Below are positions 1 to 64,000 of a stretch of DNA of 64,000 nt, one piece after another (the first letter of the stretch is position 1; each line of letters starts with the position of its first letter). The stretch comes from Heliocidaris erythrogramma (Eukaryota > Echinodermata > Echinoidea > Camarodonta > Echinometridae). The notes under the pieces are model-generated. The model was not told the DNA's origin. It searched no databases and saw only the letters and a program-made list of their open reading frames with translations. The position numbers were made by a program, and so were the translations under genes. The stretch spans positions 48,835,813-48,899,812 of the forward strand of contig CM046855.1 in assembly GCA_025617745.1 (NCBI GenBank), given 5' to 3'.

Positions 1-479
1 CAAAATGGTTTTTTTAATGAAAAGAAGGAATGCACGGTTCTACGCCAATGGACGGAACCCCTCAATTGAGAATAACAATGCGAGCGAACAAATTTTCTTC
101 GATATTTTCGCATTGAAATTATGAAATTTCTTATTTCCTTACTTCTAATCATTAAAGAATGTAATGATATTTCAAGATCAAACATAATGAGTTTGAATAA
201 TTATTAGTTTAAAGTTAATGTATCATCATTCTTATTTATTTTATCCAAAAGGCCATCCCGCCACCTCAAAATTTGGGGGATATATACCCCCCCCCCCCCC
301 CCCCCGGGATCGACACCCATGCATATATCTAAATATCCGATATGTTATGATTACTAATATTTTACTGTATTTGTAAAATTTAGACAACATTTTCACACAC
401 ACAGAAAACCATTTTGGGATGCTCTAAAATGCAAGTTTTATAGAAAGATTATTGAAAAAGTCCATGGTGTGGGAGCAGG

Positions 480-700
480 CGCCTGGGAACGATTTTGTTA
501 CTGGGGGTGCTGTGAGCCCAAAATCTCTGACAAGCAAAAAAAAAGGTCATAAGCATTTTAGTGTCTCTTTGTAAGTCCAAAAATCTCTGACAAGCACCAA
601 AAAAAAGGTCCTCAGAACTACTTTGAGAAAAAAATTGCAGGGGTGCTGCAGCACCCCCCCCCCCCCCCCACACACACACCCCCGGCTCCCAGGCCCCTGT
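480..700. repeat. Dispersed repeat, copy A (ends CCTGGGA / TCCCAGG)
   Basis: Shares with copy B (21983-22191) the order GATTTTGTTnCTGGGG, GTGCTGTGAGC, two blocks of CCAAAAATCTCTGACAAGCA followed by AAAAAGGTC, then AGCACCCCC and GGGGCCTG or GGCCCCTG. The ends form a short inverted repeat. Confidence 0.6.
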
Positions 701-1110
701 GTGGGGTGGATACCAGTCCCACAGCCTCCCCGTTCATCCCCCAATCATGAACACGGATCGACACCCCTGGCCACTACAATGCATACTAAAATAAAATTGA
801 ATTTATATTGTCATTTTGCACATTATGATTATTTGGATTGAAGGAACACCCGAGGTTCCAGCCCGCTTTCGACGACAATTGGGGCTTGGAAAGGGATTTT
901 TTTTCTAGATCATCATTGTTTCGAATGTGCCCCCCCCCCCCCCCCCCCACAGCCAAGGTCCAGATACGCCACTGCCTCTAACCTTAATTATAGAAAGGTG
1001 CTTTGGGCAAGTTTGAAAACATGCATGGCAGTAATTCTTGAAATAAATTCGACTAAAAATGTAATGCAAAATAATTAATGACGGTTCTATATCTGCTATT
1101 CGCGAGCCGC

Positions 1111-1158
1111 GGATATATCCAGATATTCGGATATCCGGATATCCGGATATGCGCATGC
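1111..1158 (+). promoter_or_regulatory. GGATATCC tandem motif and NRF1-like site just before LRPPRC
   Basis: A short run of ATATTCGG/ATATCCGG units ends in TGCGCATGCA (NRF1-like, consensus GCGCATGCGC) about 30 bp before the start codon. No TATA box is seen. NRF1 is a known regulator of nuclear genes for mitochondrial proteins; activity here is inferred. Confidence 0.3.
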
Positions 1159-1186
1159 ATAGCACGTGTGTAAAGACGGTGGCAAA

Positions 1187-1326
1187 ATGGCTTCTGCATT
1201 GCGGGCATTGAGATTTTCCAGGATATTACCCGTATCTGCAAGAATTGCAACAAGATCAAGCCTACATCGTTCACTTCGAATAACACCTTCCAGAAGATTC
1301 GATCAGTCTGTTGGTAGAAACTATCG
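1187..1326 (+). CDS. LRPPRC: LRPPRC exon 1 (coding start, mitochondrial presequence)
   Basis: Residues 1-46 plus two bases. ATG at 1187 opens [16 protein letters not shown], an Arg/Ala/Ser-rich amphipathic leader. Donor CG|GTAACT. Frame continues into exon 2 with no stop. The context GCAAAATGG is a good start context, and the bases around the ATG also resemble a YY1 site (AAnATGGC). Confidence 0.88.
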
Positions 1327-4300
1327 GTAACTATAACTAAGTAAATCATCAATTATAAATTATATCCGCACGTACTTCACTCAATTTCCCAGGACATGCA
1401 CGAGGAGCTCCACTGCCTCCAGTCCAATATCCATCATGCCCGGCTCGAGCCCTTGGCCATGTCGAACCCGGGGGAAGCAATGTGATGGGGCTTCTGTACC
1501 CCTCGCGTGCGTGCCGCATGCATGCCGCTAGACAGAAAAATCCGTCTGTTTGGAGGAGTTTTATAACATTTTTTGATTTTCGAGGCTCTCCTCCAAGACA
1601 GACGGAAGCCTACCATAGTCACCGTAGTCGAGTACCTCTCCGCGGGCCTTAACCACTAACGTCCGTGCGCATTGACTCGCCACCGTGGCGTTGTTAACTC
1701 GCCACTCACCTGTCACTTACTGTCAGAACTCGTCCTCTAAAAATTATCTGCATCGCTTCAGACTTTGTTGTGGCTACATTGAATAGGTCAAAATATATTC
1801 TTCTGCCGTTGGAAGTCTCTTGTAAGATCCGGCGCATGAATAAGAGTTGGGCGCGATCAAAGTTTAACTAGCACACACACTCCTGCAATAGCCGGTGGAT
1901 GGAGCTCGGGCGACAAAGACTAGACCTCCCTACTCAACAATAGTTGTAGCCCAATATGACGGAAGTTGACAAAATTTGCTATCGAGATGAAGATTAAAAT
2001 ATACTGATCAAGCTGGTACCATTTTAAAAGAGGGGGTGGTGTGATCTAAAAAAATAGAAGGGGTGGCGGTTTAACGTAGAACCCTCTACAAGAAGGTGGC
2101 GAGTCTGCGTAGATCTGGCACATGTGTTGTGTGTATGTATGACGTGCCTGTGTGGTGTGCGCATGCGCGCAGTATTGGATTTGTAACTACAGGTAGAGAT
2201 CGATGGGCGCGACTCAACAGCAGCCACCTATTGAGTCGCCATCCCGGAAGTATGTATATAGTGACGTCATTCTCTTTAAAATGGAGCATTTTCATGAATC
2301 ATGCTTTTGAGATATTTTAGGGGATACATTGATGTTTTCATATTAAATCAAGATTTTGGCAAGAATAAAGTTTAATTTAGCAGTATAGGAAGTTTAAGGC
2401 CGTTGGGTGGCGACTCAATGCGCATGGACGTTAGGGGCGGTATTCTGAAAACTGTGTTATCTTTTGTGTTAAGGAAAACTGTGTTAAATGTCATAACAAA
2501 TTGAAATTGCGCGCAATAAACACTAATCATTGGTGCTTGCGCAGATGTCTCTGTTAACTTTACGCGGGCACAGCCATCTCTGCGCTATCATTAACCAATG
2601 ACTTGTCATGATTTTGATTTGTTATGACAATTAACATCGTTTTACTAACATAAAAGATAACACCGTTTTCAGAATACGGCCCCAGCAGACTAGGGTCTAT
2701 GGCCAAAAGTATGAGGTGCCTCACCCTACCACCGGTACGTTTATAATATTACTATATTCTATAAATACTAATTAGAAATAGAAGTCGTAGATCGACATAA
2801 ATTAACTTATAGGCCTATAGGCCTAGTAAAAATAATGTAGGCCTATACTAAATACAGGTGCGCTCACCTGAATTTTGAAATAATCCAAAATTAACCTCGT
2901 TTTGACATGTCAGCGGCATTGTCAGCGGGGTTATCGCAAATGAATCGAGGCGAATGGAATACTAATGTAGTGAACGCACACGCGTGTACGCGTACGTAGG
3001 TCCCAGCTTAGCTGCGGAGCTCCTGACTCAAATGCAGTCAAAGCTGATAAATTTGTTGTTCCATCGTATTTCGGTAAAAATATTACCAATACCACGTAAG
3101 ATAATCTCACAAACCTTACTTAAAATGCAATAAAAAATCATAGATTTGCGTGAAGGAGGATGAATTTTACGATTTGAATATTTTCCGATGAAAAAAAGGC
3201 GAGAATATTATATCGCGGACGATCGCGACCGATCTTTTCTCTCATGTTGAAGCACTACTGCGCGTGCGCAATGGTGATTGGCAATCAGGTTTTCGAGAGA
3301 CCAGCACTGAGAAAAGATCGTTGTGACATTTCTATCGCATTTTTTTTGCCAAAGAAATATTGAAAACGTACGTATAATCACTCCGATTGCAAGTTTTTGT
3401 TATTTTCATGTAAGTATGAGTAGAGCTGGTGATTTTATGTGATGTGGTATTTGTACTATTTTAATCGAACTTTGGTCAAAGCAAAAGTAATGCACAAGGG
3501 TGTATAGCTCATCCGCGATGAGCCGAATATTGTAGCACCATAGGAAAGCACATAGCGATGGACCCCAACGGGAGTGGCTGGGGCAGACTTCGGTCTATGT
3601 AGGAGAGGGATTCCGCGAAGCCAGACGTAGTCTCAGCGGAGCATATCCCCGAACGAAATAGACTGATTTTTTCGATCTAGCATGCCGCATGCATGCCGTA
3701 ACTTTTTGGAGTTTTCCAAAATATCACTGACGTTTTGAATTTGTTAAGCTGATCTCTTGTTGATTTGGAATTCATCCTGTAGATACGACAACTTTGAAAT
3801 ATTCTGGAAGTAGACCGCTAAGCTGCTAAGGCTCTATTAGTAGATGTCGACAGGGATAGAACAGTTTTCAAAATGAAAATAGACATGATAGACGACTCAT
3901 GTCCTGAATTATTATTAAGTTATTTTAACCATGTGAACTTCTAGATTCTAGATTCTAAGTTCGGCCTAAAGCATGTAAAGGGAAAGTCCACTTAACCTTA
4001 ATTTTTTCTATTGATACTAGATCTAAATGTTAGATCTAGATCATAAAAATGTCCTAACCAACAACACGATTAAAGGCATATTTTCAAAATTAGTTACTGT
4101 TGTATTCTTTAGAAACATAGTGATCAATTAAACATTTGCCTATATACCATAAACATGTAGAGGAGCCAGGCTTGACTAGCACATGTATGTGCTATTTTCT
4201 GGTCCCATTTACCATTTGTATTATATATGTTTTCATATCTGTATTATTTCTTTGCATTTTTTGTGAAAACATGTCATTTGTCGGTGAGTAAAATCAATCA

Positions 4301-7300
4301 ATAAAAAATAGAAATTTATGATTTTTTTTCAGTACAGGGCAAATATGAGATGGGCTCGCAAGATACGTCTGATTGATTACACCTTCAAAAATTCAGAACT
4401 TTCTTGTTACAATTTACAATGTACTTTGGATTCAGCAGCTTTACACCACCGCCGCCGCGTCATATTCTTGTGTGCGCTCTAACTGCCACATTCAGTGACG
4501 GATTTCTTTTAAATTTTGTATGGAGGTGTATCTTGGTATAATCTACACACATATAATTTCTGGTGATGCTGCCCCCAGTGCTCTGTCTTTTGTAGGGTAA
4601 AATGCCATATTTTTGTGTATAGTTTGTGTGTGCTCTGGCGGTCACATTTCTCAACAGATTTGTTCAAATTTTGCATGAAGGTGTCTCTTGATAGAATCTA
4701 GAAGCCTATAGATTTTGGTGATGCTGTCTCCAGTGTTCCGTCTTTTATCGGGTCAAAGGTCATATTTTGATAGATGCCTTGTTGTGCACTCTTGTGTACG
4801 GTATAAATGCCACATTTCTTAACAGATTTCTTTCAAATTTTGTATGGAAATTTGTATGGAAGCAAGCAAATGACAGCTCTTACATTGAACAATAAAGTTT
4901 CAGGACTTTATCACTTCGGCAACATGTGGGTGTGTATAGTTTTTGGTGATGCTGCCCCAGTGTCCCGTCTTTTATAGGGTCAAAGGTCATACTTTGGAGG
5001 ATCGGGTGAGTGCAATCTGCAGGGCACATTTCTTTATGGATTTCTTTCAAATTTTGTATGGAGATGTATCTTGGTACAATCTACAAATTTATACGTTTTG
5101 ATAATGCTGCCCTCAATATTCCGTCTTTTATAGCCTGGTCAAAGGTGTCCATTTCGTGCGCTCTTCTGCATTTCTTGACAGATTTCTTTCAAATTTTGTT
5201 TGGAGGTGTATCTTGGTAAAATCCACACATCTTTAGTTTTTGGTTATGCTGCCACCAGTGTTCATCATTTATAAGGTCAAAGGTCATATTTTTGATGTCT
5301 CGTGTTCGCTCTGCAGGCCATATTTCTTGGAAGGATTCCTTTCAAATTTTGTATGGAGATGTATCTTGGTACAATCTACAAATTTATACTTTTTGATAAT
5401 GCTGCCCTCATTTACCCGTCCTTTATAGGGTCAAAGGTCAAATGTATTTTGTGCGCTCTACCTGCCACATTTCTTGACGGATTTCTTTCAAATTTTATAT
5501 GGAGGTGAGTCTTAGTAAAATCACATCTTTAGTGTGTGCTGATGCTGCCCCCAGTTTTCTTTTTATAGGGTCAATTGTCATATTTTGGTTGCTGTCTTGC
5601 ATGCACTCTGGCCTTCACATTTGTTGACTGATTTCTTTCAGATTTTGTATCGAGGACCATCATAGATTACTCTAGACCTCGACACTATTTGGTGATGCTG
5701 CCCCTAGTGTTCCGTCTTTTATAGGGTCAAAGGTCATATTTTAGTGGATATCTTGTGTGCGCGCTGCAGCAGGTCACATTTCTTGACAGATTTCTTTCGA
5801 ATTTTCTATAGAGATGCATTATACTCTAATCTATACACATTGTTTTGGTGATGCTGCTCCTAGTGTTGAAAATAGTCCAGGCCACTGGTGGCAATCTCTG
5901 TCATCTCTGTGTTTGAGGGAGGGGAGGGGGGGGGTTCTTTGTCCCTCCTCCGAACAAAAGGATGACGCAAAAAACACTGCCAGTGCCGGGGGATACATTC
6001 GCATTGCGCGGCAATGGACATTTCTAGTTTCTTATTAGATTTTGCTCAAACTTTCACTGATCAGATCTGTTTAATTTTTCTGCTTTTAAAACCAAGTTGA
6101 TATCAGGATGTCCTTTCCCTTTAACTGTGGGGCAGTTTAACCTTTGTTGTGATCCTCTGTAGTGCATGGACTATTAATTTTGTGTAAAAATCTAGTCCAT
6201 TAAATTTTTGTGTGCAGCAAAATATCAAAGATAAAAATAAAACATGCAAGCACATCTCCCTCAAATTTCTTTGATGGGGACAAATAAACTACTAGTTTGC
6301 AGGCACAAACCCTGATCAATCGTAAAAGAGTTGTCTGCACTGTAAGACTACCGTAGGCCCTGTACTATAGGTAGCTGGGTTAGGCTTCTCTCAAGACAAT
6401 GTCAAATTAGGGTCTGTGCTTGCAGACTAATAAACTACAATTCAACTTTTCTTCTCCTGACAGCATTCATGGCATTGCAATTGCAGTGGCACTGTTAATC
6501 TCAAATTGTTTGAGTTATATAAAGAGTCTATAGGATGTAAATCATCAGTGTTATATCTAATGAGAATTGAGTAGTTATTGCAGTTGTATTACTCTGATCC
6601 CATCAAATGTCCTCACAGTTCAAGTAACTTGATCCATTGCAAGGCATCGGAAAATCTATGATGTGGTTCATCTGTGACATATGAAAGGTTCTGAAATCCA
6701 CTCACTCTTTCTCCCTCACTCGTTTCAAATATGAAGTATTAAAAAATGAAATATAAAAATCAACTCACCTGTTCTACATATATTCTACATCTTTCAGCCT
6801 ATCAAACCTGCGATGTCTTTCGTTAGCGGCATCCAGATTTCAGTCAGTCTCTGCCCAGCAAGCTGACGTTGATTCCACCGAGGTAGCACAGCCAATCAGG
6901 TCAGACAATGAGTTCAGGATTGTACTGAGGAGACTAGATGACATGGTCAGGCGGACAGGGCGCATCACCAAAGCTCAGCTTCTCCTTGTCTTTGATGAAA
7001 TTTGCAAGCTTGGTAAGTGAAAGATATTATATGATCAGGGCTGTATAAAGAAGAACAGCTGCAGGTCATTCTGGTTAATCTGTTATACAGTACTGTAGAG
7101 ACCAGCATTCTTTTCACAGAAGCTCAGTTATTATTTTTATTTATCAATGTTCCAGGCTATCTTGGAAATCGGGGAAAACCTGGAAAATTAGTTCCCTTTT
7201 TTTCCAGTCGGGGAAAACTCGAAAATTAAATCAGGGGCAAAATCCGAGAATTTAATTGGCCCCAAAAGAATGTAACTTACATTTTGTCTCGTGTCCACAA

Positions 7301-9064
7301 GGAGAAGATGTTTCAAAGACATTTTGAAGATGTCTCAAACCGGAAAATAGTTTGAAAATAGGGTAAAATAAGGAATTGATTTACATGCAATACTGGGAAT
7401 CCTGCTCATGGTCGATGAAATTTGCCATCTTAGGTGAAATGTTTTACTGGTCTTTAAAAAGATGATGCCCTTCATAGAGATGAAATATTGCATAATTATT
7501 CTGTTAAAAAATGCAGCATTCATAAAAAATATGGAACCCTCTAATTTAAATTATCTTTGATTGCTAGTCAAATTGATCAGGCCTGAAAAAGTATAGGTTT
7601 TTGCACACCAGCCCCTCAGGTTTTATTCAAATGGATAGCATGACTTGTGAGAGAACAGCAAATTTCATGATTAATTCACTTACATGTTAAAGGTAGTACA
7701 TAGTGTTTGCAAAGATCATAGATTTTTCAAATGTATATTTTATTCGATCGAAGTGACCTACAGAAGAAGATAATGGTCGTTGGTCCGGTTAAAATCGGTC
7801 AAGGTTCAGAGATATAAAGCGTTTTTTTTTTCTCGAGCTGTATAGCGCAATCGTTGGCAAAGATATTCTCCTCCGCCAAAATAAAGGTTTTACATAAGAA
7901 ATCAAGTTCGTCGTTAAAAAATAGGATGAAGTAGTCTCACATAAAGATACACCTAAAATTTCATGGCAATCGGCCAATGAGAAACTGAGATATAGGGCTT
8001 AGTAATTCTGCTTTTGTTGCTAAGGGATCGCATTTTTATCGGGAGTCCCCAGATAAAAAAAGCCCTGAATTTTCAATAAAATACATTAAATAGAAAAATG
8101 TTAATATCTCGAAAACTAAACAATATTAGAATCTACGGTTTGGAGGGCTGGTTACATGTAGGTACCCCAAAGGGAGTGTTATAACAAAAAATGAATAAAA
8201 TTTATTTTTGAACCCCCGACACTATGCACTACCATTAAATCGTTTGTATGCTTATGAACAAAGAGATATTTCAGTCTTTGGAATAGTATCTTTAGGATGC
8301 AGCCCTCTGCTGTAATATTTTTGCATACACTGATTTTCCTCTTTATCAGCTTTGTGTGTATTTGTGCTCAATTTCTTTATTCCTTGGGCCATTGTGATCT
8401 GCTTTCTCCCACTATCAGTAATGTTAGTGCAATGCATGATCCCACAGTAAACATACACATATTTTTACAAAAGTTGACAAAATTTGCCAATTTTTATTTT
8501 AAAAAAACATGATTTTGAACCTCTCAATGTGTTGCCAATTTAAGGATTTTAAAACTTATTCCTGGCATCAAATGCAATATGGTCATGCAACAAAAATGGA
8601 CATATTGTGTGCAGTATGATGTATCTGGTATATTTTTTTAAAGCTCTGAATTAAAGGTTACTAAGCCAACCACAAAATGTGGTCAATAGTTTCAGAAGGG
8701 TTAAACAACACAAATTGTTTCCATACTCATGCATGAGAAGTGGCTTCTTCTCTTACCTGGGATTATTTTGAACGTTGATATTGGTTGATAATACTGTTAT
8801 TGATGATTATTAGTTTTTAATGATTGATTATTTATTAAAAAGCAAGTAAATTCTGATGAATCTAAATCCGTAATGAATGCTTGATGTTCTTAACCTTTAA
8901 CCCCTAGGTGCTGCCAAACCTAACCAGGCCCTACTGCTCATCAGGAGCTGTGGTGCACTCTTGCCAGAGGTGGCTCTCGAGGAGAGGACAGCACTTGTCT
9001 CTAACATATGGGATAAACTCAAAGAACTGGGTAGGTATATGCTTTGTTTGTCATAGTAATAATA

Positions 9065-9095
<31 letters not shown>

Positions 9096-12000
9096 CGATG
9101 ATGATGACGATGAGGATGACGATGAGGATGATGATGATGACGATGACGATGAGGATGATGATGGTGATGATGGTGATAGTGATGATGATGGTGATGATGA
9201 TGGTGATGGTGATGATGATGGTGATGATGATGATGGTGATGATGATGATGATGATGATGATGGTGATGGTGATGGTGATGGTGATGGTGATGGTGATGGT
9301 GATGGTGGTTTTGGTGATAGTGATGATGATAATGATTACACTCTTGCCAGAGGTAGATCTTGTAGGGTACATTATGTAGGATAAACTCGAAGCATGTTTA
9401 AAGCCAGCTGGGTTTCCAAACTCAATTATGGCAAGTTGCAGAGTTTCCAATTTTGGATAAAACATTTACATGTTAAATACGATGTGCTTTTTGGGATAAT
9501 TTGCATTTTCCATGTAAAAACATTTGGCTTATCTCAGTACTCAGGCTCAGTATTCAATGGTTCAGTGCAGAAGAAAATGTCCCTAGATTGCTCTAGAATG
9601 GCCTTAGCATGGCATACCCTATATCCCTGCAATTATTACTGAACTAAAGATGTAGAATATCACGTTTCAGTCCGAAATGTAGAAACACAATTCTTCCATA
9701 AACAGCTCATGTATTGGCAAAAGATTGTCTTTAATGCCTCAGTGTTAACATCTTTGCGTTGTGTATTACAGGAGCTACTTTTGATGTCACACATTACAAC
9801 GCCCTCCTCAGAGTCTATCTTCAAAATGAGCATAAGTTCTCCCCAACCGACTTCCTTGCCCAGATGGAATCTCATGGCATTGATCCAAACAGGGTGAGCT
9901 TTTTTTTCTATTGTTTACAGGTAACAGGGATCCACTATCTTTTTTTAAGATTTCGGTTTTCTGTCGTAATTCTAAAGATATACAGATTCCTTTATCAAAA
10001 TGCAGAGTTTGCAGCGCTGGTTGTATTGCATGAAATCGAATGCCTAGGATAAACATATTTTTCTGTGCTTCCACCAATCATGATCATTGAATATATCTGA
10101 TCTGCCAATTTCTAGATAACCTACCAGAGGTTGATCAGTGCCTACTGCTTACAAGGCGACATCCAGGGAGCTACCAAGATCCTGGAGTTCATGAAATCCA
10201 AGGACCTCCCTGTCACAGAGGGCATCTTTAATTCCCTCATCACTGGACATGGAAGAGCAGGGTAATTGTCTTGTTTTTTGGATTTTTTTTTATTTTTTTT
10301 TTTTACCTTCTATTGTTTGTGACTGGACTTAGTTTTGTCTTTTGTGACCCTTTCTAATTCAGATTTAAAGGGCAAGTCAGACCTCACCAATAACAAAAAG
10401 ATTTTCAGTTAAAGGTGGGTGCAAAATGCTTACTTGATTACCCATTATGTTGTTGTTGTTAATTGGGCTTTTTACAGACATGAATCAGTCAGATATGATT
10501 ATTTACATCACCATCCAAAAGATGTGACTGAGATTTGAACCTAGGTCCGATCAGAGTCCGTTTGTATGTGAATGCAGAGAGCTGACCATAGACGTCACTG
10601 CTAGACCAACTCCTGATCCCTGTTTTAAAACCTCTTGCTCCTGTGTTTTAAAACCAGTTTAAATGCCTGTATAGCCCACTGCAAACTAGAAAGCTCTTCA
10701 TCCACCTACTATGTGTGTGAGAACAGGGCCGCAATTTAATGTTCAATTATGGAACAAGTGGGTTTGGAGAGTAAAAAATCTGTTTTTAAAATTCTTATTT
10801 ATTTTTGTTTGCAGCGATCTTGAGAATGCACAGAACATATTGAGTGTAATGAGGTAAGTGGGTATTACATTTTAAGCACGTTTTCTACAAAGGGATTCTT
10901 TTGTTAGATATTAGAGTAAAATGTCAATATATTATAGGCAATGTGGAAATTGGCTTGCAATAGACTTACAAATTCTGGAGTATTCTTCAGTTTGTTTATA
11001 AAAATCATAGGCAGAGGGGTATTTTTGAAGATTGTTGATATGATCTTGATACATTCTTTTGAGTTCACTTTGCTGTGTGTTTTTTTCTTTCTTAGTTATC
11101 TTTATAAATTCAGATTATTTGAATGATTTTGGACGAGTGAGAATCTTCAAATACAAAGTTGCAGGGAAAGGTGGTAAAATTTTGTATTGTGTTCTTCAAC
11201 ATTTTATTTAACTTCTGAAAGTGAGTCAGTACAACAGTTTGACAATTAAGCTCATTTCTTAGTATGTTCATACATGTTTTAAACCAGAAGGTTCCTGTAT
11301 GTAAGCCTAGGAGTATGACAACATCCAATTGTCCTCTGGTTGACAACAATAAGACTGTCAAAACCATGTACATCTCTGTTTTGTGTGATAGGAATGTTGG
11401 ACTTGAGCCTAGTTCTGACACCTACACAGCTCTCATGTGTGCTTATGCTGAAAAGGGAGACATGGAAAGTATCACAAAGGTAAAAAATTTGACCCTTCCA
11501 TTGCATTGGTTACATAGGTAGAATACTTCCCTCCATGATATTTTGAAAGTGCACCCATTTGTTTAAAGTACTACCCTGTATAAAAAGTGTTTGGTCTGTG
11601 ATGAAAAATTTATCCACAGTGCTTGCGACAACAAGATGATTTATAATTTTCCTATGAAAACTAAACTTTGTAGGTAGTCTGTGTGTTTTCATCCAAAGTG
11701 GATTTACAAAATACCCTCAAATTCCATTTTTTTTTAAAGGTGTATAAGAGCGATACATCTGCAGTTGAGCCACTTTTATATTTAACTTGTATATTTCAAA
11801 TTGTGCATTTTGAGATTATTCAAAGGTAGTTTCTGATAGGGAAAAAACAATTTGAGTGTTATGTTATGAGTATGTTATGAGTATGTTATCCAACAGCTCA
11901 AAACTGATTTCAGTTTTATGGTAGTGAAATTGACATCAAAATGGTAACTTGATTATAATAACTTTATTCTATCCCACTATTCTTATTGGCACAGCTTTCA

Positions 12001-15000
12001 CAGGAGTTGGAATCAGACAATGTGAATATTTCTGGGAGGTGCTACTTGAGTGTGGCGTACAGTCTTGCTACATCTGGACACAGCCAGTATCTCCCACAGG
12101 TAAACAATTTATTATTTTGAAATATATTTTTAATATTTGTTCACTTATGAGTCATTTGGTCGTCTTTGGAACATGTGCTGAGTTTTCACAGGTTTTTAAT
12201 ATTTGTTCACTTATGAGTCCTTTGGTCGGCTTTGAAACATGTGCTGAGTTTTCACAGGTTTTTTTTTTCTTTTTCATTTTAGGTTACATATTTTTTCACT
12301 TTTAAGTTGGGGGGGGGGGGGGGGGGTTGGTGTCCCTTTTTATTTTCTATGTGAAGACCCCTATGCTATTGTACCAATGTATTATATTTTGTTATTTTGC
12401 TCTCTGTTCTCTTTTGCTTTTCAGATACTGGAGAAGGTACAATTGAATGCCGGTTATATTCCAGGTGAGTGTGAAAAAGAAACCAGAATCCCATGGTGTA
12501 AAACCAGAAACGTTCGCGTATCGTTAATGACAGCCAATGTAGCAAGAAACTTTAGCCAATTGCAATAATGTGATGTTGCTTCAAATACGGAGAATCTCGA
12601 CCACTCAAATTTCTGGTTTTACAGTAGCTCCACAATATTATCTTTGACAGCAACATACAGGGCTGTTCAGACCTGAACCGTAACAATAATAATGACAAAT
12701 CGCTTCCCCGTTGTTTATGTGGACAATGCATTGGAAATTGTTGTTGTAGGTTCAAACTCAACAATATATCCTGATGAGCCTCTCCCTCAATGATTTTATC
12801 ATCTCGTTAGGATGATCATCTTTATTGGTGAGCTTTACTTGTGAGCAAATCATTCCAATCTTGTGATGTGACGTCGGATAATCTGAGCCATGCAGGCAGT
12901 GTTCATTTTGTTTGATTGACAGAACCCCAACAACTTTATAGTTACCAGTTTCGTTCAGATGAGATAACTTTTATCATTACATTATCTATCCGTATAGTCT
13001 ATTGTTATTAATGTTCATGTCAGACCAGCCTTTAAGTCCTTTTGAAAATTCATTTTCATGCAAGACATAAGAATAGAGTTATGTCCCACCCAAGTACCTC
13101 AACCATTATGATCTTTTTACAACATCAGTCTCAGATTTTGAGTTGCATGTCTTGATTTTTTTTTAAAATAAACTCTCTCCATTCTCAATTGATTCAATGG
13201 TTGTTACAGATGCCATCAACCTCTCACTGAGCCTGATGACCAAGGGCCACCATGAAGCAGCCTTTGAGATAGTCAAGATGTTCCGGGAAGTGAGGGTGGG
13301 GGAGAACTCTGCGGAACCCCAGAACCAAGGCAACTTCTTCATCGATCACGCAGTCCAGATACAACTAGTAAGCATGGATTTTATTAACTCTTACTATGCC
13401 AAGGGTTTTAGCTCTCTTCAAAATTTTACCAAAATGTGATCAATGCTTACTTTTCAAATGTCTCCAATTCATTAACTATCTATTATTTCACAAAATATTG
13501 TGTACATAACTTGTAGGAAATATATTACCATTTCTTATGATACCAAACATGATTAATTTACCCAACTTTATGCATGAGAATTATTGAATATAAAAAATAT
13601 TAAAATCGCGTAGTTTAATTGTGATTTTAGCGCAGGGATTACATGCGCGCACTGAAACACGCATGACTTTTGTTGGCTGCGCTTCTGTGATGTCATCCAG
13701 AAAAGCAAATGGCAGCCTCCATGACTGTGCGACTCTTGGCGTTTTTATGGGGTTCGTAACCATTTTTATAGACTTCATAATCATATTGCCGACCCGTTTT
13801 ATAAAACTATTAATACATGGTTGTGAGTTCGTGCATTAGTGCGATCTGGCAACACGTAGGTTTTTATTGTGGTGTCAAACACAATCGGCTTGCGCCTTGT
13901 GCGTATAGTACACCACAATAAAAACCTTTGTGTTGCCAGATCGCACCAACGCACTCCCAACCATGTATTAATAGTATACTGGAGCATAAACAGAGAACCG
14001 AAAAGATCGACCCTGTCCTTATAACTTCCAGTTATGCTTTGTAAGCCAGCCTACAGAGACTGTTTAATGGATTACCCATTGTGAAATAAATTGTTTCACT
14101 AGAACTTGATATTCTTTAATGTGAATTATTCTGCTTAGCCTCATGAAACGTTATTTGGACACTTGGATGAGCTTGTGTCATCTGGGCTTCACTCCTCACC
14201 CTACATAATAGCACTCCATTCAGCGCTGAGGAAGGTGAAGGACAACAAAGGTATGTGCAACAATTATGCTTTCAGTACATCATCTTGGAACTTTTTCATT
14301 TCTTTAAGCAAGTTGCATTAACATCTCTCTCTCTCTTGGTCTACTGTAAACATGGAATATTTTGCGGTGTGGAAATTTTCACGCATTTCACGCGGCATGA
14401 AATTTGTGCGAAAATAAAAACACATGAATATTTTGCGTTATGTATTCTTCTGCCCATGAGCCTAGCAAAAACATGCGAAATTCACTTTACCCAAGCGCGA
14501 AAAATATCCACTTTTACAGTATGTTTCTCTCTCTCTCTCTCTTTCTCTGTCTTGGCGTTCGTCTCTCTTTTTGTCAGTCTTTCTTTTTGTCAGTCTTTCT
14601 TTTTATTTCCCCTTTTCTGCTTCTGTTGCCCTCAAATCTTCTTTTTTTTTCTTTTTTTTTCTCTGTCTCTGCTTTCTCTGTCTCTGTCTCTCTCTCTTTC
14701 TCTCTCTCTCTTTCTCTTTCTCTTTCTCTTTCTCTTTGAAACATCTGTCTCTGTCTCTCTTTCTTTCTTTGTTGTTACGTCTTTGTCTGTTTTTTATTTT
14801 CTTTGTTTTAATTTTTACTGTCTATATATTGTTAGATTTTGCCCTCTCTCGTTATCAAAAGGTTATTATACTCTTTCCCAATTTGTGTTAGTCAAGTATA
14901 CAGTAAACTTTTTGATGGACAAATATTATGTTTGATTGACACAAGTTTATCTGTCTTTATCACTATGTACTCGCTTTTCAATCTTGATTTTTTTTTAAAT

Positions 15001-18000
15001 CTGTGGTAATGGGTTCCTGTAAACATACCGTACAGGGATAAGGACTGTTTGAATGGATCATGATATCACGTAGGAGGTAATCTACACGTCTTGTGCCAGT
15101 CTCTCACCTGATGCATATCCTTATATTGTATGTTTGTTTTACTCATATTGCAGATTATCCCTTTGGGATCATGAAGAGAATGATGGAGCTAGTAAGTATT
15201 TATCAATTTGATAAATGATGATGGGGAAGAGTCTTTCTGTTGATTACCCTTTGTGTGTAAGACAATAAATTTAGCACTTTAGGGGAATCACATGTTTATG
15301 CCCTAGTCATCTTTCAGTCTGCTAAATATCATATTCCACTTATTAGCACACTTGAGATTTATTGTGCTTTCAACTTTCTGATTTTCTTGTGATTACATGC
15401 ACTGTGAGATTTATTTATTATGAGATTTATTATAAGATTTATTATGCTTTTAAGATTGAGATTTATTATGAGATTTATTATGCTTTTAAGATTGAGATTT
15501 ATTATGAGATTTATTATGCTTTTAAGATTGAGATTTATTATGAGATTTATTATGCTTTTAAGATTGAGATTTATTATGAGATTTATTATGCTTTTAAGAT
15601 TGAGATTTATTATGAGATTTATTATGCTTTTAAGATTGAGATTTATTATAAGATTTATTATGCTTTAAAGATTGAGATTTATTATGAGATTTATTATGCT
15701 TTTAAGATTGAGATTTATTATGAGATTTATTATGCTTTTAAGATTGAGATTTATTATGAGATTTATTATGCTTTTAAGATTGAGATTTATTATGAGATTT
15801 ATTATGCTTTAAAGATTGAGATTTATTATGAGATTTATTATGAGATTTATTATGCTTTTAAGATTGAGATTTATTATGAGATTTATTATGCTTTAAAGAT
15901 TGAGATTTATTATGAGATTTATTATGAGATTTATTATGCTTTTAAGATTGAGATTTATTATGAGATTTATTATGCTTTTAAGATTGAGATTTATTATGAG
16001 ATTTATTATGCTTTAAAGATTGAGATTTATTTACTATGAGATTTATTATAAGATTTATTATGCTTTTAAGATTGAGATTTATTATGAGATTTATTATGCT
16101 TTAAACTTTCCGAACAAAATTTCTGCACACACCAAGTACATTTTTAGTATTAATATCGTAGCTCCTAAACCCTATTTTCCATCAAACTTCCCAAATTTGT
16201 CTTTGCACCTGCCTTTGTCATGGCCGGAAAGGTAAAGGATCAGATGAGGTTGATGACTTGCGTGCCCATGTACCCACCCAGATTCTGTTTAAACAGTACG
16301 TTTCTTTGGAAAGATAGTTCAATTTGTCTGTAAGCATTAAAGACAGTATGCAGCTTGGTCATGAATACTTCTTGTGAAGAAAGTGGTCACAGTGCATGTA
16401 ATCACAAGGTGCTAATGGGTTGGGCAGTTCGTATGATAAGAACTTTCTCTTTCTTTTGTTGCAGGAGGTTCCAGTAAGACCTCACTATTTCTGGCCAATA
16501 TTTGCTAGATATAATGCTGCTAGTGATAAAGAAGGTAAGGGGTCAACAAGTATTCCAGTATCATCGTAGAGTTCTGATTAAAGTTCTTAAAATGAGCAAC
16601 TATTGTTGCTGGTTTATGTACTTGAATATCAAAGACTATTTTAGTCAACAAATGTTTAAAGATTCAAGAAGGGAAAAAACACCCCAAAGGATTTTCATTG
16701 CCTTTCCAAACTTGAAATAATAAAAAAATAGTAATAAGATGTTCCACTCATATATGATCTGTTGATGATGGGACTTAACAGTATTCTAGAATTTAATGTA
16801 CTTTTCATTTTACTGCATCAATTGACAAAGTTGGAGAAAAAGAATATGTGGATGTTACCGTGGCTAAGTTCTTGCATTTATACTAAAAGTTAAGCAGTTC
16901 ATCAATGCTGGCAGTATTAATTGCAAATTATTTTGGGGATAATTCAGTAGTTTGGATGGAAAACTCTTCTGTTTTGCATTACTTCATTATTGAAGATTGA
17001 AGAAGATGGGTTGGATAAGATGACACAAATATTAATATAAATCTTTCTGGGATCGTAAAAGGCAAATTTAGTGTTCAGCTGTGTGCGTACCTGATTATAA
17101 CAGGTGTATATGATAATGATAGTGATCAGCCAGCTCAAGCACTCATCATGGTGCTCTTGTGGTGCTCTGCTTGGTGTATTTACAGTAAGAAATTTGTGAA
17201 TAATTGCATAATTGCCATGTTTGATCTGGCAGTTGTCCATTGACATCTGTAGCAGTCTTGGTTGGTTCTTAAGTGGAAGAGATGTGGTATGCATAAGGGA
17301 AAGCGTACCTGGCAAAAATGAATTATATTTGTTGTAAATTTGTAAACACAACTTAAAATAGTTGACATTATGATGATTACTCCATGAATATTCTATTTAC
17401 ACTTTGATCAATCAGTGCATATAGTGGAGAGAGCATCTCACAAAAAAAAGGAATATTTTCTTTCTTTCTTTTCTAGGCATCTTGAATACCCTGAAGCGAA
17501 TGAGAGAGATGGGTGTGGAAGCTAGCACCGATACGTTTACCAAGTTTGTCTTTCCGTCTCTTGGAGGGACGTTAGCAGACATACAGACGGCCATCAATGT
17601 AAGTTACTTTAAGGCATGCAATTGTTTGTTGCTAGTCAATATTGAGTTCTCAGAATGCCCTATAGATATAGACTATATAGTAAAGATGATTTCTCTGTTT
17701 AAAATCTTACATATCAGTTCATCTTGTAATTTTGTGCTATGACATTCCTGCACATTTCCTACAGATATTGGCCCATATTCTGAACTCCGGTTTAACTTAA
17801 ACCATGTTTTAAATCTGTGGTTTAACTATGGGTAGCCAAAAATGTCAAAACTTTGTTTACACTGTATGTTCCTTATGTTTACTGGATTCTGGTCTCATGC
17901 TCTAATGGTCAAGAAAACTATTGTACTTATCATTCCCAGACAGTTTTTAAAAGTTTGAGTACCAAAAATGCTGATAAATTGAATATCTACTGTTTAGAGG

Positions 18001-21000
18001 TTTGTGTCACATTTGGCTGCCCATAGTTAAACCACACATTTAGACCATGGTTTAAGTTAAACCGGAGTTCAGAATACGGGCCATTGTGTGTAGTCATTTG
18101 GACTCGGTTTTTACTTACTTTTTGCATGCTGGACTGTCAATTTTACGCTTATAAACTTGTATTCCTGCAATTCATTTATGTAACCTTCAAAAATTTCAAA
18201 ACAAAATCAGTTTAGGGGTTGAATATTCGTACAACATTTCTTTGCTGAATAAGCACCTCTCATGCAAACTTGTAATGTGCAAACCGAGAACTTGCATATT
18301 ATTGCATATTGCATATTATTATTGGCTTTCAGGTAAAGCACAGCGTTTGTACAAGTCTAAGTTCCTTAAATGTAGGAAATTAAATTAAATAGAATTCCTT
18401 ATTTCCATTATTTGTGTGTACACTTTATTAGAACACATGCATTTTTTGAGAAATAACATATTCAGCGTTGATTTGATTGTTAATGATGACTTTCTTTTAC
18501 AATGTTGAAATCACATGCTTTTCACATACCAAAACACAGTCAAATGCTCTATGTTTATCAATGTATTGAGCAATTTATCATTGTTTCCCTTTTTTACAGG
18601 AGCTTGGGATATCTGTTGACAAGTCTCTTGTGACTGCTATGGCAAGAAATGAAGTCAAACATCAGAGACTGGATAGCGTGGTTCAGCTTAGTAAGTCTTC
18701 TTTATTTTATTTGAAATGTGAATGTATCCTATGATTTGGATTAGAAATGAAAAGTGAGTGGTAAGCAATTTTACAGGGGTGGTATTCTGAAAACAATTTT
18801 TTTTTTGTTAGTAAAAATATGTTCATTGTCATAACAAATTGAAATTAGGACAAATCATTGGTTAATGTTTGCACAAAGCTGGCTGCGTATGCTTAAAGTT
18901 AAAATAGACATCTGCACAAGCATCAAAGATGCGTGTTTTATTTTGCGCAATTTCAGTTTGCTATGACAATTAACATGTTTTTCCTGAACATAATAGAAAG
19001 AATAATTTTCAGAATATAGCCCCAGGACTGCTTCAAAGGGCAAGTATATGCTTGGAAGTTAGATCAATGGACCATAGGCCTTCAAGTCCTAAGGGAGGTA
19101 CTATATGATCCAGGATGAATACCTTCCCGACTGCACCATGGCACTAACTTGTGCTTGATCCCGAGTTATCCCATTTCAGAGACCATTGCTTTAACCACTG
19201 AGCCGTACCGTCTCTTCCAGATAAATGAAAATTGACAATTTTGGGTGGGGAGGGGAGAGGTCAGGTGTAACACTTGGTATATACTGGGTATTCATAATCT
19301 CTTCGGATTAATTATCACTGAATGAATTGCAGTGAAGGAGCAGCATATGCTAGAAAGTTGCCAATGTTCTAGAGATAATGTGTCATGATATCCCATAATT
19401 AAAAGCTCTAAAATGCAGATATGTGGTATGTCAACCTGCTGTAGTGACCATAGTTGCAGAAAGATAACCTGTCTAGTATGCTTTTTTGTGTGTTTCCCCT
19501 TCTTTTTGTTCAAATTGAAAGCTGTCCTAAGTTTTACCCAGCCTTCTCACCAGTAACACCCTTGGTGTTTATACCAAGGGTGAAGCACTTCAGAAGATAA
19601 AAACCATCTGTAGATTCCCCCAACATGGGTACCCTCAAGGGTAATAAATCAGTCAATGCCTACTTTCAATCTCCAAAGTTGTTTGGTCCTCCCAAACCAC
19701 CTTCCTGGGATGTCATAAGGCCAGTATGGACCAAATGATGTGTCACTGTTTACTTTCAACCTGCAAAATTGCTTTTGTCCTCTCAGATCACCCCCATGGA
19801 ATTCGGTACAGCCATATTTCTGTTAATTCGAACCATACTTAAACTTCTCTCTACAGAGAAGACTGGTTTTAGACTGGTTTTATTTAAGCTGTATTTCTGG
19901 AATCAGTGTATGAAAACCATCTGGCTATAAAGACCTCTGTCCAGGGGAGCGTTTCATCAAGCGTTATGTCAGTGATTTTTACTGACAAATTTGCTCTCAG
20001 CCAATCAGTTGCAAGGATTTCAGTAGCGTATAACAGTTGTTGGTAAAAATCACGGACAGAACGCTTGATGAAATACTTCCCTGTTTCGCTTGACATACCA
20101 GTATCAATTAATAAGGATAACATAGGTTCATTTGGCATTGCTTATTGATTGTGTGGTCACATCTATTTATCACAGTCATATTTCTCGTTATCTTCCTCTG
20201 CAGTCAGTGAATACAGAGCTCTCGTTGACATTCCTCTTATTCGAGCTGGTCTGGTCACTTGCTTTGCCAGGTGAGTACAGGGGAGCGTTTCATCAAGCAT
20301 CTTGTCAGTGTATTTTTACAAATTTGCTCTCAGCCAATCAGATGCAAGGATTTCAGTAGCTTATAACAATTGTCCGTAAAAATCACTGACAAAACGCTTG
20401 ATGAAACGCTCCCCTGGTTTCTAGCCTTCTCCATTGATTTACTTCACCAACATTGAAACAAAGAATTGAAAACCTAAATTGGATGCTTTTGAGTATTCAA
20501 TAATGATAGTTGTTCATAAACCAAGTCGAAGGGTTGATATGTATGATTTTTATGCCTCCGCCTACCGAAGGTGGTGCCGGAGGCATTATTTTTTTTTTCG
20601 GGTTGTACGTCCGTCCCTACCGCTTTCTCGTTCTAGCGATAACTCAAGAACCACATGAGGTATGAACTTCAAACTTGGTGCTTGTATGTATCACCATATG
20701 AAGACTATCTGATTAGATTTTGGGGTACGTAGGTCAAAGGTCAAAGGTCATAGAGGTCAATTCTGAAATTGCATGCCTTGTTAACGTCATATCCCAAGAA
20801 TCACTTGATCCATTAACTTCAAACTTGGAATTAGTATGCATCACCATAGTGAGACGAACTGATTAGATTTTTGTTCACATAGGTCAAAGGTGACAGGTCA
20901 TAGAGGTCATTATACAGGTGTATGTAAAATTAATGGGTTTTTTTACCTTTTTTAATCACCATATCTCAACTATTTTGTATTCATGACTAGTTATTTTATT

Positions 21001-24000
21001 ATATATTTATAGTACATGTTGAAGACGATGGGTATAATCTATCAAAACATTGACATTAGTGGGCCCTTGAAAGATTTGTGGTGTTACCGCAAGCCTCGCT
21101 CATATTTATCTTCACCATGGAAGTCTTCACTGATTACATACATGTTTTAGTATTCCTTATAGACATGAAATATATATTGGTTGTTTTGTGTCAGGAACCC
21201 TCAAGCGGAGCCAATGGTGCAGATCTGTAAACATCTGGTGGATAGCCATCAAGAACTAGAAGACAGTACAATCACCAAGGAAGGTAAGCTTCTATTCAGT
21301 CTTATTATTTCAAAACTCTTAATTCTATAAATGAATTCTGTGAGTACATTATGTTTTAATAGGTTTCTCTATTCCTTTATTAAAGTTTCTTTCTATTTCA
21401 TTCCACGACCAAAATCTTAGGGCGGGGAAGGGGGTGAAATCAGGACCCCCACTTTCAAGTTGTGCAATGATTGAAATAATCCAGCTCCTCTTCAGTTACT
21501 GCACATGAACTACATTGCATCTACATGTAGGGCAAAGTTGTTTCATCTCTATTTAGAATGCAGTTTTTTAATTAAAAATTGCAACATCTCTAATCAGAAG
21601 TAATATGTAAAGCTGATATTTTGAATGTAGGACAGTGTCGGGTCTGAGACCAGGGTCCCCCGAGAGCAAAACCGGGAGGAAAAGTTATGATTATGTTCAC
21701 TTCATATTAGGACGGAGTCCAAGACACTGAAAGTTCAAGACCAAGATTGGTCTCGGGGGCCTATCATTGATGTAGGATACCAGCATGAAACCCCAAATAT
21801 ACATAAGCAAGAACACTTGCTGATCGGTCTCACAGTACATGAATGTAATATCAAATCAATTGTCCCCAACCGTTCCTTAGCAAGAGGGGATGCCAGTAGG
21901 CCATGTTACAAGTACACCATCTAATATTTCATCTGGATCAGTTGCTTTCCCCCTAGTTACTAGGTTTGGTAGACTAGCAGTGGAGACAGGCACCTGGGGA
22001 TGATTTTGTTTCTGGGGTGTGCTGTGAGCAAAAAAAAAAAGGTCCTCATCATTTTAGGGTCTTCTTTTTAAGTCCAAAAATCTCTGACAAGCAAAAGAAA
22101 AAAAAAGGTCCTCAGTGTTTTAGGGTCTCTTTTTAACTACTTTTTAGCTATAGCACCCCCAGCATCCTCAGCCTTCTAGGGGCCTGAGTGGAAAACGGTG
22201 GTAGATTTGACTATTACATCTTCCAGTAGCCTGCAGTTGAAAGACCGCTGCACTCTTCAAAGTGTAGTATTGGGTATTTGATTGGTATGGTGAATAGCCT
22301 GTGATCACTTTTGTATCATCCATTTTTTTCAGACCAACTTGGAAGCTTCCTGTATGATATTGTCTCCAACATCCCCATGACCAAAGTTTCGCTTGTGAAG
22401 CCTGATCTTGATCTCTTGTTCAAGAAGCTAGCAGAAGAGGTAGGTTCAACGTATAGCTTTGTTCACACGCAACACTGTAAACCGCCTTAAAAAAGTGTGT
22501 GGCAAAATAAAATGGCATATAAGCATAGTGCATTCCATGTTGCATTGTGGGCTGGAAATTACAACTAAGCTTACTAAATTAAGTAGAAGACAAAACAAAA
22601 TAAATGGAGCTTGGATGTGGTTTGGTGTGTGGTATATTCCAGTCTCTGTGTATCAAACATGTACAAGTCTCACACAGTATTCAAGTGCACTCATGTGTAT
22701 TCATTGTTATGAAGAACATCATGAATTAGGCTTGCATGAGGTTTAATAGCATGGATAAACATAACATTCCAGATTTCTGCGTTCACATTTGAGAGGTTTG
22801 AGAGCTGGTCAGACCTCAGCAATAATGATAACAAGATTTTCCATTTGAGGTACACCCCACTGTGTTGTGGGTACGTGTGAGTGTGCTTGTGTATGTTAAC
22901 AGTAGGGCCGGTGTAGGCTGTACCTTTAACAAAAAGTCCTGTTATCGTTATTGTTATGATTGAGGTCTGACTACCCTTTATGCCTTCCTCCTATTGCCTG
23001 CTCGATCCCTTTATTGCAAGAAATTCCTTTCTTTATCCCTGTCAGGGTCTGTACATCAGCGGGCCGAGGTATAGAGGAATACGGAACCAGCTGGACCGCA
23101 TCAAGCTCCCGATGCTGAAATCAGCTGCTGTCAAACTGATGGACCCTAGCGAGATCCAGAAGGATCGTGTCGCCAACTTTGACATCCTATCTGGAGAGGT
23201 ATGTATGATTATTTGAAGTTGGCTTCCAGAGGATCGTCCATCCATTGTTATCCTCTAGCCTTACCTTTCATGCTGTCCGATCCTCTAGCTAACCCGCAGA
23301 GGTCTTGTACTGTTGACCCGGAGGAGGGGTATAGTGTGAATGCAGCTTATCATTGGAGTCCAATTAGTGTATCACTGCTAGGTTTCCATGATCCAGGGGT
23401 TACAGTCCGGAGGCCTATTCTCCTTGAAGCAATTGCAAACAAGCATTTGCTCTTCCTGTGCCTGTTGGTGCAGTCACATTGGAAGAAAATTACAGGAAAT
23501 TTGATTCCTATAATTTTTTATCCCTGGACCAGTCAAAATGCAAACTTCAGAAAGTTTGTCACATGACTGAACCATTCCTATGGCCAATGCGCATGTAGCT
23601 AAACGATTCTGCAGACAAGTGGCACAATGAAAATGTGTTTTCTATCGTCGTTCTTAGGAGGTATCACTTGAGGAGCTGGAGAATCATCTGGTGGAGCTGA
23701 GAGAGAAAGGAGGCAACCTGAGAGGGATCCTCAGGAGACTCCTGCTGGTCCATACTACAAATAATGTAAGTCCCTCTGAATATTTCATCAGGAACCAGTT
23801 ATATAACACTAGTTTTGAATCACAACTACCGCGATGCCATAACAGTTTGCTCGCAGCCAAGACAGACCTACGTCCTTATTTTTCTGTGCTCATATCTAAG
23901 TTCTTGTACAACTTTTTAAAATCAAAATCACTCAGCATTTATCATTTATGTGTAACTTGTATTTTGCTATCTAAATTTGTAACGGAAAGACTTTAAGTGG

Positions 24001-27000
24001 GAACAGCATATCCCAAATATTGTTTTGTAGTTCTGACAGACGAGACGAGTCGTCTCTGGCCTATTGTTCAGCTAGTGCATATTTTCAGTCAGTATTGTTC
24101 ATCATTTATTTCAAGTTTGTATCTATCAATATACGAAGGATTATGTGAGAAATTGAGTTTTCATCACTACCAGAATTCAAGACTTCTTTAACCCATACAC
24201 TACGGGAACTGGGTGGCTCCTGTATTAAGCCTATGAGATTCAAAGAATTCAGTAGTCAACGGGTTAAATGGCATTGTTCCCAACTTGCTGTTTTCTCCAG
24301 AATTATGAGCGAGCCGTGGACTTGAAGAAGGAGTTTGATGAGGCTGGTTATGAACCGACTGGAGCCATCTTTGCCTGTCTCATCAACATGTGCTGTAACC
24401 TAGGCAAATTCACTGAAGCTATGGACTTGAAAGAAAAATTGTAAGTCTTGTCTCTCTGGTCAGTGTAACTTGTAAGGTGGCTTAGCGAAACATGATGACA
24501 AATTATTCAAATTGGACATTTTATTCTATAGAGGCAGAACCAAAATATTAGGATGTAGAATTAGTATATAACACTTTTAAGCAAAATAATATGAAAACTT
24601 TCATTCAGATAAGTCTGATTGTAATTTTAGATGCACAGACAAAACTCTTTTGCTCTTTGCATCTTTCCAGCATCTTTATGCGCCATTGTATTTCGTTATT
24701 AAAGCTACTTAAATTTGGTCCTTAAAACATAAAATAGGCATTTATTTGGTGAGGAGGTGTTTTATTTGATGCTTCTGTAGATTTGTAGACCAAGGGGGGA
24801 CATTTTATTATATTTGGGGGGGGGGGGGTGGTCAGCTACATTAATAAACCATTCATGTGGACTGTGGACTGTAAGCTCAGAATACCAATGTTAATTTCAA
24901 AGTCATTTTTTTTATTCTTTATTATTCTCTTGTTTATGAACTCTGCTCTAGTTTCCTTTTGTTTATATAGTTTTTCATATAAATCAGTATGTAGGTAGGG
25001 TACTATAAATTTGAATAAGCCTCTGTCCTTGATTTTTTTTTCTTCTTCTCCATTTCAGGCACAAGTTTGACCCCAGCTTCAAGTTAGACATCTCCAAGTA
25101 TCGCCTTCTGATTTGTCATCTTGCTAAAGAAAAGCGTCTACCTGGTAAGTGTCTTGTCATGAGATGAAATTAGATAAGAAAGCAAATAAATGCTTGTGAT
25201 GAGCAACAATAAGACCATTACATTCTATCCAAGGACTGTAGGTTTTCTTAAAGGATGATGCCACACTTAAGGGCAGTGATATATGCCATGTCCATGGAGC
25301 TTTTACATTTTATATTGTTACTGTGCTGGTTTGTGAAAGATTCATTCACTTGTAGCATCCTCCCAGGTTCTCATTTCTCTTCGGAGTGTAAAGATGCAGT
25401 TGAACTGACTTTGAACTTGCATTTTATTCTCCAATACTACTAACTTACAGTTAGTATACAGAGCAATATTCAGCAAGATTAGAAGCATCAGAAAATAGCA
25501 TGGATGCTAATGGATTCTGTTAATGTACCTCAGTAAATATTTCTAATGAAATAATCCAAACAAGTGAGGTGTAACGGTTCATTAGCTGATTATGAACAAA
25601 ACTACTTGTATGATAAAATTGTAAATGGTCAGAATTGTGGTGCTCTGACATAGACGCCAGCGAACAATTGCTTCAGGCTTTAATTCATCAAAAATATAGG
25701 ATTAAGGTATTGTGTTGAGTCTTGGAGCGTTTCATCAAGCGTTTTGTCAGTGATTTTTACTAACGAATTTGCTCTCAGCCAATCAGATGCAAGGATTTCA
25801 GTAGCTTATAACGGTTGTCGGTAAAAATCACTGACAAAACGCTTGAAGAAACGCTCCCCTGGGTTGAAGTTCAGAATTCGGTCACTCTAGGATGTCGGCC
25901 GTGGAGCAATTGACGCCGGAACATTTGTGTAGATTGATATCTTGCCATTGCTATGAATCTTTCTGATGTTGACTGTGTTTAGATGCTTTGGACATGGTGC
26001 ATGAGATGAAGGAGCTCGCCGTGGAAACGGACCGGATGGAGAAGCAGACGTTCCATATGCTCAACGAGCTTGCATCCCAGGGAATGAGCGAAGAGGTGGA
26101 GCGCATCTTTGAGACGATGGTGGAACTCGACCTGGTCAAGCCTAACAACAACCTGGTGGGACCTGTTGTCAGTGCATACATGGCCAAGTAATTATTTTTC
26201 TTTTTTATCAAATACTTGGGGGTGGGGCAGCAGGAGGATGGCTCATTAAAAATCCAATGACTTTTTAGATTTTAAGAAAGCATCTTTTAGACAATGGTGG
26301 AATTGGGTCTAGTCAAGCCTTACAACAGCCTAGTAATGCCTTTCTTCTCTTTGATCAAATAAAACTTCAAAGGTAGAAAGAAGGAGGGAGGGATCATTTA
26401 AGATCTAAGGAATTTTTAGAAGTTCATAGTGTTGGTTTCTTGTAGTGGAACTGGTCATGTGATACATAGATTTGCTGAGAGCATTTGTATTTTAATATTT
26501 CTCATACTCAAAGAATAGAAAGCACTTTTTGAGATACGTCTGTATGAATTGTCTGTCAGAATACAGCATTTACATAAGATTGTTTATTCCATGGTGGACT
26601 ATATTATTCAAACCATTTACATGTACAGTTCCGCCCGCGGGCAACGTCACGCCCGAAACAAAGAATGGACGAGACCTGCCCGCGCTTAGACGAAAATCGG
26701 ACGCGTCCGGTACCCTCAAAGTCAGTCGTGCGTGAATGCGGAAATACTCGTACATTTGAGGGTACTTGGACTAAAAAATAACGCTACCTCAGGAAGAAAG
26801 ATTGCGTGGCTTCGTCCGAAAAAATACAGAGTATTTCTCTTTGTAATAAAAAGGGTTTTATTTAATTTCCCGACAACCATTTAGATATATATGAGGACAA
26901 TATTAGGAAATAATTTAAGTTGTCGAAGGTGTCGGGAATTTCATTTCCGCATCCAAATTTTGGTCCCGACCAAAAATATGGACGCGGAAATTTTGCCCTC

Positions 27001-30000
27001 TCCGAAAGTGCGGAAACGCCGGGAAATGTTTAGAAGACAGTGAATAGAATCTTTCGAGATTATGCGGATAGGTTGCTGAATAAACGCGGATCTACTTATT
27101 TTACATTCTGCGTCCTGTCTGCGCCCTATTCTTCATATTTAATAGATAATAAACTGACGTACGCTGAGTTATTGTTTTAGTACCTTTTTTATATGTTGCC
27201 TAGCAAAACGACATCGCAATTTGAGATCGGGATATCCTTTATTTTCTTTAAAATATAACTAGTTGCGCCCGTTTGAAGTCTAACATTTTGCTTGGAGTTT
27301 GGTTTACTTGAATTCTCTAGATTATGAGGAATCACGAATAAAATATAACATTTCTAAAATAGTGAAATGTGCGCCAAGTTTGACAAAAATAATTGTCAGT
27401 GGTTTCTTTTTTTCTAGGATGAACACCAGATAAAAGTTTATCGAAAGTTTATCCGAATCAGCTAGATTATTGTAAATACGTCTTTTTTTTTTTAAAGTGA
27501 ATTTACTAAATCATGATATATTTTTAAGTGTGTGGTGATATATTACAGTGATGTATTTACTTTTTAAAGAAACAAACATGTACAAGAAAGAAAATACAAG
27601 AATGAATGTTTTAATGCTGTCATAAAATATTGAAGAACGTAAACTTTGATCACCACAGTGCTTCATGTTTAATCGTTACGATCGTCGTACATTTTTTTCT
27701 GTTATACAGGGGGCATAATTATCTCACTCAAGCCCATTACTAATTTTTATTTGGGTGGTGTCCTGACTGTCCTTCATATGTCATAATGCATAGGGTTCGT
27801 TACTCCTACGGTTCGTAATTCCGAAAATTCAATAGACTACATAAATTTTCGGAATTACTAACCCTATTTTTTAAAAAGACTTTATGCCTTTCTTTTTTTT
27901 TTTTTGAATTATGCCGTAGTCATGGTAGTATTAGGGCGTCGCCTTCCGGCAAGGGGGCTGCTACTGCCATTCACTGCCGTACTGGACTTCTTACAGGAAG
28001 CAACGAGGGCTCTGATTATCAATATTTTAATATACGAAACCCCGTTTTTTCAGGCGGGTGGCCAGGGAGGGGCGGTGGGGGCGGCCTCCCCCTTAAACGT
28101 CAACTTAAAAAAAAGTGAGAACTCCTTGGAACTCCCCTCCCCGCATCCACCACTTTTACATACGGTGGAAAGCAGTCCCGGCGACGAACTAACTATTTTC
28201 CGTCTAAAAGGGTGCTACGAGCCGTTATATTTATCTCCAATTTGCTATAAAACGTCAGAGCTTCGCGCGGGAGCCCCTCCCGGCACGGTTCGTGCGCTTA
28301 CAACCGCTCCTCCCATAAAATTAAATCCAGACTAAGCGGTTGCATTTTTCCTGTCTGAGCTTAATAATGTACATGATCTGATAGGCTTGATATTATTTTT
28401 ATTTTCTGTTTTGTTTCGTGCTTGGAACAAAACTTGCCATACAAACTTGTCCATCCGTCTCGGAATGTACATTAGATCACATTCAGAGGTGACGAGAAAC
28501 AAAATGCATAAATTACTTGCCATGTTCTTCTCGCTCCGCGAAGCCACGGCCCTTTTATGGTGAAACCGACATTTTGCGCGTTATTGTAAACATGTAAATC
28601 ATTCTGGTCAAGTGAATGGTGTCGTGTCCTCTTTTTTCGCCAACGCGCCTTATTCTTTCCACATCTACCGCACAAATACCGAATAAAATTGTCATGTCTT
28701 ATTACTCCTAATTATCCTGACTGAAACAGAATATAAAATAAAAACATTGGGTCATTTTGATTTGTCACTGGTGAAAATCATATTTCGCCAGTGATAAATG
28801 GCCGATAATATAGCTTGCATGTCGTCACAGGAAGCAAAGGGACATTTTAAAAATCAATATGAAGTAGCAGAATGGAACTCGAATTTCTAGAGTGGGGGAG
28901 GGGTGGCTGAAAAAAAAATGGAGTAAGGGAGAGGGATTAGAAAGAAAAGGGTGAGCAGAGAGTGAGAGTAGTGAGAAGCGGGGAGAGGAGGAAAGTGGAT
29001 GAGATTTTTAAAAACGAAGAAGAGGGGATTCAGGGAGGACGAGGGAGCAAAGACCGAGACAGAACAGATTACGAGTATATAAGAAGCAGTGAGAAAGAGA
29101 GAAGATTGGGAGGGTGGGGAGCGATAGGGAAAAAACAGAACAGAGAGAGAGTGACCAGCGACCGAGAGAGAGAGAAAATAACTTGCGCTCCTCAAAGACA
29201 CCGCCGCTTGATAGTGAAACTAATTTTGCGCACATTTGTCAATCATTCTGGTTGAGTGCTGGTATTGTGTTCTGATTTCTTCAGCGTGCCTTTTATATAT
29301 ACTCATCTCGACAAAAAACACCACCCCCCCCCCCCCCCAAAAAAAAAAGGGAGAAGGGAGAAGAAGGAAGAAGAGAGCGACAGAGAGAGAGGGAGGGAGA
29401 AGAAGCCAAAAACCGAGACAGAAGCAGTGAGAAAGAAAGAGAAGATTGGGAGAGTGGGGGAGGGAAGGGAGAAAAGTGATATATGGGGGGAGGGGGGGGG
29501 GGGTAAAAAAAAACATGTCTACGAGCCGCTACCTTTTAATCAAAATTTGCTATTAAAAGCGTCAGAGCCCCTCCCGCCATGAAATTGGCTAAGCGGCATT
29601 TGTTTTGTTTTGTTTCGTGCTTGAACAAAACTTGCCATATAAACATTTTCAAATCAAACTCCCCCCCCCCCCCCCACCCTCTCGAAAGTGGTTTTGAAAA
29701 TCAAGATTTTGTATGTATGTTCATCCGTCTCGTAATGTACATTATCACATTCAGAGGTGACGAGAAACAAAATGCATAAATTACTTGTACTTGCTTTTCG
29801 CTTCGCAAAGCCACCGCCCTTTGGTGGTGAAACCGACATTTTGCGCGCTATTGTAAACATGTCAATCATTCTGGTCGTGTGAATGGTATGTGACCTCTTT
29901 TCGTCAGCATGCCTTTTTCCTTCCACATCTACAGCGCACGAATAAAAAATGTAATGTCTTATTACTTCTAACACACGATTATCGAGTTTCTCTCTCTCCT

Positions 30001-33000
30001 AAATCATGCACTTGTATGATAATCTCGGCTGAGTTCACTTTCTCTCTGCTAAAGAAAAACAGTCTGTGTTTCCGCTCTATTTACTGCAGTTTTTTTTTAA
30101 ATCGTAACTGCCTCTTGTAAAATTAACGCCCTGACAATTCTTTCTTTCCTTCTAAATCACGTACATGTATCATAATGCCGAAAGTTCTTAATTCTGTTTT
30201 GAAATTTGTATATACTCTTTTCTTTTTACTGGATTAAAAGCGATGGGAACAAAAAAGGCTAATGTGGATATTATTTTACCCTGCTCTAATTATTTTTAAA
30301 ATGTGTATCTACGGGTTTCTAAAAGCTAAATTTCTTTTCTTTTCCCCATGTCTGCATGTTACGGAGGTATAGAATCCGCCCCTTTCAAAGAACAAGAATT
30401 AATGGAGCACCTCCTCAGGCCCCTGCACGAGACGATTATTTATTTTTTCTTCTCTCTCTCTCTCTCCCCCTATGTCCTTCTAAATCACGCGTTTGTTTTA
30501 TAATCTCGTTATAAATAAAGCTAACTTTCTTTTCTTTTCGGCTGTAATAATCGTTACATAATTGAAATGTATCATCCTAATGTTAAAACAGCGGGACGAA
30601 GATAAACTGCGTTTATATATAGCTCGAATGTCAACGCTTCACTCCGCTCTAGTTTACCCGAGGTTAAAATAAAAAAATCATGCACTTGTTTCATAATCTT
30701 GAAAAAGATCATTTTCTTTCTGGTCAAAATGTTGACTTCCTTTTCTTTTCGGTTGTTAAAAGAGTTACAGAATTGGACTCTTATCATCATCATGCTAAAC
30801 AGCGGGATGAAGATAAACTGCGTCCCAGCTCGCAAGCCATCGTTTCTCTCTGATCTATTTAACTGGAGCTTTAAAAAACAATTCCCTCTCTCCAAAATCA
30901 CACACCTATACCATAATTTTGAACGCTCTTCATAATTCTGTTTTGAAAGCTTACATTTACTTTTTGTGAGGGCATTTGAAGAGCAATCCTTTTCAGGGGA
31001 CATATATCTAGTATGATAATCTTCCAAACGAACGTAGTAAGAGTAAGAAAGTTCAGAAATTATTTTTTTAACCCTTTCCCAGAACTCCAGCTCCCCTTTA
31101 CACAATAGACGTGTGTCACCTTTTCATGGCATGGTCATTAATCTATCAATGGGTTCCGATTTCTAAGAACTTCCTGTCATAAATTGGAAGGCAGGAGTTT
31201 GACACAAGGAGGGGAGTGTCGATACTGAAAAGAAAAGATCGTTTTTGTTGTAAATAATGATCAATAATCCATCAATGGACCTCCCGCTTTCTAAGAACCT
31301 TCTGTCTTTTTGAGGCACGGGGAGGTCGTACATAGTAATAATTTGTAATTTCTAGCGCCTTTCACTAAAATGCATTCCCTATGAAGGTTTTTTTTTTCTT
31401 TATTTTTTGTGAGGGGTGGGGGACTTTGACACTGCTTTATACAGTTTTATGATTATTGATCCTGAATTTAACATCTCATAAGAACCTAGAATAGAGTCTA
31501 AGATCAAGTGTACCGTGTTCCCTTGTGAAAAACAGGGGCGGGGTGCAATACTGCACTGTATACTGTATTAAGTGTCAAATTTTCGCTTACTCGCATCACT
31601 CGCTCGCAAAATTTAGAAAATGGAAAAGTTAATATTCGGGTAAGCGACGTCAGCACCCCGAGAAAAATAGTGCCCGTATGCCTATGTGTATGAAATAACT
31701 TACTTCATGACGGTCGTCAACGTTTGTCTGTTATTAGTACACCAACGCCAAAGGAATTTTTTTTCATCCCCGATAAATAGCTTCTTTGTCGTTCGTCACT
31801 GTTAAGTGTATTTCTACAATGTAACTGTAAGTTTCAATGTCACAATTTATAGTTCTTTAAACCTGATTGTACAATATACCTTATACAACTATACATGTAT
31901 ATATTCTCCTTTGATCAATAAAAAAAAAAAAAAAATACTGCACTGTATAGTTCGACGTCATGACTGCTTTTAACTTATTTAAGCGCAAATTACTATCGGG
32001 CAATACTGCATTGTATGTTACAGGGGTGGCGTGGGGGTCCCACCCGCCACCCCTCCTGCGAGAAGCGCAAAAGCTCTGACGTTTAATAGCAAATTCGAGA
32101 TAAATACGGTTCGACGCCGGGACTGATATTCAACTGACTTTTGTTTAGACGCTATGATGCATGCATGCACTGCGAAGCGCATCAGAAAAAGTACTCCGGG
32201 GCAATACTGTACTGTGTGTAACAGGGGTGGTTGCGTGGAGGTGGGGGGGGGGGGGGGGGTGGTTTCTTTCCTCCAACACCACCCCCCCCCCCCCCCCACC
32301 CGCGAAAACTTTTTTTTTTTTGGCCTTGGCGACCACCCCCATCGCACCCACTGGCTGCGCACCTGCATGCTGATGATCTAAAACAACAGAGATGTCGCTC
32401 GTCTTTATCATAGTATTAGTTCCATAGTAAAATTGAAATGACAAGAAGTTTTCTCTTACTTTTATCTCCAATGTTTCTTAAGCAAAATAGCGCATAGTCG
32501 CGGCTTGAAATGACGGCATGAATTTTATAGTAGGTCTAATAGTATTTCAGAAAATTCGTTTCATAACTCATCAGGCGTGTAATTCCGAAATACAAATTTT
32601 CCATAGCGAGGGGGTTCACAATTCCAAATAAGTGACATATTTTTGTGAAGATTCGTTATTCAGAAGGTTCTTTACGTATATTTCGAAAACGATGTAGGCT
32701 CCATGTAGGATTCGTAATTACGAAAATATAATATAGCCCTAGAACCGGGTGTCTCCTGTATAAAGCCTATGAGGGTTAAATAATTCAGTAGTCAACGGGT
32801 TAAGAACCTTCAGAAATATAAACATTTTTCTCATTCCCGGAATTATGAACCCCACTTCATTTTCGGAATTATGAACCCAAATCTAGAAAATTGGTTTGGC
32901 GCATAAATTACAAAGAATCTACTGACCAAAATATAATGAAACAACAAATAAATTAGAACTATAAGACGCAAAGTACATTAATTTTATCGACTTGAAAATG

Positions 33001-35923
33001 GGTTCGGCGCATAAATTACAAAGAATCTACTGACCAAATGAAACAACAAATAAAACAACAAATAAAACTAAAAAATAAAATAGAATTAAGACGCGAAATA
33101 TATTTATCGAATCGAAAATTGATTTGGCGCGTAACTAATGGATAATATTCAACCCAAATAAAACATGAAATGAATGAAGTATACAACGCAAAATGTTTAT
33201 ATCGGATAGAAAATTGGTTCGGCGCATAAATTACAGAGAATCTACTGACCAAATGAAACAACAAATAAATTAGAACTATAAGACGCAAAATACATTTATC
33301 GAATCGGAAATTGGATTTGGCGCGTAACTAATGAATAATATTCAACCCAAATAAAACATGAAATGAATGAAGTATACAACGCAAAATGTTTATATCGGAT
33401 AGAAAATTGGTTCGGCGCATAAATTACAGAGAATCTACTGACCAAATGAAACAACAAATAAATTAGAACTAAGACGCAAAATATATTTATCGAATCGAAA
33501 ATTGATTTGGGGCGTAACTAATGGATAATATTCAACCCAAATAAAACATCAAATGGATAAAGTATACAACGTAAAATGTTTATATCGGATAGAAAATTGG
33601 TTCGGCGCATAAATTACAGAGAATCTACTGACGAAATGAAACAACAAATAAATTAGAACTAAGACGCAAAATATATTTATCGAATCGAAAATTGCGTTTG
33701 GCGCGTAACTAATGGATAATATTCAACCCAAATAAAACATCAAAGGGATAAAGTATACAACGCAAAATGTTTATATCGATTAGAAAATTGGTTCGGCGCA
33801 TAAATTACAAAGAATCTACTGACCAAATGAAACAACAAATAAATCAGAACTAAGACGCAAAATATATTTATCGAATCGAAAATTGATTTGGCACGTAACT
33901 AATGGATAATATTCAACCCAAATAAAACATGAAATGAATGAAGTATACAACGCAAAATGTTTATATCGGATAGAAAATTGGTTCGGCGCATAAATTACAG
34001 AGAATCTACTGACCAAATGAAACAACAAATAAATTAGAACTATAAGACGCAAAATACATTTATCGAATCGGAAATTGATTTGGCGCGTAACTAATGAATA
34101 ATATTCAACCCAAATAAAACATGAAATGAATGAAGTATACAACGCAAAATGTTTATATCGGATAGAAAATTGGTTCGGCGCATAAATTACAGAGAATCTA
34201 CTGACCAAATGAAACAACAAATAAATTAGAACTATAAGACGCAAATATACATTTATCGAATCGGAAATTGATTTGGCGCGTAACTAATGAATAATATTCA
34301 ACCAAAATAAAACATGAAATGAATGAAGTATACAACGCAAAATGTTTATATCGAATAGAAAATTGGTTCGGCGCATAAATTACAAAGAATCTACTGACCA
34401 AATGAAACAACAAATAAATTAGAACTAAGACGCAAAATATATTTATCGAATCGAAAATTGATTTGGCGCGTAACTAATGGATAATATTCAACCCAAATAA
34501 AACATGAAATGAATGAAGTATACAAGCAAAATGTTTATATCGGATAGAAAATTGGTTCGGCGCATAAATTACAGAGAATCTACTGACCAAATGAAACAAC
34601 AAATAAATTAGAACTAAGACGCAACATTTATCGAATCGGAAATTGATTTGGCGCGTAACTAATGGATAATATTCATCCCAAATAAAACATGAAAGTGATG
34701 AAGTATACAACGCAAAATGTTTTATCGAATAGAAAATTGGTTCGGCGCATAAATTACAGCGAATCTACTTACCAAATGAATTAGATCTATAAGACGGAAA
34801 ATACAATATGTGGGCAGCGGAATTTTCTGTAAATTTTCACTACAAAATTAGAAGCTCGAAAGTTGTTTTTTTGTGTGTCAAAGACATCGGAGCAATGAGA
34901 CAAATGAGAAAATAAAGATGAAACACAAATCATAAGGATGTTTTGGTAACATCGGCAACACCTTGTCTTTAACGTCTTGAAAGAGAAGGGACATTGCAGA
35001 ATTATAAAATGGAATATAAACAAGAGAAAACAAATATGAAACATAAATCAAAAAGATGTCGGACCCGTGCCGTTCTCGCGGCTCATCTCAAACATCACGC
35101 TTGCACACAAACCCTCGTCCGGTCGTACTAGGGCATTTAGACTAGTCCGTTTACCCTAGTACGCCCGAACGCGTTTAGACGAAGTGCTGCCCGCAATGAG
35201 GACGCGTATATTTAGACGGACGCGTGACGTTGCCCGCGGGCGGGACTGTATATCACCCCATTACTGTCAAAGTGACATTTTGGGGCTGGGTTAATCTTTT
35301 GCAAAATGCATTAAAGAATTAGAACGCAAAACATTGTGCATACTTTTCAGTGCAAGTTTGTATGGCATTTTAGAGCGAGCACTTATGCAGTTTGGATGTA
35401 TAAACTTTTAATGTCCTTAGCAAACATGTTATTAGTGCCTTTAGAGACATGTTATTCTACTTTACTTGTTGATGGCCAAAAAAAAGCATCTATAAAGTTC
35501 CAGCTTAAATCCACATTGAACAGATGGATGAAAAGCTTGCAGAAGTCTAGAGGAAATAATTCTCTTTGAATTTATTTGTCTACAGGAATGATATGGAAGG
35601 AGCCCTGGCATGTATACGTGACTGCCAAGCCAAGTACAGCATCATGCCTCACTTCCAAGATGTCCTTGTTCGTCTAGTGGAGGAGGGCCAATCGGACCAG
35701 CTTCAAAGAGGTGAATTGATGAGGAAAGGTGTTGGTGATGGTGATGGTGATAGTGGTGATTGTGTGATGATGATGATGATGAAGATGTTTTTGGTATTGA
35801 TGAGGATGATGGTACAGTCATCCAAGATGTCCTTTGTTCGTCTGGTGCTGGAAGGCAATATGGACCAGCTTCAGAGAGGTGAATTGATGAGGAAAGATGT
35901 AGTTGGTTGTGGTAGTGGTGATG

Positions 35924-36003
<80 letters not shown>

Positions 36004-38027
36004 AATCATGATGATAAGGAGTTGTTTGTGTTGATGATATGGTGATGATTACTATAATAATGGTTGTCATGGTGAGGATGATTAAGTTATGATGATGAAA
36101 GTTGAGGAGGAGGAGGAAGAGGAATAATGAGGATGATGTTTTTGATGGTGAGGATAACTGTAGTATTTGATTGGTGATGGTAGGTTTTGTGATGGTGTGG
36201 TCATAATGGAATGTTAAGAATTGTGATGATTTATGATGTCTGTTTTTCTTTTTTTGTCTGTAAAGCAATGGACTTTGCAAGTCAGCAGCACGGTGACATC
36301 AACATGCTGTATGATCTCATCTTTGCGTTCTGCACATCTGGCAAATACAAAGAAGCTGCTAAGCTTATTGAGGTAAGAAGTGGATTTAGCAAACCTACTC
36401 CCCAGTCACTCAACAAAAATGAATCAAAAGTGACTAATAACTAGGCCTTTTTAGTTAATTCTTTTGTTCGGTCTGTTGTTGGTCTGTTATTTGTCTCAAC
36501 GGTGTGATTGTGGTATAAGGACATTTCTAAAGATGTAAATAAGAAAGCATGTGTGAAATGAATTCTTGTATTCTTTTTAGTACATCAAAATTGACATTTT
36601 CAGTGAAATGTTTTTAGTGAAATGTATGTATTTACAAGAAGCATATGAAGATGAGATGATGATGATGATGATGATGAAGATATCGATGGAGATGATGATA
36701 GATGATGATGATGATGATGATGATTATGATTATGATGACGATGATAAATAAAATAAAGACAATGATAAAGATGATAGATTACATATGCATTTGACTGCTC
36801 TTGTATCCCCCTACCTATACTGGATAATGCTTTTTCTTTCACTTTCAAACAGACCCCAGGTATGATCGCCAAGAACAAGCGCATCCAGTGGTATGCCGAG
36901 CGTTGTATCGGAGCTAATAACGTGGAAGCCCTAGAACAACTGACGGCCGTTACTAAAGATCTGTATGCGTGTGACAGAGATCAGATGTACTTCTATCTCA
37001 TTCAGTTACACAGTATGTCATCCGCATTACTAAAGTTTCTGCCCATTCTTTCATGTTAAAAGATTTAAGATGAGTCCAAGTCCAAGCTACTTTTTTCTGT
37101 CCATTAGAGACTACAGCAAAGATTTGAGTATACCTAATGAATATACTACTTTATATCCCTGTTATAGTGTGGATCAGAGCAAATATCAAGGAAACTGATT
37201 ATTTTGATGTTAATTATGTTCATTATTCAATATTTGGTGAAGTATGGGACACAGGATGACTGCAAACTTTAGACTTGCCTATAAACACTGTGGACTATTG
37301 AGTACTGACTTTTCATTTTTGTATGATATGTAATTCTGAAACAATGTTTTATCATTTATCTGCTGTATCGAACCTCTAGATGGGATTCCTGTGGTCAAGT
37401 TGAACTAACTCACATTTTTCTTTGTGTTACAGAAGCTATGTTTGGTTGAACATAACTTTCTGTTAGAACTTTTAATAGGGCTCACCCGCTATGTAACCTT
37501 AATGCTGTGGACTTGTTTTGCTTTTAGAGACTACGTTATCACATTGACATGAGAAAAGATTGAATATCTTTTGTCTGTATGTCACAGTTATATAGCTGTC
37601 TTCAGATTTTCTGAATGAGATTCAAATGCTCAGATGTAAGAACTCATTACAAATCACTTTGATTCAAAACCATTACTCTGTTGCTGCCAAGGCTGGGTAA
37701 AAACATAAGCAATTCATGTGTTCTCTTTATAATCTTTTCTCTTGAAAGCCCGCAACAACGACGTTGATAAGTGCCTGGAAGTGTGGGCTGCTATGCAGGA
37801 AGAGGGTGTGGTCCCCAGAGACAGGACGATGCGTTACCTTGCCAACGTACTTCGGTCGTATGACAGGCCTGTACCGTACGAGGTCCCACAGCTCACAGCC
37901 GATCAGGTACCGTTCTATACCAGTTTTATTATCTGTTAAAACATAAGAACAATGGGTACTGTTTAAGTAGAATTTGAAAGCTCAAAATTGACCTGTGATC
38001 TAAAAACCAGAGATATAATTAAGTGGG

Positions 38028-38086
<59 letters not shown>

Positions 38087-41000
38087 GTCTATAATCTTGT
38101 AGTTAACATAGTAGAGGAATATTATTTTTTGCATTATTTTTCAATTGATTTTGTTTTCAGCTTGACAATGGGGAACTGAATTCTACTGAGAAGATTGAAC
38201 GTATCTTGAAAGCAGGAGTAAGTCTTCCAGAGTCTTTTCTGTTTTTTGTTTGTTTGTTAATTTTTTGCAAAAGTATACTTTATAACATTAACTTGATATC
38301 ATTTATACCAGTATACATTTTTTTTTAATTCATATTTTGTGTTTATCGCATTTTACTTCTGATAATCCTGACTCAGTGATATAATGACCTGAAATTTGTT
38401 TTGGGCTTTTATTCATCAAAGATATAGGATCTGGGCCCTGTTTCATAAAACTTGTTTAACTGCCCCCCTTTATATGACAAATTTGCTCTCAGCCAATCAG
38501 ATTCAAGGATTTCAGTAGCTTATAACAACTATCATAACTTGTCACCTATCACAAGTTTTATGAAATGGGGCTCAGTATTAGGATTTCAATTGGGTTTAGG
38601 TTAGGTTTAAGGGTTAGGGTTCGGTTTCAAATCTTAGATAATCGCATGACTAGTCTGACATCATTCCAGAGGAAGTTTAGCGTTTCTTCCTTCTAGAAGC
38701 TAATTTTGCTTTCCTTCCTTAAAGGAGGCTTCAGTACCCCCCACATTTTTTATTTTGTTCTCCTTATGACCTTTCAGAACATCAATCATTAATATTTTCC
38801 ATGTCTGCACATTCATTTTCAATGATAAATTGCTATTTCACTCAAAATCCGCTTGCAGTTCATTCGTATGATGTACGGTGAGCTTCACTTTCGGACAGTT
38901 ACTCCTTTAATTCAATTTCAGTGCAATTACCTATCATTTCCTCCTGCTTTCCTCTTGCTAATGTATAGAATATTGAAGGAGCTCAGGAGCTGTTGAAAGA
39001 ATCTCTTGCAGAAGGAAAGGAAGTTGGTGCCAGTGTCTATGATAAGATTATCTTTGAGATGCTGAAGCTTGGTCACATTGATGATGCTCTAGCTGTCAAA
39101 GATCTGTAAGGATTTCTCTTGCTTTATTTCCTGTTAAATTTAAAATGTTTACAGGCTATTGAACGTCTAAAATGTATTTGGTTATAGATAATTATGCACA
39201 CACTCTTACCATAGCACTAAAGGTTTGAAAACATACCTTTGCAGAGCAGAGAACAACATTTATATATTTAAATGAAAGGTTTATTTTGTGACATTGTTTG
39301 AAAACCTTAAAGGGATACTCAACTGCAGATTGTGCATGTTTTCATGCCGCAAGAGGGCACCAAACTTCGGACAGACTGATCACATGCACGCTTCGCCCGA
39401 GATTGAGCTATCGTGTGAGATTCGGTCGGCTTTGTGCAGTCCGAAATGTAATTGGAGTAGTCCGACGGACGCGTTTGACGCACAAACTTTGTGTACGAGT
39501 GAGTGGGGCTTATGCAATCCTGACTTTCTCCAAAGCCACCTGGTGGCGTATCCCTTTAATACAATTTCAAATCAATACAAATGCCTTTATAACATTTCAT
39601 ATTTAGAAATGATACTGTAGTCCTGGAACATACAGCAGCAATAAACTAAGCTTGCCTGGTAGAGTGGTTTCGGTATCTTGTAATAATGGACTTAAAATTT
39701 AATATTTAATACTTTACAGAGGAGTTTGTATTTAACAAGAATGGGTGTATTTCTTTTTCACCTTTCCAGAGCGGAAAAATCTACTGACTTCAAGATGTCC
39801 GTCATCCTAACCAACAAGCTCCTTATCGAGTATGTCAAGAAAGGAGACATTGAAAGTAAATTTTCCTTGAACACCAGGCATTTCTCTTCATCGTAATTTC
39901 GTTGCATGGGTGGAGGGTGCTCTGGCATTTGCTCAGGCGAAAATTGCTCCGGGCTTTATTTCGTCAAGATAAGGGTTGGGGTTGCGGTTGCAGTTGGGTT
40001 TTATGTTAGGCTTAGGTTTAGAGTTAGGGGTAGGGTTGAAGTGGATTCCGTTAGTGCAGGAAATTAACGTGGAGCAATCGTCACAGGAGCCTGTGTTCTA
40101 CAACTAGGTGGAGACAGGATAAGACCAAGTACTGTCTCGTTCTATAAGGAGTACTGAAAATTGTGTTGGATTATATGTAGTTTCCCACTAAAGCCAGAAA
40201 TTTAACACCATTGTCATTTGGTTGTGTAGGTGGAGAAGGAGAGGGTGCTGTACCAAATACTGTGAGATTTTGAGATAAGTGTTAAAAACAATTCTTAAAT
40301 ACACCCAGGAAGAAGAGTTTCTGATTAACACTAGGCATTTAACACCATCTTGATTTAGTTGTCAAGGTTTTAGATCAAACAATGGAAGCAGGGAAAAAAA
40401 CAAAAATATCTTTTATGATTAACACAATTGTAATTTGGTTGTTAAGTGAAGTTTTAATATTAGTGCCGAAAAGAGATTTCCCAGCTATATCGGAGCAATT
40501 TAGACTATATTCATTCTGTTTTATAGGTGCAGAAAGACTGTTAGACCAAACACTGGAACAAGGGGAAACTCCAAGACCTTCAGGGCTTAGGATGCTCTCA
40601 CAGAAATACGAGCGGGATGGACATACGGACAAACTCTTGGCCTTGAAGGAGAAATATGAGGAGAGGACACAATCCCGCTTCCCAATCGGCAAATCAGTCC
40701 TTGGAGCCTACATTGTGAAGTAGGTCTTCAAAGATTATATTGAGTTATGGAGTGTGAGGAAGAAGTTGGTTTAAGATTATTATTAACCGGTAGAAATAAT
40801 AGTTGCATAAACATTTTAAAGACCATACTGGAGACACTGAAACAATCACTCTGAAAAATATGTTAATGATATGTCTATAAGAAGGCATGCCACTTTTCCA
40901 GGAATTGCCAGAATTCCAGCTTTTGTTATATTTTCGAGTGTCAAATTTCCGACCTCGTATATTTCTCTGCCCTTCTCTACAACTTGGAAGAGCGCCAGGA

Positions 41001-42930
41001 AAAAAAAACATGAATAGACTTCGATATGTGATTTTCAGTATATTACCATGTATGTATTGTAGGTACGGAAGATACAAATTGTCCGTTAAAACTGCTGGTG
41101 TAAGAGTCTATATCTAAACTTTGCGGACATGCGCTTTCATAATTTTTGAAGTACGTTCTGCATGTATTTGGACGTGCAAATATCGCAAAACAACTGGATC
41201 AGAAACTAGCGAGATAACACACAAGCTGCGATTTGCGATCTATGTGCTTCCAGCTAGCTCAAGCGCATGCATGCATGCAGCATGCACACAAAAGGGAATG
41301 ATGCCCTGCACACATTGTGTGTGAGCTAGCTATACACTATGCACTAGCGGCGGCGCAACTCGCATGCTATATATAAGCTAAGTGAATTCTACGCAGTACA
41401 TTTATCACCAGTAACAGGACTTTTGACACTTGGAAACTATTTGGATTAACCTGAACTTGTCTGTGGGACATGGAATGTTGGAAGCTCTGTAAGTGAGATC
41501 GAATAATGCTGTAAAAATATAAAAAATGAGGATTCAAAAACATTGTAAATGGTGCAAAATAAGGCTGAGATTGCATCAGGGAGCATCTAGAACCTCAGAA
41601 CCCAGACCCCGGCCGCAAGGGACTTCGCTTTGCGCACATTTTGTCTCCCCCCCCCCCCCCTAAAAAAAAAAAAAAAAAAATGCCCTAGAGACAATTGCCA
41701 GTGGCGGCATCCCTGTATAAGGATAGAATGAATTTTTTGCTCAAGCCACCTCTACATTGTCCATTTATTGAACTATTTCATCTTTTGAACAAATCCTCTA
41801 TGTTCTTACATCTGTATGAAGATTTGTAATTTAGAATGTCTTTATTGTTTGTTTAATCTGCTGCTCCAAATAGAATTGTATTTAGTGACTGGGGTAATAG
41901 TAGTGAGCTTTTGAATGTGTCGACCTGAAGGCTGTCCTAGATCCTCCCAGCTACAGTGGACCACTTTGTGTTAGCTGCATACCGCGCTTTGTGCAAGAAC
42001 GACTTACCCGTCCATTGGCTTCTCCCTCGTCCACTAGTCAGATCGAGAACGCGTCAGACATGGTTTTGCCTTCTTCTCTAAAACGTGAACCTCGCTTCAC
42101 CCACTGTTAGCTTCATGCTTCACCACTTTGTATGCAGTCAGCACAAAGCAGTCCATTGTCGCTGGGAGGGTCTAGGACGGCATTCTATTCGACACATCCA
42201 AAAACTCCTTATTGATGCTGTAAGAGATTTGGTCAGTTGTGACTGGTAAAGCACTTTATAGCAGTTATGGTCTTTATGAGCATGTGGTCTTTATGTACAG
42301 GTTCCTCTCATACATGTTTCAATGAGAAACAGTCTTCAAGGGAAACGTAAATTGTGGTCTTTATAGATAGGATATCTTTCTATACAGGTGGTCGCTAAAG
42401 CAGGTTTGGCTGTATTATATTATTAGTAGTAGTAGTATTAGATTATGAACATATCATTCACATTACATGAGATTAGTTTTCAATTGACCCTTGACCTCTG
42501 ACCTCTTAACCTTGCAGAGGTGATGTGGAAGGTGCAGTGTCTTACATTGAGAAGGAGCTGGAGGAGGATCCCAGCAGGTCTAGACGGATCGGTATGAGGT
42601 CATTCTTTGGCAAGCTTCTCCAGAAGGACCAGTCAACGGATGAAGGTAAGAAGAGATGGATGGATGGACGGCTGGATGGATGGATAGATGGATTGATTGT
42701 TGGACTGATTGATGGATGGATATATGAATGGATGGATGGGTGGATTAATGTAATGATTAATGGATATATTTTCTTCTGCAAAGAAATTTGTGTTTGAACT
42801 CCTGAAATAAAAGATCGCTTTTACGGATCATATATTTTCTCCCTCTCACTGTTTTGTCTTTCTATTTTCTTTTCTGTCTCCCTCTCTTTCCCTTCTACTT
42901 CCCCCATTTCTTCCTCTCCCCTCCCCCCCC

Positions 42931-42986
<56 letters not shown>

Positions 42987-45900
42987 CTTTCTCCTTCCCT
43001 CTTCTTTTTTATATCACAGTATTTGCAATGGTGGACAGATTGGTTACCAAGGAGATAGAAGGTCCAGCATGGCAGCTTCTCTACGCTCATCTAGACAATG
43101 GGAAGACAGAAGGAGCTAAAGATGTTATCCAGGTAATAAGCTGGCTTAAACCCTTGTCACACCAGCGACACCGTCAGCAGACAGACCAAAAAATTACATT
43201 ACCCAGAATAGGTCGGCGTAGAGTCGGTTTCCCGGTGTGACTGAGGTATTGAGAAGTACTAGTTCATTTTGTGAAAAACAATGGTTCTTAAAGGGGAGGT
43301 CAATTCAAACTGAGTTGACTTTAACAGAAGAACGGGACAAATATATCAGTGAAAGTTTGAGGAAAATCTGATGAAAAATAGAGTTGTGAAGTTTTGAATT
43401 TCTGATCAATCACACACTAATGAGCAATTCTGTAATATCCTTTGCAAGCAGCTTTCAATTGGTTTTCATAAATGTCCATTTCTCAAAAAGACAATGTTTG
43501 ATCCAACCTGTGCCTTAGATACAGTACATCATTTAACACTTGTTCTATCCACTCACCCCTTTTACGAAATTAAATAACATAATGAAATAGCTTAATAACC
43601 ATCAACAGGAACATTTATGATTCTCTGTAACCGAATATTACCTTGTTTTTAGAATTTAGGGTGTTCTTTGTAATGAACTTCCACTGTACATGTATTGAGT
43701 AGAGATTGACTTCACACATTCTCCCTTCCCTATACAGAGATATGAAGTGATCAGGGAGAAGTCGTCAGGTGTGATCGGTTACGTCATAGAGATGGTGGGA
43801 TCAAATGACGATGTGGTAAGAAAATTATGGGAAGGGTAAAGGCCGCATCCCTCGTAACCGATAATGATTACGATTTTACAGTTTAAATATTTTTTACTAC
43901 ACTTTTTCTGAGATGAAACATTTATAAATTTGAATATATTAGTGGGCAAGTCTAAGGTATTATTGAAGAAATTGTGAACATAATTTGACATAGAAATATC
44001 ATTTCACTTTAAATTTTTTTTTTCTGATCCAAGCTCTGCGGGGGCTGTCAGCTCGACACGGTCATCAGATATACTAAAAGCTTAGATGTGGTTGTTAACA
44101 TATGGTAGAAAATAAGCTTGGACTTGTTCTACTACACTGGTCATTTAATAAATGCAATCGTTAACCACAATAATCATTCTTCTCACCAGCATGCTAACAA
44201 ACACTCACCAAGCAGCCCCCGAGAAGGTTAAATAATAAATTTAGACTCGCTGCTAAAATACAAGCAGCAAAATCCTTGAACAGGCACTTGTCATCCTTGA
44301 ATATTTTTAAACAGTTTTCACGTAACTGTTGGTTTATATTTAGATTTTTTCAATCAAGCACCACATTGACTCATCTGTAATGATTGTATAGTAATATGAG
44401 CCTGCTATTATGATCATGTTTTACAGGCAGAGAAGATTGAGCAGGTGTTGGAGGTTACCAAAGATCAGGATTACCTGGACAGAGCAAAAATCTACTTCTA
44501 TTTACTCAAGGCACATGGTAAGTCCCTCCTATTAAATAGTAACCTAGATTGTTTGTAAAAGTTAAGGAGTTAAACATGAGATCGTTGTCATTTAAATTAT
44601 GGGGTACAGATATGAGGGTCAACGTTTTATAAGGCTAAATGCCCTTTTTGTTGACCCCCCCCCCCCCCCATTCCAATAAAATATCTCTCGTGTATGATTT
44701 TTAAAATTGTTTAATGTACATTATGTTATCATGTTAATCACATACGTTTAGTTTGTTTTTATATCAGTTTTTTTCTCATGTATCATGTATCATATTTGTG
44801 TATTTTTATTGAGAATGAAATAAATGAATTGAATTGAATTGAATAAACTAAAGGTAGAATGCAGCCCCATATATCACTTTTTAAAATATTTTCTAGAAAA
44901 TGCCATGGTACATGGTAATTCTTATTATTAAAGGATATCTTTTTCTTAAAACTTTCACTTCATTCTTAACCATTTAGTCACTGAGGATTACGCGTATTGT
45001 AGTCATTTACTCACTGAACTCAGTCTCAGTAAACCATATTGCGGCTTAGACTCTCTGCTATACGTAAAATCTTTCCACAGTAACGCATCGTTTCAAAGCG
45101 GATTCTAAATGTCTTGTGTGTAGAGATAGCACACACAAAGCTTCAGCGCCCAATATCTCCTACAATACATTTGCCGTAGTGTTACACAGGTCAAAGTCCA
45201 CTTGTGGTCCCTGGCGGTTCAGTGAGTAATAAGAAGGGCGGTCCCGGGCGGTTTAGTGACTAAAGGGTTAAATCCTTAGCTGAATTTAAAAACAATTCAA
45301 CTACTGTCACAACCATGTCAAAATGGTAATTTTTTTAAACATTGATCTTCTTACAAGGATATTCCATTTCAAAATGCATCATTTATTTAGATCTTAAAGA
45401 CTCTATTCAAAATTTGTGTAGACCTTAAAGATACTATGTAAATCAGTATCTTTAAGATCTAAACAAATGATGCATTTCAAAATGGAATATCCTTGTAAGA
45501 AAATCAATGTTTTAAAAAGTTTCTTTTGATTTCTGTGTCTTTGCTTTCTGTGTAGATAACCAGAATAACTATGAGGGTGGTCTGACGGTGAAACGGAGGA
45601 TGGAAGAAGAAGGTCTACACGTGAGTGATTTCATGCTGAAGAGACTGGCTTTATTACTCACCAAGACTGGTCAAGCTATCCCCTTTGATGAACCACCAGT
45701 GAGTACCTTGCCATTTTAGTCCAACTGTGTTTTCTTCATTTCTTCATTTCCAACAAAACACAAATACAAAATTCAATTTTCATAATAATAAATACAGTTA
45801 ACCTTGGTTAACAAGTCGCATAAGTCGAACTTTACCTAAGACGAATAAGGCGAATCAATTATTTTGACTATACTATGCAAAACAAAATAACTTGATAATT

Positions 45901-46826
45901 ATTAGTAGTAGTAGTATTTGGAGTCACCTGTGCCTGGGAGGGGAAAAGCAAATTGAATCACTGTAACCCTTAGGTCTCTCCTCCCGATATAACCGATTGG
46001 GATGTGCAGGTGTACCAATATACCGGGGTTTCCCCCTACCGGTACTCTTATTCGAATCGTGCAGTGGGTTCCTAACGTGCAACGGTGGTGACTGTCCTCT
46101 ACACGGGGCCTCCAGTTAACGTCCTATCTGAGGGACGGAGTGTTTTCCGCTGTAACCTAGCCTGCGTCTATGAAACAAGGGAGAGGCACATTAACACACA
46201 ACGCAGGCTCCAGTCATCCGCCCGGGGTGGATTCGAACCCATGATCTTTGGTTCGACAGGCAAACGCTTTTCCGACTGAGCCAACTCGCCTCCTAATAAT
46301 AACGATAATGATAATGATAATGATACTATGTTTGTATAGTGCATATCACATTATTATATATTTCCTTAATATGCACTTCCAAAGTGCATTTGGAATATAT
46401 TACCCGGCTTCAACTTAGTCATTGATTGATTGATTCAAAGTTGCTCGATTCATCCAAATGCCATGCATTCTTATTGAATTGGTCACTCTTGACACAAGGT
46501 CATTTGGTAATAATAGTTAAACAGTGAAGTATCGATTAATGTAAAAGATATAAACTATACTGGGTTCATATATTCCTTTTTAGGAAAATGCTGCACCCAT
46601 TTTGTGAAGGTTTGCATTAGTTGACTGGTTTGTCATCAGTTGGTATTCAGTGCAAACATAAAACCTGAATTTGTTTTGTTATTCTTATTGCTTTGTAACA
46701 CGTTATAAATGGAAATGCTTCTCCCCCATCTTGTAACAGAATCCCATCTCATTCTACCGGGAGAAGCTCCGGCTAGAGGGCAAAGACAACCTACCTGAGA
46801 TCAAAATCACAGAGGATGAGAGCTGA
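1187..46826 (+). CDS. LRPPRC: LRPPRC: leucine-rich PPR-motif mitochondrial RNA-binding protein, 37 exons, 1408 aa
   Basis: In animals LRPPRC binds mitochondrial mRNAs with SLIRP in the matrix, stabilising them and promoting polyadenylation and translation, so it is needed for cytochrome c oxidase. Joining the 37 exons listed below gives one open frame of 1408 codons and TGA; human LRPPRC is 1394 aa in 38 exons. The first ~45 residues are rich in Arg, Ser and Ala without acidic residues until Asp40, a typical mitochondrial presequence. Canonical 35-residue PPR repeats are clear at residues 201-235 (starts [11 protein letters not shown]) and 236-270 ([14 protein letters not shown]), continuing at 271-291. 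Stretches recalled from vertebrate LRPPRC recur in order: VRRTGRI (~100), YNALLxVYLQNE (~166), VRPHYFWP (~445), YRGIRN (~632), AMDF near 897 and CDRDQMY near 974. All introns have GT and AG. Intron lengths run from about 150 bp to 9.4 kb. Identity is near certain; exon ends are read by eye from splice consensus and frame. Confidence 0.96.
2434..2684. mobile_element. Fold-back element, TATTCTGAAAAC-ended, copy 1
   Basis: Starts GGGGCGGTATTCTGAAAAC and ends GTTTTCAGAATACGGCCCC, an inverted repeat. Further inside, GTCATAACAAATTGAAAT pairs with a diverged ATTTGTTATGACA. About 250 bp with no coding capacity; MITE-like. Copy 2 is at 18776-19024. Confidence 0.7.
4170..4315 (+). mobile_element. Retroposon-like 3' tail
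   Basis: AT-rich stretch ending GTAAAATCAATCAATAAAAAA. The closing ATCAATCAATAAA resembles the tail at 61430-61455 (AATCAATCAATCAATCAATG), as in truncated non-LTR elements. No ORF; family assignment not possible by eye. Confidence 0.3.
4440..5870 (+). repeat. Tandem array of ~9 diverged ~150-bp units
   Basis: The landmark ACAGATTTCTTTCAAATTTT recurs near 4501, 4656, 4826, 5038, 5181, 5333, 5481, 5630 and 5790, giving spacings of about 143-170 bp and one of ~210 bp where a unit carries an insertion. Each unit runs CACATTTCTTGAC, ATTTTGTATGGAGGTGTATC, TTGGTGATGCTGCCCCCAGT, CCGTCTTTTATAGGGTCAAA. Five units keep a 13-bp DR1. Confidence 0.85.
6798..7012 (+). CDS. LRPPRC: LRPPRC exon 2
   Basis: Residues 47-118. 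Acceptor CTTTCAG, donor G|GTAAGTGA. Encodes the end of the leader and the conserved segment [21 protein letters not shown] 5.5-kb intron precedes it. Confidence 0.95.
7013..8907 (+). other. LRPPRC intron 2
   Basis: Contains the TTAA-flanked element at 7687-8238. Nothing else recognisable; AT-rich. Confidence 0.6.
7687..8238. mobile_element. TTAA-flanked MITE, 544 bp
   Basis: TTAA (7687-7690) then AGGTAGTACATAGTG at the left; CACTATGCACTACCA then TTAA (8235-8238) at the right. The ends are inverted repeats with one or two mismatches. A TTAA target duplication is typical of piggyBac-type transposition. No transposase. Confidence 0.75.
8908..9030 (+). CDS. LRPPRC: LRPPRC exon 3
   Basis: Residues 119-159. 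Acceptor CCCCTAG, donor G|GTAGGT. Encodes [20 protein letters not shown], a well conserved N-terminal helix pair of LRPPRC. Confidence 0.95.
9059..9345 (+). repeat. (GAT)n microsatellite, intron 3
   Basis: About 280 bp of GAT with GGT, GAG and GAC variants. It stays open in several frames only because of its composition. Confidence 0.95.
9772..9893 (+). CDS. LRPPRC: LRPPRC exon 4 (PPR)
   Basis: Residues 160-200. Acceptor GTATTACAG, donor AGG|GTGAGC. Encodes a PPR unit with [20 protein letters not shown], nearly identical to the vertebrate motif as recalled. Confidence 0.96.
10116..10261 (+). CDS. LRPPRC: LRPPRC exon 5 (two PPR repeats)
   Basis: Residues 201-248. Acceptor TTTCTAG, donor GG|GTAATT. 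Contains the best PPR repeat of the protein (residues 201-235, with [11 protein letters not shown] at its start) and most of the next. Confidence 0.96.
10528..10615 (-). mobile_element. tRNA-derived SINE-like segment
   Basis: On the minus strand TTGGTCTAGCAGTGACG (A-box-like) precedes CCTAGGTTCAAATCTC (B-box-like) at tRNA-like spacing. It does not close into an acceptor stem, so it is not a functional tRNA. Confidence 0.45.
10815..10853 (+). CDS. LRPPRC: LRPPRC exon 6 (39 nt, PPR)
   Basis: Residues 249-261 ([13 protein letters not shown]). Acceptor GTTTGCAG, donor AG|GTAAGTG. A micro-sized exon completing the second helix of a PPR; it keeps frame and matches the vertebrate motif. Confidence 0.93.
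11392..11479 (+). CDS. LRPPRC: LRPPRC exon 7 (PPR)
   Basis: Residues 262-291. Acceptor GTGTGATAG, donor AAG|GTAAAA. Encodes [18 protein letters not shown], a typical PPR helix pair. Confidence 0.95.
11995..12099 (+). CDS. LRPPRC: LRPPRC exon 8
   Basis: Residues 292-326. Acceptor TTGGCACAG, donor CAG|GTAAAC. Another CACAG 9 bp inside (12003) could act as an alternative in-frame acceptor removing three residues. Confidence 0.9.
12127..12260 (+). repeat. Tandem duplication, 2 x 66 bp
   Basis: TTTTTAATATTTGTTCACTT through GTGCTGAGTTTTCACAGG occurs twice in direct succession (12127-12192, 12193-12258) with four or five substitutions. Confidence 0.9.
12425..12464 (+). CDS. LRPPRC: LRPPRC exon 9 (40 nt)
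   Basis: Residues 327-339 ([13 protein letters not shown]). Acceptor GCTTTTCAG, donor G|GTGAGTG. Short exon; the motif ILEKV...YIP matches the vertebrate protein as recalled. Confidence 0.93.
12465..13209 (+). other. LRPPRC intron 9, nothing recognised
   Basis: AT-rich; one possible relic of the TCAGACCT fold-back family near 12663-12700. No coding signal. Confidence 0.5.
13210..13367 (+). CDS. LRPPRC: LRPPRC exon 10
   Basis: Residues 340-392. Acceptor TTGTTACAG, donor CTA|GTAAGC. Encodes [20 protein letters not shown] and a diverged linker. Confidence 0.94.
13804..13980. mobile_element. Fold-back element with ~70-bp arms
   Basis: The left arm has TATTAATACATGGTTG, GTGCGATCTGGCAACAC and AGGTTTTTATTGTGGTGT. 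The right arm has ACACCACAATAAAAACCT, GTGTTGCCAGATCGCAC and CAACCATGTATTAATA. The loop is about 30 bp. Confidence 0.85.
14139..14250 (+). CDS. LRPPRC: LRPPRC exon 11
   Basis: Residues 393-429. Acceptor CTGCTTAG, donor G|GTATGT. Helical segment with [20 protein letters not shown]. Confidence 0.93.
14521..14780 (+). repeat. CT-rich microsatellite, intron 11
   Basis: Interrupted CTCTCT, CTTT and TTTTTTCT runs. Open frames across it are compositional. Confidence 0.9.
15154..15191 (+). CDS. LRPPRC: LRPPRC exon 12 (38 nt)
   Basis: Residues 430-442 ([13 protein letters not shown]). Acceptor CATATTGCAG, donor CTA|GTAAGT. Lies about 210 bp upstream of the 36-bp minisatellite. Confidence 0.9.
15406..16106 (+). 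repeat. 36-bp minisatellite, about 18 copies, intron 12
   Basis: Unit GAGATTTATTATGAGATTTA then TTATGCTTTTAAGATT. Occasional extra GAGATTTATTAT sub-units and variants TTTAAA, ATAAGA, TTTACTATG. The spacing is a multiple of three, so one frame stays open for 225 codons, but there is no other coding evidence. Confidence 0.95.
16465..16534 (+). CDS. LRPPRC: LRPPRC exon 13
   Basis: Residues 443-465. Acceptor TTGTTGCAG, donor G|GTAAGG. Encodes [15 protein letters not shown], one of the most diagnostic LRPPRC motifs. Confidence 0.96.
16535..17476 (+). other. LRPPRC intron 13, nothing recognised
   Basis: AT-rich intron of about 940 bp without repeats or coding signal that I can identify. Confidence 0.5.
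17477..17598 (+). CDS. LRPPRC: LRPPRC exon 14 (PPR)
   Basis: Residues 466-506. Acceptor TTTTCTAG, donor AAT|GTAAGT. PPR-like unit [20 protein letters not shown]. Confidence 0.95.
17770..18082. mobile_element. Fold-back element, GGCCCRTATTCTGAA-ended, ~313 bp
   Basis: Left arm GGCCCATATTCTGAACTCCG then GTTTAACTTAAACCATG; right arm CATGGTTTAAGTTAAAC, CGGAGTTCAGAATACGGGCC. A second pair, GTGGTTTAACTATGGG(TA)GCC and GGCTGCCCATAGTTAAACCAC, extends the stem. Possible ATTG flanks both sides. Confidence 0.85.
18600..18690 (+). CDS. LRPPRC: LRPPRC exon 15
   Basis: Residues 507-536. Acceptor TTTTTTACAG, donor A|GTAAGT. Frame retained. Confidence 0.93.
18776..19024. mobile_element. Fold-back element, TATTCTGAAAAC-ended, copy 2
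   Basis: GGGGTGGTATTCTGAAAAC at the start, TTTTCAGAATATAGCCCCA at the end, with the shared inner TGTCATAACAAATTGAAAT. LRPPRC intron 15. Confidence 0.7.
19150..19215 (-). mobile_element. tRNA-derived SINE-like segment
   Basis: Minus strand CGGCTCAGTGGTTAAAGCAA (A-box-like) then CTCGGGATCAAGC (weak B-box). Not a functional tRNA by eye. Confidence 0.35.
19942..20083. mobile_element. CCAAT fold-back MITE, copy 1
   Basis: GGGGAGCGTTTCATCAAGCG at the left and CGCTTGATGAAAtaCttCCC at the right. Stem includes GTCAGTGATTTTTAC. The centre has TCAGCCAATCAGTTGCAAGG. Lies 120 bp upstream of exon 16. Confidence 0.9.
20204..20270 (+). CDS. LRPPRC: LRPPRC exon 16 (flanked by fold-back elements)
   Basis: Residues 537-558. 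Acceptor CCTCTGCAG, donor AG|GTGAGT. This 67-bp exon sits between two copies of the same ~140-bp fold-back element; the downstream copy starts about 7 bases after the exon end. Confidence 0.92.
20278..20415. mobile_element. CCAAT fold-back MITE, copy 2
   Basis: Starts GGGGAGCGTTTCATCAAGC, ends GCTTGATGAAACGCTCCCC, centre TCAGCCAATCAGATGCAAGG. Starts immediately after the exon 16 donor region (exon ends at 20270). Confidence 0.92.
20551..20990. mobile_element. ATGCCTCCG-ended AGGTCA-rich element, copy 1 (right end missing)
   Basis: Begins ATGCCTCCGCCTACCG with the hairpin partner GGTGCCGGAGGCAT, then CGTCCGTCC, AACTCAAGAACCA, TATGAACTTCAAACTTGGT and TATCACCAT. AGGTCA is repeated, including two overlapping DR1s at 20731-20750. 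Copy 2 (56643-57365) is longer and has the closing CGGAGGCAT. Confidence 0.75.
21195..21283 (+). CDS. LRPPRC: LRPPRC exon 17
   Basis: Residues 559-588. Acceptor TTGTGTCAG, donor G|GTAAGC. Confidence 0.93.
21284..22332 (+). other. LRPPRC intron 17
   Basis: Contains dispersed repeat copy B (21983-22191). Nothing else recognised. Confidence 0.5.
21983..22191. repeat. Dispersed repeat, copy B
   Basis: Same block order as copy A at 480-700, in LRPPRC intron 17 and in the same orientation. Confidence 0.6.
22333..22439 (+). CDS. LRPPRC: LRPPRC exon 18
   Basis: Residues 589-624. Acceptor TTTTTTTCAG, donor GAG|GTAGGT. Encodes [17 protein letters not shown]. Confidence 0.94.
22803..22978. mobile_element. 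Fold-back element, GGTCAGACCTCA-ended
   Basis: Left GGTCAGACCTCAGCAATAAT then GATAACAAGA; right GTTATCGTTATTGTTATGAT then TGAGGTCTGACTA. A one-armed relic (AGTCAGACCTCACCAATAAC) is at 10375-10395. Confidence 0.65.
23046..23198 (+). CDS. LRPPRC: LRPPRC exon 19
   Basis: Residues 625-675. Acceptor TCCCTGTCAG, donor GAG|GTATGT. Contains the family motif YRGIRNQLD. Confidence 0.95.
23658..23765 (+). CDS. LRPPRC: LRPPRC exon 20
   Basis: Residues 676-711. Acceptor GTTCTTAG, donor AAT|GTAAGT. Charged helices [17 protein letters not shown]. Confidence 0.94.
24189..24269. mobile_element. ~80-bp TTAACCC/GGGTTAA element, copy 1
   Basis: TTTAACCCATACACTACG at the left, then CTGGGTGGCTCCTGTATTAA and GCCTATGAG, ending AATTCAGTAGTCAACGGGTT then AAA. 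Related sequences lie at 32744-32803 and 46852-46934. Confidence 0.6.
24301..24440 (+). CDS. LRPPRC: LRPPRC exon 21 (PPR)
   Basis: Residues 712-757. Acceptor TTTTCTCCAG, donor TT|GTAAGT. Encodes [15 protein letters not shown] and [20 protein letters not shown], matching the vertebrate central PPR unit as recalled. Confidence 0.95.
25059..25144 (+). CDS. LRPPRC: LRPPRC exon 22
   Basis: Residues 758-786. Acceptor CCATTTCAG, donor G|GTAAGT. Encodes [15 protein letters not shown]. Confidence 0.94.
25645..25930. mobile_element. ATTGCTCC-ended element interrupted by CCAAT MITE copy 3
   Basis: Left part AACAATTGCTTCAGGCTTTA then ATTCATCAAAAATATAGGA; right part GTCGGCCGTGGAGCAATTGA then CGCC. Ends are imperfect inverted repeats. 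The CCAAT fold-back MITE at 25723-25861 splits it. Relatives at 39915-40095 (unsplit) and 38395-38640 (also split). Confidence 0.55.
25723..25861. mobile_element. CCAAT fold-back MITE, copy 3 (nested)
   Basis: GGAGCGTTTCATCAAGCGTT at the left, AACGCTTGAAGAAACGCTCC at the right, centre CTCAGCCAATCAGATGCAAG. Confidence 0.92.
25983..26187 (+). CDS. LRPPRC: LRPPRC exon 23 (PPR; before the giant intron)
   Basis: Residues 787-854. Acceptor TGTGTTTAG, donor AA|GTAATT. Encodes [13 protein letters not shown] and [13 protein letters not shown]. The 9.4-kb intron that follows holds the TIR-bounded insertion. Confidence 0.94.
26624..26652 (+). repeat. Left terminal inverted repeat of the giant insertion
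   Basis: GC-rich 29-mer starting TACAGTTCCGCCCGCGGG, preceded by ATTTACATG. Stands out sharply from the AT-rich intron. Confidence 0.85.
27795..27875. repeat. Inverted repeat around GGTTCGTAATTCCGAAAATT
   Basis: GGTTCGTAATTCCGAAAATT is followed 15-20 bp later by AATTTTCGGAATTACTAACC. Scattered relatives (GGAATTATGAACCC, TTCGTAATTACGAAAAT, GGAATTATGAACCCAAA) lie at 32570-32890. Confidence 0.7.
28175..28740 (+). repeat. Internal duplication of the giant element, copy 1
   Basis: Ordered blocks: CTACGAGCCG, AATTTGCTAT, GTCAGAGC, CTAAGCGG, TTTTGTTTCGTGCTTG, AACAAAACTTGCCATA, CATTCAGAGGTGACGAGAAA CAAAATGCATAAATTACTTG, GTGAAACCGACATTTTGCGC, TTGTAAACATGT, CATTCTGGTC, TTCCACATCTAC. Copy 2 at 29518-29985 has the same blocks in order. 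Confidence 0.85.
28880..29500 (+). repeat. Purine-rich low-complexity tract
   Basis: GA-rich runs (GAGAGAGAGA, GGGAGGGAGAAG) with poly(C)/poly(A) at about 29323-29348 and poly(G) near 29492-29503. All open frames across it are compositional. Confidence 0.85.
29518..29985 (+). repeat. Internal duplication of the giant element, copy 2
   Basis: Same block order as 28175-28740, with a poly(C) run and a short insertion near 29659-29710. A third, worse copy (TTTTGCGCACATTTGTCAAT, CATTCTGGTTGAGTG) lies at 29190-29310. Confidence 0.85.
29975..30960 (+). repeat. Degenerate tandem repeat, about five units
   Basis: Each unit begins CTAAATCAYGNACTTGTATC then ATAATCTCG, and contains TTTCTTTTCTTTTCGG and, in two units, AACAGCGGGAYGAAGATAAA CTGCGT. 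Unit starts are near 29998, 30152, 30478, 30672 and 30890, spacing about 150-320 bp. Confidence 0.7.
31790..31937 (+). mobile_element. Retroposon-like 3' end with AATAAA and poly(A)
   Basis: AT-rich sequence ending TTTGATCAATAAAAAAAAAA, a polyadenylation signal run directly into A15. Flanked by CAATACTGCACTGTATA-type repeats (31550, 31936, 32000, 32203). Confidence 0.4.
32035..32160 (-). repeat. Inverted partial copy of the internal duplication
   Basis: On the minus strand it reads CAGTCCCGGCGTCGAACCGT, ATTTATCTCGAATTTGCTAT, TAAACGTCAGAGCTTTTGCG, as in 28175-28290. Confidence 0.7.
32744..32803. mobile_element. TTAACCC/GGGTTAA element, copy 2 (left end lost)
   Basis: CCGGGTGTCTCCTGTATAAA, GCCTATGAGG, ending AATTCAGTAGTCAACGGGTT then AA. 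Inside the intron 23 insertion. Confidence 0.55.
32880..34800. repeat. ~191-bp dimeric satellite, about 10 copies
   Basis: GGTTCGGCGCATAAATTACA recurs at 33000, 33216, 33409, 33599, 33790, 33980, 34172, 34365, 34554 and 34739, so the spacing is 185-193 bp apart from the first (~216). Each unit has two related halves: GAAAATTGGTTCGGCGCATAA and GAAAATTGATTTGGCGCGTAA, each following TTATCGAAT or TTATATCGGAT. The array is thus a dimer of a ~95-bp monomer. Confidence 0.95.
35222..35250 (-). repeat. Right terminal inverted repeat of the giant insertion
   Basis: Reverse complement starts TACAGTCCCGCCCGCGGG; 28 of 29 bases match the left end. Followed by TATCACCCC. Two TTTAGACG motifs lie within 65 bp inside. 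Confidence 0.85.
35586..35710 (+). CDS. LRPPRC: LRPPRC exon 24
   Basis: Residues 855-896. Acceptor TTGTCTACAG, donor G|GTGAAT. Encodes [16 protein letters not shown]. Its last ~58 bp, with the donor, are duplicated 167 bp downstream. Confidence 0.94.
35819..35899 (+). pseudogene. Partial duplicate of LRPPRC exon 24 with donor site
   Basis: TCCAAGATGTCC, TTGTTCGTCT, GACCAGCTTCAGAGAGGTGA and ATTGATGAGGAAAG repeat the end of exon 24 and its intron start, 167 bp further on. One extra T shifts the frame. A potential acceptor GTACAG lies just before (35812-35817), so a 61-nt pseudo-exon 35818-35878 could be spliced, but it would break the frame. Confidence 0.85.
35920..36010 (+). repeat. (GAT)n microsatellite, intron 24
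   Basis: About 27 uninterrupted GAT units, continuing as imperfect GAT-rich sequence to about 36150. Confidence 0.95.
36266..36372 (+). CDS. LRPPRC: LRPPRC exon 25 (PPR)
   Basis: Residues 897-932. Acceptor GTCTGTAAAG (purine before AG, weaker than most), donor GAG|GTAAGA. Encodes [20 protein letters not shown], strongly LRPPRC-like. Confidence 0.95.
36648..36750 (+). repeat. (GAT)n microsatellite, intron 25
   Basis: Interrupted GAT/ATG repeats. Confidence 0.9.
36853..37012 (+). CDS. LRPPRC: LRPPRC exon 26
   Basis: Residues 933-985. Acceptor TTCAAACAG, donor A|GTATGT. Encodes [18 protein letters not shown] and [13 protein letters not shown], among the best conserved parts of the family. Confidence 0.96.
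37013..37748 (+). other. LRPPRC intron 26, nothing recognised
   Basis: About 735 bp of AT-rich sequence without repeats seen by eye. Confidence 0.5.
37749..37906 (+). CDS. LRPPRC: LRPPRC exon 27 (PPR)
   Basis: Residues 986-1038. Acceptor CTCTTGAAAG, donor CAG|GTACCG. Encodes [19 protein letters not shown] and VPYEVPQL, as expected next in LRPPRC. Confidence 0.94.
38026..38090 (+). repeat. (CT)n microsatellite before exon 28
   Basis: TCTCTC run of about 60 bp. Confidence 0.95.
38161..38217 (+). CDS. LRPPRC: LRPPRC exon 28 (57 nt)
   Basis: Residues 1039-1057. Acceptor TTGTTTTCAG, donor GGA|GTAAGT. In frame on both sides, so it could be skipped without a shift. A (CT)n tract lies upstream. 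Confidence 0.9.
38395..38640. mobile_element. Relative of the ATTGCTCC element, split by CCAAT MITE copy 4
   Basis: GGGCTTTTATTCATCAAAGA then TATAGGAT before the insertion; GGGTTTAGGTTAGGTTTAAG then GGTTAGGGTTCGG after it. Confidence 0.5.
38433..38572. mobile_element. CCAAT fold-back MITE, copy 4 (divergent termini)
   Basis: Ends GGGCCCTGTTTCATAAAACT and AGTTTTATGAAATGGGGCTC differ from the other copies, but the centre CTCAGCCAATCAGATTCAAG GATTTCAGTAGCTTATAAC is the same. A sub-family with exchanged arms. Confidence 0.8.
38969..39105 (+). CDS. LRPPRC: LRPPRC exon 29
   Basis: Residues 1058-1102. Acceptor TAATGTATAG, donor CT|GTAAGG. PPR-like helices [19 protein letters not shown]. Confidence 0.94.
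39306..39559. mobile_element. TTAA-flanked MITE, 246 bp
   Basis: TTAA then AGGGATAC at the left (39306-39317), GTATCCCT then TTAA at the right (39548-39559). The interior is GC-richer than the intron around it and has no transposase. Confidence 0.7.
39770..39855 (+). CDS. LRPPRC: LRPPRC exon 30
   Basis: Residues 1103-1131. Acceptor CCTTTCCAG, donor A|GTAAAT. Encodes [15 protein letters not shown]. Confidence 0.94.
39915..40095. mobile_element. ATTGCTCC-ended element with telomere-like interior
   Basis: Ends GCTCAGGCGAAAATTGCTCC and GGAGCAATCGTCACAGGAGC are imperfect inverted repeats. The interior has GGGTTGGGGTTGCGGTTG and AGGTTTAGAGTTAGGGGTAG. Confidence 0.6.
40527..40719 (+). CDS. LRPPRC: LRPPRC exon 31
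   Basis: Residues 1132-1195. Acceptor GTTTTATAG, donor AA|GTAGGT. Reading through the donor would hit TAG at once, so the donor is needed for the downstream match. Confidence 0.94.
40720..42517 (+). other. LRPPRC intron 31
   Basis: 1.8 kb. Holds a poly(C)/poly(A) block (about 41647-41680) and a fold-back (41912-42200). CATGCATGCATGCAGCATGC at about 41266 is a short palindromic run. Otherwise nothing recognised. Confidence 0.5.
41912..42200. mobile_element. Fold-back element with ~70-bp arms
   Basis: Left: TGAATGTGTCGAC, GGCTGTCCTAGATCCTCCCA, GTGGACCACTTTGTGTTAGC, TGCATAC. Right: GTATGCAGTCAGCACAAAGC, AGTCCATTGTCGCTGGGAGG, GTCTAGGACGGC, TTCGACACATCCA. Clear inverted arms. Confidence 0.85.
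42518..42645 (+). CDS. LRPPRC: LRPPRC exon 32
   Basis: Residues 1196-1238. Acceptor CCTTGCAG, donor G|GTAAGA. Encodes [17 protein letters not shown]. The following intron opens with a GATG-rich microsatellite. Confidence 0.94.
42936..42985 (+). repeat. Poly(C) and (CT)n upstream of exon 33
   Basis: Poly(C) about 42924-42941, followed by (CT)n to 42983, merging into the acceptor tract. Confidence 0.9.
43020..43132 (+). CDS. LRPPRC: LRPPRC exon 33
   Basis: Residues 1239-1276. Acceptor ATATCACAG after a long (CT)n tract, donor CAG|GTAATA. Encodes [20 protein letters not shown]. Confidence 0.93.
43290..43690. repeat. Probable dispersed repeat (AAAGGGGAGGTC-type)
   Basis: Begins TTAAAGGGGAGGTCAATTCA, then GAAAGTTTGAGGAAAATCTG ATGAAAAATAGAG, in the same style as the partial repeat at 63866-64000 (AAAGGCCAAGTCCACGTCAA). 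Family membership is inferred. Confidence 0.4.
43738..43815 (+). CDS. LRPPRC: LRPPRC exon 34 (78 nt)
   Basis: Residues 1277-1302. Acceptor CCTATACAG, donor GTG|GTAAGA. Symmetric exon, in frame on both sides. Confidence 0.92.
44427..44517 (+). CDS. LRPPRC: LRPPRC exon 35
   Basis: Residues 1303-1332. Acceptor GTTTTACAG, donor G|GTAAGT. Confidence 0.93.
44640..44850 (+). mobile_element. Retroposon-like 3' tail ending (TGAAT)n
   Basis: Ends GAATTGAATTGAATTGAATA after an AT-rich stretch. Short-period 3' tails of this type are seen in truncated non-LTR elements. No ORF. Confidence 0.3.
44967..45272. mobile_element. Fold-back element with TTAACC...TTTAGTCACTGA ends
   Basis: Left CTTAACCATTTAGTCACTGA, right GGTTTAGTGACTAAAGGGTT then AAATC. 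About 300 bp, non-coding. Confidence 0.65.
45325..45525. mobile_element. Fold-back element with ~75-bp arms
   Basis: Left TTTTAAACATTGATCTTCTT, ACAAGGATATTCCATTT, AATGCATCATTTATTTAGAT CTTAAAGA. Right TCTTTAAGATCTAAACAAAT, GATGCATTTCAAAATGGAAT, ATCCTTGTAAGAAAATCAAT, GTTTTAAAA. Few mismatches, so probably young. Ends 30 bp before exon 36. Confidence 0.88.
45556..45698 (+). CDS. LRPPRC: LRPPRC exon 36
   Basis: Residues 1333-1380. Acceptor TCTGTGTAG, donor CCA|GTGAGT. Encodes [20 protein letters not shown] and EPP, matching the C-terminal motif of vertebrate LRPPRC as recalled. Confidence 0.95.
45900..46290 (-). mobile_element. tRNA-derived SINE
   Basis: Read on the minus strand it starts GGCGAGTTGGCTCAGTCGG (A box TGGCTCAGTCGG), then CATGGGTTCGAATCCACC (B box GGGTTCGAATCC), then ~290 bp of body and an (ACT)n-type tail at 45901-45915. 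The tRNA head lacks a matching 3' acceptor strand. Intron 36. Confidence 0.75.
46740..46826 (+). CDS. LRPPRC: LRPPRC exon 37 (coding end)
   Basis: Residues 1381-1408 and TGA at 46824-46826. Acceptor CTTGTAACAG. The segment [14 protein letters not shown] is the counterpart of the vertebrate C-terminal helix; the last ~13 residues are acidic and divergent. Confidence 0.94.
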   Translation, partial: NPISFYREKLRLEGKDNLPEIKITEDES

Positions 46827-46851
46827 TGGTCAAACAACTCTAATATGAACA

Positions 46852-46934
46852 CTTAACCCAATCAATACAGGACTGGATGATCCCTGTATTAAGCCAATGG
46901 GAAAGAAAGAATTCAGTAGTCAACGGGTTAACCC
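46852..46934. mobile_element. ~80-bp TTAACCC/GGGTTAA element, copy 3, in the LRPPRC 3' UTR region
   Basis: CTTAACCCAATCAATACAGG, CCTGTATTAAGCCAATGGG, ending AATTCAGTAGTCAACGGGTT then AACCC. Starts 25 nt after the LRPPRC stop codon, so it is probably part of the mRNA. Confidence 0.6.
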
Positions 46935-48015
46935 TTCTGGAAGAAGAAGAAGATGATGATAAATGATGACGATGAAGCTTGACAGGAGACAAGTGTGAAA
47001 GGTTCCGATTTGGGGCACTTTGTCAGCTGTGCGATGTGGGCTCAAGGAAATGCCAGGGGTAGTTGGGCAGAAAGAAATTGTATGGTTTTGTATCAGGTTT
47101 TCTTACAGTTAAAGATCTTATTTGAGATTTATTTATTATATTTTGATTTAACAGTTGCAGTACTCAGTGTTTCAAGCTTACCTCAGCCATACCCATTGCT
47201 GTGCATTTTTAATGCAAATAACATGCGTATATGTTCTTGAGCATTCTCTCAGAGATATGGTTATGCATTGGTAAGATTGAATAATGTGTATATTTCTGGG
47301 TGCAGTTTTCATTTAACTGTGTATGATTGAAGGATTGGTGCTTGTGGCATTTGAAATGCTGAGAAAGTCACTGCTTTGAGACATTTCTGAAGAACGAGGT
47401 AATACCATGCCAAGAGGCACTTGCAGACCCGCTTAGTTCTGAAGCCGGTGATCTTCTTTGATCCCCACTTCTCTGACAGTTGACCAATGTAACCTCACTG
47501 TGATCATTGTGAAAATAGTCAAATCAATTAAAATCCACACTATCGAACAAGTTTATTATAAGCAATAAGTAATAATAGAATTACTGTAAAACTGTAGGTA
47601 AATTTTACAAGCCAAGTCTAAGACACTCATTCATGGGTGTTGAAATTGTATTGTGCCGCATCAGTAATAGTGTTATAAAATGCACAACCTTTTATAATGT
47701 TCACTCACCAAACAGAGTGATTAATAAAAATAAAAGGAATATAATTGTATCCAAAGATATACCGTTATACAGTACTTGGTACTCAGTGTAGAGATTTGTC
47801 TTATTGTAGTGCATATCAAGTTTTATATTTTTATCATCACAAGCCTCATACAAGCTGACTTGCCTTCCTTCTTCCAGGCTTTTTTCCACATGAGATATTC
47901 ATTTAATTTCGAAAGGGCCCAATAAGTAATCAGGATTTCAACCTTTAGGAGGATTTTGGGACATTTGCTCAAAAGTAAAGGTTTTTGTAGCGTTTCCACT
48001 ACATTTGATCTGTTG

Positions 48016-48075
48016 AGAGCCAGAAGGGCGTTAACTCCGTGTTAAAGTATATGCGTTTACGCCCTTCTGGCTTCA
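48016..48075. repeat. Hairpin in the LRPPRC 3' region
   Basis: GAGCCAGAAGGGCGTTAAC pairs with GTTTACGCCCTTCTGGCTTC across a ~20-bp loop. Confidence 0.75.
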
Positions 48076-48128
48076 AAGAGACGATTTACTGTTTCAAAGG
48101 AATAAGAGCCTTAAAAACAGATTTGTCT

Positions 48129-48267
48129 GGGGAGTGTTTCATCAAGTGTTTTGTCAGTGATTTTAACCGACAGCTGTTATAAGCTACTGAAATCCTTGCA
48201 TCTGATTGGCTGAGAGCAAATTTGTCGGTAAAAATCACCGACAAGACGCTTGATGAAACGCCCCCCA
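48129..48267. mobile_element. CCAAT fold-back MITE, copy 5 (inverted orientation)
   Basis: GGGGAGTGTTTCATCAAGTG at the left, GCTTGATGAAACGCCCCCC at the right, centre TGCATCTGATTGGCTGAGAG. Downstream of LRPPRC. Confidence 0.9.
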
Positions 48268-49194
48268 GCTCTACTTCGAGCTCTAGGTTATCAATAGTGG
48301 TTTCATTTTATCGTAATTTGGTTTCATTTCATCATAGAGTTTGGCAGGATGTATACATGTACCTGTATATTATTCAAATGCCATGATAACGTTTATATCT
48401 TGTATTCCATTAAAGTTTGTCTCTGCATTTTCCGGATTCAAGATGTTTAATACGTGAATGGACTTCTTTTCTGCTGCACTTGAAGAGTAAACAAATAATA
48501 TGGAAATAATGTTCAACCAAATCTGCTAAATATAAATGCTTGTATTATGGTCTTGTATTGGGTTGCATTTCATTATCAGACAAATGAATTCACTGCTGTA
48601 GTTATTTATAAATGTATTCTAACTTAAGAACCATCATACTAATGGTATTAGCATTGACATTATTCAACCTTTATTTATTGACAATTCCCTACCTGTTGGT
48701 TTTCGTACTGTATTCCGTCTAGAATTTTTTTCCACCAATTCATATTTAAGTAATTCTGTAATGCCCAAAACCCCATGGTAATGTTTTCGAAGCACATTCT
48801 TCACACGTGTGCTTGCTGGTGGAGTGGTGTACAGGGCTGTACACTGTCTTAGAAAGTGCTGTGGAGGAAGATTTCCAGCCCCCAAATAAATTCCTGTTAT
48901 AGTTTTATATATCATTAAAGTATATATATGAATTGAAACGTAGCATGTCAGTGATAATGCCCTTCAATGTGATTATTGAGATGCTATCTTTGTCTTTGCT
49001 TGTATTGTGCAGTCTTTCTGTATTGCATCATATATCGTCATGTTATGGCAAATTAAAATCTATCAGATGAGACTTGAATCGTTCTTTCAGTTCATGTTCT
49101 TGGTATGTGTCATAGGCATATTAAATCAGTTTATTTTCTCAAGTGGTATACCTGTGATAAACATATACAAATCTGATATGGTGTATAATACAAA

Positions 49195-49405
49195 TGTGAG
49201 TATATATATATATATATACATACAAAACTATGGTTTATGGTGACCTATAACAATGGGATTTATTCCGTCAGAGCGAAAACAACCCGATTACGCGGACATC
49301 GAGCAAGGTTTATGGGGACATTGGGATGACGTATAACAATGCGAATGTCCCCATAACCATATATATACAAGTATATATATATATATATACATGTACAAAA
49401 CAATT
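49195..49405. mobile_element. Insert between two (TA)n runs
   Basis: (TA)n at 49201-49216 and at 49373-49390 bracket ~150 bp containing GGTTTATGGTGACCTATAAC AATGG and a similar GGTTTATGGGGACATTGGGA TGACGTATAACAATG in tandem, then CCCCATAACC in inverse. Likely a small element inserted in a TA microsatellite. Confidence 0.45.
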
Positions 49406-51883
49406 TAAAAAGTATAGGACAAAATTGGCAAAGACTACATGTACTAGTATATGTATTTGAAACATCCATTCCTTTAATTTAAAATGACCATACTAAAGTG
49501 TGAATCAAATGATTTTCTGACCATCCTTTTAGACATGTGAAATACAGTAATTTGTAATGGGGGAAATGCATTTCATTAGTTGATATGCAGATGGCATACA
49601 TCAGTTGTTGCTATGATGAGTAAGCCTTTGACAAGCTGTCGGATCATCAAAGTAACCACTGTAGTAAAAACATGCACAACATTTCTGTAGATTGGAGAAC
49701 TGGTCGAGACTTGATGGGAAACAATTGTAGCCAATTCCAGGCTTGAATTGGGTTTATCGCTAAATCTTAGGGTCATCAAACTTGTTCATATCTTAAAGTG
49801 ATTTGGTAACTTTGTAGAGGCTTGATAAAATCTGAGCTGCCTGGCCTAATAATGCTATCAATGTATGTAATATGGTATAAAAATGAAGCCCAGGAAAAAA
49901 AGCACTTCAAAATCATCATGTGCTTCACAAAAGTAAACATATGCAAGTGACAGGAAATGCCAGACTCATTTTCCCCATAGACTCAGTGTTAGACTAAAGC
50001 GTATGGCCATACGCTTTCGTAAATGGGAGTATATGTTTTCAGTCATAGATATCTTAATAATAGCATTATAAAGTGTATATTTGAAAACTTTCTATGCCTG
50101 GCTATTTGTTTTTCCTTCTGAACATCATTATACAAGACAGATATCAAACTTCAACAATTTATTTAATCAAGCCTCCACACAATTACCGAATCCCTTTAAG
50201 TCAATAGGAATGCAAACAAAGCAGATAATATATGACGTTGATATATTAACACTTCAGCCGAGTCAACATTGCGTACATGTAGTTCTAGGTAGCGATGATA
50301 AGAATAAACTCTTCATTGCTGTCATACTTGTCTGAGAGATATTGACACAAAACCAAAATTTATACATGTACATGTTTAATAAAATAGTACTCGGCTGTTT
50401 TTGCAGAGGTGCTGCGGTAGAATAGAAAAGTGGAAGGGGGTGGGTGCTGAAACATATCTTTCATCAAAATACTTTGATATTTTAATCTGAAAAAAAGAAG
50501 ATGAACTTTTTGCAGAATAATAATATAATATAATATAATATAATACTTACAAAATTTCCGGTGGCAGCAGCCCCGCCCCCTCCCCACCTCGTACCCCTAT
50601 GTATGGGTATTGTGGATGATGGGAGTGGAGGCTTCACATCCCCCAGAAATGCCCCTAAAAAGGCTATAGCGACGTCACCCTTAAATCGTTAGCCTGGGAT
50701 GTTCGTGTATTACGAACTTGTCAAAATAAAAAACATGCGTCATTGTTTCCCTAAAATTGCAAAAACGTGATCGATAGTTGCAGAGTGGCAAATAAGTTTT
50801 GTGTAACTTTAAGCCCACTTCCAAGGTATGGATTATATATCGCGAAATCCTTAAAATGCGATGGAGGTGACTTCTGGGTCAATTATAATCTTCCAACATT
50901 CAACGGCAGCAGAAACTAAACAGGACTTTGAACCAGATCGGCGTAAAGTGCGATTTTTCATGTCACGTTCATGTTTTAATGCGACGTTATGATGACGGCA
51001 CTAACTTTGGGATGAACTGATAATACTACCTAATCTATTCCACGGTGATAATGTTGATTTCGAGTTCAAGTTCAAGTTTATTTATTCATTTGTAAGTAAC
51101 AAAACAATAACATTGACACTTTCTTTTGGATTTTAGTATACTAAGAATACATCGTTTCAAGGAAGCTGAATATACCGATGAAAAGGCAGGCATTCAAAAA
51201 GTTTCAAGTTTTCAAGTTTTATTTTCATTTCTTTAAAAGTGTAAAATATATTACAATAAAAAATATCTGCATATAAATAATTAGGATACAATTTTAGATG
51301 TTTAGTCAGCCTGGAAATGAAAAAAAAAATCTTTTTTTTTTGGTCGGATATACAAGTCCTATGAAAATTTCGATGACATTAAAGGAAGATATTTTGCTCA
51401 GCCAAGGCCCCACGCCCCCATGGTACAAGGGAGCGAAGCCCTGGACGTTTAGCTTGGCATTTTAGGTGGGGAAAAAAGCCTCTGGAGACTGGGAGGCACC
51501 TTATGGTTCCACCCTCCCCCCCCCCCCCCCCCCCCGAAACCTGTCCACCAAATGATGTTAACTTTTACTGTAAATCTTTTCCATTTCCATTTTCATTTTC
51601 AGTCATATAATTCGAAACTTTGGCCTGCATTTTACAGATAATATTTATTAGTGTTGCTTGCTTTAGCACCCAATGCCTTTTTCGGAACTCATTTACACCG
51701 GCTCCCAGTAGTTTATCATGCAGAGGTAAGCAGAACGCAAATAGAACATTTTAATCTTTGGATTGTAAATGCAACATGAAGACACGGCCATACCGCACAG
51801 GCTATTAATACTGCCAAGGTTCAAAGGACATAAAAAGTAGGCCTATTCCTTGTGAGCTTTCTCTTATTTTCTAAGCGGTAATT

Positions 51884-51923
51884 ATGGAGAATGGATTACA
51901 CATCAGTTCGATTGACAGAAAAG
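51884..51923 (+). CDS. AEPT exon 1 (coding start)
   Basis: Residues 1-13 ([13 protein letters not shown]) plus one base. Donor G|GTATGT. The phase fits exon 2. TTTTCTAAG just upstream (to 51873) looks like an acceptor, and GCAGAG|GTAAGC near 51724 like a donor, so a non-coding leader exon may end there. The N-terminus is not conserved in the family, so this start is provisional. Confidence 0.65.
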
Positions 51924-54900
51924 GTATGTTAGTTTCATTTTGAAATAGTACTCCTTAATTTTTATTGGTAATTACTCTTTAGAAAGTCTGAATATTGTAA
52001 GTTTGGTTTTGAAGGTTAACCCTGAGGTAAAACGGGCACTACTATATTCAGAGATGTTGGTATATATTGAAACTTGGTATAATCTTGTATCGATTTAATA
52101 CTCAGAACAATACTTCTGTCAAAAGTTTTTGCTAGCATGACTATCTTATCAAAATGTATCAATTCAAAATTTTGTGTATACAAATTTGGAAATTTGTGAA
52201 CATCCTGTGGGCATATTCGACATTCTGATGACCTGGGCCCCGTAATACAAAAAAATAATTTAGAAAATTCATTGCTATTCTGCGATGGATCGCTATGTCG
52301 TTATGCCATTGATCGCAAAGTATCAATCGTATGATCCATTGCAAGCTACGTGTTACAGATGGAAGATGTTAATAGGACGTACTTCTCCTTTCCCTTTTCC
52401 TGGGGAGCGTTTCATCAAGTTTTTTGTCAATGATTTTTTTTCCGACAACTGTTATAAGCTACTGAAATCCTTGCATCTCATTGGCTGAGAGCAAATTTGT
52501 CGGTAAAAATCACTGACAAAAGACTTGATGAAACGCTTCCCTGCTTGTTGGTAAATTTTCTGCTATATTTTCCCCTGTCAAAGTGATCCGACACCCCTGA
52601 TTTCAAATATATTTTTACTATCTTGCTGAAGATGCTCGGGCGCAGAACAAAACGCTGTTCACCCCGGGTCCTCTCTGCGTCAGTCTGTCAACCAAAGAAG
52701 CCATGCTTCAAGATCTAGGTTCGAGAGACGAAACATTCATCAATATCATCCAGTCCGTACGACACAGGTTACTTCAAATTGCAGGTAAGGATATTGTGAT
52801 AAATTTACAGGCGTACGGGGTGGGGCGGGGGCTGGGGACTACTTGGGCAGCACCCCTAACGATTTTTTAAAGTAATATAATTATCTTATATAGCACCTCG
52901 TATTCGGGCAACGAGGTGATCTGTTTACATCTTTCAAGTATAATTTAATAATAACATTACACTAAAAAGTTATAAAAAAGATTACTCAATTGACCAACAG
53001 TCGATGTCATATACTACATACTAAAGTGTCAGAATTTGTGCACGCTCTCTCGCAAAATTGATTGATTTCGAGTGCAAGACCAGACCCACCCCCCCCCCCC
53101 TCCTCCCCGACAAAAATTATGGCAGTACGCCTATCATTGTTAATTATCAATGATTTATGTTTTCACATTATCAAAAGGGTTTAATGTCCTTTTTACTTGT
53201 CGATTTTGGGGAAGAATCTCATATCGTGATGTCAAAATAATGTTATCATCGTAATTAGACACTCGAAAAATGTCAAAAAGTAACATAAAATGATTCATAT
53301 TCAGTTTTCGCTGTTTATCCTAGTTATGGTTATGCAGTTTTGTGAAAGGAAATAAAATTCAGTTTCAAATAACTCTCGATCCCAGCACCTCTCCCCCATC
53401 CTCTCTCTCTCTCTCTCTCCCTCTGCCTACCCACCATGTAAGTAATCATCTATATATATCCCTGTGTATCTATAAACTCAACTGTATTTATTTTCATGAC
53501 GATCATCAATATGCGAGGAAGTTCCCTTTCATAAGCTTTGCAAACATGCCCCACATGCACAATGTATTCGTCGCTCATAGTTCGAGCACATTACATTTCC
53601 ATCAAACTTTCTGGTAATTTTTATCATGAGTGCCCTTTGGCCTCAATTCAATATTATTGAAGATCGTTTCATATAATTGATGGCATTTGGTGGCAGTTAT
53701 AATGGATGATGCAAAGAATCGGAAGATGAATCTATGCATGCAAACAGTTTTGACCATTAAAATGGGCAAGCAGAAAAAAGTCTAGCAAATAATGACCTTC
53801 ATCGTAAAGCCTTGATTCGTTTCAAAGTTATTTTGGAAGTATCTGGATAACTGATCACACTTTACTGATACAGAAAAGAATGCCAGCGATAACTAAGTTT
53901 CTATCGAGCAGGGGCGGCAAAGCGTCTTTCAAAGTGCGAGGGGTGGCACAAGCAAAAAAGGGCACCTTCTCGGAAAATAAGGGGGCACTTACAAAGGGTG
54001 AACACAAAGCAAGAAAAGGACTATTTTGTGACATTACCTTACAGTCGAATTAATACACTCTTAAGCATCATTTTTGTTCATTCTATATTTACGCTGTGGA
54101 TACTGCTTCAGCTTCCCAAAAGACAAGTTGCGTGTTATTATGGTATTATGATTCACGTGCGAGCGAGCAAATATGTTCACAATTTTTTCTAATGCCGAAA
54201 GCCTTGAGTTGTGCATTCTTTAGAATGAAAATGACAACCGCAGATATAATTTTGGAGCAATGTCGAATGATCATTTAATTCGTACATTAACCCTGACGTT
54301 TTTCTTTAAGATTACCATGATTACATCGATATCAACATACAATGTACTTATAAGATCATATTCATAATAAGTTGTACTGTAAGAGCGAACGAGCTTTAGA
54401 GAGATTTTCAGAAAATATTGCCCTTACCTGTTGTAAATTATGGGCACATTCAAGCGAGCGGAATAAGAATTTGTTTGTTTGGGGTGCCTCCAGCTCCACT
54501 GCTAATAGGGTACTTAATTGATACTATATGAAGCCGCGCCGATTCTTTGAAGTTGGATAGGCTCATTTTGTTAGAAACAGTGCTAATATAGTAAGTAAAA
54601 GGGAGCATATCAGAAGAGGAAAAGGGCACATTATTATATAGGAAAGGGGGCACTTATCAGAACTAAAAAGCACTTATCAAAGGAGAAAAGGGTACATATT
54701 AGAGAGAGAGAAGGGTCAATTACTAAATTTGAAAAGGGGTACTTATCAGAAGGTGTAAAGGGCACTTAGTAGAAAGGAAAAGGGCACTTAGTAGAAATAA
54801 AAGGGAACTTATCAGAAGGGACAATAAGGGCACTTATTAGAAAGAAAAAGGGGCTCTTGTCAGAAGTAAACAAGTCACATATCACAAGGAGAAAAACGAA

Positions 54901-57900
54901 ATTATCATATAGAGAAGGGGTAATTATCAGATTTGAAAAGGGGCACTTATCAGAAATAGAAAAGGGGCACCAATCTGAAGGGAGAAGGGCACTTATTAGA
55001 AAGGTAAAGGGGCATTTTTAGAAGTAAAAATGGCACTTATCAGAGAGAAAGGTGGCATTTTTCAGAAATAAAAAGGGCCACTTTTGGTACTTTTGAAAAA
55101 AATGGAGATACTGTGCCCTTCCCCCCCCCCCCGCCCCTTCATTCTTCTATTTGTCATTACTATAAGGTGTATCAAAAGAAACACATACATGTGTGCTGAT
55201 GCAAGGCAGTGGTACATTCAGCGTAGAGGCAGCTCTCACAACGAGTATACCTCGGGAAAATCCTCGAGTAAGTTTTACGGACAGATGGCATGTCTATCCC
55301 TCTTTATCTATAAAAAAATTATCTTCCCCAATGTATTTCTGTTCTTCCTTAACATTCACGAAACCAAATTTTGTGGAAAAATATTCGTATATGTCTGTAG
55401 GGAAGCAACCTAAAAATGTTAATTTCATATAAACATAAAATTTATTAGACTTGGCATACGAGGTGGGAGATCTAAGACCTAACTGGCCGACAAAATATCC
55501 CCTTCCAAAAATAGGGTCTTCCGATTAAAATTTCTTTTAAATCGTTGAAAATAGTAATGCCCTATTTTTTTTTTAAATGCCGTCAACCAGTACGAATCTG
55601 CCGGCAGAAATCGTGAATGGGGGTGTCACCGCTCCCCCCCGTAACTCCTTGTAACAAAAATAAAACATTTGGCCATTGTTTTATTTTTTATTTTTGTTAT
55701 TACCTCTACATCGAGGTCCTACTGTTGGTCAATGGCGCATACGGTATGCGCATGGCAAAGGCCGCCAGCCTTTTCGGGATTCCCGAGACGAGCTTGGAAG
55801 TGATGATTTTTCCCGAAAATGAGAAAGTTGATCCCTTACGGGTGGAGCAGAGACTGAAGGATAAGGGAGGATGGACGAATGTTGGAATCGTTCACAGCGA
55901 AACGACATCCGGTGTGATCAACCCCATCGGTGCTGTGGGAAAGCTCGTCAAACAACATTGTCCAAGTAAGAATTAAACATCATTTGATGAGTTATTCACT
56001 CAATTTTCCTTGGATAAATATGTCAGTAAAAACATTTATGAGAAAACTGGAAGACTCAGTTGCGTTTTGCAGTTCAGAAAAGAAAGTAGCCAAAGGCCTA
56101 TTACCTATTAGCTACTTCATTTATTCATCTTGTATACTATGATGGCCACAGCTACTTATTTATAAGCATACATTTTGTTGCTACAAATGTTGCCATCTTT
56201 GATGACATACAAATTGGATATTACCAGAACAAAAGATGAAAAGAAGAAAGAAAGAAAGAAAAGAGGCAGAACTGTACAGAAAATTTTTAATGACACCGGT
56301 AAAGATTTGACATAATCATATAGCCTATTCCTCTGTACTAACGTTTGTTCATTATACGCATCTAAATTACTCAAACCACTCAGTATAATCAAAATCTAAA
56401 TTTTTGTAATCTTCCTACCGATGTCTACCTTTGCTCCTGATTTAAAGATGCAACCTATATTATTGATGCAATGAGCAGCTTTGGAGCCATACCGATCGAG
56501 TTTGAAGCTTCGGGTATTGACTTCTTGATAAGTTCTGCTAACAAGTGTCTAGAGGGCGTCCCTGGCTTTGGCTACGCTATCGCCAAAATAGATACGCTAC
56601 AGAAATGCCAAGGTAATGACATTTAGAAGCACAGTTTATTTTTATGCCTCCGGCCACCGAAGGTGGTGCCGGAGGCATTTTTTTTTCGGGTTGTCCGTCC
56701 GTCCGTCCGTCCCGCTTTCTAGTTCTCGTGATAACTCAAGAACCATTTGAGGTATGAACTTTAAACTTGGTGATAGTATGTATCACCATAGGAAGACGAT
56801 CTGATTAGATTGGGGGTATGTAGGTCAAAGGTCACAGGTCAATTTCTGAAATTGTCGGTGTTAGCCTTGTTAACGCGATATCTCAAGAACCATTTGAGGT
56901 ATGAACTTCAAACTTGGTACTAGTACGTATCACCATCTGATTATATTTTGGGATACGTAGGTCAATGGTCAAAGGGTTTAGAGGTCAATTCTGAAATTGC
57001 AGGTTTTAGCCTTGTTAACGTGGTGTCGCAAGAACCATTAATATTTGATCCATTAACTTCAAACTTGGAACTAGTATGCATCACCATAGTGAGACGAACT
57101 GATAATTTTTTTGTTCACGTAGGTCAAAGGTGACAGGTCATAGAGGTCATTATACAGGTGTATGCGAAATTAATGGGGTTTTTTACTTTTGTTAGCACCA
57201 TATCTCGACTATTTTGTTTTCATGACTAGGAGGAGATAAAGTGATCAGACATTTTGGTCAAATGTCAAAGAGGTCAATTAACATGTAATTACAGGCTTTT
57301 TATTCTGGTTATCAAAATATTTCAAGAACAGTTTGAGCCATTAACTGAATTTAGGCGGAGGCATATAGGAGACGCATTTGCATTCATCTTGTTTAGCTAT
57401 GTTTAACAGAGGCGTTTCCAGAAATTGATATAGTGGGGCGAAAAAATCTTCCGGAGGTGGCTGAGGAATATATCCCGGCAGCCCCTCCTTATTCATACTT
57501 TCCAACGGAGAAACGAGGGGGGCGACGGCGGGGGGGGGGGGGGGGTGTCGCTGAACCAGTTGACCATTCCTCCACTCTGCATACCTGTTCAAGGGGGGGG
57601 GTGATAGCCATGTAAGTAAATAGCTATGCCCCTAACTGACTGGTTTTTATGAGACCGTATAGGAAGGGAGTTAGAAAAGTTTCAGGCGACACTGGCGTCG
57701 TTAGAGGAAAAGGGTGTGGAGTTTTATTTGTTTAAATGTCCACAATGCTGTTGCGATTTATTTCCAAAATCGGATCGCAGTCGATCGTATTGTGTGCGGT
57801 GGGCTTAAGGCGATACAGACATCAGTAATATATCGTGAGTTTAACACGTATTTCATTGAATAATTGTGGGAGAGCGATGGATCATCGGTTATAGAGGTGT

Positions 57901-60900
57901 GGCCTTTGCATCGGAAGGAATAGGTTCGAAGCCAAGTATATAAGTTGCAATAACCTAGCCTCGATTACTTAGTTTTACGTGCGTTGTTAATACCGTACTC
58001 GCAAAAGATCATCTCAAACTGGGCTCATGCATGCTTTCCCCTGATCATACAGGCAACTCAAGAAGTCTAAGTCTGGACCTCTATGACCAATGGCAAGGAT
58101 TGGAAAAGAACAACCAGTTTCGATTCACGCCTCCCACCCACACCATCTTGGCTTTTCACCAGGCGCTCAAAGAACTGGCCGCAGAAGGAGGGGTCGTGGC
58201 GAGAGCGAACCGGTATAGGACTTCTTTTCTCTTTTAACGGTCCTATCTTTTGTTTGAATGGTTTCATTGCTCCATGGAAGACCAATTCCATTCAAGCAAC
58301 CTGTTTGTCTCTTAACACCACACACCCCACCCCCTCACAACGATATATTTTGTCATAATACCAATTAATACCTTAATCCTCTTCTTTCTCTTAGTCCTTC
58401 CCAATATGTAGAGATCAGTGGTCCTTCCCCTAATTGAAGATATCTTACATCATAACGACTTGATGCGTTCATTCCCTCTTATTTCCTGTTACTCATCTGC
58501 TTTATCCGAGATAGTCTTCTCCTTCACGTGCAATTTATCCTGTGACAAAAATAATTAATGCGACAAGTATAATGTCAAGCGACTGTGTCCTTGCTGTTTT
58601 GATTATGAGTCCACATCATTGCCTAATATCCGCATTCGTTCTACTGCTTATCATTCTGAACAGGGGCGTCGCTAGAGGGGGGTATGGGGCATGTCACACC
58701 CCCACTCAAAATAAGCCAGTTCGGGGTTAGCGCATGGTACAAATGACCCCAAATATCCACAGATATTTTAGACATGGAGGATCCCTTTATGTGCACTTCA
58801 GAAAAATAACTCTGGGAGTGATAGAGGTGCCTCATGAATAGCTTTTGTTTCCCCCTTTAAAAAGAATACTTCCACCTGGATATCATGGAATGCACCATTA
58901 GTGCATAATTGAATAATGATTACATGACATTCATGAGCACATATCGAATATTAGTGTCAGTGGTTTATAGAATTTGGTACAGATGACCTTTATCTGCTCA
59001 TACTCAGATTGCATGTCCGAAGTGGCTTATTGTCGGCAAAATAATGCGCCACCTAAGTCGGCAAAAAAAAAAGGAGGGGAAAAAAGGGAGAGGGAAGAGG
59101 AAAGAGAAAGGGAAATGGATAAAAGAAAGGAGAGGGGAGGGGAGAAGATAAAAGGAAAAGGAAAGAAAAGGATTACAAAAATAGAAAGAAAAGAAGGAAA
59201 AGAAAACCGGAAGGAAAGCAACAGAAGGAAAAACTGACGATTTTGTTGCTCGCTCGCAAGAACACTGGAATTTTAATATTTGGGCAAAAGGCGTCCCCCT
59301 TTGGTAGTGTGCCCGTAGGATCAGGATCTGCGATTTTCTTTTATTATCATTTGTGGGGGGGGGGGTAATTAGGGTTCAGCATTTTTGTTGGCAAAATTTG
59401 GGTGTCATTCCCCCCCCCCCCACCCCCCACCCCCCCCCCCCCATTCAATATGTTCTGGCGGCGCCCCTGATTCTGAATTGTTAAAGGGTCGGTAAAGGCA
59501 GTCTTTACTTTCTATTTTTATAGAAACTTGTTGATTTTCCCTCTTCCTCGGAGTGCATATCCAAGGTATAACATTTGATAAGATCTGAGTACTTTTGATT
59601 TTCTGATCAATTTATTTTCATTGGATTATGACCTATCCAACTTATTCTCATTATTCTTTGGAAAAAATACATCCCTACTACATTGATCTGATTTGTCCAT
59701 TTCTTTCGAAATAGTCCGTCCTGATGTGGGTGGATATACGCATAGATAGCACAAAACAATCGCGCTGCCATGGAAATATTTCGATTTTGTCTATCAGTCT
59801 CCATTCTCGTGTAATCCCTCTCTCTACCCCCCCCCCCCCCCATCTCTCAGTCTCCCTCCACTTAGGTAGCTCTCTCTCTCTCTTTCCTTCTTATTACATT
59901 TCTCTCTCTCCCCTTCTCCATTACTCACTCACTCTCTCTCTCTCTCTCTCTCTCCAGATACAAGGAGAATCGTCGAATCTTACGTGATGGTATGAGGGAG
60001 TTTGGATTTCGGGAGTTCTTGGATGATACCCACGAGGGTTACATCATCACATCCTTCTACTACCCGAACCATCCTAATTTTGATTTTACCCAGATGTACC
60101 AGCGGTTGAGCAACTTGGGTAAATTTCTGTATTTTCCTTTACTCTTCTTTCCTTTCTTAAGTTTCTTCGTGCTTGCGCTGACGTTCTGATGCGTTCCATA
60201 TTATGTAATGTGCATTTCTGTATGTTTAATCGTCGTAATTCCCTCTCTATCCCCTCGCTTTCTTTCTTGCTTTCTCTCTTTCTTTCTCCCCGGCTTTACC
60301 CCCGCCCCTCCCCTTCCCTGAGGTCAATGATTACATAGTCACTGTCTTTTGGGGCGAACAGGGGAGCGTTTTATCAAGTGTTTTGTCAGTGATTTTTACC
60401 GACAACTGTTATAAGCTACTGAAATCCTTGCATCTGATTGGCTGAGAGCAAATTTGTCGGTAAATATCACTGACAAAACACTTGATGAAACGCCCCCTGG
60501 TTATCGTTGTGAACATGGTGAACAGTAGGTTAAACTTGATTGATTCTGATTCAGACTGATTAATATATATGAATATTACAATGAAACCAAAAGGTATAAC
60601 AACGTAGTGTGTGTGGGTCCAGCCATGGATGGGGCACTCATATCATGGGGATGGGGGGGGGGGGGGGGGGGCGAGGGTGAGGGATACTTTGTGGGTGAAA
60701 TGCAAGAGAGCAAGGCCATCGGGATCAGGTGAAGCTGGTGTCGACTCTAAACAACAATTTAGTCAAATGTGACTAGAATCTAATCAGATTTGACTATATT
60801 CCCACGGCACCTGCAATGTTCTAGTCAAAACTACCAGCTTCGGGTTTGAAGTGAATAGGATCCTAGTCAAAATGTACAGAATAGTCAAAATGTACAGAAT

Positions 60901-61158
60901 CCGAGTCAAGATAATAGAATCCTAGTCAAAATGTCTAGAATCTGATGAAGAAAATTTAACCATGCGATCTAGTAAAAAGAAATTACCAGACGTTCTTTTA
61001 GAGTGTAGAAGGGATCGTATCACCTTTGTGCATATAGCCCCCCCCCCCTTACATTTGTATATTCAACAATTTTGTTTGTACATTGGAATTATTTTGCTTT
61101 TGTTTTATGTTACGTATAACCATTATGTTTATATCTCTAGTCCTCAGGTATTCTTACT

Positions 61159-61195
<37 letters not shown>

Positions 61196-61817
61196 ACATA
61201 TTATTATATGGCTATAATAATTTGTACCGTATCTGTTTTATGATTTTACTTTGTACATTCTATGTCATTTGTCATTTGTCATTTGTAAAATGTTAATTTC
61301 CCATATTGTATACATATTTTCTTTGTATTCAAGAAGTAAATTGTTAATGTCTGACAATATGTTTATATATTTTTTTATCTGTAATACATGTATTACTATA
61401 TTTTGTATCATGCTATTGAACGCAGAAATAAAATTAATCAATCAATCAATCAATGTTGATTTTTAATAAATACCACATTTCAATTCAACTCTTTCTTGTC
61501 CACCTCTGTGACTTTTTTTCTTTCTTTCTTTTATTCTTTCTTCGACATTCACTTGGAGACATGGGCCCTATGGCTACGCCACTGATTATACATGTTTACA
61601 CATTTCGTCTCTTCCTTCATGTTTTTAATTATTCTTTCATTTTCCATAATTCATCCTTGCAGGTTTGGTCATCTATCCTGGCAAAGTGACGAAAGCAAAA
61701 TGTTTTCGTGTTGGAAACATCGGACATCTGTTCCCTGATGACATGCGCCTCCTATTGTCCGGTATCAGTCAAGTATTCGGGGACATGGGGATTCCACTGC
61801 CACTTAATGAAAGCTGA
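51884..61817 (+). CDS. 2-aminoethylphosphonate--pyruvate aminotransferase (AEPT, PhnW family), 8 exons, 394 aa
   Basis: This is a PLP-dependent class-V aminotransferase that converts 2-aminoethylphosphonate and pyruvate into phosphonoacetaldehyde and alanine, the first step in breaking down the head group of phosphonolipids common in marine invertebrates. Eight exons join in frame to 394 codons and TGA; bacterial PhnW is about 367 aa. Visible family motifs: LFTPGPL (~31), LQDLGSRDE (~46), [14 protein letters not shown] (~75), NGAYGMRM (~104), [12 protein letters not shown] (~159), IIDAMSSFG with the PLP-ring Asp188, [13 protein letters not shown] with the Schiff-base Lys214, and [17 protein letters not shown] with Arg359. 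By recall these correspond to Asp168, Lys194 and Arg340 of Salmonella PhnW, a constant offset of about 20. No targeting peptide is evident, so a cytosolic enzyme is likely. Introns and animal-type repeats rule out bacterial contamination. The first 13 codons are less certain than the rest. Serine-pyruvate transaminase is a paralogous alternative, disfavoured by the [12 protein letters not shown] motif. Confidence 0.92.
52401..52542. mobile_element. CCAAT fold-back MITE, copy 6 (inverted orientation)
   Basis: GGGGAGCGTTTCATCAAG at the left, CTTGATGAAACGCTTCCC at the right, centre TGCATCTCATTGGCTGAGAG. In the intron between AEPT exons 1 and 2. Confidence 0.9.
52632..52784 (+). CDS. AEPT exon 2
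   Basis: Residues 14-64. Acceptor CTTGCTGAAG, donor G|GTAAGG. Encodes [30 protein letters not shown] and the helix to LLQIAG, the N-terminal signature of AEPT. Confidence 0.93.
52785..55166 (+). other. AEPT intron 2
   Basis: Holds a poly(C) run (about 53088-53100), (CT)n (53402-53421), the GGCACTTATCAGAA repeat region and poly(C) near 55121. No other gene. Confidence 0.55.
54597..55085 (+). repeat. Degenerate ~20-bp repeat AAAAGGGGCACTTATCAGAA
   Basis: About 20 imperfect units with GGGCACTTATCAGAA, GGGCACTTAGTAGAA, GGGCACTTATTAGAA and similar. A few related units lie at 53940-54000. Confidence 0.85.
55167..55267 (+). CDS. AEPT exon 3
   Basis: Residues 65-98. Acceptor TTACTATAAG, donor CGA|GTAAGT. 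Encodes [20 protein letters not shown], the PLP-phosphate loop region. Confidence 0.93.
55716..55965 (+). CDS. AEPT exon 4
   Basis: Residues 99-181. Acceptor CTACATCGAG (unusual base before AG, but frame and homology demand it), donor A|GTAAGA. Encodes [17 protein letters not shown] and [19 protein letters not shown]. Confidence 0.92.
56448..56612 (+). CDS. AEPT exon 5 (catalytic lysine)
   Basis: Residues 182-236. Acceptor TGATTTAAAG, donor G|GTAATG. Contains Asp188 ([10 protein letters not shown]) and Lys214 ([19 protein letters not shown]). Confidence 0.95.
56643..57365. mobile_element. ATGCCTCCG-ended AGGTCA-rich element, copy 2 (full length)
   Basis: TATGCCTCCGGCCACCGAAG then the hairpin partner GGTGGTGCCGGAGGCAT, CCGTCCGTCCGTCCGTCC, then two or three tandem blocks of AACCATTTGAGGTATGAACT and AGGTCAAAGGTCA. 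Closes with GGCGGAGGCATA. ~723 bp. Confidence 0.8.
57366..58052 (+). other. Remainder of AEPT intron 5
   Basis: Poly(G) run near 57531-57546 and another at 57593-57601, then a tRNA-like segment at 57872-57945. Nothing else recognised. Confidence 0.45.
57872..57945 (+). mobile_element. tRNA-derived SINE-like segment
   Basis: TGGATCATCGGTTATAGAGG (A-box-like) and AATAGGTTCGAAGCCAAG (B-box-like) about 45 bp apart. No acceptor stem. Confidence 0.35.
58053..58212 (+). CDS. AEPT exon 6
   Basis: Residues 237-289. Acceptor GATCATACAG, donor CG|GTATAG. Encodes [35 protein letters not shown] and EGGVVAR, the family's substrate-side segment. Confidence 0.95.
58213..59957 (+). other. AEPT intron 6
   Basis: Contains a purine-rich tract (59068-59235), poly(G)/poly(C) runs (59356-59367; 59409-59442; 59826-59840) and the terminal (CT)n. 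Nothing coding. Confidence 0.55.
59935..59957 (+). repeat. (CT)n forming the AEPT exon 7 acceptor tract
   Basis: An uninterrupted CTCTCT run ends directly in CTCCAG. Confidence 0.9.
59958..60118 (+). CDS. AEPT exon 7
   Basis: Residues 290-343. The acceptor polypyrimidine tract is itself a (CT)n microsatellite ending CTCCAG; donor G|GTAAAT. Encodes [17 protein letters not shown] and [15 protein letters not shown]. Confidence 0.94.
60359..60499. mobile_element. CCAAT fold-back MITE, copy 7 (inverted orientation)
   Basis: GGGGAGCGTTTTATCAAGTG at the left, CACTTGATGAAACGCCCCC at the right, centre TGCATCTGATTGGCTGAGAG. In the last AEPT intron. Confidence 0.9.
60765..60955 (+). repeat. Short degenerate repeat AGTCAAAATGTACAGAATCC
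   Basis: TAGTCAAAATGTACAGAAT occurs several times with variants (TAGTCAAATGTGACTAGAAT, GAGTCAAGATAATAGAATCC). Confidence 0.7.
61250..61456 (+). mobile_element. Retroposon-like 3' tail ending (AATC)n
   Basis: TGTCATTTG repeated three times, AT-rich body, AAATAAAATTAATCAATCAA then TCAATCAATG. Possibly the 3' end of a truncated non-LTR element. Confidence 0.35.
61663..61817 (+). CDS. AEPT exon 8 (coding end)
   Basis: Residues 344-394 and TGA. Acceptor CATCCTTGCAG. Encodes [20 protein letters not shown] with Arg359, then [16 protein letters not shown]. An AATAAA lies 17 nt after the stop (61834-61839). Confidence 0.95.
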
Positions 61818-62005
61818 CGAGCATCATTGGCTGAATAAACAATACACAATGGTTTATCGTTATAAAATGAGCAGAAAATAGCATGTAACAACAAGATTAA
61901 TATTTAATCGTTTGATATGTAACACAGCCAGGGGACGTTACTATATGATGGGCAGGGAGCCCCTATTATTTGTCAATCATCCCCCCCCCAAAAAAAAAAA
62001 AAAAT

Positions 62006-62036
<31 letters not shown>

Positions 62037-63185
62037 AAAAATAAAAAATAAAAAATAAAAAAATAAAAAAATAAAAAATAAATAAATAAATTAAAAAAAA
62101 AATAAATAAATAAATAAAATTTAAAAAACACTTTTAAGCACAATCCTCGCCGTACACTGTTATAAATTTTTGTTTTACTATTTTGACATTTTGGGCCATC
62201 GTCTCTAGGTATTATTTTTTTAAACTTTATTCCATTCACATATTTTTGAAGTACGGAGGAAATGTACATCATGTAACCAACATCAGAAAAAAGATGTCTA
62301 TCAACGTTGATTTCAATAAAGTATAAGGGAGAAAGTCGAGATATTTTGTCTATTATATTGAGTTTCTTTCAACTTTGATTTCAATGCAGTTAAGATTTAG
62401 ACAGATCGTTATGGGACGGGCAATAGTACCGGTACATCATAATCATGCATACTGAACTCATACTGCAGCTTGTACTCCTCCCATCAGGCGTATTATAATC
62501 GCCTTTCTTCGTAATTTCGTGCATTTTGATGATTACTCAAAATAACAAAGAAGTTACAACAGCTCACATCATTGTGTAATTCTTTGTTATTAAAGAAGAA
62601 GAATTTTAATAAATTGAATCGAATGTGTTATGGCTTGTTTATGGTAATTCAGCATTGTCAATAAAGGTTTGCACTTTCATATGGAAAACAAACGTTATCC
62701 ACTTTCGCCACCGACTGCCAGAGTTTGTTTGTGATGAGTGATCATTATCCTTGATGGCTTTTGAATACTATATTGATTTGACTTTAACCGAAAAATAAGG
62801 AATATGTTTTGCTGATCTATAGGCCTATTCGAAATAATGTGAATTAATCATAAGTCTACATGCTTTGTAAAAAATTCTGAAAATATCTTTAGTAATATTT
62901 GAAAAATATAATCCTTTCAATTAAGATTTACAGGTTAATAACTTGTCTCAGAGTAATGGTTGTGTTCTGTTTGATTTTGTTGTTCTATCTAGATGGCATT
63001 GTACAGAGGGGAAATCAATAATAATTTGATGTTCTTTCTCTTAAAACATATACTACCACGTACATGAAGAATTGGTCGATACGCGTGAACAATGCTTGCC
63101 CTCCATTTTTTCCAAAGCACGTTCTTATCTCATCTCTGCCTCGAACTTCTTCCTGAACGGCTGTATTCATGAGTCTAACCCGGTC
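61818..63185. other. AEPT 3' UTR and intergenic region
   Basis: AATAAA at 61834-61839 and CAATAAAG at 62313-62320 and 62656-62663 are candidate poly(A) signals. An A-rich TAAATAAA tract lies at 61983-62125. No gene seen. Confidence 0.55.
61983..62125 (+). repeat. A-rich AAATAAAT low-complexity tract
   Basis: About 140 bp of A with interspersed T, following poly(C). Confidence 0.95.
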
Positions 63186-63198
63186 GTCGCCTGGTAAC
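63186..63198 (+). promoter_or_regulatory. X-box (RFX)-like motif in the same GC-rich promoter region
   Basis: GTCGCC-T-GGTAAC matches the RFX X-box half-site layout with a one-base spacer. It is 125 bp upstream of the TATA box. A chance match is possible. Confidence 0.2.
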
Positions 63199-63309
63199 GA
63201 GTGAAGCCGTCTGCGAATGGTTCGCTCGCCCCGCGCCCCCTCGGTCTCCGTGCCCTATTCACCCCTAACAATTACTCGTGCCGCCCGGCGAGCATCTCCC
63301 CCACGCAGC

Positions 63310-63329
63310 TGACGTCGTATGTCTATATA
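63310..63329 (+). promoter_or_regulatory. CRE-like site and TATA box before the third gene
   Basis: TGACGTCG (63310-63317, one mismatch to the palindromic CRE TGACGTCA) is followed by TATATA (63324-63329). A start about 25-30 bp downstream would leave a ~180-nt 5' leader before the ATG at 63536. The preceding 130 bp are GC-rich, unlike the AT-rich surroundings. Function is inferred from motif and position only. Confidence 0.45.
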
Positions 63330-63535
63330 CCCCATCAGATACAAAGACAAAGTGGGACTCGCTCATTTTGACAGCCGTACTGTTCAGATTTTGATCAATT
63401 TTATCAATTAATGACTGGACATGCATCGATAAATTGCCCATAAAACGGACAATTTTATCTATTTTGAGTGTTTGCAGAGATTATCTTGATCTCTTTGATT
63501 CTTCGAGTTTTAGCGTGGTATAAAACTTTGCCAAG

Positions 63536-63603
63536 ATGACGACTGGAATGGCAATACCGCGAGTGAAACTTCAGAATACCAACCCTCTCACCCTCGATGA
63601 AAG
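63536..63603 (+). CDS. First coding exon of an unidentified gene (partial; runs off the window)
   Basis: ATG at 63536 in context CCAAGATGAC opens MTTGMAIPRVKLQNTNPLTL and DE, ending in a strong donor AG|GTAAGA. A TATA box and a CRE-like site lie about 210-225 bp upstream and no in-frame upstream ATG is obvious. The product is not recognised. The LTLDE segment recalls the N-terminus of alanine aminotransferases (LTLD...NP), but 23 residues are too few to decide. Only intron 1 follows in the window. Confidence 0.55.
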
Positions 63604-63865
63604 GTAAGAATGTCAATTTATCCGAATTATGAGATTAGCCATCGTTGTAAAATCTCTTTGATTTAAGCAAGGAATACAATGTCATGATAATCTACGTTGA
63701 AATGTTAACTTATGAGAGAATCGTTATGAAATCGCATTACGGTAAATTGTATATGCTAATAAGAAAAGTACATCTTGGGCATATAATGGTAAAAAGTCAT
63801 GAAACTTAGTCATTTAGTTGCTTCTTTCGAACTACTTATTTCAGTTTTGAGACAAAGATCAGCTT

Positions 63866-64000
63866 AAAGGCCAAGTCCACGTCAATATCAAGTTGATTTG
63901 AATAAACAGAGTAAAATTAAACAAGCATAACAGTAAAAATTTCACTGAAATCGGATGTAAAATAAGAAAGTTATGGCATTTTGAAGTTTTGCATTATTTC
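63866..64000 (+). repeat. Dispersed repeat, truncated by the window end
   Basis: AAAGGCCAAGTCCACGTCAA, AGTTGATTTGAATAAACAGA, TTTCACTGAAATCGGATGTA, AAATAAGAAAGTTATGGCAT. I recall sequence of this type as abundant in sea urchin genomes; not verified. Confidence 0.5.

Follow-up and report, generated by a model that had tools for sequence, protein, structure and literature searches.

A giant, apparently non-autonomous TIR transposon inserted at TA in an LRPPRC intron of the sea urchin Heliocidaris erythrogramma

The insert within an LRPPRC intron of H. erythrogramma is a genuine mobile element of ~8.6 kb, one among roughly a hundred similar copies in the genome. It is read, with a probability of about 85%, as a giant non-autonomous TIR DNA transposon that entered the intron by cut-and-paste insertion at TA, and the enzyme responsible is probably a TA-targeting one of the Tc1/mariner type. 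The insertion itself is ordinary; what is unusual is the size of the element, the absence of miniature forms and its persistence. The window referred to below is the whole stretch of 64,000 nucleotides analysed (contig CM046855.1), in which the element and its ends lie as follows.

26626..35248, + strand: whole element, 8,623 bp (left and right are named arbitrarily)
26626..26652, + strand: left TIR, CAGTT type, 27 bp
35222..35248, - strand: right TIR, CAGTC type, 27 bp
26624..26625, no strand: left TA target-site copy, read in the sequence
35249..35250, no strand: right TA target-site copy, read in the sequence

The two TIRs agree at 26/27 positions (28/29 once the flanking TA is included) and are the only such sites in the window at up to 3 mismatches, 100 shuffles having given none. 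The first-pass annotation had proposed a single TIR-bounded TA insertion with 29-bp inverted ends matching at 28/29 and flanked by TA, and this stands as a 26/27 core plus TA, TA being present on both sides of 15/15 complete copies, the window element included. At one comparison site, L023, the rejoined flanks lie in a tandem array and align ungapped to its other units, with a single TA; a second, L015 against L009, is not clean and shows several base differences around the TA. ATG stands beside the TA in 15/46 unique flanks, a figure biased by the left-end query for the first fetched copies, which carried 24 flank bases and so drew left flanks towards those of the window. Right-end flanks alone, judged by eye, show ATG-TA in 6/21 versus a background of 2.6% (p ~1e-5), a tally that assigns each of two identical flanks to its own copy and omits L009, whose right TIR is short by one base. 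The exact TIR occurs in none of the viral contigs searched, and a literature search pooled over four motif and TIR strings gave no lead, which owing to the pooling is no proof that the TIR string is absent there.

The position of the insertion within LRPPRC, also suggested earlier, is supported from both sides. The exon upstream of the insert corresponds to residues 766-834 of human LRPPRC (E 7.5e-6, designed PPR proteins scoring higher), and the frame downstream matches human LRPPRC from residue 831 on (E 4.5e-22); the first stretch tried gave no LRPPRC match. Since the two matches adjoin, a single intron of ~9.4 kb contains the element.

Copies of the element are numerous and closely similar. 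The TIR pattern at up to 2 mismatches finds 193 genome sites (100 listed) versus 0 for the reversed control, and end-specific patterns at up to 3 mismatches find 91 left and 100 right ends genome-wide, all of them listed, with 0 for the reversed patterns. These ends form 76 convergent pairs with a median length of 8.41 kb, 50/76 falling within 7-9.5 kb, and leave 15 left and 24 right ends without a partner. Queries with the left and right ends give identities of 98-100% and 97-100% respectively, each at 40/40 scored places; the window aside, left-end matches begin 0-10 bases outside the TA (16 exactly at it) and right-end matches end 0-11 bases beyond it. The DNA read comprises 20 main-family regions, i.e. 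the 20 best non-self left-end matches, as well as portions of two long copies and segments from 13 variant ends. Complete copies were found in 14/20 of the fetched regions, so that full-length copies sharing both ends and interior, as the first-pass annotation called for, do exist, the same body being present in 14/14. Pairwise identity of the body before the satellite is 96.6-99.7% among the 15 copies, and older relatives share the body at roughly 80-97% depending on the segment. That two unrelated small elements merely face each other by chance is suggested by the older repeats nested inside, and is practically negligible as an explanation: pairing is left-with-right in 76/76 cases and same-type in 0, the body is common to all 14 other complete copies, and the ends do not occur solely as separate small elements, the shortest pair being 4,589 bp. 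No miniature form was found among the 76 pairs (0/76 below 4.6 kb), a count that would miss short elements whose ends have diverged further.

Conservation of the element extends inward from the TIRs into subterminal zones with the following features.

26626..26752, + strand: left-end zone, nearly invariant among 15 copies (copy comparison)
26681..26694, + strand: subterminal motif CGCGCTTAGACGAA (exact match)
26710..26765, + strand: subterminal hairpin, 11-bp stem GTACCCTCAAA / TTTGAGGGTAC (sequence and DNA fold)
35125..35162, + strand: subterminal hairpin, 9-bp stem GTACTAGGG / CCCTAGTAC (sequence and DNA fold)
35170..35183, + strand: subterminal motif CGCGTTTAGACGAA (exact match)

GC content over ~175 bp is 0.53 and 0.58 in the two end zones versus 0.34 in the intron flanks, in agreement with the earlier description of GC-rich ends within an AT-rich intron. 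The first 127 bases carry a single variant among the 15 copies (L027, position 102). The subterminal motifs noted earlier at both ends hold up as one exact copy of CGCGYTTAGACGAA at each, at 26681 and 35170 and on the + strand in both cases, the left core lying at element position 61 in 15/15 copies; looser matches are near chance, 5 at up to 3 mismatches versus 3.35 expected, and are not significant past the two exact copies. The two hairpins, predicted by DNA folding run without a shuffle control, may have a functional role.

Near the right end lies a long tandem array.

32886..33089, + strand: start of the tandem array, period 108 (repeat scan)
33059..34780, + strand: 190-bp tandem array, 9 copies, inside family copies

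The array had raised the idea that a non-autonomous element captured a pre-existing genomic satellite, to which its length and location lend some appeal. Such capture is very unlikely and was rejected: among the matches listed (of 333 in total), 150/150 fall within copies of the element, and for this reason the satellite belongs to the element itself. The array is also present in the older right ends L040, L041, L044 and L045 (4/6 read), and was undetected in the other two, L042 and L043. Its copy number differs between element copies and would change via slippage or unequal exchange.

A second internal feature, a poly(A)-ended retro-insert, orders events in the history of the element.

31563..31933, + strand: poly(A)-ended retro-insert, 371 bp (copy comparison)
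31547..31562, + strand: left copy of the 16-bp duplication AATACTGCACTGTATA (comparison with L027)
31934..31949, + strand: right copy of the 16-bp duplication AATACTGCACTGTATA (comparison with L027)

The retro-insert is missing in L017 and L027 and in the partial copies L018 and L026, and the older copy L027 has a clean empty site at its position. The element therefore acquired this sequence before its latest expansion and then went on multiplying.

No gene is apparent within the element, as the first-pass annotation had also concluded in finding no visible transposase in a giant insert. A six-frame Pfam scan over the whole length of the window element produced no credible match, the top scores lying under the cut-offs (lowest E 0.004), and none to tnp2 (PF02992); two X-translated forward frames in the first 15 kb of the window had no Pfam match, and Rfam at gathering thresholds had 0 matches in the window. 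Among frames of at least 100 aa before the satellite none is open in all 15 copies, the longest shared ones (112 and 109 aa) being open in 13/15 and closed in L017 and L027. A coding element was rejected on these grounds. It is nonetheless conceivable that the element is, or not long ago was, autonomous, its body or some rare copy carrying a gene that is interrupted by introns or escaped recognition: part of the copies were read, the whole-length Pfam scan covered the window element alone, and variation between copies is low (0.1-0.3%) at element positions 3601-3800 and 4001-4400. The sub-threshold Pfam scores and the two closed frames make this quite unlikely, as does the absence of a credible Pfam match from the 4 kb of novel sequence in the old copy L033. 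The larger copies were likewise rejected as an autonomous form, those examined containing nested inserts: a reverse transcriptase gene in L025, a tandem repeat in L021, and in L026 a 1.3-kb element with pogo-like ends together with a 2.7-kb long-TIR element. An insert with long frames in L031 is read, by eye, as an LTR retrotransposon, and a stretch of L036 that resembles a tyrosine recombinase (Phage_integrase, E 5e-4, 20.2 bits, under the cut-off of 27.1) is taken for a nested retroelement. The 9.3-kb piece read of the 20-kb C9 copy (L032) consists partly of more 190-bp array, and its remainder has no frame of at least 150 aa.

Mobilisation of the element would then depend on a transposase made elsewhere and acting in trans, which would recognise the two unequal ends through the 27-bp inverted repeats and the conserved GC-rich subterminal sequence, excise the whole ~8-kb unit and reinsert it at TA, with ATG favoured beside the TA. 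Short TIRs starting CAGT characterise Tc1/mariner and pogo, and the enzyme may well belong to the IS630-Tc1-mariner group; the assignment is tentative because no transposase, which in this group would be of the DD34-39D/E kind, has been tied to these ends. Matches to DDE_1 (pogo) fall within a pair in 0 of 107 cases and those to DDE_3 (Tc1/mariner) in 0 of 150 scored (1754 candidates), the closest listed match lying 22 kb from an element end and contig 11 having no listed end. Two patterns for partner TIRs with other subterminal letters recovered family point variants only (2 and 3 sites). The same architecture could instead be served by a transposase outside this group (CMC/EnSpm, ISL2EU or an undescribed TA-targeting enzyme) that uses long subterminal zones, a less likely but serious possibility. 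The subterminal motif, the nearly invariant end zones, the unequal ends and a length above that usual for Tc1/mariner speak for such an enzyme, as does the failure of the patterns to find a TIR-sharing partner, with all listed DDE_1 and DDE_3 matches outside pairs. The TA duplication and the CAGT ends are nevertheless traits of Tc1/mariner and pogo, and the same type is seen in this genome in L047, a pogo-like (DDE_1) element with ends TACAGTCAAACCTGTC (compare CAGTYCCGCCCGCGGGMAACGTCACG for the element described here), and in the 1.3-kb insert of L026, which has the same terminal sequence as L047 and lies between TA dinucleotides.

CMC/EnSpm ends are CACT[A/G], whereas those of the element start CAGT; Helitrons have no TIR and no target duplication, unlike the 27-bp TIR and TA duplication found here; and Polinton/Maverick elements have long TIRs, a 6-bp duplication and many genes, in contrast to a 27-bp TIR, a 2-bp TA and no gene found. 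MITEs, which are below ~1 kb, resemble the element in apparently lacking coding capacity, in being present as many nearly identical copies and in their presumed mobilisation in trans, but the element is far longer, even in its shortest pair. In bivalves, most dispersed elements that carry satellites are related to Helitron/Helentron and have neither TIR nor TA duplication. The likeness to such elements (PMC8268682, PMC5139131) is that of tandem repeats within a mobile unit. Tetris of Drosophila virilis, as described in the available part of PMC4079207, is likewise a non-autonomous TIR element with tandem units, of ~220 bp; these sit in inverted repeats (foldback) and have seeded satellite arrays elsewhere, whereas the present array (32886-34780) lies outside the 27-bp TIRs and, among the matches listed, none is outside copies. 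With IS630-Tc1-mariner/pogo elements the element shares the TA duplication (PMC7325037, in the part available), short CAGT-starting TIRs and movement as a unit. It differs in its unequal ends and conserved subterminal zones, with no gene found and no linked transposase, and in a median of 8.4 kb versus the usual 1-6 kb (Tc1 ~1.3 kb, PlantMar 2-6 kb in the same part of PMC7325037), a length that is typical rather than defining; the earlier remark that 8.6 kb exceeds the usual Tc1/mariner size is thus correct. The literature on similar elements, as distinct from Repbase and Dfam, yielded no description of the family.

Gene-less DNA transposons are usually small, and non-autonomous ones are expected to shrink, shorter copies usually moving better. 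It might be, though this is an unlikely reading, that the element represents a long-lived TIR lineage in which large size is a property of the lineage rather than a sign of decay, an undescribed TA-targeting transposase requiring the unequal ends, the conserved end zones and possibly the internal array as well; if so, short derivatives would be absent and the body would recur through subfamilies because large size is required. Through a single insertion an intron of ~0.75 kb in a conserved gene has grown to 9.4 kb, and a gene-less ~8-kb unit has recently risen to about a hundred copies, while no miniature form of it was found. With older subfamilies that have the same body, and with the gain of a retro-insert, selection for length in transposons becomes a testable question.

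The window element (26626-35248, 8,623 bp) lies in an intron of LRPPRC, and both of its ends are exact and genuine. Its main features, with left and right used as arbitrary labels, are:

26626-26652, left TIR, beginning CAGTT
31563-31933, poly(A)-ended insert of 371 bp, with a 16-bp duplication
33059-34780, 190-bp array, a tandem repeat near the right end
35222-35248, right TIR, beginning CAGTC

The two inverted TIRs, distinguished by a single base, are the only such sites in the window. TA adjoins the element on both sides, the end zones are GC-rich in composition compared with the surrounding intron, and CGCGYTTAGACGAA is present at each end, all as the first-pass annotation had described; in addition a short hairpin stem is predicted from the DNA fold ~85-140 bp inward of each end. 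Since the flanking exons match consecutive stretches of human LRPPRC, ~8.6 of the 9.4 kb of this intron is insert. Facing long C and G tracts occur inside the element (29320-29340, 29660-29675, 32240-32300), and TGA/ATG triplet runs lie 3' of an LRPPRC exon (35919-36015, 36645-36745).

Searching the 1.06 Gb genome with the ends, the check proposed in the first-pass annotation, yielded many full-length copies with the same ends and the same body as the window element (window position G000:C3:48835813-48899812). Among the best 40 of 160 candidates for each query, all 40 scored left-end matches were at 98-100% and begin 0-10 bases outside the TA, and all 40 right-end matches were at 97-100% and stop 0-11 bases past the TA, the window itself excepted. 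The TIR pattern (at most 2 mismatches) has 193 sites in the genome vs 0 for the reversed control, and longer end-specific patterns (at most 3 mismatches) found 91 left and 100 right ends with control counts of 0. Sorted by position, and taken as pairs when convergent within 30 kb, these ends form 76 pairs, every one of a left with a right end and none of the same type, spanning 4.6-26.3 kb (median 8.41 kb; 7-9.5 kb in 50/76). Unpaired are 15 left and 24 right ends, 15 of the latter being of the GGAAA-for-GGCAA type. One left end, at C3:50024911, is faced by two right ends 1.5 kb apart (C3:50016566 and C3:50018057) that share an orientation but differ in type.

Twenty regions holding the best non-self left-end matches were fetched, and 14 carry a complete copy of 7.2-9.3 kb, making 15 with the window, all of them sharing the body and flanked at both ends by TA. 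The remaining six carry the left end; in five the right end is beyond the stretch or was not found, and L024 has an internal right-end fragment. Pairwise identity of the body ahead of the satellite is 96.6-99.7%, 13 copies differ from the majority by 0.29-1.13% (L027 by 1.90% and L017 by 2.33%), and the first 127 bases hold one variant among the 15 (L027, position 102). Minority variants are private to a single copy in 380 of 494 cases, as would be left after a burst. The copies L017 (C5:14245504) and L018 (C5:14053437) are in opposite orientation 192 kb apart and share 265 bp of left flank at 99.6%, which suggests an inverted segmental duplication.

The flanks of L023, once joined, can be aligned with neighboring units of the tandem array they belong to; the alignment is ungapped across the junction and contains a single TA. 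For L015 a related repeat in another fetched stretch, L009, spans the junction, a comparison that is only approximate as several bases differ around the TA. ATG outside the TA is preferred at insertions (15/46 unique flanks vs 2.6% background), a count biased by how the copies were found; in right-end flanks alone ATG adjoins the TA in 6/21 (p ~1e-5, counted by eye with L009 left out). TACATGTA is itself frequent in the window, 12 vs 2.1 expected.

The first-pass annotation had suggested that the element may have captured a satellite. A query of ~1.4 units gave 333 genome matches, and all 150 of those listed fall inside family copies, 141 inward of a right end and 9 inward of a left end only; among the matches listed the array is therefore the element's own. 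Its size varies from 3 to 11 exact matches of a 14-mer per copy. The 371-bp insert has its pre-insertion site intact in L027 and, with one change, in L017; this stretch is missing from the partial copies L018 and L026, and a deletion in L019 covers most of it. The carrier of the insert afterwards multiplied. Older relatives with variant ends (L033-L045) have ~80-97% identity to the body by segment, single short segments being higher, and since they have this body in common the long form is older than the recent burst. Two of them, L036 (L036:1-2700) and L038, 84% and 92% identical to the window, depart from the family sequence at element position ~780. In L036 a tandem series of broken frames follows that resemble tyrosine recombinases (Phage_integrase, E 5e-4, not reaching the cut-off). 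Either a DIRS-like element is nested at a site common to both copies, or the stretch is an ancestral segment that the main family has lost.

The reported lack of a visible transposase held on six-frame Pfam search of the window element, which gave no credible match (lowest E 0.004, below that family's cut-off). Ahead of the satellite no open frame of at least 100 aa persists throughout the 15 copies; the best frames in common, 112 and 109 aa and open in 13/15, are by estimate near chance expectation. In the 20-kb C9 copy, part of the insert sequence read (L032) consists of more 190-bp array. Where the long inserts of other larger copies could be read, they belong to other elements: L025 has a reverse transcriptase gene, L031 an LTR-retrotransposon-like sequence (judged by eye), and L026 two inserts:

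L026:567-1879, 1.3-kb insert that lies within a family copy, bounded by TA dinucleotides, with ends CAGTCAAACCTGTCTATAGCGGCCACC
L026:6874-9568, 2.7-kb long-TIR element with ~385-bp inverted ends (99%)

The latter, with a 9-bp duplication GTGTTTAGA read by eye and no Pfam match, resembles a Mutator-type element. Element position 263 was hit twice, by the inserts in L031 and L026 (1.3 kb). Copy L021 holds an inserted minisatellite (L021:8147-9759) 73-92% similar to the tandem repeat at window 4467-5867.

TA and CAGT ends fit IS630-Tc1-mariner, and the genome is rich in enzymes of this type, with 107 DDE_1 matches, several in long open frames, and 1754 first-look DDE_3 candidates, 150 of them scored. 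One pogo-like element (L047) has an open frame of 592 aa and TACAGTCAAACCTGTC ends, its terminal sequence being that of the 1.3-kb L026 insert. None of the listed matches (107 DDE_1, 150 of 1754 DDE_3) lies inside a pair of family ends, the closest being 22 kb away, and genome patterns excluding the family's subterminal letters returned family variants only (2 sites for one, 3 for the other). Thus, of the Tc1/mariner-like transposition first proposed, the fit of the ends stands, and the superfamily is one that we infer.

Tc1 is ~1.3 kb and PlantMar elements are 2-6 kb, by figures from a section of PMC7325037, and non-autonomous elements are usually smaller, according to part of PMC10294476. 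A passage in PMC12292965 has cut-and-paste systems delivering DNA without strict cargo-size limits, so on that account an 8-kb unit is mechanically possible. The nearest such element found, Tetris, is also a non-autonomous TIR element with tandem repeats, although these lie, in an excerpt of PMC4079207, within its TIRs, unlike those of this family. The giant non-autonomous element first suggested is real, and belongs to a recently active TIR transposon family. Its insertion mode is ordinary; what is unusual is its size, its lack of miniature forms (the shortest of 76 pairs being 4.6 kb) and its persistence.
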